NCBI RefSeq assembly: GCF_006912135.1
Contig: NZ_VIRS01000003.1
Coordinates: 62,001 to 126,000, forward strand
Direction of reading: 5' to 3'
DNA from: Cryptosporangium phraense
GTDB taxonomy: Bacteria > Actinomycetota > Actinomycetes > Mycobacteriales > Cryptosporangiaceae
Length of the DNA stretch: 64,000 bases
Shown: positions 1 to 64,000 of the stretch, in pieces
Position numbering within the stretch: position 1 is the stretch's first letter
Layout of the letters: each line of letters begins with the position of its first letter
The notes under the pieces: model-generated
Database searches by the model: none
What the model saw: the letters and a program-made list of their open reading frames with translations, nothing else
Told to the model about the DNA's origin: nothing
Position numbers and translations under genes: made by a program

Positions 1-20073
<20,073 letters not shown>

Positions 20074-20082
20074 GCGGGGGTC

Positions 20083-20253
20083 CATCGAAGCGCGCCGAAC
20101 TGGTCGTGGACCCAGGCGGTCCAGTCGGCCACGACCTGCGTGACCGGCGCGGCGTCCACCCCGAAGAAGACGTCGATGTCCGACCACGCATCCTCGGTCG
20201 CACGGGCGGCCGAGCCGCTCACCGCGGCCCCGACATCGAGACAGCTGAGCGCG
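20083..20253 (-). pseudogene. Nucleotidyltransferase-fold fragment
   Basis: On the minus strand the segment between the synthetase stop and the next gene reads as a nucleotidyltransferase N-terminal region: a GSAAR motif, then eleven residues on an SDID aspartate pair, followed by a helix-rich stretch ending GALRW. This is the classic GSxxxG...(S)D(I)D signature of minimal nucleotidyltransferases. There is no start codon in good context and the frame runs antisense into the synthetase, so only about 57 residues remain. It is probably the remnant of a gene cut when the synthetase end or the next gene arrived. Confidence 0.55.
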
Positions 20254-20258
20254 AAGCG

Positions 20259-20876
20259 GTGTGGATACTCTTCCCCGTGGATCGGACCTGGCAGCACATC
20301 GGTCGGTTGTGGACCAACGGCGAGCCTTACCTGGCCATCGACGCGGACAGCAGGCACCACTGGCTCGGCTTCAGCCAGGACGAGTACTTCGATCGCATCG
20401 TCGACCTGAACGACGATCAAACCGCCATCGCGGTCGGGCCCGAGACCGCTGCGGTCGTCGGCGCGGACGGCGTCGTCCGGGACGACAGCTGGAAGGAGGT
20501 CTTCGAGTCCGCTGACGGCACCATCGCCATCGTCCAAGCATCCGGCGACGACTACCGACAGACCGTCGCCGCCGCTCTGAAACACGTCGGCGACCCCACC
20601 GGCCCCAGCGCCCTGATCAACGTCGGCAGCGGGGAGATCGCCATCTTCAGCGCCGCCAGCGACGGCACCGGGCACAATTCCATGACGCTGCTCCCGGCGC
20701 GGGCCGGAGAGACGCCGTCAGAACACGGATCGCCAACCTCAGAGCCTGACACCGGACTGCTCGTCACCGCTTGGGCCCCGCAGTACCGAGTCGACATCTG
20801 GACGTACACCGAACTCGACGACTCGAGCTGTTTCGCCCGCTGGCTCCTCGTCCCAGTTCAGCCGGACAGCGCCTGA
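20259..20876 (+). CDS. Hypothetical protein, weakly like Imm21-type immunity proteins
   Basis: About 205 residues from a GTG start (WILFPVDR follows). The frame is open further left to a TTG at 20070, but that part overlaps the minus-strand nucleotidyltransferase fragment and has no protein-like pattern, so the later start is preferred. The protein is acidic and soluble, with alternating beta-like segments such as TAIAVGPETAAVVG, and no signal peptide. The layout recalls Imm21-like immunity proteins, but the match is weak and no toxin gene is next to it. A strong hairpin follows directly. Confidence 0.55.
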   Translation: MWILFPVDRTWQHIGRLWTNGEPYLAIDADSRHHWLGFSQDEYFDRIVDLNDDQTAIAVGPETAAVVGADGVVRDDSWKEVFESADGTIAIVQASGDDYRQTVAAALKHVGDPTGPSALINVGSGEIAIFSAASDGTGHNSMTLLPARAGETPSEHGSPTSEPDTGLLVTAWAPQYRVDIWTYTELDDSSCFARWLLVPVQPDSA

Positions 20877-20890
20877 CACAGCAGCGCGAG

Positions 20891-20916
20891 GGCCGGGAAG
20901 TGACCGCTTCCCGGCC
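20891..20916 (+). terminator. Hairpin terminator after the hypothetical gene
   Basis: Perfect 10-bp inverted repeat ggccgggaag / cttcccggcc with a 6-base loop, 15 bases after the stop codon at 20876. There is no clear T run, as is common in high-GC actinomycetes. Confidence 0.75.
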
Positions 20917-21029
20917 TTGGCCGTCGGGGCGTCGCGGGGAATCGGGATCTGGCGGGCCGCCCGGACGGGCGTGTAGCAGTCTGATCGGAGCAAGCCGCAC
21001 GCTCGTCGAATGCTGAGGATGCCCCGCTC

Positions 21030-23009
21030 ATGCCATCTGCCTTCCATGTCGCGATCACCGGTTCCGACTCCTCCGACGGATCCCCGGACCAGCCGTTACG
21101 CACGATCAACCGGGCCGCCGAGCTGGCCTTCCCCGGCGACACCGTGATCGTCCACGAGGGCGTGTACCGGGAGTGGGTCCGTCCTCGGCGGGGCGGTCTG
21201 AGCGACCGGCGGCGGATCACCTATCAGGCCGCGCCGGGGGAGCACGTCGTCATCACCGGCTCGGAGCAGATCACCGAGTGGGAGCCGGTCGACGGCACGG
21301 TGTGGACGACGTCCGTCCCCCACACGCTGTTCGGGTCGTTCAACCCCTTCGCCGAGCCGGTCGACGGCGACTGGCTCGTCCACGCCGCCCCGGACGCACC
21401 GCGGAAGCACCTCGGGGACGTCTACCTCAACGGCCGGAGTTTCTACGAGGTGCCGACCCGGGCGGAGGTGTCCGACCCACCCCGGCGCACCGAGGTGCTC
21501 GACCAGTGGACCGAGCTTCCCGACCGCGTGCGGGACCCGGAGCAGACGCGCTACGTCTGGTACGCCGAGGTCGGCGCGGACGCGACGACGATCTGGGCGA
21601 ATTTCCAGGGCGCGGATCCGCGGGCCGAGCTGGTCGAGATCAACGTGCGCCGGTCGGTGTTCTACCCGGCCGAGCATCACCTGAACTACATCACGGTCCG
21701 CGGCTTCGAGCTCGCCCAGGCCGCCTGCCCCTGGGTGCCCCCCACCGCCGACCAGCCCGGCCTGATCGGCCCGAACTGGGCCAAGGGCTGGATCATCGAG
21801 GACAACGTCATTCACGACGCCAAGTGCTCGGCGATCTCGATCGGCAAGGAGGCCTCGACCGGGCACAACTTCGCGACGGCCCGCGGCGACAAGCCCGGCT
21901 ACCAGTATCAATTGGAGTCGGTCTTCTCGGCCCGCCGGATCGGCTGGGACGCCGAACACATCGGCTCGCACGTGATCCGGCGCAACACGATCTACGACTG
22001 CGGCCAGAACGGGATCGTGGGTCACCTCGGTTGCGTGTTCTCGACGATCGAGGACAACCACATCTACGACATCGCCCTCAAGCGGGAGTTCTACGGCTAC
22101 GAGATCGGCGGCATCAAGCTGCACGCCCCGCTCGACGTGGTGATCCGGCACAACCGGATCCACGACTGCTCGCTCGGCACCTGGCTGGACTGGCAGGCGC
22201 AGGGGGTCCGGGTCTCGCGCAACGTCTTCTACAACAACAATCGCGACTTGTTCGTCGAGGTCAGCCACGGGCCCTACCTGATCGACCACAACGTGTTCGC
22301 CTCGCCGGTGTCGTTCGAGTCGTTCAGCCAGGGCGGCGCGTTCGTCAACAACCTGTTCGTCGGCACCCTGCAGTGGCGGCCGGTCATGGACCGGCCCACG
22401 CCGTACCACGTTCCGCACAGCACCCAGGTCGCCGGATACGCGCAGATCTACGGCGCCGACGACCGCTACGTCGGCAACGTCTTCCTCGGCGGCGACGTCG
22501 ACCGGGCCTACGCCCCGGGCGCGCGGTTCCGCGGCGAGCCGGGCCACGGCCTGGAGATCTACCAGGGACACCCGGCGACGTTCGCCGAGTACCTGGGGCG
22601 GATCGAGGAGCAGTCGAACGATCACGGCGAACACGAGCGCTTCCCCGGCGTCAAACAGCCTCTGTACGCGCGGGACAACGTCTACCTGGCCGGGGCGGGG
22701 GCGTCCGACCGCGAGGCCGGCGTCACCGTCCTCGACGGCGAGGCGTCGGTCGAGGTCGTCGACGAAGGCGACGAGGTCTACCTGCAGACCCGGCTGCCGG
22801 ACGGCTTCGACGGCGCTCGGGTCGGGGTGATCGGCGGTCTGGACCTGGAGCGGGTGCGGTTCGTCGACGCGGAGTTCGAGGAGCGAGACGGGCGGCCGGC
22901 GGTGATCGACGTCGACCTGGCCGGGGTGCGGAAGGAGGAGGGGAAGGACTATCCGGCCGGGCCGCTCACGGCCCTGCGGGCCGGCGAGACCCGGGTGCGG
23001 GTGTGGTGA
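21030..23009 (+). CDS. Right-handed beta-helix glycoside hydrolase, GH120-like beta-xylosidase
   Basis: 659 residues from ATG with GAGGA about 10 bases upstream. The N-terminus has a DUF1565-like segment (DGSPDQPLRTINRAAE, GDTVIVHEGVYRE), followed by long parallel beta-helix repeats. Family-typical stretches include INVRRSVFYP, GIKLHAPLDVV and LDWQAQG. Asp387 (in LDWQAQG) and Glu410 (in FVEVSHGP) fall where I recall the catalytic Asp and Glu of Thermoanaerobacterium XylC. No signal peptide is present, so it should act inside the cell on imported xylo-oligosaccharides. No sugar transporter is adjacent; the gene stands alone with its own terminator. Confidence 0.8.
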   Translation: MPSAFHVAITGSDSSDGSPDQPLRTINRAAELAFPGDTVIVHEGVYREWVRPRRGGLSDRRRITYQAAPGEHVVITGSEQITEWEPVDGTVWTTSVPHTLFGSFNPFAEPVDGDWLVHAAPDAPRKHLGDVYLNGRSFYEVPTRAEVSDPPRRTEVLDQWTELPDRVRDPEQTRYVWYAEVGADATTIWANFQGADPRAELVEINVRRSVFYPAEHHLNYITVRGFELAQAACPWVPPTADQPGLIGPNWAKGWIIEDNVIHDAKCSAISIGKEASTGHNFATARGDKPGYQYQLESVFSARRIGWDAEHIGSHVIRRNTIYDCGQNGIVGHLGCVFSTIEDNHIYDIALKREFYGYEIGGIKLHAPLDVVIRHNRIHDCSLGTWLDWQAQGVRVSRNVFYNNNRDLFVEVSHGPYLIDHNVFASPVSFESFSQGGAFVNNLFVGTLQWRPVMDRPTPYHVPHSTQVAGYAQIYGADDRYVGNVFLGGDVDRAYAPGARFRGEPGHGLEIYQGHPATFAEYLGRIEEQSNDHGEHERFPGVKQPLYARDNVYLAGAGASDREAGVTVLDGEASVEVVDEGDEVYLQTRLPDGFDGARVGVIGGLDLERVRFVDAEFEERDGRPAVIDVDLAGVRKEEGKDYPAGPLTALRAGETRVRVW

Positions 23010-23026
23010 CCTGACCCTCCGGCCAC

Positions 23027-23055
23027 GGCCCGGGAACGGTTCGCGTTCCCGGGCC
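23027..23055 (+). terminator. Hairpin terminator after the GH120-like gene
   Basis: Perfect 12-bp inverted repeat ggcccgggaacg / cgttcccgggcc with loop gttcg, 18 bases after the stop codon at 23009. Confidence 0.8.
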
Positions 23056-23106
23056 CTCGGGTCAAAGTCGTTTTGCTCGTGCGTCGCCGGCTGATTCGAT
23101 GGTCCA

Positions 23107-23655
23107 ATGCTCAGGGGACGCGCCATCGGCCTGCGGCCGCTCCGCCGCGCCGACGTCGAGACGCTCTACGAGATGGACGCGGACGCCGAGCACGTCGCGC
23201 TCGCCGACGGGCGCCCGTACCGGCCCCGCAGCCTGGCCGGCAAACAAGCCGAGCACGACGAGCAGGAGACCGGGCAGCAGCCCGATTCGGTGTTCTTCGC
23301 GATCCAGCGGCTCGACGACGAGGACGGTACCGCGATCGGCCGGGTGGGCCTCTGGGACATCGACCCGTTCCACCGCACCGCGCACATCGGGATCAGTCTG
23401 CTCGGCTCCGCGCGCGGCCACGGCCTCGGCCGGGACGCGCTCGACGCGATCTGCGTCTTCGGCTTCCGGCACCGCGGCCTGGAGCGGCTCCAGATCGACA
23501 CGCTGGAGGTCAACGCCCCGATGCGGGCGATTTCCCTGGCCTGCGGGTTCGTCGAGGAGGGCCGGCTGCGCAGCAACGCCTGGTACCTCGGGAGCCGCGC
23601 CGACGAGATCATCTACGGCCAGCTCTTCAGCGAATGGCAGTCCCGACGCGCCTGA
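23107..23655 (+). CDS. GNAT-family N-acetyltransferase (RimJ/RimL type)
   Basis: 182 residues. The protein starts LRGRAIGLRPLRRADVETLYEMDAD, a common opening of the RimJ-like branch, and the acetyl-CoA site is in the segment GSARGHGLGRDALDAI (about residues 101-116). The C-terminal part (NAPMRAISLACGFVEEGRLR) is the usual N...A...GF signature. It should transfer an acetyl group to a small amine or a protein N-terminus; the substrate cannot be told. It lies alone on the plus strand after a terminator. Confidence 0.85.
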   Translation: MLRGRAIGLRPLRRADVETLYEMDADAEHVALADGRPYRPRSLAGKQAEHDEQETGQQPDSVFFAIQRLDDEDGTAIGRVGLWDIDPFHRTAHIGISLLGSARGHGLGRDALDAICVFGFRHRGLERLQIDTLEVNAPMRAISLACGFVEEGRLRSNAWYLGSRADEIIYGQLFSEWQSRRA

Positions 23656-23667
23656 CACCCCGGCCCG

Positions 23668-23985
23668 CTACCGGAGCCGGTCCGTCACCCCCAGATACGT
23701 CTGCGCCGCCTGGATCAGCTGATTACGCCCCTCGCGATGCTGCGTCACCAACTCCCGAACCTCGTCGTCCGACAGCGTCGACCCGGCGATCAGGTCGTCG
23801 CGTAACGGGAGCATCGGCTCGCGCACGCGTCGGGCGGCCAACCGGACCGGGTGATTCCGGTTCCCGGTCAGCATCGAGATGACCTGCGACTTCTCGTGCA
23901 GCGTTTCGAAAGCCTCCAGCGCTTCGCTCACCGTCTCGTTTCCGTCCACCGGGCCGGCCGACCGTTCGTCCCGGCAGCGCAGCAT
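23668..23985 (-). CDS. Small helical protein of unknown function
   Basis: 105 residues from the ATG at 23985; the frame stays open to a GTG at 24090, but the extra 35 residues are Arg/Gly-rich and look like non-coding translation. The protein is soluble and predicted mostly helical, with SEALEAFETLHEKSQVISML in the middle and a Q-rich end before TYLGVTDRLR. I do not recognise the family. It is convergent with the acetyltransferase gene and divergent from the XRE-cupin regulator. Confidence 0.5.
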   Translation of the reverse strand: MLRCRDERSAGPVDGNETVSEALEAFETLHEKSQVISMLTGNRNHPVRLAARRVREPMLPLRDDLIAGSTLSDDEVRELVTQHREGRNQLIQAAQTYLGVTDRLR

Positions 23986-24119
23986 CGCGCGCAGCGCCCC
24001 CCCACCCACCACGCGTTCACGGAGCCTCCCCGCGCCGGGCGCGTTTCCACGCCTCTCGAACCGGAGGACCACCTTCCCACCGCGAGGCACCGGTCATCTC
24101 CGTTTGGGATGCTGGGGGC

Positions 24120-24731
24120 GTGAGGACTGGAAAGGACCACCTGCCCGAGTCCGGCGAGGCGACCGGCGACAAGGACGCGCTGGCCCGGGACGTCGGGGCG
24201 ATCGTGCGGGCCCAGCGCGTCGAGGCGGGCATCTCGATCGCGGAGCTGGCTCGGCGGGTGGGGGTGTCGGGTCCGTTCATCAGCCAGCTGGAAGCGGGCC
24301 GGTCGTCCCTCTCGCTGCCGACCCTGTACCGGATCGGGAGCGCGCTCGGGGTGGCCCCGAGCGCGCTGCTGCCGGGTAGCTCCGAGTCGGCGCTGGTGAC
24401 CCGGTCCGGGCACGGCATGGTCATCCCGGCGACCGCGACCGCCGCCACCCAGCGTCCGCGGCTGATCACCCGGCCGGGCCCGGGCCACGTCCTGGAGGGG
24501 TATCACTACGTGATCCGCCCCGACGACGATCCCCAGCAGTGGTACGAGCACCAGGGCGAGGACGTCGTCTACGTGGTGGCCGGGGCGATCGCGGTCGAGT
24601 TCGAGGACGGCCGCGAGGTGATGCTGCAGGCCGGCGACGCGCTGCACCACGACGGCGACGTCGCCCACCGCTGGCGTCTGCTGGGGAGCGAACCGGCCGA
24701 GGCCATCGTCGTCAACACGGTCCACACCTAG
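24120..24731 (+). CDS. XRE-family regulator with C-terminal cupin domain
   Basis: 203 residues, GTG start. Residues about 24-78 form an HTH_3 domain (RRVGVSGPFISQLEAGRSSL), and residues about 115-200 form a cupin (EDVVYVVAGAIAVEFEDG...ALHHDGDVAHRW). Such regulators sense a small ligand through the cupin and often control neighbouring catabolic genes. The stop overlaps the end of the deaminase gene by four bases in convergent orientation, so it is best placed to control the minus-strand purine-type operon, but no operator could be fixed by eye. Confidence 0.85.
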   Translation: MRTGKDHLPESGEATGDKDALARDVGAIVRAQRVEAGISIAELARRVGVSGPFISQLEAGRSSLSLPTLYRIGSALGVAPSALLPGSSESALVTRSGHGMVIPATATAATQRPRLITRPGPGHVLEGYHYVIRPDDDPQQWYEHQGEDVVYVVAGAIAVEFEDGREVMLQAGDALHHDGDVAHRWRLLGSEPAEAIVVNTVHT

Positions 24732-25708
24732 AGGGCGTCGAACTCGGCCTCCAAGCGTCCGGCCAGGTCGTCCGGGCCGAACGCGGCGGCGGCAGCGCGC
24801 AGCACGAACGCGCGGGCGTCGGCCGGGCTCCAGGCCAGCCCGGCTGCCGCGGCCGCGTGCTCGCGGCCGATGTCGGTGCCGAACATCGGCGGATCGTCCG
24901 AGCTCACCGACACCGGCAGACCGGCCGCGACCATGTCCGGAATCGGGGAGCGGCCCGCGGAGTGGAAGCTCGACGTCGTCCAGCAGGACGCGAAGTGCAC
25001 GCCGGCCGCGATGCTCTCCGACACCAGCTGCGGCTCGCCGAGCACCGCGTACCCGTGGTCGATGCGGTCGACCCCGAGCAGCTCGATGGTCTCGCGCACC
25101 TCGGTCGCGTTCCCCCGCTCGCCCGCGTGCGCCGTCCGGCCCAGCCCGGCCGCCCCGGCCAGGGCGAACGCGTCCGCGAACAGCGCCGGGGGGCCGGCCA
25201 GCTCGTTGTGGTCGAGGCCGATCCCGACGACGTAGGGATGCTCCAGCGCGACGACCGACCGCACGAGCTCGAGCGCCACCTCCGGTGGCTGCTCCCGATT
25301 GATGGCGACGAGGAACCGGGTGACGACGCCGAACTCGGACTCCGCCGACCGGGCGGCGTCGGCCATCGCGGGCAGCATGTCGGCGAGCTTCACGCCCGGG
25401 TGGTTCGTCGGGTTGAACGCGAACTCGCGATAGCGCAGGTGCGAGCCCCGGGCGGCGTCGGCGAGCGAGTCGTAGACCGCCTGGGCCAGGTCGTCCGGAC
25501 CGGCCAGCGCGGCCGACACCGCGACGTAGAGGTCGAGGAACTGCTCCAGCGAGCCGAAGCGGTAGAGCTGATCGGGGTCGTCGGTCGGCAGCGCCACCCC
25601 GTTGCGCGCGGCCAGCCGGATCGCCGTGGCGGCGGGCACCGAGCCCTCCAGGTGGCAGTGCAGCTCCACCTTCGGCATGACCGCGACGTAGTCGAGCACG
25701 TCGGTCAC
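24728..25708 (-). CDS. Adenosine/adenine deaminase family amidohydrolase
   Basis: 326 residues. The metal and catalytic set is complete: His17 and His19 in KVELHCHLEG, His194 and Glu197 in HAGE, His218 in DHG, Asp271-Asp272 in SSDDP. It should remove an amino group from a purine or purine nucleoside in the cytoplasm. The usual CPTSN stretch is replaced by SCWTTSS (about 241-247), so the exact substrate may differ from plain adenosine. It is the last gene of a minus-strand operon and overlaps the upstream oxygenase by four bases, which indicates translational coupling. Confidence 0.88.
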   Translation of the reverse strand: MTDVLDYVAVMPKVELHCHLEGSVPAATAIRLAARNGVALPTDDPDQLYRFGSLEQFLDLYVAVSAALAGPDDLAQAVYDSLADAARGSHLRYREFAFNPTNHPGVKLADMLPAMADAARSAESEFGVVTRFLVAINREQPPEVALELVRSVVALEHPYVVGIGLDHNELAGPPALFADAFALAGAAGLGRTAHAGERGNATEVRETIELLGVDRIDHGYAVLGEPQLVSESIAAGVHFASCWTTSSFHSAGRSPIPDMVAAGLPVSVSSDDPPMFGTDIGREHAAAAAGLAWSPADARAFVLRAAAAAFGPDDLAGRLEAEFDAL

Positions 25709-26727
25709 CGGGTCACCGCCGTCCGGATCCGGTGCGCCTCGCGATCGGCGGCGGTGTTCAGCACGCCGCCGCGCGAGCCGCGCAGCTTGGCCGCGATGTG
25801 CTCGTCGACCGAGATCGGCGGGTACGAGCTCCCGTCGCCGAGCGGGCGGATGATCGCGTCGCTGTTCCCGTCGTGGAAGAACGCGGCCGAACGGCGCCGC
25901 AGGATCCGCCCGTCGACGACCGGCGGCTTGACCCGGTGCAGCGTCGAGACCCAGTGGTCGTCGGTCCAGCGAGCCATCAGATCGCCCAGGTTGACCAGCA
26001 GGGCGCCCGGGGCCGGCATCACGTCGTGCCAGCTCCCGTCGTGGCCGAGCACCTGCAGCCCGGGAATCCGGTCGGCCCAGAGCACGGTCACGATGCCGAA
26101 GTCGGTGTGCTCGCCCATGCCGGTGAGGTCGGCGTCGAGTTCGATCTCGCCGGGCGGGAGCGCGTAGTTGTTGAGCCTCAGCACCTCGATCGAGTGGTCG
26201 GTGAACGTCCGGAAGTAGCTGGGCGGCAGCGCCAGAGCGTCCGCGAAGATGGTCGTCAACGTGCGCGCTACGCGCTGGGCCTGCCGGAAGTAGGTGCGAA
26301 CCGCAGGTTCGAACGCCGGAAGGCCGGTCGGCCAGACGTTCGGCGCGTAGTGGTCCGCGGGCAGCCCGAGGTCCGGGTGGTCCGCGGCCGAGGTGCCGAC
26401 GTTGAACGCTTCGAAGAAGTCCTTCATCCGGTTGGCCGGCGCGACGCCGGCGCTCAAGCTGAGCGCCTCCGCCTTCGGCGGCGTATAGCCGCGGTTCGTT
26501 CCGGCCGACCGGTACGTCCTTTTTTCGGACGCCCCGAGGGCGAAGAAGTCGTCGATGGCGGACGCGAGACCGGCGGTCGCGTGGGCCGGAACACCGTGCC
26601 CGACGACCTGGACGAACCCGACCCGGCGGCAGGCCGCGTCCATCGCCTGCGCGGTCGCCCGCCGATCGGTCGCGTCGGACCCTCCGGTGTAACTGCTGAT
26701 GTCGACGATCGGGACGTCGAAAGTCAT
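25705..26727 (-). CDS. 2-oxoglutarate/Fe(II) oxygenase, isopenicillin-N-synthase family
   Basis: 340 residues with an N-terminal DIOX_N domain (VPIVDISSY, AACRRVGFVQVVGHGV) and the double-stranded beta-helix core. The iron facial triad is His207, Asp209 (GEHTDFG) and His264 (STLHRV); Arg278-x-Ser280 would hold 2-oxoglutarate. Enzymes of this group hydroxylate or N/O-dealkylate small molecules. Sitting between a purine-type permease and a deaminase with 4-bp overlaps on both sides, it most likely works on a modified nucleobase, but this is inference from context. Confidence 0.88.
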   Translation of the reverse strand: MTFDVPIVDISSYTGGSDATDRRATAQAMDAACRRVGFVQVVGHGVPAHATAGLASAIDDFFALGASEKRTYRSAGTNRGYTPPKAEALSLSAGVAPANRMKDFFEAFNVGTSAADHPDLGLPADHYAPNVWPTGLPAFEPAVRTYFRQAQRVARTLTTIFADALALPPSYFRTFTDHSIEVLRLNNYALPPGEIELDADLTGMGEHTDFGIVTVLWADRIPGLQVLGHDGSWHDVMPAPGALLVNLGDLMARWTDDHWVSTLHRVKPPVVDGRILRRRSAAFFHDGNSDAIIRPLGDGSSYPPISVDEHIAAKLRGSRGGVLNTAADREAHRIRTAVTR

Positions 26728-28115
26728 CGGGTCACCTCACTGACGAGCAACGGGGCCGGGGCGGTCGCGGGCGTGCGCGACGTGAGCAGGAAGACCACGG
26801 CGGCGACCAGGAACCCGGCCGGGATGCTGAGGTCGGCGCCGCCCAGTGCCCGCGCGACCGGCCCGACGAAGACCGCGGTGTTGATGCAGGCCAGGCTGGC
26901 CGCGGCGCCGGCGCCCAGGGCGACCAGCGCCGGCACCCGGTAACCGGCGGTTCCCCAGTACGGCCCGGGCCCGGGCTCGAACAGGGCCTGCCGGTCGTAG
27001 CGGCCGCGACGCAGGGCCCAGTCGGTGAGGAACACCGCCGACCAGGGCGCGATCCAGACCATGACGAACAGGATGATGTTCGAGATCGCGGTGTTGACCG
27101 ACGGGGAGAGCAGCACGGTGATCGTGAGCACCGAAGACAGCGCGCAGTCCAGCGTGGTCGCCTGCCACTGCCGGAGTGGCAGCCCGACGGCCTGCAGGGT
27201 GAGGCTCGACGAGTACATGTCGACCGCGTTCACCCCGTAGTTCTGCGCGATGACGAAGACCAGGTACGGCACCACGAACCAGGCCGGGAACGCGCTGGGC
27301 AGCCCGGAGATGATGTCGCCGCCGAACGCGGGGATCGAGGCGACCGCGGCCCCGAGGATCATCAGCGGCGTCGTGCTGAGGAAGCCGCCGACCGACACCG
27401 CGGTGACGATGCCCCGGCGCGACGTGGAGGCCGGCAGGTACCGCGAGTAGTCCGACGCGTTGACCACCCAGGCGAAGCTCCCACCCGCCAGTACCAGCGC
27501 GAACCCGCCGGCGATCGCGGCCGCGCCGCCGGCCGGCCCGTCGATGCTCACCTTCGGCGCCGCGAGGATCGTCAGCACGATGAACAGGGCCACGAACGGT
27601 GGGGTCATCCAGCGCAGCGCGCGCATGATCCACGCGTGACCGAGTAACGGCAGCACGAGCTGCACGACGGCGGCGACCACGACGAGCGCGACCGTGGTCG
27701 CGGTGCCGCCGGTCGACAGACCGGCGCGGTCGAGCAGCGCGAGCAGCGCCAGCGCGATCACCGACAGGCCCAGGGTCTCGTACAGGATCTGGGTGAGCCA
27801 GTTGAGGAAGGCCGGAATCCGGCCACCGCGGGTGCCGAACGACGCCCGGGTGATCGCGAAGATCGACGTGCCGGCGGCGGCCCCCTGGAGGCTCGCGTAG
27901 CCGACGACGACCCAGGCCAGGTTGCCGAGGACGATGACGACCGCGCACTGCACCAGGTTCAGCCCGAGGTAGGGCAGGAACGAGCCGAACAGCACGGTCT
28001 GCATCGTGAGCGTGGTGCCGGCCCAGAGCCAGCCGAGGTCACGCGCGCGACCACGACGCTCGGCGTCCGGGATCAGGGCGATACCGGTCTGCTCGATTCT
28101 TTCGGTTTCTGGCAT
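26724..28115 (-). CDS. NCS1-family nucleobase permease
   Basis: 463 residues with about twelve hydrophobic segments. The N-terminal GWLWAGTTLTMQTVLFGSFL and the NYGVNAVDMYSSSLTLQAVG stretch are typical of the cytosine/purine/allantoin permease family. It should bring a purine, pyrimidine or hydantoin-like compound across the membrane by cation symport. The gene sits 24 bases downstream of the Rieske oxygenase gene and overlaps the 2OG oxygenase gene by four bases, so import and modification of the same substrate are likely coupled. Confidence 0.88.
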   Translation of the reverse strand: MPETERIEQTGIALIPDAERRGRARDLGWLWAGTTLTMQTVLFGSFLPYLGLNLVQCAVVIVLGNLAWVVVGYASLQGAAAGTSIFAITRASFGTRGGRIPAFLNWLTQILYETLGLSVIALALLALLDRAGLSTGGTATTVALVVVAAVVQLVLPLLGHAWIMRALRWMTPPFVALFIVLTILAAPKVSIDGPAGGAAAIAGGFALVLAGGSFAWVVNASDYSRYLPASTSRRGIVTAVSVGGFLSTTPLMILGAAVASIPAFGGDIISGLPSAFPAWFVVPYLVFVIAQNYGVNAVDMYSSSLTLQAVGLPLRQWQATTLDCALSSVLTITVLLSPSVNTAISNIILFVMVWIAPWSAVFLTDWALRRGRYDRQALFEPGPGPYWGTAGYRVPALVALGAGAAASLACINTAVFVGPVARALGGADLSIPAGFLVAAVVFLLTSRTPATAPAPLLVSEVTR

Positions 28116-28139
28116 ATCGACTCTCCGGAGCGTGCTCGG

Positions 28140-29207
28140 TCAGACGGCGTGCGACGTGGGGGCGGCCGTGAGCGGCCGGGACTCTCCGGCGGCGACGGAC
28201 TTCATGATCTGGCGGTAGGCGACGCAGCCCTTGTCGCCCCGGGTGTGGCATTCGCTGTTGTCGAGGGGCAGGCTCGGCCGGCGCATGGGCTCGAGGATCG
28301 ACAGGTCCTCCAGCCCCACCCGGGTCTGGAACTCGGCCGCGTCCGCGACGGCCGCCGGGTCGTGATCGAGCCCGGCGTAGGCGTGGACCAGAAACCACCG
28401 GGTCCGGTCGGCCGCCTGGGGCTGGCAGAACGACCAGACGTAGTCGGTCCGGCCCTCGCGGTCGCCGGCCAGCGTCGTCATCGCGAGCTGGCAGGCGAAC
28501 GGAGCGTGCAGCGTGTAGTCGTAGTGCACCGGCAGCGTCTCGCCGCGCTCGGTGGTGACCGAATCGGTGCTCTGGCGCAGGGACCAGCCGGAGCGCTCGA
28601 CCTCGAGTTCGTGGACCTCGTCGGTGACTCCGCCGAACGTCTGGGCGTGCAGGAACGGCAGGTGGGTGACGTCGAGGAAGTTGTCGGTCAGCAGGCCGGC
28701 GTCGACCCGCGTCTCGAACGGCCCGGCGACGAACGTGTCGAGGTCGGGATCGAGATACGGGGACTCGCTGAGCGGAAACGCGGGCTCGATCTCGGCTTCG
28801 CACAGCCAGACCAGCCCGAAGGCCGGCCGGACGTGGGCGGTCGGCACCCGGATGCGGGGCGGTGGCGGTTCGGTTCCGAGCGCGGGGACGTGCCGGCATC
28901 GGCCGTCGGCGTCGAACTCGTAGCCGTGGTACCGGCACTGGAGCCGATCGCCGACCACGGTGCCCTCGCTGAGCGGCACCAGCCGGTGCGGGCAGCGGTC
29001 GTACAGCGCCACCAGACGGCCGTCGAGCCGGAGGATCACCCAGCTGTGCCCGAGCAGGTCGACGCGGAGCGGACGCCCGGAGTCGGGGACCTCGGTGGTG
29101 AGCGCGACCGGGTGCCAGAACTGGCGGAGCGCCGGATCGATATTGGACAAGAATGACGACGGAGCAGCGGTAGTGGCCATCCGACGACCCCAATCAGTAA
29201 GTGACAC
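28140..29207 (-). CDS. Rieske non-heme iron oxygenase
   Basis: Up to 355 residues. The Rieske centre is Cys72/His74 (CPHRLVPL) and Cys91/His94 (CRYHGYEF); the mononuclear iron site is in NFLDVTHLPFLH (Asp179, His182, His187 by pattern). The start shown is a GTG at 29207; an ATG at 29180 would remove nine residues and is about as likely. Related enzymes demethylate or hydroxylate aromatic and purine rings (caffeine demethylases belong to this superfamily). It needs a reductase partner, which is not in this operon. It is the first gene of the four-gene unit. Confidence 0.88.
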   Translation of the reverse strand: MSLTDWGRRMATTAAPSSFLSNIDPALRQFWHPVALTTEVPDSGRPLRVDLLGHSWVILRLDGRLVALYDRCPHRLVPLSEGTVVGDRLQCRYHGYEFDADGRCRHVPALGTEPPPPRIRVPTAHVRPAFGLVWLCEAEIEPAFPLSESPYLDPDLDTFVAGPFETRVDAGLLTDNFLDVTHLPFLHAQTFGGVTDEVHELEVERSGWSLRQSTDSVTTERGETLPVHYDYTLHAPFACQLAMTTLAGDREGRTDYVWSFCQPQAADRTRWFLVHAYAGLDHDPAAVADAAEFQTRVGLEDLSILEPMRRPSLPLDNSECHTRGDKGCVAYRQIMKSVAAGESRPLTAAPTSHAV

Positions 29208-29268
29208 TTATGGTTGGGGCTCGGATTGTCGGTGGGATGACGCTGGCGTTTCGACCTGGTAACCCGGG

Positions 29269-29889
29269 TCAGCGGATCGTGGTCAGCGCGCGGAATCGGT
29301 CGAGCAGCGCGCGGCCGGCGATGACCCGGACGCCGGACGCATCGGGGTCGGCCTCGTTCCACAGGACGGAGCCGAGGGCGTCCGGGTCGCCCTCGAGCAC
29401 CAGGTCCGGTTCGGCCGCCGCGCCCCACCCCACCTCGATGCCGCCGTCGGCGACCCGCGCGTTGGCCGGGCCGCCCGGGAGACGGAACTCGACGATCAAC
29501 TCCGTGTCGTCCCGCCCCGGGAAGACGGCGTCGAACGCGAGCAGGAACGCGTCGTCGGTGAGCCCGAGATGGTCCGGCGGCAGGTTGGTCGTCGCTCCCC
29601 ACCGGCCCAGTTCGCGCAGTACCGGCCGCAGCGCCAGGCCGCGCGGCGACAGCGCGTAGACGTCGACGTTGGCCGGTGCGCCCAGCGACCGGCGCACCAC
29701 GATGCCGTGGTCGGTCAGCTCGCGGAGCCGCTTGGCGACCATGTCCGGCCCCGCCGCCCGCAGCCCGTCCGCGAGCGCGCCGAACCGCTTCGGACCCAGC
29801 ATCAACTCACGCACGATCAGCAGCGCCCACCGGTCGCCGATCAGGTCGAGCGCCCGCGCGACCCCGCACGCGTCGCTGTACGTCTTCAT
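29269..29889 (-). CDS. HxlR-type transcriptional regulator with SCP2-like C-terminus
   Basis: 206 residues from ATG. Residues about 1-95 form a winged helix of the HxlR kind (CGVARALDLIGDRWALLIVRELMLGPKRF). The rest (about 125-206) resembles an SCP2 sterol-carrier fold often fused to such regulators, a probable hydrophobic-ligand sensor. The gene is divergent from the DHFR-fold gene with a 72-bp shared control region that holds an inverted repeat, so it very likely represses both. Confidence 0.85.
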   Translation of the reverse strand: MKTYSDACGVARALDLIGDRWALLIVRELMLGPKRFGALADGLRAAGPDMVAKRLRELTDHGIVVRRSLGAPANVDVYALSPRGLALRPVLRELGRWGATTNLPPDHLGLTDDAFLLAFDAVFPGRDDTELIVEFRLPGGPANARVADGGIEVGWGAAAEPDLVLEGDPDALGSVLWNEADPDASGVRVIAGRALLDRFRALTTIR

Positions 29890-29910
29890 GTTTGATCCAA
29901 GTGTGAGCCG

Positions 29911-29946
29911 GTTGGTTTTTCCAAGTGTAAGGTCGGAAAAACCGAC
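29911..29946. promoter_or_regulatory. Inverted and direct repeats: probable HxlR operator
   Basis: Arms gttggtttttcc and ggaaaaaccgac are a 12-bp inverted repeat with one mismatch, separated by 12 bases. A direct repeat tccaagtgt also occurs at 29896 and 29920, one helical-turn multiple apart. Both lie between the divergent regulator and DHFR-fold genes. The A/T-rich core stands out from the surrounding GC-rich DNA. Confidence 0.6.
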
Positions 29947-29961
29947 TATCGAGGAGACCCC

Positions 29962-30495
29962 ATGACGTTGGTGGTCAGCACACTCGTCTCGCTCGACGGA
30001 GTGGTCGAGAGCCCGTGGCAGTGGGCGATGTTCGACGACGCGGCCCGGCAGCACTCGCTCGACGAGCTGGCCTCCTACGACGCGTTCCTGCTCGGCCGGC
30101 GCGCGTACGACGACCTCTCGCGCAGCTGGGCCCCGCTCTCGGGCGACCCCTACATCGACGCGATCAACGCGATGCCGAAGTGGATAGTCACCCACCGGGC
30201 CGACGATCTGGGCTGGAACTCCAGGGCACTGACCGGTGACCCGATCTCGTCGATCGCAGCTCTGAAGGAGGCTAGCGTCCGGCTGATCAAATACGGGGTC
30301 AGCGACGTGGACACCGACCTGATCCGCGGCCGGCTGGTCGACCGCTACGACTTCATCTACAGCCCGACCGCGGTGGGCGCCGGCCGCCGGTTGTTCGAGA
30401 ACGTCGACACCACCGGCCTGAGCCTGTCGCTGACCGACTCGCTGCGCTTCCCCAACGGCGCGGTGAAGCTGCACTACGAGACGGCCTATGCCTGA
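29962..30495 (+). CDS. Dihydrofolate reductase-fold (RibD C-terminal-like) protein
   Basis: 177 residues from ATG with GAGGAG five bases upstream. It opens LVVSTLVSLDGVVESPWQW, has LLGRRAYDDL in the second strand-helix region and FIYSPTAVGAGRRLF near the end, all typical of the RibD_C/dihydrofolate-reductase-like family common in actinomycetes. It probably reduces a small substrate with NADPH; the actual substrate is unknown. Its 3' end overlaps the SDR gene by ten bases in convergent orientation. It should be controlled by the divergent HxlR protein. Confidence 0.85.
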   Translation: MTLVVSTLVSLDGVVESPWQWAMFDDAARQHSLDELASYDAFLLGRRAYDDLSRSWAPLSGDPYIDAINAMPKWIVTHRADDLGWNSRALTGDPISSIAALKEASVRLIKYGVSDVDTDLIRGRLVDRYDFIYSPTAVGAGRRLFENVDTTGLSLSLTDSLRFPNGAVKLHYETAYA

Positions 30496-31133
30496 GCGCC
30501 CAGGCTGCTGCCACCGTCGACGACTGCGACGTTGCCGGTGACGTGGTCCTGCTCCAGGAACGCCAGATAGGCTTTCGCGACGTCGTCGGGCTGGGCCGCG
30601 GACGCCAGCACATCCTCCGGTGCCCCCGCCCAGAGCGGCGTCCGCACGATGCCCGGCGCGACGACGTTGACCCGGATCGGAGCGAGTTCGACGGCCAGCG
30701 AGCGGGCGGCGGTGATCACCGCGCCGCTGACCGTCGAGCCCAGGAGGCGCCCCGGTCCGCCGTGGAAGGCGGCAGCCCCGCTGGTCAGCGTCACCGAGCC
30801 GGTCGGGCTCAGCGTCGGGAGGGCCAGGCGCACCGCGTCCAGGGCGGAGAAGAGCCGAACGCCGAAGAAGTCGCGGGCCAGCTGCGGGCGGTAGTCGGTC
30901 AGCGGCCCGCGGGCCAGCGCGTCGCCCGCGGTGTAGACGAGGTGGTCGAACGGTCCGGCCGCGGCGAAGAACGCCGCCAGCGACGCCGAGGAGGTGACGT
31001 CGACCGGCCGGTCGGACGAGCGGCCGCCGACGCTCACCCGAGCGCCGGCCGCCGCCGCGGCCCGGGCCACCGCCTGGCCGATTCCGCTGGTTCCGCCGAG
31101 CACGACGACGTGGGACGAGGACGAGAGCGCCAT
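30486..31133 (-). CDS. Short-chain dehydrogenase-like protein lacking the YxxxK pair
   Basis: 215 residues with the Rossmann nucleotide motif GGTSGIG at about 14-20 and the SDR C-terminal stretch NVVAPGIVRTPLW. The serine region (VTLTSGAAAF) is present, but where Tyr and Lys should lie the sequence reads GRLLGSTVSGAVITAARSLA, with neither residue. So classic SDR catalysis is unlikely; it may be an atypical SDR, a binding or regulatory protein, or decayed. It lies downstream of a LysR gene on the same strand, 66 bases away. Confidence 0.82.
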   Translation of the reverse strand: MALSSSSHVVVLGGTSGIGQAVARAAAAAGARVSVGGRSSDRPVDVTSSASLAAFFAAAGPFDHLVYTAGDALARGPLTDYRPQLARDFFGVRLFSALDAVRLALPTLSPTGSVTLTSGAAAFHGGPGRLLGSTVSGAVITAARSLAVELAPIRVNVVAPGIVRTPLWAGAPEDVLASAAQPDDVAKAYLAFLEQDHVTGNVAVVDGGSSLGAQA

Positions 31134-31199
31134 GAGAAGTTCCTCCGTGGAAGGTTCTCCTCAGCCTCGGCCCCCAGGGCTCGGGGCCGCCAAGACCGA

Positions 31200-32096
31200 T
31201 CAGGTCCCAACTGATGCCGCATCGGCATCAGCGCAGCTCAGGGACGGAGCCACGCGTTCCAGCTCGCGCAGCACGGCCGAGCGTCGCTGGGGCTCCACGA
31301 CCAGGCAGATCCGGGTCTCGGGCAGGTCGGCGACGCGGGCCGACGTGACGCCGGGGCGGCGGTAGAAGCGGGCCGCCGATCCGGTCAGCAGCAGCACCCC
31401 GCGCCCGGCCGCCACGTGCTCGAACTTCTCCTCCACCGTCGGGGTGGCCGGCTGGCCCTTCGCGTCGTCGAAGCCGGGATAGCCCACCGCGCCGGTCCAT
31501 TCCGGCACCGCGGCGGCCGGCTGCAGGAGCAGGTCGTCGGCCAGGTCGGCCAGCGTGAGCTCACGCTCACCGGCGCCCGGATGGCTGTCGGGCAGGACGA
31601 CCACGCGAGCCTCCGAGTACAGCTCGACCACGTCCAGGCCCTCGTCGTCGAACGGCCGGGTGGCGAACGTGGCGTCGACCCGGCCGTCGCGGAGGGCGGT
31701 GATCTGGTCGCCCCAGGTGGTGCGCAGCACGTTGACCAGCAGGCCGGGGAAGGCCTGCTCGAGGTGGCGGATGATCGGCGTCAGGATGACGCCGGGGGCG
31801 AAGCCCAGCGTGATGCTGCGGCCCTCGCGCTCGGCGACGCGGACCCGCCGCTGCAGGGCGTCGGCCGCGCGCAGCAACTCCCGGGCTTCCTCCCGGAGCA
31901 GTTCGCCGGCCGGGGCCAGGCGGGTGCCGGCCCGCGAGCGCTCGAAGAGTTTGACGCCCAGCTCGCGTTCCAGTGCGGCGATGGACCGGCTGAGGGCGGG
32001 CTGCGCGAGATGGAGGCTCTCCGCCGCGCGGCCGTAGTTCAGCTCGTCGGCCAGCGAGAGGAAGTACCGCAGGCGACGCAGGTCCAGATCAGCCAT
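31200..32096 (-). CDS. LysR-family transcriptional regulator
   Basis: 298 residues. The N-terminal winged helix is textbook (LRRLRYFLSLADELNYGRAAESLH, QPALSRSIAALERELG), followed by a LysR substrate-binding domain (SITLGFAPGVILTPIIRHLE). LysR proteins usually autoregulate and control a neighbour; the likely target is the SDR gene immediately downstream on the same strand. The inducer is unknown. Confidence 0.9.
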   Translation of the reverse strand: MADLDLRRLRYFLSLADELNYGRAAESLHLAQPALSRSIAALERELGVKLFERSRAGTRLAPAGELLREEARELLRAADALQRRVRVAEREGRSITLGFAPGVILTPIIRHLEQAFPGLLVNVLRTTWGDQITALRDGRVDATFATRPFDDEGLDVVELYSEARVVVLPDSHPGAGERELTLADLADDLLLQPAAAVPEWTGAVGYPGFDDAKGQPATPTVEEKFEHVAAGRGVLLLTGSAARFYRRPGVTSARVADLPETRICLVVEPQRRSAVLRELERVAPSLSCADADAASVGT

Positions 32097-32143
32097 GCCG
32101 TCGATTCAAGCAGCCGAGCCGGGCCGACACCCCGCCGAGCCGG

Positions 32144-32887
32144 TCACAGCGCGACGCTGACGAGCACCGAGATCCCGATCACCGCGTCGACGACCCCGCA
32201 CCACTCGGCGAACGGGCGGGGCACGACCGCGTCGTGATGGTGGTGCCACCAGTCCCACCCGGCATGGGCCAGCCACCCGGTCCCGACCACCCACAGCCCC
32301 ACGTCCCCCGGAGCCAGCAGCGCGACCGCGATCAGCGTCAGATAGAAGCCGGCCGCGGCCAGTTGCCGGCGGAGAACGCGCGCGGGCCGAAGCGTCCGCC
32401 GTAGGAGACCGATCAGCAGATAGCTGACGGCCAGCACCACCAGGCTCCAGGCCGGAAGCGGCCGCGGGTCGACGACGTTGTCGACGGTCGCGAGCAGAGC
32501 GAGCGCCGTCGGCCACCGGGTGAGCGGGCCGGTGCGCGGGCCGGCCGAGCCGGTCGGATGGCGGAGCACGACCGCGGCCATCGCCAGGATCCCCAGCACG
32601 TGCCCGCCGACCAGCACGATCCCGCTCGACCACAGCCCGGCGTACCAGGGGAGCAGCAGCACCGCGAACGGCGCGTACATCGCCGCGGTCATCTCGCCGA
32701 TGGCGAGCCGGTCGTGGCTGCGGTGCCACATCCAGACCGCCATCGCGAGGGACATGTCGGTCGCCATCACGAACGAGGCGACGTCGGCCCGATCGGTCGG
32801 GATCGGCCACAGCGGGCCGAGCACGAGCATGCCGACGTACATCGCGACCAGCATCTCGGCGAAGTGCCGCAGGAATCGAAGTGTCAT
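32144..32887 (-). CDS. Integral membrane protein of unknown function
   Basis: 247 residues with about six to seven hydrophobic segments, starting MTLRFLRHFAEMLVAMYVGM. A His-rich patch (WWHHHHDAV, about 215-223) sits near the C-terminus beside a conserved-looking GWLAHAGWDWW stretch, which suggests metal or heme contact but is not proof. I do not recognise a named family. It is divergent from the sensor kinase gene, with 86 bases between them, so it may be the target of that two-component system. Confidence 0.75.
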   Translation of the reverse strand: MTLRFLRHFAEMLVAMYVGMLVLGPLWPIPTDRADVASFVMATDMSLAMAVWMWHRSHDRLAIGEMTAAMYAPFAVLLLPWYAGLWSSGIVLVGGHVLGILAMAAVVLRHPTGSAGPRTGPLTRWPTALALLATVDNVVDPRPLPAWSLVVLAVSYLLIGLLRRTLRPARVLRRQLAAAGFYLTLIAVALLAPGDVGLWVVGTGWLAHAGWDWWHHHHDAVVPRPFAEWCGVVDAVIGISVLVSVAL

Positions 32888-32973
32888 GCCGGCAGCCTCG
32901 GGCGGTCCGGCCGCGCGGAACCCGTGAACTTTTCCCGGGTCGGGCGTGACCGGCCGCTCCCTACGATCGCCCC

Positions 32974-34089
32974 ATGCGACGACGACTGCGCCAGGCCCGG
33001 ACGGTCACGCTGGTGGGGCTGGCCGTCAACGCGTCGATGAGCCTGTTCCTGCCTGCGGTCGGCCTGGTGCGGGAGTCGGACGTCCGCTGGGTCGTCCTCG
33101 GCGCGGTCGGCATCACCGCGTTCGCGGTGGCGCAGGCGTTCGTGCTGTACGTGCTGATCACCCCGTGGATCACGCCGCCCACCCGCCGTCGGGCGACGGT
33201 CGCGTTCGCGGCGGCCGCGCTGATCTCGGTGCCGCTGGTCGGACCGGTCGGTGACGGCTGGCCCACGTGGTCCTGGCTCGCCGCCTGCCTGGTCGGTCTG
33301 TTCCCGGTGCTGACGTCGACCACGCCGGCAACCCTGCTGGCCGCCGCAACCGGAGCCGCCGCCGTCGCCCTGACGCCCGACCGGCGCCTGGACGCGCTGG
33401 TGATCACGCTCGGTTTCGGTCTCGGAATCGCGGCGGTCAACCGGCTGCAGGTGTGGTTCTGGGACCTGCTGGTCGAGGCCGAACGGGGCCGCGGAGCCCA
33501 GGCCCAGCTGGCGGCGGCCGAGGAGCGGCTGCGGTTCGCCCGCGACGTCCACGACCTGCTGGGGCACAACCTGTCGGTGATCGCCCTCAAAGCCGAACTG
33601 GTCGAGCGCCTGGCGACGATCGACGCCGAGCGAGCCGGTTCGGAGGCCGCGGAGGTGCGGCGGATCGCCGCATCGACGCTCACCGAATTGCGGGAGGTGG
33701 TGCACGGTTACCGCCGGGTCGACCTCCGCGACCAGCTGACCGCGATCCGGGACCTCCTGCGGTCCTCGGGGGTCTCCTGCACGGTGACCGCGCCGGACCG
33801 CGAACTGCCCGCGACGGTGACCGACGTGCTCTCGGCCACCCTCCGCGAGGCCACCACCAACGTGCTCCGGCACAGCCGGGCGCACTGGTGCACGATCACG
33901 ATCCAGGTCGACGAGGACCGGACGCGAATGACGCTGGTCAACGACGGAGTGCTTCCGTCGACGTCGGACGAGCACAGTTCGGGCCTGCGCGGCCTCCGGG
34001 ACCGCCTCGCCGAGGCCGGCGGCGAACTCCGCACCACCGCGGCCGACGGCCACTACACGCTGGAGGCCGTCGTACCCTCGACGCCGTGA
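32974..34089 (+). CDS. Sensor histidine kinase (HisKA_3/NarL-type)
   Basis: 371 residues. Five or six N-terminal membrane segments (about 10-160), then a dimerisation/phosphoacceptor helix with His193 in FARDVHDLLGHNLSVIALK, and an HATPase domain (TLREATTNVLRHS, SGLRGLRDRLAEAGG). It should sense a membrane or cell-envelope signal and phosphorylate the next gene's product. Its stop overlaps the response regulator's GTG by four bases (GTGA), so the two are translated together. This layout resembles the DesK-like kinases common in actinomycetes. Confidence 0.92.
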   Translation: MRRRLRQARTVTLVGLAVNASMSLFLPAVGLVRESDVRWVVLGAVGITAFAVAQAFVLYVLITPWITPPTRRRATVAFAAAALISVPLVGPVGDGWPTWSWLAACLVGLFPVLTSTTPATLLAAATGAAAVALTPDRRLDALVITLGFGLGIAAVNRLQVWFWDLLVEAERGRGAQAQLAAAEERLRFARDVHDLLGHNLSVIALKAELVERLATIDAERAGSEAAEVRRIAASTLTELREVVHGYRRVDLRDQLTAIRDLLRSSGVSCTVTAPDRELPATVTDVLSATLREATTNVLRHSRAHWCTITIQVDEDRTRMTLVNDGVLPSTSDEHSSGLRGLRDRLAEAGGELRTTAADGHYTLEAVVPSTP

Positions 34090-34691
34090 TCCGGGTACTG
34101 CTGGCCGATGACGAGGAGCTGATCCGCGTCGCGCTGGCCGCGCTCCTGGACCTGGAACCCGACCTGTCCGTCGTGGCCCAGGCCGCCGACGGCCGGACCG
34201 CGATCAGCGTGGCGCTGGCCCACCGCCCGGACGTCGCGATCCTCGACCTGCAGATGCCGGAGCTGGACGGAATCGCCACCGCCGCCGAGCTGTCCCGGGT
34301 CCTGCCGAACTGCGCCACGGTGATCCTCACCGGACGGGCCCGCCCGGCCCAGCTCCAACGTGCCCTGGCCGCGGGCGCGAAGGGCTTTCTGCCGAAGGGT
34401 TCCCCCGGCGGCGCCCTGGCCGACGTCATCCGCCGAGTGCACGAGGGCGGACGATACGTGGATCCCGCCCTGGCCGCGGACGCGCTGAGCCTGCCGGAAT
34501 GTCCCCTGACCGGCCGGGAACTGGACGTACTGAGATGCGCCGACCCCGACGTGCCGGTGGGGGTGATCGCCCGGAGGCTGGCCCTGTCACCGGGCACCGT
34601 GCGCAACCACCTGACCGCGATACTGGCCAAACTAGGCGTCGGAACCCGAGCCGACGCCACGGCCAAGGCCCGGGAACAGGGCTGGATCTGA
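34086..34691 (+). CDS. NarL/FixJ-type response regulator
   Basis: 201 residues from a GTG inside the kinase stop region. The receiver domain has Asp8-Asp9 and the phosphoacceptor Asp54 (VAILDLQMPELDG), with conserved Thr and Lys (VILTGRA, GFLPKGS). The C-terminal LuxR-type helix-turn-helix reads CPLTGRELDVL...GTVRNHLTAILAKLGVGTR. It should bind DNA as a dimer after phosphorylation by the overlapping kinase. The HTH tail is slightly shorter than usual between the first two helices but looks functional. Confidence 0.92.
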   Translation: MIRVLLADDEELIRVALAALLDLEPDLSVVAQAADGRTAISVALAHRPDVAILDLQMPELDGIATAAELSRVLPNCATVILTGRARPAQLQRALAAGAKGFLPKGSPGGALADVIRRVHEGGRYVDPALAADALSLPECPLTGRELDVLRCADPDVPVGVIARRLALSPGTVRNHLTAILAKLGVGTRADATAKAREQGWI

Positions 34692-34695
34692 CGGG

Positions 34696-34722
34696 TCGCG
34701 GTGGTAGCGCCCGCCACCGCGA
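34696..34722. terminator. Bidirectional hairpin between convergent genes
   Basis: Perfect 9-bp inverted repeat tcgcggtgg / ccaccgcga with a 9-base loop, in the 47-bp gap between the response regulator (plus) and siderophore-binding protein (minus) genes. Its position suits termination from both sides. Confidence 0.65.
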
Positions 34723-34738
34723 GCCCGACCCCCAGAAC

Positions 34739-35755
34739 TCAAGCCGCCGTCGAAAGATCCTTCACCGGCGTCGAAGGCTTCCCGTCCGTCGCCGCCGCCA
34801 ACTCCGGCACCAACGTCTCCAGCGCATACAACAACGCATCCGGCCCGCTGTACGACAACGCCCCGGCCAGCGGCGTGTCGAACCCCGTGTACAGCGTCCG
34901 ATCCTCACTCACGACCTTCAACCGCGCGAACACCGGCCTCTTCAGCATGTCCGCCTTGGTCGCCCCGTTCACGAAAAGCACATCCTTGTCCAACAGGTCG
35001 AGCCGCTCTTCGCTGACGTCCCCGCTGTCCGGCTGGGTCTTGAACCCGAGCAGATCGAACAGCGCCCGCCTGGGGTCGTTGGCCCCGATGAGCCAGTGCG
35101 AGCCGTTCTCCGGGCCGTAATCTTCCACCAGCGTCTTGCCGGCGAACTCCGGGTGCGCCTCGGTCGCCGCCGCGGCGGCGTCCTTCACCTTCGTGACCAG
35201 CGCCTGCGCCTCGGCCGACTTGCCCAGCGCCCGGCCCGTCGTCAGCGTCTGCACGTCCCACGGCGTCTCTTCGTCCTTGTAGTCCTTGGACTGGATCACG
35301 GTGGGGGCGATCGCCGACAGCTTGTCGTAGACCTCTTTGCTGATCGTCTCGTAGATCGCCAGGATCAGGTCCGGCTTCTGCTTGATGATCGCCTCGTAGT
35401 TGATCTCCGCGGAGAACGTGGGCAGCTTCTTGCCGCCGAGCTTGTCGGCGACCCACGGGTACGTCGGGTACTCGGTGAACCACTCGCGGGTGCTCACCGG
35501 CACGACGCCCAGCGCGAGCGCGAAGTCCTGGTCGTTCCAGCCGACGGTCAGCACCCGGGTCGGCTGCTTCTCGATCGTCGTCGACCCGAACTTGTGCTCG
35601 ATCGTCACCGGAAACGCCGACGACGCCGACGAGGACGCGGACGACGACGAAGCAGCACCGTCGTCATCGGAACCGCACGCGGCCAATCCGGACGCCAGCA
35701 GCAGACCGGCGGCGAGACCGGCAGCAGCGCGTAACCAGCGTGACGTCATCAACAC
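34739..35755 (-). CDS. Iron-siderophore ABC transporter substrate-binding lipoprotein
   Basis: 338 residues. A lipoprotein signal peptide ends in ASGLAACG (Cys about 27), followed by a Ser/Ala-rich tether and a periplasmic-binding fold of the FecB/FepB type (PTRVLTVGWNDQDFALALGVVPV, then KPDLILAIYETIS). The protein would sit on the outer face of the membrane and hand ferric siderophore to a permease, which is not encoded nearby. An iron box lies 48-66 bases upstream of its start. It is a plausible receptor for the product of the synthetase at the left end, about 15 kb away. Confidence 0.92.
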   Translation of the reverse strand: MLMTSRWLRAAAGLAAGLLLASGLAACGSDDDGAASSSSASSSASSAFPVTIEHKFGSTTIEKQPTRVLTVGWNDQDFALALGVVPVSTREWFTEYPTYPWVADKLGGKKLPTFSAEINYEAIIKQKPDLILAIYETISKEVYDKLSAIAPTVIQSKDYKDEETPWDVQTLTTGRALGKSAEAQALVTKVKDAAAAATEAHPEFAGKTLVEDYGPENGSHWLIGANDPRRALFDLLGFKTQPDSGDVSEERLDLLDKDVLFVNGATKADMLKRPVFARLKVVSEDRTLYTGFDTPLAGALSYSGPDALLYALETLVPELAAATDGKPSTPVKDLSTAA

Positions 35756-35802
35756 TCCTTGTCCCGAAGCTCCCGAGGAAGTCTTCCGGACCCTAGCAGA
35801 AT

Positions 35803-35821
35803 TTAGGCTAGGCTAACCTAG
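35803..35821. promoter_or_regulatory. Iron box (IdeR/DmdR1 operator)
   Basis: TTAGGCTAGGCTAACCTAG matches the actinobacterial iron-box consensus TTAGGTTAGGCTAACCTAA at 17 of 19 positions. It lies between the divergent binding-protein and ferredoxin-like genes, 25 bases before the latter's ATG. Both genes should be repressed when iron is plentiful. Confidence 0.92.
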
Positions 35822-35845
35822 TCTCCGATCGCTTCCGGGAGTCCC

Positions 35846-36184
35846 ATGAGCTGCTCGGTCACCGTCTGTCGCGACTGCTGCTGCGGCAGCCCGGCGAAGC
35901 ACCCCGACGTCGACCACGACGCCCACCTCACCGCCCTGCGCGCCGCGACCCGGGTCCGCGTCAGCGAATGCATCGACCTGTGCGCGCGGTCCAACGTCGT
36001 CGTCGTCCATCCGAGCCCTCCGGCGCGCCGGAACGGCGCCCGGGTCGTCTACCTGGGCGAGATCCTCGATTCCGAACGCGTCGACGCGGTCGTCGGCTGG
36101 CTCGACGCCGGCGGACCGGGAGTCGCGGCCGTACCGGACATCCTGGCGCCCCTCGTCTTTTCCAAAGTGTCCTGCGGCTGCTGA
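35846..36184 (+). CDS. Thioredoxin-like [2Fe-2S] ferredoxin domain protein
   Basis: 112 residues. The N-terminus has SVTVCRDCCCG and a later ECIDLCARSN, giving the cysteines expected for a thioredoxin-fold [2Fe-2S] cluster; SKVSCGC ends the chain. Such small proteins are often found beside siderophore uptake genes in actinomycetes and may act in electron transfer for iron release from the siderophore; that role is inferred. It shares the iron box with the divergent binding protein. Confidence 0.82.
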   Translation: MSCSVTVCRDCCCGSPAKHPDVDHDAHLTALRAATRVRVSECIDLCARSNVVVVHPSPPARRNGARVVYLGEILDSERVDAVVGWLDAGGPGVAAVPDILAPLVFSKVSCGC

Positions 36185-36229
36185 CGAGTGGGCCGGACAC
36201 CGTACGAGGTGCCGTGCCACACTTCCGCC

Positions 36230-39200
36230 GTGACCGATTTGCGGATCCGGGTGTTCGGCCGGGTCGACGTCGTCGTTGACGGCCGGCCCCTGCAGATCGC
36301 GCGCCAGGAGGCCACGGTCCTCGCCGTCCTGGTGGCCGCTCCGGGCCCGGTGCGCCGTGATCAGCTCGTCGACGCGGTCTGGGCCGACGGCGACGCGCCC
36401 CGCGGCGACGGTCTGTCGCCGGTGGTCGCCCGGCTCCGCAAGCGGCTGTCGGCCGGTGACCTCGACATCGCGTTCAACCGCGACCGGCGCACCTACCAGC
36501 TCACCGGCCACCTCGGCGAGGGCCCGTCCGCCGCCGTCGACGCGGTCCGGTTCGGACACTTCGTGACCGAGGGTGACCACTGCGCGGCCGCGGGCCGCGA
36601 CGCCGACGCCCTCGACGCCTACCGGGCCGCCGCCGCGGAGTGGACCGACGCGCCGTTCGCGCTCTGGGGCGACGACGTCCCCGAGCCGTGCCTGCGGCTG
36701 GTCGCGGCCCTGGAGCGCCAGCGCGCCGACCTCGTCACGCACCTCGCCGAGGTCGGCCTCCGGCTCGGCCGCTACGACGTCCTCGTAGAAGCACCCCGCC
36801 CGGCGGTGGCCGACGCCATGACGGACGGCGTCTGGCTGGCCCGCTTCCTCACCACGCTCCAGGAGTCCGGCGCCGCCGCCGAGGCCCTCATCGACGCCCG
36901 CCGCGCCACCCACGGCTACGACGACGTCGCCACCCGGGCGTTCGATCTGCTTTCGCTGCACGAGTTCGGGTTCGACGTCCACCGGCCGTTACGGGTCGCC
37001 CCCCGCCCGCGCGACCCGGGCACGCCCGCCCGTCTGGTCGGACGCGACGCCGAGACGGCCGCGCTGGCCGCGGTGCTCGAACCGATCGCCGATAAGCGTC
37101 CGGTGGCGCTCACGATCGTCGGCGTGGGTGGCGTCGGCAAGACCAGGCTGGTGGAGGAGCTCGGCCGGCTGGCCGACCGGCAGGGCACCGCGGTCGTGAC
37201 CGCGACCTGCTACGCATCCGGAGACCTGCAGCCCTGGCGGATCGTGGCCGGCGCGTTGTGGGCCCGGATCCGACGGGATCCGTCGACCGGCCCGAGCCCT
37301 CTCGACCGCGGGACGCTCGTCGACTTCCTGTCCGCGGTGGCCGGCCAGGGCGGGTCCGAACGCTCGCCCCGGCAACTGACCTCGGTGCTGTGCTCGCTGC
37401 TCTGGCGCACCGCCCGGCCCGGCGGGCTGATCGTCGTGTTCGACAACGCCGACCTGCTCAGCGCCCGCGCGCTCGAACTCCTCGACGACGTGCGGGCCGC
37501 GGTCGGAGACGTCGGCGTCGGCTTCGTCCTGTCCGGACGGGACGAGGGGGCCTGGCCGGAGTGGCCGCGCGACGATCGTCGTGGGTCGCTGATCGCGCTC
37601 CGGCCGGCGGTGCTCGGCGCCGACGGCGTCCGGGAGTGGCTGACCGAGACCCTGGCCCGGGAGCCGACGGAGGACGACATCCTGGCCGCCTACCGGGCGA
37701 CCGGCGGCCTACCGGTGCGCCTCGGCGAACTCGACGCGCCGGCCGAGCCGGCGCCCGAGGAGCGGCGCACCGCGCCGTCACCGTGGCTGGCCGCGGCCGC
37801 CATCACGTGCATCGACGAGGGGATCGACGCCGGGCTGGTCGCCGAGATGCTCGGGCTGAGCCCGGACGAGGCCGACCGGGAGCAGGCCGCCGCGGTCGCG
37901 AGCCGCGCGATCGAGGGGCACGGCCGGGTCCGGTTCCGGCACGCGCTCTGGCGCGAGGAGGTGCTGGCCGGCCTCGAGCAGGATCCGGCGCTGGCTCGCC
38001 GCCTGCACCGGCGCGCGTTCGAGGTCCTGGACGCTCGGATCAAGTCCGCTCGCGTCCTCGACCAGGCCCTCTCCGTCCGGCTGGCCAACCACGCCCGCGC
38101 CGCCGCCGTCGAACTGACCGAGGAGCAGGTGGCGATCGCCTGTCTGGCCGCGGCCCAGGCCGAGCAGCACACGTTCGCGCCGAAGGCGGCGATGGCCTGG
38201 GCCGAGGAGGGCCTGCGCCGGAACTGTTCGCCACCGACGCGCTTCGCGCTGCTCGTCGCGCTCGGTGACGCCCGCAACGACACCGGTTTCATGGACGAGG
38301 CCGGCCGCGACTACCTCGCCGCCTACGAGGTCGCCGCCGGGCGGCCGCGGCTGCAGGCCGTGGCCGCGGTCAAGCTGGCCCGCCGTTGGTCCGACCCGGG
38401 CAAGGTCGACGTCCAGCTGACGACCATTCTCCGGACGTGTCTGGCAGACCTGGCGCGCGAGCCCGACAGCGACGCCCTGGCCGCCCAGTTACGCGCCCAT
38501 CTCGCCCACAAGACCGCGATGTCGATCGACGTCGCCACGCCGGACGGGCAGTCCGGAGCGGCGCTGGCCGAGGTGGCGCTGGCCTCGTTGCAACCGTCCT
38601 GGGACCCGGTCGTCCAGTGCGAGATCCTCACCGAGTGCCGGTGGGGCCTCTACGACACGCAGCCGCCGTCCGAGCTGGTCATGCTGGCCGGCCGGCTCTA
38701 CGAGACCAGCCTCCGCGCGCAGTCGCCGTACTTCCGCAGCGAGGGCCTGGTGGCGCTGGCGATCGACCGGCTGCGCCTCGGGCGGCTCGGCGACACGCTC
38801 GCCGCCGTCGACGAGTTCCGCCAGCACGTCCAGCTCAACCGCAGCCCGCTCAACGTCTGGCAGTTGAGCGTCCTGCAGACGCTCCTCGACCTCTGGCGCG
38901 GCAAGTTCGACGCCGCCGAGGCGCGCATCCTCGGCGAACAGGCCCGCACCGTGCAGGAGCTGGAGAGCACCCAGACGCTCCCGGTGAGCACGCTGAGACA
39001 GACCTGGATGGGCCAGTTCTTCTGGCTCCGGCACGAGCAGGGCCGGATGGAGGAGCTGTTCGACCTCGGTCTCTCCGACCAGATCGAGGAACACGGCTTC
39101 TTCGGAATCTGGCAGGCCGCGCTCATCCTCGCGCACGCCCGGACCAGCCGGTACGAGGACGCGGCCGACCTGCTCGCCGCGTTCGTCGACGAGACCGCCG

Positions 39201-39667
39201 GGCTGGCCACCCTGCCGCCACAGGGGTGGGCCACCCCGGCTCTCGGCCTCCTCGCCGACGCGTGCGCGCTGCTCCTGGAGAGCCCGGTCGCCGGTCCCGA
39301 ACTCACGGCTCTCGGAACTCGCCTAGCGGCGCTGCTGCGCCCGCACTTGGACGAGGTGCTCCTCGCCGGGTGGCCGACCGCGCTGATCGGGCCCGCGGCA
39401 CGTTTCGCCGGGACTCTCTCGCTCGCCGCCGGTAATCCGGACGAGGCACTGGGCCAGCTGGGCATCGCGTCCCGGCTGGTGTCGGCAGCGGCGCCGACGC
39501 TCGCCCGCGTCCGCCTCGACCAGGCGCGGGCGCATCTGCTCCGCGACGGTCCGGGCGATCGCGGCGAAGCCGCGGCCCTGCTGCGCAAGGTCCTGGTGAC
39601 GGCCGACCGCCTGGGCATGGCGGAGGTCTCCGCACGGGCCCAGGTGCTGACGCACCAGGTCTCCTAG
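36230..39667 (+). CDS. AfsR/SARP-like regulator with ATPase and TPR-like regions
   Basis: About 1145 residues from the GTG at 36230, which gives the usual SARP opening (TDLRIRVFGRVDVVVDGRPL); a GTG at 36188 in the same frame would add 14 residues and is possible. Order: OmpR-like winged helix (about 1-90), bacterial transcriptional activation domain (about 95-245), P-loop ATPase with Walker A GVGGVGKTRL near 300 and Walker B LIVVFDNAD near 400, then a long helical TPR-like half. These regulators turn on secondary metabolism or respond to starvation. It begins right after the ferredoxin-like gene and could share its transcript. Whether it controls the synthetase cannot be said. Confidence 0.85.
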   Translation: MTDLRIRVFGRVDVVVDGRPLQIARQEATVLAVLVAAPGPVRRDQLVDAVWADGDAPRGDGLSPVVARLRKRLSAGDLDIAFNRDRRTYQLTGHLGEGPSAAVDAVRFGHFVTEGDHCAAAGRDADALDAYRAAAAEWTDAPFALWGDDVPEPCLRLVAALERQRADLVTHLAEVGLRLGRYDVLVEAPRPAVADAMTDGVWLARFLTTLQESGAAAEALIDARRATHGYDDVATRAFDLLSLHEFGFDVHRPLRVAPRPRDPGTPARLVGRDAETAALAAVLEPIADKRPVALTIVGVGGVGKTRLVEELGRLADRQGTAVVTATCYASGDLQPWRIVAGALWARIRRDPSTGPSPLDRGTLVDFLSAVAGQGGSERSPRQLTSVLCSLLWRTARPGGLIVVFDNADLLSARALELLDDVRAAVGDVGVGFVLSGRDEGAWPEWPRDDRRGSLIALRPAVLGADGVREWLTETLAREPTEDDILAAYRATGGLPVRLGELDAPAEPAPEERRTAPSPWLAAAAITCIDEGIDAGLVAEMLGLSPDEADREQAAAVASRAIEGHGRVRFRHALWREEVLAGLEQDPALARRLHRRAFEVLDARIKSARVLDQALSVRLANHARAAAVELTEEQVAIACLAAAQAEQHTFAPKAAMAWAEEGLRRNCSPPTRFALLVALGDARNDTGFMDEAGRDYLAAYEVAAGRPRLQAVAAVKLARRWSDPGKVDVQLTTILRTCLADLAREPDSDALAAQLRAHLAHKTAMSIDVATPDGQSGAALAEVALASLQPSWDPVVQCEILTECRWGLYDTQPPSELVMLAGRLYETSLRAQSPYFRSEGLVALAIDRLRLGRLGDTLAAVDEFRQHVQLNRSPLNVWQLSVLQTLLDLWRGKFDAAEARILGEQARTVQELESTQTLPVSTLRQTWMGQFFWLRHEQGRMEELFDLGLSDQIEEHGFFGIWQAALILAHARTSRYEDAADLLAAFVDETAGLATLPPQGWATPALGLLADACALLLESPVAGPELTALGTRLAALLRPHLDEVLLAGWPTALIGPAARFAGTLSLAAGNPDEALGQLGIASRLVSAAAPTLARVRLDQARAHLLRDGPGDRGEAAALLRKVLVTADRLGMAEVSARAQVLTHQVS

Positions 39668-40349
39668 GGCTCTCCTGACGATCTCCCTTCGGACGTGGAG
39701 CCGGCCGCGGGATGCGGGTCGGATCGGGTCGGGTCGGTCGCCGCAGGCGGCCGTTGGGTGGGTCGTTTTGACGCGGGAGCGGGCCGGCCGCGCCGGGGCT
39801 CGCCGCGCCCCCTCCTCCGCAGCGAGTCCCGGCGCGGAGGACGGAGGACTTGCGGGTCCCCGCCCGGTGACGATCAGTGTGGTGGTTGAGCCTTGCACGA
39901 CCCTTGCAAGCGAGAGGCTCAGCAGGCTCAGACCTGGAAGCCGCGGAGGGTTCGGGGGATGCCTGCGGGATGCTCTGGTTGAGGTGAGCGAGTGGTGAGC
40001 TGGGCGCGGCAGAGGAATGGGGCGGGTGGGCCGAAGACGACAACGGTCATCGGTCCTGCCCCCTCACCGTCCGCGCGGGAACGTACGCACATGCCGAAGG
40101 TCGGATGTTCTGCCCAGAGCAATGATGGACACGAGGGCGCATATCGTGCGGACAAGAGCGCTGGCCGGTCTCCCTGCCCCAGCTACCCGACTAATCAGCC
40201 CGGTATCCTTCCTCGCTGAAAAGCTGCCGCTCGTCTGCGCGGGAGGACGTTCCGCCTCCCGGTCCCGCAGGTCAAGTCCTTCGGCTGCTAACAGACGAGA
40301 CTGAAGCGATAGTCTGCGGCTAAGTTCAGCAAAGCGACATTGGAGCAAG
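39668..40349. other. Non-coding gap and probable left edge of the low-GC island
   Basis: 682 bases with no convincing gene on either strand. Short direct repeats occur (ccttgca twice near 39891-39907, aggctcag twice near 39913). Base composition falls toward the right end, and from about 40350 codon use becomes clearly less GC-biased. I found no tRNA and could not fix an attachment site. Confidence 0.5.
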
Positions 40350-41045
40350 ATGCCTGACTTCACAGCATGGGGCCCGGCCGACTGGTCGGCTGTTGCCTCA
40401 TTTCTTACTGTTATCGTCGCACTTGCCGCCAGTTCGATCGCTCTCCGTCAAGTCCGCGAGGCTCGCCGACTGCGCGAGGAACAGGCTCAACCCTACGTCG
40501 TCGCTTTCATGGAGCCAAGTGAGGCATCGCCGCAAATTATTGACCTGGTAGTGAGGAATTTTGGGACGACGGCGGCGACTAGCGTCACGCTACAAAGCGA
40601 TCCCGTTTTGCAGCGAACGTCAGAGGGTTCAATCGAGGATGTTTGGCTCTTTGATGAGCTGCCAACGTTGGTGCCCGGCCAGGAGTGGCGAACGATGTGG
40701 GACTTCGGTCCTGAGCGATCTTCGGCTGACCTCCCGGAGCGGCATCGAGTTACGATGGCTTATCGCGACTCGCGGAACCGTAAGATGAAGCCAACCGAAT
40801 CGATCCTCGATTGGGGCGCCTTTAAGGGAAGAATGTGGGTGAACATTTACGGCGTCCACCACGCCGCTAAGGCTCTGCGAGATATCGACAAGAAGCTGGG
40901 AAAATGGCAGGAGGGTGTGCGTGGAGGTGTCGCCGTTTACGTCCGCGACGGCGACAAGCGGGACGAAGCGCTGCAACGACGGCTCGACGAGCGAGCCCAT
41001 GCATCCCAGACTGATTCGGATGCGTCGGATGTGTCAGCCGAATGA
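40350..41045 (+). CDS. Membrane-anchored protein of unknown function
   Basis: 231 residues. One N-terminal membrane segment (about 11-33: DWSAVASFLTVIVALAASSI) is followed by a short coiled coil (RQVREARRLREEQAQ) and a cytoplasmic beta-rich domain (IIDLVVRNFGTTAATSV), then a charged tail. This layout is common for orphan proteins carried by actinomycete mobile DNA. Codon use is much less GC-rich than in the region to the left. The next gene has a similar anchor and probably belongs to the same unit. Confidence 0.7.
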   Translation: MPDFTAWGPADWSAVASFLTVIVALAASSIALRQVREARRLREEQAQPYVVAFMEPSEASPQIIDLVVRNFGTTAATSVTLQSDPVLQRTSEGSIEDVWLFDELPTLVPGQEWRTMWDFGPERSSADLPERHRVTMAYRDSRNRKMKPTESILDWGAFKGRMWVNIYGVHHAAKALRDIDKKLGKWQEGVRGGVAVYVRDGDKRDEALQRRLDERAHASQTDSDASDVSAE

Positions 41046-41081
41046 CCCCTTCGTGGACGCTCAAGATCTCGGGCGCAATCA

Positions 41082-41663
41082 ATGCTTGATCTTATAAATG
41101 ATTGGAGCGCACTTCCGCTTCAGCTCATCGGGCTGGGGATCGCGATATGGCAAATCCGAAAGGCATTTGCCGAGGCGTCAGCAGCAAGAGCCGCGGCGGA
41201 GCGGGCGGAACAGGCTGCGAAGAACACGCAAGTCTCCTTGATGAGAAATCATCTATTGATCCTCATTCCGCAGCTTCAGCGTGCGGAGTCGGATATTGAG
41301 TGGGCTATAGGGCGGGCAGATCCGGACAGCATCATTCATCACTTGGGGGTATGGAGGTGGCAAGCAAGTCAGTTGAAGGGAATGGCGGGCGCCGCAATCC
41401 GGCGAGACCCTGGACTCGAAACGAGCATCGATGATTCGCTGGATGCGGCGGCGCTTGCCAAAGTAGCGCTCCAGAATCATTCAGGAGACGTGGCAAAGAA
41501 GACGCGAGGCGTACAACTTTCTATTGCTGCCGTAACAAAGCGGATTGGCGAGCTTGCGGCGCAAATCTCCGCCGACGGGCGTGGTCACACGCCGGATGCC
41601 GCCGCGCTCGAGGCGCTAGCGGAAGTCCGTCGCGGATTTCGGGACGATGATCGAAGCATATAG
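41082..41663 (+). CDS. Membrane-anchored coiled-coil protein of unknown function
   Basis: 193 residues. It opens with a single membrane segment (LPLQLIGLGIAIWQI), then an Ala-rich coiled coil (RAAAERAEQAAKNTQ) and a helical domain of about 130 residues. It follows the previous anchored protein by 36 bases on the same strand. I do not recognise a family. The shared anchor plus coiled-coil plan suggests two subunits of one membrane complex; no enzyme motif is visible in either. Confidence 0.65.
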   Translation: MLDLINDWSALPLQLIGLGIAIWQIRKAFAEASAARAAAERAEQAAKNTQVSLMRNHLLILIPQLQRAESDIEWAIGRADPDSIIHHLGVWRWQASQLKGMAGAAIRRDPGLETSIDDSLDAAALAKVALQNHSGDVAKKTRGVQLSIAAVTKRIGELAAQISADGRGHTPDAAALEALAEVRRGFRDDDRSI

Positions 41664-41810
41664 CCATTTGTCTGAGCCGAAACGGACGACGGCGCCAATC
41701 CGAACTATTCGGAGACAATCCTGAGGGCGCGTTACTCTGCTGCGGTGATCGCGGTCAACCGGAGTATTTGCGGACAACTCTGCGAGTGCTACGCCGGCCA
41801 GCTGGGGGGA

Positions 41811-42239
41811 CTAATCCTTGGTCCGAGCCTCCGCGCGGTGCACAATCCTTAGCAGAAGGTCCGCAAGCTGAATAATTTCGGCCGCCTCCACGGCATCATT
41901 GAACTGCACCGGGCGGTGACTCGCAGGGTTCTTGTAGGCGCCCATCGCGCCCGCAAACAAGTCGGCCGTCGCCTGCTGCTCTCCACCTTCGGCTTTCGGA
42001 TCCCTCAACACGCCATCCTTAGGGCTGAAGGCCTTTCGCATCAATGCGACCCCGAGCGATTCATTCGGCAGGCCCGAAACGCGGCGAACCTCAACCTCGA
42101 CGGCCTTCATCGCAGCGAACGCCGCCGTCTCATAGTCCCCAAGCGCGAAATTGGTCCGAGCAGAGGTAAGCAAGGGATCGATGTCGCCCGCCAGCCTGTC
42201 GGCCGCCCAGATCTTCGCGACAAGGTGCGGATCGCTCAC
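41811..42239 (-). CDS. TIGR02391-family protein (Ymh-like)
   Basis: 142 residues from GTG. The segment DYETAAFAAMKAVEVEVRRVSG, GVALMRKAFSPKDG, EGGEQQATADLFAGAMGAYKNPASHRPV and the closing EAAEIIQLADLLLRIV follow the family pattern closely. The function of this family is unknown; members are frequent in restriction and phage-defence neighbourhoods. Usual members have a longer N-terminus, so this copy is either a short form or trimmed. A frame upstream on the same strand ends in a 4-base overlap with the GTG, but it is not convincing as a gene. Confidence 0.75.
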   Translation of the reverse strand: MSDPHLVAKIWAADRLAGDIDPLLTSARTNFALGDYETAAFAAMKAVEVEVRRVSGLPNESLGVALMRKAFSPKDGVLRDPKAEGGEQQATADLFAGAMGAYKNPASHRPVQFNDAVEAAEIIQLADLLLRIVHRAEARTKD

Positions 42240-42473
42240 GAGTTCGCGTCCCAGCTCGCTGACGCGTTGCGCCCGTCGCCAGCACCTTCAGGCCCGTCGA
42301 AGTTGACCAGGCCCGCCGTCGGGAAGGCCGTTCTCGCCTGAGGCCTCAGCCGGTATGTGATCAGCGGAAACCGATCCGCCACAGTCGGCATTGAAGTGGC
42401 GTGTTGTAGAGGCTGCGGATACGGATCCCGGCGGCCTGGCAGGCCGTCCGGCCCGGCTTGATGACGACCCGCG

Positions 42474-42755
42474 CTACCTCGACGGGGCAGCTTTGGTAGC
42501 CCCACCTGTGTTCTCGAGACCACCTGGTCCGGCGCCGCCTTCACGAAGTAGCGCTTGCAGTTCATCCCGGGATTTCGGTGGAACGCAGCCAACGAGGCCC
42601 TCGTCGCTGGTCGCGAGGACAGGGGCGGAGCCGGTCGAGTGCGTGACGGAGATCCGGCCACCGCGCTGCGTCACCCACGGCGCGGGATGCCCGACGCCGA
42701 ATTTGGGCCGGACGTTCTCGGTGCAGTCCCGGACCGCCTCGGCCGCCCAGTCCAT
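42474..42755 (-). CDS. Small hypothetical protein
   Basis: 93 residues from ATG with GAGG 11 bases upstream. It opens MDWAAEAVRDCTENVRPKFG and contains ISVTHSTGSAPVLATSDEGLVG; third codon positions are strongly G/C. No family recognised. It lies alone in a stretch (42240-43311) otherwise without a clear gene; 42790-43079 has protein-like frames on both strands that are exact mirror images of each other, so neither can be chosen. Confidence 0.4.
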   Translation of the reverse strand: MDWAAEAVRDCTENVRPKFGVGHPAPWVTQRGGRISVTHSTGSAPVLATSDEGLVGCVPPKSRDELQALLREGGAGPGGLENTGGATKAAPSR

Positions 42756-43311
42756 CACCGACAGTACCTCGCGGCGACGTGGCGGCTGACTACTTTCCGC
42801 TTTCCTGTACCGGACCAGGATCTCTCGCGCAGTTTCCCCGGGAGCTGCTCGCCGCCACCTCGGCGAACGCGCGGAACAAGATCTGCATCGCCTGCACCCG
42901 GAAGACGCCCGGCTCGTAGTCCGGCACACCCTGCCTGAGCTCGACGGACACGACCTCACCCACTTGGACGCCTACCACGCTGCGATCCGGCTGATCGCCG
43001 ACGGACGGCCATCGCCCTCACCCCTCGGACTCTATGGCTGCATCAATCGGACTTCCATACCATCAGATCCGTCTCAGTGAGGGACGGTTCGGCCGCGGAA
43101 AAGCGACCCTCGGAATGACCTAGTAACGAGGCGCCCTGACCGGCCGCAACGCCTTGCACACCCCACCTGAAGGTTCCATGAAAATTGGCGCAAGATTGCC
43201 ACTAGAGGGCAGGGCTGTAAACGTGTCATTCTACTGATCACGCGCCGGCTAGTTGGAGCCCAGGCAAATGGAACCCGAGAAGCAAACACCTCTGCACGAA
43301 AGGAAACTCCA

Positions 43312-43881
43312 GTGACCGCTGGACTCGCATTCGAATACATCGATTCAGCCGTGGCGGGGGGATCTTGTATCGTCTCGGCCGAGAGCGCGACGGTTGTTGC
43401 ATTAGTCAAGGAAGCGGTAAAAGCAGGGCATTCAGCAACATTCTATGTGTCCCATCTTCAGTATAGTGCAATTCGGGCATGGTACTGGACGCCAGAACGG
43501 CGCGTAGAGTCTGGGCTGGAGGAGGTTGGTGCTGATGAAAAGATGCGTATCGAGGCGCGCTTCGGAATTCGCATTGACGGCTTCTGCAACTCCAATCGGA
43601 TCAACTGTAGCAACTGCGGACACATGTACGGCGCGTTCGAGTTCATCCAGCAAGGCATTCGAGAACACGGGCCTAAAATGATTGAGTCCGTTTTTCGCTC
43701 CGCCGATTCGGCTGTCGTCAAGGTCAACCCCAGATCGGCCGCACTTTGCCCTGAGTGCGGTCATGACGTATCGTCGAATCATGAGGGTGCGGCTCCAACT
43801 CCGAACGTCATAGGCGGTCGCGGCCCAGGGAAACACTATTATGAATTTTTCAACTACGGGTGTTGCATCCTCAGTTTCTGA
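43312..43881 (+). CDS. Zinc-ribbon protein of unknown function
   Basis: 189 residues from GTG with aggaaa about ten bases upstream. Two CxxC pairs (NCSNCGHM near 98-105 and LCPECGHD near 144-151) would bind one zinc ion. The C-terminus is unusual: after a Gly-rich turn (GGRGPGKHYYEF) it ends FNYGCCILSF. Base composition is far lower in GC than the region to the left, so it is probably acquired DNA. No family recognised, and no partner gene is adjacent. Confidence 0.65.
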   Translation: MTAGLAFEYIDSAVAGGSCIVSAESATVVALVKEAVKAGHSATFYVSHLQYSAIRAWYWTPERRVESGLEEVGADEKMRIEARFGIRIDGFCNSNRINCSNCGHMYGAFEFIQQGIREHGPKMIESVFRSADSAVVKVNPRSAALCPECGHDVSSNHEGAAPTPNVIGGRGPGKHYYEFFNYGCCILSF

Positions 43882-44567
43882 ACAAACGGGCCAGCTGTCC
43901 CGTTGTTCATTGACCCGCGGTCCAGTGGCTAGCGCGCCCGTCCGCGGTCTGCCCCGAATGTGCAAAACCATCTACTCTCTTGACTGCTTCCCGTCAGCTC
44001 CGAAAGCCCTTTAGGGTACGACGCGTACTGCTGTGCATGGCGCAGAATGATTTTCGAGACACGGCTCGGTCTAACCGCTGCAAGGCGTCGCTCCGAGTCT
44101 GAGAGATGGCCGACCCGGCTTGGCTCGTCATGAAGCGGAAGGCCTCTGGCCGTGGCCATACAGGTATCACCTCTCAACGGCTTCCTTGGCCATGCGCGAC
44201 GGTATCGTGATCGTCACGATTCGCCAGCACGCGGCCGCTGGATAAGCCATCCGAACACCATCGAGCGGCGCCGGACATAGATACTCTTAGCCGAAACGCT
44301 CTTCAAAGACACCAAACCCTCGAACCGGTCGTCACTTCTGCCAAGTTGACGGTGATTGTGGAGGGTGATTGCTGATCCGTTGATGCCATCTAGTCGAGCA
44401 CACTCGCAGCGACACACTCACTTGCCGCGTTGGGTAGTCCGGCTTCTTAGGTCTGACGCGTGACGTGGAGGTGGCTGGACCGCGCAGCCGAACCTCTCAC
44501 CGGACTTGCTCCTGCCGCGATGCGAGAGCCGACGCTTCCCGCTCGGCTTGACGCGACAAGGTGAGCC
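43882..44567. other. Gap without a convincing gene
   Basis: 686 bases. Frames of up to about 80 codons exist on both strands, but none has protein-like composition or a ribosome site. No terminator-strength hairpin or repeat stood out. Confidence 0.5.
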
Positions 44568-44723
44568 GTGGCCGAGACCCCGCTCAACCACGACGGCAGC
44601 GCTCAATGGCACCTGCACGACACGTGCATGCCGCCGATCCTCATTCGCGTCATCCAGCCGAAGACATGCCTGCCGGGCTTCGAGCCAGCGTGGATCCGCT
44701 GTACCGACAAGAAGCTCGGGTGA
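44568..44723 (+). CDS. 51-residue hypothetical protein
   Basis: A short gene with GTG start preceded by aagg. The translation (AETPLNHDGSAQWHLHDTC at the start, RVIQPKTCLPGFEPAWIRC later) has three Cys and mixed polar content that looks like a real small domain, possibly metal-binding. Its stop overlaps the GTG of the next gene (GGGTGA), which argues for a real two-gene unit. No family recognised. Confidence 0.5.
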   Translation: MAETPLNHDGSAQWHLHDTCMPPILIRVIQPKTCLPGFEPAWIRCTDKKLG

Positions 44724-45128
44724 GCACTGACATCGAGCGGGGCCTCGAGCTCACTTGGACGACCGACGAGGACCTTGCTTACGGGCGGGGCCCCGTCGTC
44801 TGGACTGAGGCAGCCGGCGAAAGCGGCGATCGACGTTCCTACCGCAAGGGAGAAGCGATGCCGGGCGTCCCCGCGATCCCGCCCTCAGCGGTGTCGGGCC
44901 AGAACGTCCTCACATCCGAGGCCAGCGACCGATACCACACCGACGCGACGTGCAGCGGCTGGCGAGCAGGACGCCACGGGCAAGGTGGCTACGGCGTGGC
45001 CGACGAACTCTGGGTTCCGATCGAGACCGCGGAAGTGGGGGCGCATGCCCTGCGCAGTCTGCGATCCGGATGCCAACGTGGAAAGGCGGGCGCCCGACCG
45101 CCCGCCCCCTCGCCTAGCTTCGCTGTAG
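44720..45128 (+). pseudogene. Small zinc-binding-type protein, broken by a +1 shift in a G5 run
   Basis: The frame opens from GTG (STDIERGLELTWTTDEDLAYG) and carries DRYHTDATCSGWRAG, like small actinomycete proteins that pair this His/Cys motif with a later CxxC. In the given frame the expected CxxC is missing and the sequence turns to Arg/Pro filler. Removing one G from the run at 45037-45041 gives GRMPCAVCDPDANVERR and a stop at 45128, restoring the pattern. So the gene is either decayed, shifted during translation, or misread in the assembly. It partly overlaps the end of the convergent membrane protein gene. Confidence 0.5.
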
Positions 45129-45374
45129 GTACTGGCAGCCCGCGAGGGACAAGCCGAGCGCGTCGCCGAACACAGCCGCACCCACACCGATCGCCGCTGC
45201 CGGAGCCATCCCGCCCGCCGCCGCCACGATCCCTGCGGCTTCACCGACGGCGACGGACACCGCCACCATGAAAAGCATGACTGCCCAGCGCGGGAACTCT
45301 TTCACGTGCGGTTCAGCCGGATCCCTCATGCCCAGCTCTGCCGCTGGCGGCTTGTTGCTCGTTACGCTATTCAT
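45114..45374 (-). CDS. Small two-segment membrane protein
   Basis: 86 residues from ATG. After a polar N-terminus (NSVTSNKPPAAELGMRDP) come two hydrophobic segments (AVMLFMVAVSVAVGEAAGIV and an Ala/Gly-rich one), ending SLAGCQYLQRS. The frame remains open upstream to 45512, but that part looks non-coding. Function unknown; such proteins are often phage- or plasmid-borne. Confidence 0.5.
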   Translation of the reverse strand: MNSVTSNKPPAAELGMRDPAEPHVKEFPRWAVMLFMVAVSVAVGEAAGIVAAAGGMAPAAAIGVGAAVFGDALGLSLAGCQYLQRS

Positions 45375-45929
45375 GCGGGGCCTTCCTCGGTCGACCAACC
45401 TACGGACTGGTTCTGCGCCGGCCCTCGTCGTCTGACCACGACGGGGGCCACTCTTCGAGTCCTCGCTTACGGGCGCCCCTTCAATTCTGAAGAGTGACCG
45501 GCGGGAAATCACTGCCGGAAGCCCAAAAGAACGTGAGTGAACCGGGTTGGCCCAACCAAGACAGTCGCCACGATAATCACTCGGGTCCTGTCGCCTCGTC
45601 CGGGTCTATCCACCCGCGCTTATCGATCAGAATCTCGAGAAATACCCCCTGCCAGCAGTGATGATGCGATGAACAGCGCAGGCCTGGTGAGAACGCGTGC
45701 GGCTTGCGATAAAACTGGCGTCGATCGATACGAATCGACTGGTCCCTCGGAGGGGCGGATGCCGGGCCGGCGCCTTGAACTTAGCCGCACCGGAGGGGCG
45801 TGCCTTCGAAGCGATCAGTGATGACGGTCTGAGCCCGCCTCGTCGCAATGGGGGGTAATCCGAGTAGGTGAGACGCACCGGCTCTTCGCCTGGGCGCCTG
45901 CACGCAGCGTGTAACGGACTGGCTTCTGC
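45375..45929. other. Gap without a convincing gene
   Basis: 555 bases between two minus-strand genes. Frames on both strands (for example 45537-45821) have poor composition and no ribosome site. No repeat or mobile-element end seen. Confidence 0.45.
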
Positions 45930-48131
45930 TCAACTGCTCGGGTCAACCGACGCCGACGCGCTGTCGATTCCGATGGAGGGCGTGTCAGCTGTCAGCAAGA
46001 CCGGCCCGTCAAGCACACGGAGTCGAAGGCCGTGCTCGTCGCAAGCAGCCTCCAGTTGTTCGCGTAGTGCATCATCGACTGGCTCGAGAGTTGCCGCGAT
46101 GTGAACTGTCGCGCCGAACTTGGCACTGCTCCCGACGTCGGACGCGACGTCGGTGAAGCCTGGCGCGCGACGTTTTGCCTCGCCGGCAAGTACGTCTTGC
46201 TTGTGCCAGCCTAGGAGGTCTACCTCGAAGGGCGGCCCGTCGATCGGTTCCGCGCCGCCTACGACGTAGGCGCCTTCGGCTTCGAGGACGGCCGCGGCAG
46301 CGAGAACTGGCAGCCCACCGTTCGCGCTGATGATGCGCATGGCGGGCGATAGCCGATAGTGCAGGGCAGGCTCGCCGCGGTCGGCGAGTTTATAGGCGGC
46401 GGGGGCCCGGCAGGCCCGACAGACCGGCTGGGGCGGGGCGTCGTCCAGATGACGCAGTTCTTGTGTGTCGCAGACGCTGCAGTCTGCACGCAGCCCGCGG
46501 ACTACGTGGCCACGGGCGACCAGTTCATTGAGCGCTCGCGCCACCTGCCCGAGAGGTGCGCTCGGGGCTGGCTGCTGCAGGGATGTTGCGACGTCGTCCA
46601 GTGTCCGAACACGGTCTCGGAAGGCGGCCACAGCGGCGCGGAGATAATCGCGATCGTCCGGGGAGACATGTTCGAGCGCGCGCCTGAGGCCTCGAGAGTC
46701 CGCCGGGGTCAGCGCCTCGATGACGGCAATTGCGGCTGGTTCTCGGTAAAAGTCCAGGCGGCCCGCCTCATGGGCTAGCACTGCGCGGAGTTGCCGAGCT
46801 TTGTCGGATTGCCGGAAGTTCAACGATGTTGCCGCACGCAGGATGGCATCTGGGTCTGGCAGGTGGAGCGGAAGTTGGTAACGCGGGTACAGGCGTGTGG
46901 GTACCCGCAGCTCCGGTCCTGCCCACCGAGATCCCGAGAGGAAGAGTTCGGCCACGGCCGGTCGTTGAGGCACCTCGATTAGATTTCCACTGAGTCCGAG
47001 TTCGACTGGAGCACCGAAAGAAGTCGAACGATAGGGCACAGGGTTGGGCCAGTCGACGATCGTCGTCGGGCGGTAAATTGCGGTCGTGATATGCGCCGCG
47101 CCTGCCCCGTATCGTCTGGCGCCCTGCCAGTGGTTACGAAATTCTGTGTTGACGACTGCGGTCGGCTCTATGGTGCTCTTTCTGACCGGAAAGTCGGTCC
47201 ATTTAGAGCCCGCATGCTCGAGGATCTCAAATCTATGCAGTATTTCTTGGAGCTCGTCCGTGGGAACAGACAAGCTGCAGATAAAGAGTGTGGGGCTGGA
47301 TCGCGCGACGGCCCGAACCTTCGATTGGATGTCGGCGGCTGCCGCGTCTGCGAGCTGGCGCGTGATGAGAAGGTCGGTTCCACCTTCGCTTGGGCGCAGC
47401 GCGCGTGTATTCCAGAACCATTGCAAGTCCTCGAAAGTAGGAACTTCCGGTGCCACGTATACGAATACCGCTGCATCGAGGAATGCTCCTGAAGCGTAGG
47501 ACGTGGACAGTCTATGCAGCGTGGAATCGATGACCCCGCAACGGTTGAGCTGTGCGCTCACCAGCGTGCTGTCATCGACGGGGACTACTTCTCCTCCGTG
47601 AGAACGCCATTCTTCCAATTCATCACGGCATGCCAGACGGCCGACCGCCGCCAACCCAAAGGCATCATCATCCGCAGCCTCGACCAGCTGCATCTGCTGA
47701 AGGTCCGCGTCCGTATGGACGCCAAATGCTGACGGGCTCCACTGCCGACCATCATCTAGGGGGCGTGCCGCTGCGACGTCAACTTCGAACGCTCCTAGTG
47801 CCACCTTCGTTCCAGAACGTACTCGACCACTGAAATCGATCAGCCCGGCCACCCCGGCCACGTCGATCAACTGAAGTGCGCCACCGGCGGCGGTGGGCTG
47901 ACCGTCCAAGTCGATCGCGACTATAGGAAAGCGCCGTCCACCCCACATACTGCTGGCCGCTCGAAACGCGAGGGTTAACTGCTCCAGATCGGCTTCTGCG
48001 ACCCCAAGGGCCAGCGGTCGTGGTCCTAGCTGCAGCCCGATCGTGTCCTGGCGGACAAATCCATCCACTGAACCCTTCAGCCCCTCAAGATCAGTCCGAG
48101 GAGTTACCCCGCGGCGTCGCCGGTCAGTCAA
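45930..48131 (-). CDS. Large protein with zinc ribbon and PD-(D/E)XK-like nuclease site
   Basis: 733 residues from a TTG with GAGG just upstream (no better start nearby). The first 500 residues are mixed alpha/beta without a recognisable family. A zinc ribbon follows (Cys551, Cys554, Cys571, Cys574), then a C-terminal region with Asp638 (FEVDLLGWHK) and Glu651-x-Lys653 (LAGEAKRR), the D...ExK pattern of restriction-endonuclease-like folds. It lies downstream of a CHAT-like protease gene on the same strand with 211 bases between. Together they look like a nuclease/protease defence pair. Catalytic activity is inferred from the motif only. Confidence 0.7.
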   Translation of the reverse strand: MTDRRRRGVTPRTDLEGLKGSVDGFVRQDTIGLQLGPRPLALGVAEADLEQLTLAFRAASSMWGGRRFPIVAIDLDGQPTAAGGALQLIDVAGVAGLIDFSGRVRSGTKVALGAFEVDVAAARPLDDGRQWSPSAFGVHTDADLQQMQLVEAADDDAFGLAAVGRLACRDELEEWRSHGGEVVPVDDSTLVSAQLNRCGVIDSTLHRLSTSYASGAFLDAAVFVYVAPEVPTFEDLQWFWNTRALRPSEGGTDLLITRQLADAAAADIQSKVRAVARSSPTLFICSLSVPTDELQEILHRFEILEHAGSKWTDFPVRKSTIEPTAVVNTEFRNHWQGARRYGAGAAHITTAIYRPTTIVDWPNPVPYRSTSFGAPVELGLSGNLIEVPQRPAVAELFLSGSRWAGPELRVPTRLYPRYQLPLHLPDPDAILRAATSLNFRQSDKARQLRAVLAHEAGRLDFYREPAAIAVIEALTPADSRGLRRALEHVSPDDRDYLRAAVAAFRDRVRTLDDVATSLQQPAPSAPLGQVARALNELVARGHVVRGLRADCSVCDTQELRHLDDAPPQPVCRACRAPAAYKLADRGEPALHYRLSPAMRIISANGGLPVLAAAAVLEAEGAYVVGGAEPIDGPPFEVDLLGWHKQDVLAGEAKRRAPGFTDVASDVGSSAKFGATVHIAATLEPVDDALREQLEAACDEHGLRLRVLDGPVLLTADTPSIGIDSASASVDPSS

Positions 48132-48342
48132 TCACCTCGCGCAGGAGAGTAGGTGTCCGGAACGAGGCTGCATCAGCTACGGCAGCCGTGCTGGGTCAGT
48201 TGTATTGAGTCTGCCATCGGCACGCACTCTATTGCCGCGTAGTTTGCTCGGGAGGTGCGCTCGGTCCATGACTCGGCGCACCTCCTCTGGTATGGCTCCC
48301 GGCTCGATCCCACCCCTGACGCTACGGAGCAGGCGCCCGGGC

Positions 48343-48990
48343 CTAGGAAGCGCTCGTCGCGAGGGTCGCGACGGACCATTGCCGACTGGCTAAGGCGCGC
48401 TCGGAGACTTCGTGTGCCTTGTCAAGGATGCCCGGGCGACTGGACCGGATCAGCGCCTCCACTACGCCGACCGTAGTGTCGTCGCCGGTGTCGACCGTGG
48501 CAGAGTGCCCGACCGTGACCAGATCGCGGCGCGTTAGCCGGCGTAGCTCGTCTCGGAACTCGTCCGACCCGCCCTGACAGCAGCTAAGCACGACGACCGA
48601 AGCGTCACAGGAGCGGGCGTCGAGGTCCGCCAGTTTGTAGCCCGCGTCCTCCTCGAGCAGGCATAGGCGGACCTCTCCGGCCCCGTCCACGTACCCGTGG
48701 AAGTCGAGCAGCAGCAGATCCACGTCGTGCACGTCGGCGAGTGCGGCCTCTATCTCAGCATGAGTCCGCGCCTCGAACTGAGCCAGCGCGAAGACCAGGC
48801 CATCCGCCGCGGCTCGATCGAACACCTTTTTGAGCGCTGCGTAGTAGACGCTCCAACGGATTCGCTCCAGACCGGTGTAGACATGCCGGATACGCCAGCG
48901 CGATTGCGACCCGTTGCTCTGGCTGAACCCCTCAGCCGACACTCCACTCATCATTGCCCCCAGATCCGGTAAGGACTCGACGCGTACCAC
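48343..48990 (-). CDS. CHAT/caspase-like cysteine protease
   Basis: 215 residues from GTG. The segment DVDLLLLDFHGYVDG puts a His-Gly (98-99) after a hydrophobic strand, and SVVVLSCCQGG (Cys137/138) follows 40 residues later, the His/Cys dyad spacing of CHAT and caspase-like peptidases; a third strand (LVTVGHSATVD) follows as expected. It lacks a long TPR or sensor region, so the signal must come from a partner, most likely the 733-residue protein encoded downstream. Several antiphage systems use such proteases for controlled cell death or effector cleavage. Confidence 0.75.
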   Translation of the reverse strand: MVRVESLPDLGAMMSGVSAEGFSQSNGSQSRWRIRHVYTGLERIRWSVYYAALKKVFDRAAADGLVFALAQFEARTHAEIEAALADVHDVDLLLLDFHGYVDGAGEVRLCLLEEDAGYKLADLDARSCDASVVVLSCCQGGSDEFRDELRRLTRRDLVTVGHSATVDTGDDTTVGVVEALIRSSRPGILDKAHEVSERALASRQWSVATLATSAS

Positions 48991-49520
48991 GGTTTTATCG
49001 GCACCGCGTTTCGCCGGGGCGATCCGCTGCCGTCCGAAAGAACGCCTGAGGCAACCCGGGCCGCGTTCGGCGCAGACGGCCGCGCCGGCAACGCCGCTCG
49101 CCGCCGGGTCGTGGTTGCTCGGATGTACTGCAGCGGCGTGGTTCGCGGTGGGGTGATGGCCGTGGATCGGGCTGTTTCGGGGCGCAAGCCTGGCTTCGTA
49201 GCCGATGTCGTCAGGTAGGGCGAGTCGTGGTTACCCGTATCGCCCGCGATTACAGACCAGTCCCGGAGCGCCGCGCGCGTAGTGCGTCCTGCCCGCGGGC
49301 GGTTGTGTTTCACCGGCCACCCCTCTTACGGAGGGCAAGGTGGCCCCCGCCCCTGCTGACCGGACGGGTTGGACTCGGCGGCGTCAGCAGCGACTTGGAC
49401 CTGCTCGGAGATCGCGGGACACACGCCGAAGTGCTGATCGACCCTCGGCGCAACGGCACCGCCGTCGAACCCCTATGACACCCGCGCAACTGCGTCCGAG
49501 AGCCTCGACGGGCGTCGCCG
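48991..49520. other. Upstream region of the protease gene, no gene seen
   Basis: 530 bases between the protease start and the WYL regulator stop. Frames here (for example 48951-49313 minus, 49227-49478 plus) are Arg/Pro-rich and lack ribosome sites. It must contain the promoter of the protease unit, but none could be fixed by eye. Confidence 0.45.
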
Positions 49521-50540
49521 TCACCGGTGGTCGCTTCGATCAACTGCGCCCTCGATGAGGCGGCGTCCGAGTTCGCGAACCACGTCGTGTAGTTCCGGGG
49601 GCTGCTCGATGACAAAGGGCCGGTCTAGCGCGGCCAGGGTGCCGGCGACCCATTCGAGGTGTTCGGCACGCAGAAACACCCGCAGCCAGCCGTCACCTCT
49701 CGTAGCGTCGGCAGCCGGCGTCACCGAGGCCAGCGTGTCCGGTATGCGGGTCTGCACATATGCCATGTCTGCATTGATGAGCACCGACACGTCGTGCCGC
49801 CACGGTGCCGCGGTCAGCGGTCCGACGACCTGCGCGACCGGATCTACGTCGGCTGGCGCGGCGAAAGTGACCGACCGCACCTGCAGACCGGCCATGCGGT
49901 CCAGGCGAAAGGTTCGCAGCCCCTGCCGGTCGACGTCGAATCCGGTGAGGTAGAGCAGACCGCGGTGCGCCACCACCCCGTGCGATTGCACCTGCCGCTG
50001 CGCCCAGCGTCCCTGACGAGGCTGATAATCGAACGCGACGAGCCGCCGGTCTCGCGCTGCCTCGGCCAGATCAAGCAGCGTCCGTCCATCCCGGTTGCCG
50101 GACTGGTTCGCAGTGGCATGGTCCCGGCCGCTGACGCTCCGTACGCCGGTGAAGTCCACCGTCTGCAGTACCGCGTCGATGCGCCGAGCGAGCGAGTCAG
50201 GTAGCACCCGGCGCACCTTGGCCATCGCGTTGTCCACTGCGAGCGATGACGCCGGGCCGGCTTCGGAATGGCGGTCGAACAGCAGCGCCCACACCACGGC
50301 GAGGGCCTCCTCGTCGGTCAGCATCAGTGGCGGCATGCGGTAGTGGCGGGCGAGACGGTAACCGCCGTACCGACCCCGAACCGCGTCCACCGGAATGTCC
50401 AGCTCGCGCAGATGCTCGACATACCGACGCACGGTGCGTTTATCGACCTCGAGGCGCTCGGCGAGGTCAGCGACCGTGTGGGTGCCGCCGGCCTGCAGCA
50501 ACTCAAGCAGGGCCAGGACTCGTGCAGTCGGTCTCGCCAT
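49521..50540 (-). CDS. WYL-domain transcriptional regulator (YafY type)
   Basis: 339 residues from the ATG at 50540; the frame is open further but the helix-turn-helix begins immediately here (ARPTARVLALLELLQAGGTH, then DKRTVRRYVEHLRELD). A WYL domain follows (RDRRLVAFDYQPRQG, GVVAHRGLLYLTGFDVDRQG), then the C-terminal WCX extension. Such proteins bind small ligands or nucleotides and usually repress a divergent gene. The divergent partner is the glyoxalase-fold gene 62 bases away. Confidence 0.9.
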   Translation of the reverse strand: MARPTARVLALLELLQAGGTHTVADLAERLEVDKRTVRRYVEHLRELDIPVDAVRGRYGGYRLARHYRMPPLMLTDEEALAVVWALLFDRHSEAGPASSLAVDNAMAKVRRVLPDSLARRIDAVLQTVDFTGVRSVSGRDHATANQSGNRDGRTLLDLAEAARDRRLVAFDYQPRQGRWAQRQVQSHGVVAHRGLLYLTGFDVDRQGLRTFRLDRMAGLQVRSVTFAAPADVDPVAQVVGPLTAAPWRHDVSVLINADMAYVQTRIPDTLASVTPAADATRGDGWLRVFLRAEHLEWVAGTLAALDRPFVIEQPPELHDVVRELGRRLIEGAVDRSDHR

Positions 50541-50602
50541 GTCACCAATGTTGCCCACGATACCGGGCGGAAACTGACCCCTATCGGATTTACCGTCGCT
50601 GC

Positions 50603-51058
50603 ATGACTTCACCAACTACCGTTCAGCTCGCCTCGGTACGCGTCATCACCGAGGACCTTCCCCGCCTCGTCCGGTTCTACGAGGTCCTCACCGGCGCCAC
50701 ACCGCAGTACCTGACCGACGACTTCGTCGAACTAGTGACGCCTTCGGCGACCTTCGCGGTCAGCGGTCCTGACCGCGTTGCTTTCATCACCGCGAATACC
50801 CCCCGCGGAGGCGCCAACAACAGCGCGATCGTCGAATTCCTCGTCGAGGATGCCGAAGCCGAATATCAAAAGCTGGTAACCCAGTTCGGGAACGACCTCG
50901 ACGTGGTTCAACCTCCCACCATGATGCCGTGGGGCAATCTGTCGGTCCTGATCCGCGACCCCGACGGGGCGCTGATCAACCTTTACACGCCGGTGACACC
51001 GCAGGGACAGCAGCTGCAGCGCAACCGCACACCCAGGATGCTGCCCTCCGAGGCGTAA
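50603..51058 (+). CDS. Glyoxalase/VOC-superfamily protein
   Basis: 151 residues from ATG. It has the two-repeat VOC plan: SVRVITEDLPRLVRFYEVLTG at the start and NLSVLIRDPDGALINLYTPV at the end. Proteins of this kind handle toxic electrophiles or antibiotics, or act as dioxygenases; the metal ligands are not all clear, so the activity is open. The tight divergent pairing with a WYL regulator is very common in actinomycetes and supports control by that protein. Confidence 0.88.
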   Translation: MTSPTTVQLASVRVITEDLPRLVRFYEVLTGATPQYLTDDFVELVTPSATFAVSGPDRVAFITANTPRGGANNSAIVEFLVEDAEAEYQKLVTQFGNDLDVVQPPTMMPWGNLSVLIRDPDGALINLYTPVTPQGQQLQRNRTPRMLPSEA

Positions 51059-51071
51059 TTCCAGCCGCACG

Positions 51072-51419
51072 CGGGACTGTCTCGCTGAGGGTCTTTCGGG
51101 TGACGTTGGCGAGCTTTCGCGAACGAAATTGGCCGCCGCGGTCGCTGTGCAGCACACAACCGGCGACGTTCCCGCCCCGTCGGGCAACGGCGTACTCGAC
51201 GGCGCGGACGGCGATCGCTGATTCCATGCGGTCGCCAGTGGAATAGCCGACGATCCGGTTGGACCAGACGTCTTTGACCGCGCAGACGTTGAGCTTTCCT
51301 TCACTCGCCCGACGCTCGGTCGAGTCCGTGAGCCAGAGTCGATTCGGCCCGTCGGCCCGGAACTGCCGCTGGGTGTCGGCGCGGTCCCGGAGGAAGCCTC
51401 CCGGCAATTGAAAGGACAT
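51072..51419 (-). mobile_element. IS3-family transposase (OrfB) fragment
   Basis: The minus strand reads the first half of an rve integrase core: RQFRADGPNRLWLTDSTERR (first catalytic Asp), AVKDVWSNRIVGYSTGDRM and VLHSDRGGQFRSRK (second Asp). After this the homology stops abruptly and the third catalytic residue (Glu) and the rest of the element are missing. No inverted terminal repeats were found. It marks past insertion and deletion at this spot. Confidence 0.85.
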
Positions 51420-51490
51420 CGGTCTCTCGCCGGACGACGTGGCCTACGGCAACGGCGGTCACGGGCCGCCCCGACTCGCGGGGCGGCCCA

Positions 51491-52297
51491 TCACGCCGGT
51501 CGGCGCTGGGGGAGCTCGATCAAGTCGAGCAGGTCGGCCACGCGGGTGTCGTGCGCGTCGGCCGGCCAGGCCAGGAGGACCTCCGTCGCGGGTAGCCCGG
51601 TCACCGGGACTGCCACGACGTGGTGCCCCAAGCGGTCAACGGCGCTGTCGCCGATCACCGCGATCAGTTGCCCGGTGGCGACGAGGTCGACCAAGGCGTC
51701 CAGCCCGACGGGTGGGAGTTCGGCCCGGTAGGCGCGGTCGCGAAGCAGATCGGCTGGCGTCACCGCGGTGCGACCCGCCAACGGGTGGTCGGACGGGACG
51801 AGTGCTACTGGGCGTTCGGTTGTGACGGTTTGCGCGTCCAGACCGCTCAGGTCGTCGCTGGAACAGATCAGTGCGACGTCGGCGCGGCCGTCGCGGACGG
51901 CACTCGTCTGCTCGCGGGTGAAGACGAGTTCGACGGAGCCGCCGCCGAAGGTCGTGACGTAGCCGCGCACCAAATCGCGCAGCAGACCCGCGCCCGTCCC
52001 GGGTGGTGTCGCGATGCGCAGCACGGGCTGACCGGCCTGGCGGGTGCGGAGGATCGCGCGGTCGAGGGAGCGCAGCACGGCCCGCGCCTCGACCTCCAGG
52101 ATCTGGCCGGCCGCGGTCAGCTCGACCCGGCGGCTCGTCCGTTTGAACAAGGGCCGTCCGAGGCGGCGTTCCAGCTGCGCGATCGCCCGCGACAGCGGGG
52201 GAGGAGCGATGCCGAGCCGTTCGGCGGCTTGGCCGAAGTGCAGTGTGTCGGCCACGGCCAGGAAGTACTCCAGCTCCCGGACCTCCAGGCGTTTCAT
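51491..52297 (-). CDS. LysR-family transcriptional regulator
   Basis: 268 residues from the ATG at 52297, which gives the normal start KRLEVRELEYFLAVADTLHF; the frame is open upstream but without LysR-like sequence. The helix-turn-helix (RLGIAPPPLSRAIAQLERRLG) and the effector-binding domain (VLRIATPPGTGAGLLRDLVRG) are complete. It is divergent from the F420/NADP oxidoreductase gene with 89 bases between and most likely controls it. Confidence 0.9.
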   Translation of the reverse strand: MKRLEVRELEYFLAVADTLHFGQAAERLGIAPPPLSRAIAQLERRLGRPLFKRTSRRVELTAAGQILEVEARAVLRSLDRAILRTRQAGQPVLRIATPPGTGAGLLRDLVRGYVTTFGGGSVELVFTREQTSAVRDGRADVALICSSDDLSGLDAQTVTTERPVALVPSDHPLAGRTAVTPADLLRDRAYRAELPPVGLDALVDLVATGQLIAVIGDSAVDRLGHHVVAVPVTGLPATEVLLAWPADAHDTRVADLLDLIELPQRRPA

Positions 52298-52386
52298 GAC
52301 CTCCACGGTAATGAATGATGATTTTCTCGTCATCGCAGGGAGCTGCCCTCGGTTGTCATTCTTGTCCCACCAGAGAAAGGGACACT

Positions 52387-53145
52387 GTGGCAAAGATTGG
52401 GATCATCGGCACCGGAAGCATCGGGGCCAGTCTCACGCGTGGGCTCAGCAGGGCCGGTCACGTCGTGACGATCGCGAATACGCGCGGACCGCAGAGCCTT
52501 GCCGAGTTGGCGGCGGAGTCGGGCGCGACCGCGTCGGCGCTCGAGGACGTCGGACGCGACGTGGACGTGGACGTGCTGATCACGTCGATCCCGTTCCGGC
52601 GGATGCCGGAGCTCAGAACGATCGTCGATCGGCTCCCGGCTGGGGTTCCGGTCGCCGACACGTCGAACTATTACCCGCGCCGGGACGGCCGGATCGAGGA
52701 GATCGAACGGGGAGAGGCCGAGGGCGTCTGGCTAGAGCGACAGTTGGGTCGCCCGGTCGTGCGGGCGTGGAATTCGCTGCTGCAGACGACGCTCGCGGAC
52801 AAGGGGCGGCCACGGGGAGCCGCCGACCGGCTGGCCGTAGCGGTCGCCGGCTCCGATGTCGTCGCGAAGCGGCTCGTAATGGATCTGGTCGACGACACCG
52901 GTTTCGATCCGGTCGACGCGGGAACGGCCGAGGACACCTGGCGCCTGCAAGCCGGGGCACCCGCGTACTGCACCGAGCTGAGCGCCGAGCAGTTGCGGGC
53001 GGCGCTCACGCTCGCTGACCGCGACGCGGTGACAGTGCGTCATTCCGCCGTGTTGTCGATCATCGACACTTGGGAACAGGGACCGACGTTCTTCGACGAC
53101 ATCGTTGCGCTCTACCGCGCCGCGGCGGGTCTGTCCGCTCGTTGA
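52387..53145 (+). CDS. F420/NADP-binding oxidoreductase family protein
   Basis: 252 residues from GTG with agaaaggg upstream. The N-terminal Rossmann motif GIIGTGSIGASL and the following VVTIANTRGPQSL match the coenzyme F420-dependent NADP oxidoreductase family (NADP-binding half). It probably oxidises or reduces a small substrate with NADP; F420 use is not proven by the sequence. Control by the divergent LysR protein is likely. Confidence 0.85.
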   Translation: MAKIGIIGTGSIGASLTRGLSRAGHVVTIANTRGPQSLAELAAESGATASALEDVGRDVDVDVLITSIPFRRMPELRTIVDRLPAGVPVADTSNYYPRRDGRIEEIERGEAEGVWLERQLGRPVVRAWNSLLQTTLADKGRPRGAADRLAVAVAGSDVVAKRLVMDLVDDTGFDPVDAGTAEDTWRLQAGAPAYCTELSAEQLRAALTLADRDAVTVRHSAVLSIIDTWEQGPTFFDDIVALYRAAAGLSAR

Positions 53146-53394
53146 CCGGCAGTCGCCTACGGCCTGGAAACGCACGGCGATGTACTGCTTACCCGGCAAC
53201 CGCAGCGGGCCGACGTCTTTGATGGCCGCCTCGAGACGGCCGGCGTCGCGCCCGGTCGGGAAGTTCGACGAACAGCGCGTCCTCGATCTGGCCCGGGCAG
53301 GCGTGGACGCCCGGACCTTCACCGCCATCGCCGACACCGCTCTGGCTGTCCTGCCTGGCCGGTCTCGCCGGTGAGGACCGGGAGCCTCCGGGGC

Positions 53395-53735
53395 TGTCCG
53401 GTCTCGTTCCGCCGCGCCGGGCGACCTGGTCCGAGCGTTCCGGAATCGTCACCGCGACCTTGCGGCGTCGCAGCGCCGCGTGGGTCGAGGGATGAGAGTA
53501 GGCCTTGTCAGCCACAACCCGGTCCGGTCGCTTCCGCGGCCGGCCGGGTCCCTGCCGGGGCACCGAGATCTCATCGAGCAGCGGCAGGAGTGGTGGGTAG
53601 TCGCCGGCTTGACCAGCGGTCAGCCGGACGGCCATCGGCCGTCCCCGGCCATCGACCGCGCCGGGATCTTGCTGCTCAGCCCGCCGCGGGACCGCCCGAT
53701 CGCCTCGCCCGCGACCGCAGCCACCGGGATGCCCG
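53395..53735 (-). mobile_element. IS5-family transposase fragment with a frameshift
   Basis: On the minus strand the middle of an IS5-type DDE transposase can be read: RSRGGLSSKI, then after a one-base shift VDGRGRPMAVRLTAGQAGD, PGRPRKRPDRVVADKAYSHP (catalytic Asp region) and TIPERSDQVARR. Both ends are missing. The flanks (53146-53394 and 53736-54007) contain no recognisable gene. Confidence 0.82.
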
Positions 53736-54007
53736 GACGCGCGGCCGACCGCGAGCCCCCCTCTTTTTCGCCCGCTGCGCGATCATCTCGCCGCCGCGGG
53801 GATCGCCGCCGGCGAACGGATCGACGTGCCGGTGGACCTCGCCTGGCGCGACTGGCAGGCGACCTGATGATCGCCGAGATCAAGAGTTGTCTGGCCGGCG
53901 CCGACGCTGACCGCTCCGCCGCCCTTGGCGTACTCTCCTGCCGCGCCGGGCGCGTGGAGCGCACACGCGATTACCGTCAGCGGTGTAACTCGACGGCTTG
54001 CCGACCG

Positions 54008-54637
54008 TCACGAGACTGGACTGACCCGGTGAGTCACCAGCCGGAGGTCTTCGCCTGTCGGGTGCACCGCCTCGCAACGCGCATGAACTGGCGGGAGATC
54101 CGTCAGCCAGCGCCCGAGCCCTCTCTGGGCTGTCGCCGGCAGCGTCCGCACGCGTGCGGGGTCCAACTCTGTGACCTCGCCGGGTCTCAGCCCGAATGCC
54201 ACACCATGCCGTTGGGCAACACCGTCGAAGTATCGGCGCACCCGGGCGGACAGTAGTTGGACGCACCACCGATCAACGAATCCACTCGGCATGTGCGCCA
54301 GGCGGTAGAAGTCCTTGAGCGCCTCACCCAGATGCTGTGTCCACGCTGCGTTGGTCTCGCGCGGCTCGCGTGGGAATTTGAATTCCACGGCCGCAGGCGT
54401 CGGGCCCGTCACGACCAAATCGACGGAGTCGGGTACACCCGGCCGGCGCCACTCCGCTTCGAGCCGCACGGGGGCAACGCTGGCCTCGACGAGTTCGCAG
54501 ACGGCAGCGAACCGCAGCACGTCCTCGGTCAGTAGTGCTTCCAGACCGGCAACTCGGTGACGGTCCAGCGCACTGGCGGTCGCCGCCCACACCCCGGCCC
54601 AGTCGATGGGGTCCTTCACTGGATCCACGTCGGACAT
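54008..54637 (-). CDS. Hypothetical protein with PD-(D/E)XK-like motif
   Basis: 209 residues. Pro69-Asp70 and Asp73 (VPDSVDLVVTG) followed by Glu85-Phe-Lys87 (AAVEFKFPRE) match the D...ExK pattern of restriction-endonuclease-like folds, preceded by a helix with Glu60. The rest is helical and soluble. I do not recognise a named family. It is downstream of IS debris and convergent with nothing functional; it may be a stand-alone defence or repair nuclease, or a non-catalytic relative. Confidence 0.6.
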   Translation of the reverse strand: MSDVDPVKDPIDWAGVWAATASALDRHRVAGLEALLTEDVLRFAAVCELVEASVAPVRLEAEWRRPGVPDSVDLVVTGPTPAAVEFKFPREPRETNAAWTQHLGEALKDFYRLAHMPSGFVDRWCVQLLSARVRRYFDGVAQRHGVAFGLRPGEVTELDPARVRTLPATAQRGLGRWLTDLPPVHARCEAVHPTGEDLRLVTHRVSPVS

Positions 54638-54777
54638 CGTGTCTCACGGATTCGGGCTCTGGCTGGAAATTGGTGCAACAGCGTCCGCATCTTGATGCGA
54701 AATCGGGTGCGCCCGACGTGGTGTTGCCGCTGCCGGCGAGTGGTTGTGATGGCGCTGGTGGCGGTTGACCGTGAGGT

Positions 54778-55679
54778 ATGACTACTTCTGCTGCGTCTCG
54801 CTCTGGCCAGGGTCTCTTTGATCTGGCGGTGGCGGCCTATCTGCGGCGCTACCGCGGAACGTCTCGGCTGCACTCCGAGTCCGACCTGCGGGTATACCTC
54901 CGCTGGTGCGCCAGCGAAGCCCTCGATCCGCTGGCGGTCGCCCGCGTGGACATCGAGCGCTACCTCCGCTGGCTCCAAGACGTCCGCTGCTTCCAGCCCT
55001 CCACGGTGTCCCGAAGGCTGTCAGTCGTGGTCGGCTTCTGCCGCGTCTGCGTCATCGACCAGGTCCTGTCCCACTCGCCGGCCGACTACGTCCGCAGACC
55101 CCCTGTTCCACCTGAATCCCCGACGCTCGGACTCGGTCACCTGCAGTTTGAGGCGCTACTCACGACCGCCAGACTCTCGGCGAACACCAACGACTTCGCG
55201 CTCATCGCGATGGTCGGCCTGCTCGGATTACGGATCTTCGAAGCCACCGGAGCCAACATCGCCGACCTCGGCGAGGAACACGGTCACCGCGTCCTGCGTG
55301 TCCGCGGCAAAGGCGGCAAGGTAGTCCTCGTCCCGCTCCCGCCAGCCGTCGGCCGAGCGCTCGACCGCGCCGTCGACGAACGACTCGGTGGACCGATCCT
55401 CCGGAACATCCGTGGCGGCCGGATGGATCGGCATGCAGCGACCCGTCGGCTCAAGCACCTCGCGGCGATCGCCGGGGTCCGGATGCCCAGGATGCACCCG
55501 CACATGCTCCGGCACACCTTCGTCACCACGATGCTCGACGCCGGCGTCAGCCTCCGCGACACCCAGATCGCGGCCGCCACGCCGACCCGCGAACCACGAT
55601 GCGCTACGACCGAGCTCGCAAGAACCTTGATCGTCACCCGAACTACATCCTCGCCGCATATATGGCCTCCGGGACGTAG
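54778..55679 (+). pseudogene. Tyrosine recombinase (integrase), frameshifted near its end
   Basis: From ATG the protein has a SAM-like N-terminal domain (DLRVYLRWCASEALD, STVSRRLSVVVGFCR) and the catalytic domain with Arg152 (GLLGLRIFE), Lys178 (RGKGGK) and His242-x-x-Arg245 (HMLRHTF). After QIAA the frame goes wrong: one base is missing near 55572-55580, and in the next frame the true ending follows, HADPRTTMRYDRARKN with the catalytic Tyr, stopping at 55679. As given, the product lacks the nucleophile and would be inactive. It was probably the recombinase that moved this island. Confidence 0.85.
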
Positions 55680-55807
55680 CACCGACACGCGACCGTGCCG
55701 AGAAGAGCATATTCATGGCGCTCGGAGGCCCCTAGTAGATAGATAATCACTGCCGGTCGGCAAGTACAAGACTTGAATTTTGCAATGATCGCGCTGATGC
55801 TTCGTCC

Positions 55808-56455
55808 ATGCTTTGGGACGAATTCACGACGCTCCGAAATGCTCTTTGGATCGGCGGCGGCCAATGGGCCGGAAAATCGACCGTCGCCGGGATTCTCGCC
55901 GAGCAGTACGGTCTTACCCACTACCACTATGACTACCACGACGCCCGAGGTCACTGGGACCGCAAAGTCGCCCGGCGCTTCCGCCGTGGCGAGGCCCTCG
56001 CCGAGCCGGACCCTGAGCGCATGTGGATTCGGACGACTGTCGAGCAGGCCGTCGAGGACAGCTTGGCCAGCTTCGTGGAACGCTTCGAGTACGTCCAGGA
56101 CGACCTCCGGGCGCTCGCGTCGCCATACCCCCTCATCGCTGACGGTTGGGGTCTTCGTCCGGAACTGGTCGCGCCGATCACCTCCTCGCCGCGGCGCATG
56201 GTCGTCATGGTGCCCACTGAGGAATTTCGGCTGTACCAAATGAGGCGGCTACCGCGAGCCAGCAATATTCGACGCAACGTCAGCGACCCCGATCTGGCGC
56301 AGCACAATCGAATCGCGCGCGATCTGCTGATTGCCGATGACGCGGTAGCTCAGGCCAAGCGGCTGCACATCCGCGTCATCGAGGTGGACGGATCCCGGGA
56401 CGTCCACGCCATAGCAAGTCTGGTGGCCGATCACTTCCGTGAATTCCTACCGTAG
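55808..56455 (+). CDS. P-loop kinase-like protein (AAA_18/gluconate-kinase type)
   Basis: 215 residues. The Walker A motif is clear: IGGGQWAGKST with Lys23. The rest follows the small-molecule kinase plan (lid region with NIRRN and RIARDLL). It should phosphorylate a small metabolite with ATP; the substrate is unknown. The gene is lower in GC than the core genome. Divergent from nothing; the Cys/Tyr-rich peptide gene ends about 100 bases beyond its stop on the other strand. Confidence 0.75.
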   Translation: MLWDEFTTLRNALWIGGGQWAGKSTVAGILAEQYGLTHYHYDYHDARGHWDRKVARRFRRGEALAEPDPERMWIRTTVEQAVEDSLASFVERFEYVQDDLRALASPYPLIADGWGLRPELVAPITSSPRRMVVMVPTEEFRLYQMRRLPRASNIRRNVSDPDLAQHNRIARDLLIADDAVAQAKRLHIRVIEVDGSRDVHAIASLVADHFREFLP

Positions 56456-56514
56456 GCCTCCAGCAGCTCACTCAATTGCCGCCGATAGCTGGCTCATAGG
56501 TCTGGACGTGAAGC

Positions 56515-56544
56515 GGCCCGGAGCGCGGGTTCGCGTTCCGGGCC
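56515..56544 (-). terminator. Terminator of the 44-residue peptide gene
   Basis: 13-bp inverted repeat (ggcccggagcgcg / cgcgttccgggcc, one mismatch) with a 4-base loop, 17 bases downstream of the peptide gene's stop on the minus strand. Confidence 0.75.
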
Positions 56545-56561
56545 GGGTCCTGCTGGGTGGT

Positions 56562-56696
56562 TCAGTTGCAGTAGCTGTAGTCCCAGCAGTCGTTGTGGTG
56601 GCGACGCTTGTGGTGGCGACGGCGCGGGCGGCAGTCGTAGTCGTACGAGTAGTTGTCGTTGCAGTAGTCGTACGAGTTGTCGTAGCAGCCGCTCAT
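56562..56696 (-). CDS. 44-residue Cys/Tyr/Asp/His-rich peptide
   Basis: Too short for routine gene calling, but well supported: ATG at 56696 with GGAGG nine bases before it (plus-strand cctcc at 56706-56710), stop at 56564, and a strong hairpin terminator 17 bases on. The peptide starts SGCYDNSYDYCNDNYSYDYD, continues with a basic His core (RPRRRHHKRRHH) and ends NDCWDYSYCN. It holds 8 Tyr, 7 Asp, 5 Cys (4, 12, 22, 37, 43), 5 Asn, 6 Arg and 4 His. There is no signal peptide. The composition suits metal binding, disulfides or post-translational modification; no modification enzyme is adjacent. An acetyltransferase gene lies upstream on the same strand. Confidence 0.75.
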   Translation of the reverse strand: MSGCYDNSYDYCNDNYSYDYDCRPRRRHHKRRHHNDCWDYSYCN

Positions 56697-56872
56697 GTCG
56701 TCCAGCCTCCAGAAGCCGTTTCTCGGGGCCTGTCCCCGTGCTGAAATCAGCTTCCCGCCGGGCGGCCGCCGGCTCGATCGCCGTGGCGACGCCGCGAACG
56801 TTCGGTTCCCAACACTCGCTCGTGCCGCGCTGAGTGCGGAGCACTCCTATGCCGCTGCCAAGGCGTTCCGTG

Positions 56873-57340
56873 TCAGAGGGCTTTGGTCAGCCGGACGTCT
56901 TCCTCCTGGTAGCCGCCGCGGGAGTAGAAGGCCCGCGCTGAGCTGTTGGCGGCGCCAGTCTCCAGCGTGAGGCGACGAAGACCGCGACCCAGTGCCCATT
57001 GCTCGGCTGCTCGCAGGAGCAGCGTGCCGATACCCCGTCGCTCGCTACCGGCCTTCACCACGAGCTCTCCGACGTAGGCGTCGACCTCGCCAGTGAAATG
57101 CTGGCGCTGGCCGGTGGTCACCACGCCGACAATCTCGTCCGAGGCGACCGCCACCTGTACCGCGCGGTCAGCGTCTGCACTGTGATCAAGCGACTCCTCG
57201 ATCCAGCCGGCCACCGCCGAGCCGACCGCTGTCGGATCCCGCCAGGACGCGACCCCGATCTGCAACCGAGGCGCGAGCAGAAGAACTGCGTCACGATCGG
57301 ATGGCCGGTACTGGCGCACAAGAACCTGATCGACAGTCAT
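56873..57340 (-). CDS. GNAT-family N-acetyltransferase
   Basis: 155 residues from the ATG at 57340 (TVDQVLVRQYRPSDRDAVLL). The acetyl-CoA motif is in VKAGSERRGIGTLLLRAAEQWA (about 100-120), and the closing NSSARAFYSRGGYQEEDVRL is the usual signature. Substrate unknown. It lies 176 bases upstream of the Cys/Tyr-rich peptide gene on the same strand, so a functional link is possible but unproven. Confidence 0.88.
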   Translation of the reverse strand: MTVDQVLVRQYRPSDRDAVLLLAPRLQIGVASWRDPTAVGSAVAGWIEESLDHSADADRAVQVAVASDEIVGVVTTGQRQHFTGEVDAYVGELVVKAGSERRGIGTLLLRAAEQWALGRGLRRLTLETGAANSSARAFYSRGGYQEEDVRLTKAL

Positions 57341-57565
57341 GAGGTCATGGTGGCAAGTGGAGCGGCCTTTGATAAATGCCTGGCACAGGCTATTCCGACC
57401 GCCGGAGACGAACTCATCTGCCGCCGATGGTGAGTTGCTCGCCCACCCTGTGCGGCTCCGCCGCAGGTGTCCGGCGCTCGCGTGGCCGCCGGTGCCCGGT
57501 CCGGGCACATTGAAATCTTCGCGACTGTGCCGGGACCGGATCGTGATTGGGAGGAGTTCGCCGAG

Positions 57566-58095
57566 CTACTGAGGGTTTACGCCGCGAACGGTTGTGCCTT
57601 CTGGCAGGCCGAGCGATTCCCGTACCTTGGCCGTCAGGGTGGTAGTTACCGGTACCTGCTGGGCGGCGGCGATGTACTCGTCGACCGTGTCCGCCGCCGC
57701 GACGCGCCGGTACGCGGCGGCGCGCAGCTGGAGGTGCTGGTGGAGAGCGTCGATGTAGGGCTGTGTCTGGCTGGGCCAGCGATACCCCTGAAGCCCTCGG
57801 GAGAAGGCGGTGGTGGCGTCGGCGGCGCGCTCGGCGAGCTGCTTGTGCGCGCCGAGGTTGGCGTCGGTCAGCATCGTGTCGCGCATCCAGGCATCTCGCG
57901 CCGCATCGGAGGGGCGCTGAGCCGAAGGTAGGTGTCGCCAGCCTCCTTGACGGTCAGGACCGATGTCGAAGCGGTGGCGCTGGCTTGAGCCGAGTCCGGA
58001 CGCGGTGCGACGTCAGGATTGCCGGACGAGCAGCCGGTGAGGCCGGTAAGTGACAGACTCACCGCAGTGGCGGCGACAACCAGGTTGCGGTTCAT
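57566..58095 (-). pseudogene. Lipoprotein gene broken by a one-base frameshift
   Basis: From ATG at 58095 the frame has a lipoprotein signal (NLVVAATAVSLSLTGLTGCSS) and a tether, then AGDTYLRLSAP and soon a stop. In the next frame the sequence continues naturally: SDAARDAWMRDTMLTDANLG up to GTTVRGVNPQ, stopping at 57566. The break is at a short C run (plus-strand GGGG at 57911-57914), where one base appears lost. So a secreted, membrane-anchored protein of about 175 residues is either decayed or hit by an assembly error. Family not recognised. Confidence 0.75.
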
Positions 58096-58289
58096 GAGGA
58101 CAGGCGGCCTTCCAAGGCCCACTGCCTGCCCGGACGCCCGTCTTGGATCTCCTCGCCGCCGCGTTCGGCGACCAGCCGCACCAGCTTGCGGAACTGGGCC
58201 TGGGACAGACCGGTGAACGGTTCGATCCACTCCCTACGGGACGCGGTGATGACCGGCGACGACACACCGGAATCCTCCGCGATGGCCAA
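58092..58289 (-). mobile_element. IS5-family transposase N-terminal fragment
   Basis: The minus strand reads SSPVITASRREWIEPFTGLS, QAQFRKLVRLVAERGGEEI and DGRPGRQWAL, the usual N-terminal domain of an IS5-type transposase. It stops at the lipoprotein gene, so only about 60 residues remain. It could be the other end of the same element type as the fragment at 53395-53735. Confidence 0.75.
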
Positions 58290-58725
58290 TCACCAACTAA
58301 GCCGGGTTACGAGACGTCCTCTAGCCAAGCGATGATCCGCTGGACCGCCATCGCCACCACCCGACGCCTCGCGCTTAGCCGACCTGCTACCGCCAGCAAC
58401 GCCGTATCTTTCCTGAACCATCAATCGCGGGAGGTTTCAAAACGCGCTCTCAAAGACGCGGATGCCGAATTTTGCCGATCAGCGCCTGGCCGGGAAAGGG
58501 GCCAATTAGTATCCCGGTTGCTTCTATGCATCGGCTACATCGCGGGCTGTAGTGAAAATGTAGCGTTTCATGAATATCGATTCCGAATCGAACAGGTGTT
58601 GAATCCACACCGGACAGCTGTTACTGCTGGATGTGGCGTCGACGCCACCTCCGGAGATCCGGTTCCTGGGGGGATCGCGGTCTTCCCGAATCGAGAAATT
58701 GTCGCCCGATACATTTGGAGACGGG
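58290..58725. other. Gap before the PG-binding protein gene
   Basis: 436 bases without a convincing gene. Its right part is relatively AT-rich and must hold the promoter of the secreted protein at 58726. No repeat or terminator of note. Confidence 0.45.
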
Positions 58726-59109
58726 ATGAAAACGTTCAGTGGTCGGTTTCGGCGTGGGATGAAATTGGGCACGGCCGCATTGTTCGCGGTTTCACTCTTC
58801 GCCGGGGTCGGGGCCCTAGCGGTACCCTCGGCAGCCCAGGCGCAGATCTCACTTCAGTGTAGGTACACGGCAGCAGAGCCGACCCTCCGGCAGGGAAGCA
58901 GTGGTACTGCCGTTCGGCAACTGCAGTGCGAGTTGAACAACTCTCTTTGGTACACACAAGTTACTGTCGATGGATCTTTTGGTCCGGCGACAGCGGCGGC
59001 AGTGCGGACGTTACAGTCATGCACCGGGCTCGCCGTCGACGGGATCGTCGGCCCGCAGACATGGAGTACGCTCAACACTCACACCGTAGGCCACTACGTC
59101 TACTGCTGA
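58726..59109 (+). CDS. Secreted peptidoglycan-binding protein
   Basis: 127 residues from ATG with GGAG six bases upstream. A Sec signal peptide (LGTAALFAVSLFAGVGALAV, cleavage after SAAQA) is followed by one PG_binding_1 domain: LRQGSSGTAVRQLQCELN, VDGSFGPATAAAVRTLQ and LAVDGIVGPQTW. No catalytic domain is attached, so it should act as a wall-binding accessory. Four Cys suggest two disulfides outside the cell. It stands alone. Confidence 0.88.
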   Translation: MKTFSGRFRRGMKLGTAALFAVSLFAGVGALAVPSAAQAQISLQCRYTAAEPTLRQGSSGTAVRQLQCELNNSLWYTQVTVDGSFGPATAAAVRTLQSCTGLAVDGIVGPQTWSTLNTHTVGHYVYC

Positions 59110-59580
59110 TTCTCGCAATTGTGGTCGATTGTCCATTGCGGTGGTCAATGGACTGGCTGTGTCGGCTCGTCCGGAAGAACCGTACTTCCGGGCGAGCCTG
59201 ACTTACGCGGCCTCGCGTAATGGCGCCAACCGGCGAGAACCGGCCGGTGGGAGTGCGAACGCCGGTCTCGGCCACGCGGGCAGCAGCTGATTTTGTCACG
59301 AGCAGAATGCCTTAGGCTCACTCGGCGACCTGAGATGCAAGCACGAGCCCTGGTCGACCGGAGTAGAGCATTCAGCCGACGGCTCGGTCGGCCGCAGACC
59401 CGTCTGCCTGGGGTTGGAGAATCGAATGCACGCTTCTGCCGCGGATAGAGCATGGGGTCCGATATCGGCTTCGTCGCCCGACGGCCGCGTGCATAGGCCA
59501 CTACTCGGGCTCCCCAATGTCCACCGCTTCCAGTCGCCAGCCCTGCGCCGACGGCCTGTCGGGCGCAGCAAATCGCCCCG
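59110..59580. other. Gap without a convincing gene
   Basis: 471 bases between the secreted protein and the next minus-strand gene. Frames here are Arg/Ser-rich on both strands and look like non-coding translation. Confidence 0.45.
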
Positions 59581-60177
59581 TCAGGCGCTGGTCTCAACTC
59601 CGCGAACGAGATCTACCGCTGGTGGCATCCAGTGCACGTCGTGAATCGCTAGCGGGTCGACGACAGACCGGATTGCCGCGTGGACCCGGCTTGCCGCTGC
59701 CATCAATTCAGCTGTATCCAACCGAGCATCACCGAAGGTGACGAGAAGTCGGTCTGGGTTCACGCCCAGCCCAAGGCCGGCGGCAGCTAGCGGCGCCTCG
59801 TCGAAGTGCTCAAATGCGTTGCGGAGTGGAGATATGACCCGAACAAGCCTTTCGAACAGTTCCAGGTCCTGACGGATCGGCCGAAGAGGCAACGCGCTCG
59901 CCCGAGCAAAGTCGCAAGCCCGACCGAGACGCCGAAGGGTAGTGACAAATAGGTCGAGTTCGTTGATGCCCTGCACGACAACACGCTGCGGAATGCTCAG
60001 CAGGCCGGAGCTCAGTACATTCGAGCAGTGCTCGCACACTCGCTCATGCTGATGCGCGACGGCCAGATAGCACCTGTCCGCACGTGACTGGACGACGAGG
60101 GCCCGTGCAGACTCGGGCCGTGCGCGCCATTGGTCGTTCACGGATCCGGAGCTAGCTCGTCGGTGCGCCACACGCAC
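59581..60177 (-). CDS. Hypothetical protein
   Basis: Up to 198 residues (GTG start; a later start is possible). The middle (HEHCSNVLSSGLL-like CEHCSNV pair, then INELDLFVTTLRRLGRACDF and LVRVISPLRNAFEHFDEAPL) looks like a real helical protein; the first 30 residues do not. The IRSVVDPLAIHDVHWM tail is also protein-like. The pattern recalls HEPN-like or toxin-associated helical proteins, but there is no RX4-6H motif I can point to. Function unknown. Confidence 0.5.
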   Translation of the reverse strand: MRVAHRRASSGSVNDQWRARPESARALVVQSRADRCYLAVAHQHERVCEHCSNVLSSGLLSIPQRVVVQGINELDLFVTTLRRLGRACDFARASALPLRPIRQDLELFERLVRVISPLRNAFEHFDEAPLAAAGLGLGVNPDRLLVTFGDARLDTAELMAAASRVHAAIRSVVDPLAIHDVHWMPPAVDLVRGVETSA

Positions 60178-60296
60178 AGTATCCGCGAGTCTCGAGGCGA
60201 TTCCTTCACCTTCATGCCGAGGCGCTCATCTGCCGCGAGGCGGGCGCGTAGCGTCCGCTATTGCCGCCGATAGAGCGGGCCATCCTCCTCGGCGTT

Positions 60297-61875
60297 TCAG
60301 CGCGCGACGCCAGGAACCTCAGTGTCGTTCTGAGGCGTAATCGGCGGCGTCGGGTCGCCGAACCACTCCGAGAGAGCCTGATGCAGGCGTGGTACCGCGG
60401 TGTCGGCCGGTTCGTCGATGGCGGCTGCCCAGGCGATGTGACCGTCCGGACGGATCAGCAGCGCGTCTGTCGGCCGCTGCTCGGTGCCGGCGGTCCGGAT
60501 GTCGACGCGATCCAACCAGCCCGCGGCGGCCTCCCGCAGGTCGGCGCGGTCAGCGCGGACAAGGAGGATGGGGCGTGCACGGTGCAGAAGGGCGGCGACG
60601 CTTGTGGTGCCCTGGCCGGTCTGCAGGGTCAGGTCGGTGACGAATGTGCCGGTCAACGGGTGTGGATCGGAGCCGGGGTAGCGAAGGTCGGCGCCGGCGA
60701 TCAGGGCACCGAGGCGGCGCGCCGGCTGTTCGTCGGCGAGGAGTTCCTGGACGACCTCGCGGAGTGCATCGGCGGCCGGGTCGGTTCCTCGTCGCAGTGC
60801 TACCTGCGCGCGGGTCTGCAGTAGCGCCCGTTCTCCGGCGTACCGTCGTTCGGTCTCGTACGTGTCGAGCAGTCCGGAGGGTGCCCCGCCCCGGATGTCG
60901 GCGGCCAGTTTCCAGGCCAGGTTGACCGCGTCTAGCATGCCCAGGTTGAGTGCGGCTCCGGTCGCGGGAAGTAGATGAGCCGCGTCACCGGCGAGCAGGA
61001 TCCGTCCGTCGCGGTAGCGTCCGGCCTGCCGCGCCTGGAACTGCCAGCGGGAAAGCCGAAACGCTTCGCCCATCGGGAGGTCCGCACCGAGCATCCGATG
61101 GACGCTCTGCTGGAACTCGGTCAGCGTCATCGGTTCGTCGTCGTCGTACTCGACCGATTCCTCCTCGACGGTGGTGGCGAACATGACCCCGGCTGTGACT
61201 CCTCCGAACCCGAAAGCGCCGCGTTCGGTGCGGGTGAAGCCCACGCCGATCCGGCCCACGCCGGGGGATCTCGACGTCGCCGTTGGCGAAGGTGCGCACC
61301 GAGTCGGGCAGTGCGACCCGGGCCAGCCGGTTGACCTCTGGATAGGTGGTGCCGGGGAAGGCGATTCCGGTCAGGTCGCGGACCGTGCTGCGCGACCCGT
61401 CGCACCCCACCAGGTAGCGGGCGGTCACCTATTCGGGCCCGTCCGGGCCCTGCACCCGCGCGGTGACCAGGTCGACGTCCTGGCTGGCCGCCGTCAGCAC
61501 GCGTCCGCGCCGGATCTCGACGCCGGATTCGCGGGCGTGCTCGTCGAGAAAGCGCTCGAGGCGAGGTTGCGGGAGACCGATCGCGTGCAGCGGGGACGCG
61601 GCCAGGCGGGTCAGGTCCACCTGCACACCGCCGAACGGGAACCGGGGCGCCGGGTGCGGTGCGTCGCTGACTGCACGCAACCGCTCCAGCAGCCCTCGGT
61701 AACGCAGTAGTTCCAGGATCTGACCGCCGAGACCGCCGGCCTTCGGAGCGTCGCGCAATTCCGGGCGCCGCTCCAGCACGAGCGGTCGCGCTCCGGTCAG
61801 ACACAGCTCGGTGGCCAGCATCAAACCGGTCGGACCGGCGCCGACAACGATGACGTCGACGTCCGTTTCTGGCAT
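60297..61875 (-). pseudogene. FAD-dependent aromatic monooxygenase, broken by a stop and a frameshift
   Basis: From ATG at 61875 the FAD motif VIVVGAGPTGLMLATELC is intact, then comes TAG (61431-61429) between PDGPE and VTARYLVGCDGSRS. Further on, a C too many (plus-strand G5 at 61263-61267) shifts the frame between DVEIP and GRIGVGFTRTERG; the rest, including GRILLAGDAAHLLPATGAA, runs to 60297. The family hydroxylates aromatic rings using NADPH and FAD. With two defects in one gene it is most likely decayed, although read-through plus an assembly error cannot be excluded. Confidence 0.85.
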
Positions 61876-62219
61876 TCCTCGCACGGTTCTGCTCCCCGTT
61901 TACGCAGGTAAAGGATCCGGTCGCAGAGTGTGCACCCGCGCTGGGGTCTTGCCGCAAGACCCCCGGTCCGCTATAGCTTGGCAATGGAGGGAAGAGCCCG
62001 TCGAGCGTCCTTTGGCCGGTAATATCGCGCCTGCGGAGCGTGGAGAGCAGTGCTGGTGACAAACTGCGCGACGAGTTAGTCAGATATCACCAGGAGTTGC
62101 TTGACGCCGGAAGTCACCGACCGGGCACTATCTCTACCTACATTCAGCATCCCGAGCGACTTACTGTGTTCGCTCCCTGCATTCCAGCCATTGACGAGAA
62201 ACGTCCGGTCGTGCCGCGA
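61876..62219. other. Gap with a possible recombinase N-terminal scrap
   Basis: At 62052-62162 (plus strand) the frame reads KLRDELVRYHQELLDAG and PGTISTYIQHPERL, like the N-terminal helices of core-binding or phage-integrase-type domains, then loses the pattern. Nothing else is seen in these 344 bases. Confidence 0.4.
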
Positions 62220-62717
62220 TCAGGGCAGGTGCTTTTCGTAGAGGACTAGGGTCCAGGTCCAGCTTAGTTGATGTTCTCGGCCGACGGCCTGGTAGCCGAG
62301 GTTTTCGTAGAAGGCCATGGCCTCGGGTTGGTTGGTGGCAGTGTCCAGGAACATTCGCTGTAGGCCGTTGTGCCGTGCGTGTTGTTCCAACGCGTCCATC
62401 AGGGCTCGGCCGATTCCGCGGCGGCGGGTTGCCGGGTGTACGCGGACCCGGAGAATGTTGGCCGCGCCGTTGTGGGCTGGGCGTAGGCCGGCCATGCCGA
62501 CGAGATGTCCGTCGAGTTCGGCGACGAGGAACTCGCCGCCGGCTGCGAGGAAGCTGTCGGTGATGTCGGCCAGATCGGGGAAGCCTGGGGGCGGTTGGGT
62601 TGCGGGTGGGAGTGGCAGCGGAACAGTGGGGTTGGCGGTGGCGCCGATGTTCGGCAGGTTGTTCAGGGCCCAGATCGTTGAGGCGTCGGCGTCGCGGAAT
62701 CGTCGGATCGAGAGCAC
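62220..62717 (-). CDS. GNAT-family N-acetyltransferase
   Basis: 165 residues. It opens LSIRRFRDADASTIWALNNL and has the acetyl-CoA site in VHPATRRRGIGRALMDALEQHA, then QPEAMAFYENLGYQAVGR, the standard GNAT ending. A Pro-rich loop (VPLPLPPATQPPPGFPD, about 32-48) replaces the usual first helix connection, as in some relatives. Substrate unknown; the gene is alone on this strand. Confidence 0.9.
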   Translation of the reverse strand: MLSIRRFRDADASTIWALNNLPNIGATANPTVPLPLPPATQPPPGFPDLADITDSFLAAGGEFLVAELDGHLVGMAGLRPAHNGAANILRVRVHPATRRRGIGRALMDALEQHARHNGLQRMFLDTATNQPEAMAFYENLGYQAVGREHQLSWTWTLVLYEKHLP

Positions 62718-62874
62718 GGTTCGAGAGTGAGCCGTCTCGACCGCCGAGCTCTAGCGATTTCCCGCCCCCTCCACGACCTTCGAGTGCCGTCTCGCGGGAG
62801 CCCGGCGGCGATCGTCGGTGGTGGACGCTGCTTGTCGCCGTCGGTCAGCGCGAGGGCGTGTTGTCGGTGGGGCG

Positions 62875-63279
62875 TCAGACGGCCGGATCCGGGAGGTGGC
62901 CTAAGTGGTCGATCACGCGGTCGCGGAGGCGGAGGTACTCCTCCCAGCGGCGCAGCGGGCCGGGTGGACGTGTGACGACGTGCCCGGGGGTGACGATCTG
63001 GCCGGCGCGGAACTGTTCGCGGGTCAGGTCGATGTCGACGCCGCTGGGTAGCCGGTTCCAGTAGTGGAAGCCGTGTTGTTCTCCACGGAGGTGGACTTCG
63101 CCGAGGACGAGGTCGCCGCCGAAAATGTCGTTGACGATCAGCGCGGTGATGTCGCAGTGGCCCCAGGCGGGGTTGTCGGGTCGCCATGGCTCGCGTTCGA
63201 GGTCGTCGGGCGAGCAGGTGTCGGCGGCCCAACTGGAGCGTAGGGCTGCGTCGAGGGTCAGCAGATCCCAGGGAAGCAT
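62875..63279 (-). CDS. YunG-like protein
   Basis: 134 residues. The pattern RSSWAADTCSPDDLE, NPAWGHCDITALIVNDIFGGDL and GFHYWNRLPSGVDIDLTREQF is that of the YunG family, which has a papain-like Cys-His layout (Cys in WGHCD). The family's function is not established. It is intact and chromosomal in composition. Confidence 0.8.
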   Translation of the reverse strand: MLPWDLLTLDAALRSSWAADTCSPDDLEREPWRPDNPAWGHCDITALIVNDIFGGDLVLGEVHLRGEQHGFHYWNRLPSGVDIDLTREQFRAGQIVTPGHVVTRPPGPLRRWEEYLRLRDRVIDHLGHLPDPAV

Positions 63280-63392
63280 GCGGAGAGCATCGCACCGGCC
63301 CCTGACGAATCCCGATGGTTCAGACGCCTACCGCTGACTCCGATCGAGTGCACCGACCTGCCGTTGAGCGCCGATCCGGTCCGCGGGGCCCG

Positions 63393-63845
63393 TCAGACCA
63401 GCTGGAACGTGAAGTTGTTCCGCACCTCGTCGCTGTTGTCGTGCGCTTCGATCACGAAGTCGTTGCCCTTCGTGTCGTTGGACAGGAAGACGTTCCATCC
63501 GGTGGAGGGGTGGTGCAACTGGAACTGGCCGCCGCCGACGTCGACGGCGCGGAACAGGTTCCGGTCTTCGTCCCGGTCCGGGTGGGCCTCGACGATGCGG
63601 TCGGGCCCCGCCATGTCGTTCGAGACGAACAGGAACGTGTTGGTGGCTGGGTTGAGCAGCCGGCACCGGCTGCTGTTGGCGATGGGGTACTCGGCTCGGA
63701 ACTCGTTGCGGAACTCGTCTCTGAATGGGTGCGCCTCGACAATGTGGTCGCGGCCTGCCAGATCGTTCGACACGAACAGGAATTGGCCGTTGTGCTGGAC
63801 GCTGAAGAGACGGAAATTGACATTTTCCGGCAGAATGCGCGGCAT
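63393..63845 (-). CDS. Three-repeat beta-trefoil-like protein
   Basis: 150 residues made almost wholly of three repeats: FLFVSNDLAGRDHIVEAHP (about 22-40), FLFVSNDMAGPDRIVEAHP (about 71-89) and VFLSNDTKGNDFVIEAHDN (about 118-136), each ending in a DExRNxF segment. Three such units of about 47 residues fit a beta-trefoil fold, as in lectin- or fascin-like domains. No signal peptide is present, so it is probably cytoplasmic or leaves by another route. A sugar- or protein-binding role is likely; the ligand is unknown. Confidence 0.75.
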   Translation of the reverse strand: MPRILPENVNFRLFSVQHNGQFLFVSNDLAGRDHIVEAHPFRDEFRNEFRAEYPIANSSRCRLLNPATNTFLFVSNDMAGPDRIVEAHPDRDEDRNLFRAVDVGGGQFQLHHPSTGWNVFLSNDTKGNDFVIEAHDNSDEVRNNFTFQLV

Positions 63846-64000
63846 GGTGGAGCTCCTCTCCGAGTTCGGATCCCAGTGTCGGGGCCGGGGAGGACGCGGG
63901 GAATTGGCCGGGGGATGGGGCGGCCGTTGCCGGTTCGGGCAGGCGGTATCAGGGTCAGCACGGTAGGCGGCGCGATACGGTCCGGCCGGCCGGTGCCCGG
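63846..64000. other. Right edge, upstream of the trefoil gene
   Basis: 155 bases, presumably promoter of the minus-strand trefoil gene; no coding region recognised before the window ends. Confidence 0.4.

Follow-up and report, generated by a model that had tools for sequence, protein, structure and literature searches.

We analysed a 64,000-nucleotide stretch of the Cryptosporangium phraense genome (the window), in which a minus-strand open reading frame (ORF) at 56696..56562 encodes a 44-aa peptide, MSGCYDNSYDYCNDNYSYDYDCRPRRRHHKRRHHNDCWDYSYCN. The features of the locus are collected in Table 1. GGAGG lies at 56710-56706, with the ATG nine bases further on, and the leader that contains it is the most frequent form ahead of family members. 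Transcription probably starts near window position 56742. The initial annotation had proposed a true peptide gene carrying its own signals, and this holds: the ORF, GGAGG, stop codon and 3' hairpin are accompanied by family matches. The decisive evidence is the 21 matches in its own genome, which confirm the 44-codon frame as a real gene and rule out a single orphan frame.

Table 1. Features of the peptide locus, in window coordinates
Feature	Position	Strand	Basis
44-aa peptide gene (family A)	56562..56696	-	ATG 56696, TGA 56564-56562; own-genome matches, family codon bias
Ribosome-binding leader GGAGGCTGGACGAC	56697..56710	-	Directly 5' of ATG
Small GGGG/CCCC inverted repeat in 5' leader	56724..56738	-	By eye; some copies only
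Proposed -10 element GAAGCT	56749..56754	-	Promoter alignment; putative assignment
Proposed -35 element TCGAGC	56772..56777	-	17 bases before -10; putative assignment
45-base operator/promoter block AGTGTTGGGAACCGAACGTTCGCGGCGTCGCCACGGCGATCGAGC	56772..56816	-	Best match of model R1, E 9e-13 (R1 was built with the window copy included)
Terminator-like hairpin GGCCCGGAACGCG...CGCGCTCCGGGCC	56515..56544	-	Fold computed

The terminator that had been proposed stands in part. A strong hairpin is present at 56544-56515, and the 60 bases from the stop codon have a fold energy of -29.5 kcal/mol, but no T-run follows, so we regard the element as hairpin-like and not as a canonical terminator. Hairpin-forming stretches of a similar kind were seen by eye 3' of many family copies. 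As a chance check, a script collected all GGAGG-placed ATG/GTG starts that open 30-60 codons in the whole window. There are eight, two of which belong to one frame. The peptide frame is an outlier in C/Y/H/W/D/R/K/N content (84%, with the runner-up at 47%), using a residue set picked post hoc with the peptide already known.

A phage-integrase family ORF (Pfam E 2e-15) occupies window positions 54778-55746; by eye, its usual C-terminal motif seems to carry on in a different frame near 55590, and the gene may be broken. The ORF at 53189-53635, near the peptide copy, looks like a piece of a transposase by eye, as do ORFs near peptide copies at four loci in a second genome of the genus, G001 (L051, L052, L054 and L056). 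The right third of the window (40000-64000) has a GC content of 0.60-0.70, against mostly 0.69-0.77 elsewhere, and may be an acquired region.

The peptide contains 8 Tyr, 7 Asp, 6 Arg, 5 Cys, 4 His and 1 Trp, with no Ala, Ile, Leu, Val or Phe. Acidic flanks around a basic His-rich centre had been described from the letters, and the segment charges bear this out at about -5.5, +7.1 and -2.3, with the core carrying a net charge of about +7 over 12 residues. A pI of 6.9 and this charge order describe a near-neutral acidic-basic-acidic polyampholyte. The family as a whole (1946 residues) consists of 17% Tyr, 15% Asp, 14% Arg, 10% Cys, 9% Asn and 8% His, while Val, Leu, Phe, Ala and Thr each make up about 0.1%. 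This make-up is low-complexity, polar and poor in hydrophobic residues, a trait of spore-coat and matrix structural peptides. Across the 14 representative rows of profile A1, M1, S2, R26, R27, C37 and W38 are invariant, and G3, Y9, Y18, C22, D39 and Y40 nearly so. Among the Cys, C37 is kept in 14/14 and C22 in at least 13/14, while the remaining Cys are lost in some members. By eye, mirrored aromatic-acidic-Cys arms, [W/Y]-D-Y-x-x-C and D-C-W-D-Y, flank a basic Arg/His loop. The AlphaFold model, made from one sequence, shows no clear fold (pLDDT 46), although a model of this kind cannot prove disorder. No signal peptide or other secretion signal is evident by eye, and conservation runs from Met-Ser onward with no visible leader/core boundary, in agreement with the initial view that the peptide lacks a leader.

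The own genome (G000; 8.46 Mb, 87 contigs) holds 21 family matches, three of which, including the window copy, are protein-identical (E 5e-26 each). Eighteen of the 21 have their own ATG, including one of just 30 aa; a further two run off contig ends, and no start is present in the last. With profile A1, the other three genomes of the genus yielded 17, 10 and 11 matches including partial ones. All told, 4/4 genus genomes examined carry the family, and at E<=0.01 they yield 59 matches when partial ones are counted. Conservation of the frame in relatives had been set beforehand as a test, and within the genus the frame is conserved. One genome of the sister genus in the same taxonomic family (93% complete) gave zero matches. 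Among 298 genomes sampled from the order, only the four of the genus and one weak match were found, and among 394 sampled from the class, only the own genome and one weak match. We attribute the weak matches, G239 (E 0.009) and G409 (E 0.003), to chance.

Database searches placed the family nowhere else. No relative was found among viral contigs, plasmids and phages, and a phage or plasmid gene was rejected on this basis; nor did a peptide scan of the genome contig collection find any, with near records possibly missing from both sets. None of 14 members matched Pfam, NCBIfam or PADLOC, the last meaning that no defence-system model was hit, and PDB sequences gave 0 matches to profile A2. Of five members compared with PHROGs, two matched one family at best E 1.2, and one matched another at E 0.32. 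The titles and abstract openings of the literature searched do not mention the family. It is unnamed by every library searched and known so far only from its own genus. Sequence comparison shows a genus-restricted family of peptides mostly 39-46 aa long, present in G000 as about 20 dispersed single-gene units, nearly all of which carry the shared promoter block and ribosome site. What we regard as new is the family together with its regulon; how the peptide works may yet turn out to be of a known kind.

To compare coding sequences, 55 copies were located by script via the core motif in translation, and the 46 starting with Met-Ser were aligned; the other nine comprise a 30-aa copy, two that do not begin with Met-Ser and six truncated by contig ends. 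The aligned copies have seven lengths (39, 40, 41, 42, 43, 44 and 46 codons), and all are open in-frame, although choosing copies by their core motif accounts in part for the kept frame and the constant core. Because picking was done in translation, frame-shifted copies could be missed; the truncated copy G000:C60:15677 turned up through its promoter. Mean within-genome identity is 0.79-0.94 for the ORF, 0.61-0.70 for the promoter and 0.52-0.55 for the flanks, the last being at chance level (shuffled upstream DNA aligns at ~0.51). Whole-unit copying as in MITE/REP elements does not produce this profile and was rejected. The third base of Arg codons differs in 32-49% of within-genome Arg/Arg comparisons, where 0.53-0.58 is expected if independent. 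pN/pS is 0.37 within G000, G001 and G002, 0.77 within G003 and 0.62-0.80 between genomes. A significant surplus of synonymous variants was seen in one of the three genomes tested: p is 0.0013 in G000, 0.50 in G001 and 0.20 in G003. Altogether, pN/pS and the synonymous counts suggest that the protein is partly kept while its arms drift.

Codon use is a stronger coding sign than either of these measures. CGT and CGC are favoured Arg codons, and CGT accounts for 44, 44, 40 and 32% of Arg codons in the peptides of G000, G001, G002 and G003 (102, 75, 25 and 66 codons), compared with 9-11% for neighbour ORFs and, in the G000 ribosomal region (a yardstick of one region with 22 ORFs), 18%. CGG makes up 4-14% in the peptides versus 38-40% in neighbour ORFs and 37% in the ribosomal region. 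For Tyr, Asp, Asn, His and Cys, C-ending codons reach 93-100% in the peptides, 96-100% in the ribosomal region and 80-95% in the neighbours. An Arg codon bias beyond that of ribosomal genes suggests selection for bulk translation. Combined with about 20 copies, it makes it likely that the peptide is made in quantity.

The family also shares a promoter. A 45-base block with constant inner spacing stands upstream of 46 of the 49 copies having enough upstream DNA (six of the 55 do not). The three copies outside the promoter alignment are one that lacks the block and a pair on G003:C11, of which one adjoins an assembly N and the other has a weak block. That the block is gap-free is partly by construction, since rows were placed by their best ungapped consensus match; the constant spacing is backed by a fixed-gap mismatch pattern and its reversed control. 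With up to 3 mismatches allowed, the pattern occurs at 29, 25, 10 and 12 sites in G000, G001, G002 and G003 (76 in total), and the reversed pattern has 0 sites in each of the four genomes. The block continues gaplessly to GAANCT, in which the A at position 2 and the final T each occur in 45/46 rows; the row that departs there by eye, G000:C33, has a shorter leader. We suggest an architecture of an operator TGTY-N6-CGAACGTTC-N4-CGT, a -35 element TCGAGC, 17 bases, and a -10 element GAANCT.

We compared this block with ECF41-type promoters, which have the form TGTCACA-n16-CGTC (PMC3426412). The block resembles them in having TGTY...CGTY with the same 16-base spacing. However, its -35 consensus is not TGTCACA, and conservation reaches GAANCT 60 bases on. 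We rejected an ECF41 promoter as such because, despite the matching spacing, the -35 is different and the conserved block extends further. A sigma70-type core with an upstream operator would fit better for the same reasons, while the shared n16 spacing means that an ECF promoter may be an alternative.

The 76 sites were assigned by hand. Family genes follow 49 of them (two of these genes run into contig ends), other small peptides follow 6 and DUF3558-type genes 5; the rest are 8 remnants or a captured frame, 1 site at a contig end and 7 without assignment (two of which were not read). Among the other small peptides, a Cys peptide has the promoter in 4/4 genomes and is open over 46-52 aa in G001, G002 and G003, with a stop after six codons in G000. 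A Tyr-rich peptide of 36-37 aa occurs in G002 and G003, the G003 site being found only via a weak R1 match (E 0.018). The peptide MSHHRDDHGHWDHHDDHGKHRRRRRHHRKHRDENWGWGHS at G001:8960490 (locus L046, about 490), whose promoter pattern has 3 mismatches, shares the family layout, with His replacing Tyr/Cys; it is a His/Asp/Arg version with zero Cys and zero Tyr. This sister peptide would fit a charge-pattern rule over a fixed fold.

DUF3558-type genes with the promoter were found in 4/4 genomes (G001:6563436, G000:C45:44344, G003:C11:244519 and G002:C1:1025178; loci L188-L191), and G001 additionally has a promoter-bearing paralog. Two of the five were tested and matched Pfam DUF3558 (E 2e-11 and 4e-11); the others were assigned by likeness. 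In G001 and G003, the DUF3558-type gene lies beyond a metal-repressor-type gene. In G001, adjoining Trns_repr_metal and HMA matches (Pfam) lie near it, with a divergent gene and a LigB gene standing between the metal genes and DUF3558. In G000, it lies near an ORF with a HAD-hydrolase match, which we take for the end of a P-type ATPase. A literature search for DUF3558 together with lipoprotein found nothing. The initial annotation had also raised a link to the cell wall; this lacks direct support, with no signal peptide evident by eye, though DUF3558-type lipoprotein genes share the promoter.

Two further sites show unusual contexts. At G000:C60:13924 (L138), a gene with a LexA DNA-binding domain directly follows a truncated family frame and its weak promoter-like block (R1 E 0.009); the same 22.9-kb contig carries a contig-end-cut copy and a truncated copy. 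At G001:2967400 (L119), the promoter, ribosome site and a TTG start now open a membrane-protein-like frame, as if captured.

Copies are solo units with unrelated flanks. We surveyed 43 regions around copies with a crude ORF caller and all-against-all BLASTP. Apart from the peptide, no gene family was shared by more than 6 of these regions, whose genes were annotated in part; this makes an operon with a maturation enzyme unlikely. The recurring neighbour families resemble common regulators, transporters and transposases, judged by first residues only. One locus pair, G002:C10/G003:C44, is syntenic, with 10 shared neighbour genes; a weaker pair, G003:C50/G002:C19, shares 2. The peptide ORFs of the first pair are 93% identical, versus 97-100% between loci within one genome. 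With this one syntenic pair as its basis, the pattern fits copies kept alike by concerted evolution. Upstream DNA does not decide the matter because it is 72% identical in the syntenic pair versus 70-73% between loci. Remnants that keep promoter and terminator without the frame show copy loss; at one locus, recognized by eye from a shared terminator in G000, G002 and G003, the frame survives in G003 alone.

Several known systems resemble the family by description. Streptomyces chaplins are a dispersed set of small developmental structural proteins, several with a Cys pair, and are secreted, hydrophobic and made with a signal peptide. By this description, the peptide family is likewise a dispersed small-protein set, but it has no evident leader and nearly no aliphatic residues. 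Prokaryotic metallothioneins are small, Cys/His-bearing and without a leader; the peptides share these traits but match no Pfam profile, vary in the number and places of their Cys, and have many Tyr and Arg. CotC of Bacillus subtilis has a Tyr- and charge-rich make-up, and to our knowledge neither CotC nor CotG is present in about 20 copies in Bacillus. Both were compared with the peptide family by description, sequence testing having been done with the family libraries alone. B. subtilis CotG is an abundant, disordered, highly charged protein with 47% K/R/H, 9% hydrophobic and 6% acidic residues (PMC9765600). The peptide family is similarly charged and hydrophobic-poor, but CotG, with only 6% acidic residues, is not balanced by acidic arms. 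SspA of Actinoplanes missouriensis is a putative disordered protein needed for firm sporangia, and a sortase-dependent wall protein (PMC13293333). By that description, it resembles the family in its putative disorder and actinomycete origin and differs in its sortase-dependent place in the wall.

What, then, does the peptide do? An abundant, self-associating structural or condensate peptide is our best reading, held tentatively. A metal buffer or chelator, in which Cys, His, Asp and Tyr would hold Cu, Zn or Fe and a metal-responsive regulator would induce the copies together, strikes us as rather unlikely. Five Cys and four His within 44 aa suit it, as does the His-rich variant, which still has metal-binding side chains in place of Cys and Tyr, and the promoter-sharing DUF3558 gene lies near Trns_repr_metal/HMA genes in G001 and the HAD-hydrolase ORF in G000. 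However, strong conservation is limited to two Cys, others being missing from several members, and no conserved Cys/His ligand set was found. Pfam gives no match, the divergent and LigB genes separate the metal genes from DUF3558 in G001, and no family recurs in more than 6/43 copy regions, where annotation was incomplete and scattered metal genes could be missed. We consider it unlikely that the peptide is a polyanion binder whose Arg/His core would pack RNA, DNA or polyphosphate like a small histone or protamine, with acidic arms tuning release. The core of about +7 occurs in 46/46 aligned copies (picked by that motif), the leader is absent and codon bias suggests bulk translation, but the whole peptide is near neutral, which protamines are not; the aromatic acidic arms are conserved in part too, and neither Pfam nor PDB sequences gave a match.

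The initial annotation had also offered a precursor of a modified peptide. For a RiPP precursor cross-linked by an enzyme encoded elsewhere, the gene is suitably short, and Cys, Tyr and Trp are typical cross-linking substrates. Yet the 39-46 aa peptides have no leader, the regions around copies contain no gene family beyond the peptide in more than 6/43 cases, and some 20 dispersed copies would be unusual, so this origin is disfavoured and seems highly improbable. A non-coding mobile repeat (MITE/REP-like) merely resembling a gene is barely credible: many dispersed copies, contig ends inside copies in G000 and G002, and the remnants are what it would predict, but homology peaks over the reading frame and not the whole unit, with flanks at chance, and Arg third bases vary (32-49% of within-genome comparisons) under a marked Arg codon bias. 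The initial interpretation as a whole is partly supported, and the metal-binding and redox roles that it had suggested may apply; read from the letters only, it could not show the multicopy family or the shared promoter.

Returning to the structural or condensate reading, the sequence itself shows the family, its copy number, its promoter, its coding nature and its composition; we infer co-regulation, abundance, self-association, Cys locking and a structural role. A single regulator would switch all copies on together, and copy number together with favoured codons would yield an unfolded, near-neutral triblock peptide in bulk. The acidic Tyr/Trp-Asp arms ('WDYNDC', 'DCWDY') may bind the Arg/His core of neighbouring copies, and the two best-kept Cys, once oxidised, could lock the core or bridge peptides. 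The product would be a dense self-associated matrix or condensate, formed when a stage of growth or a stress calls for structural material in quantity. Because no signal sequence is evident, the peptide would act inside the cell or be deposited on the inner envelope face or around spores; for the same reason, a place in the wall or on the spore surface is speculative. A link to the sporangium is likewise speculative.

In its fullest form, the proposal is possible but doubtful: a private genus regulon whose bulk output would be a new bacterial building material, a ~20-copy, aliphatic-free triblock polyampholyte that condenses via Tyr/Asp-Arg/His contacts, sets by Cys oxidation and is kept alike by concerted evolution. 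If bulk production is confirmed, the family would provide a self-contained model for bacterial low-complexity material and for keeping many copies alike, and the shared promoter would be a ready handle on the family's regulator.
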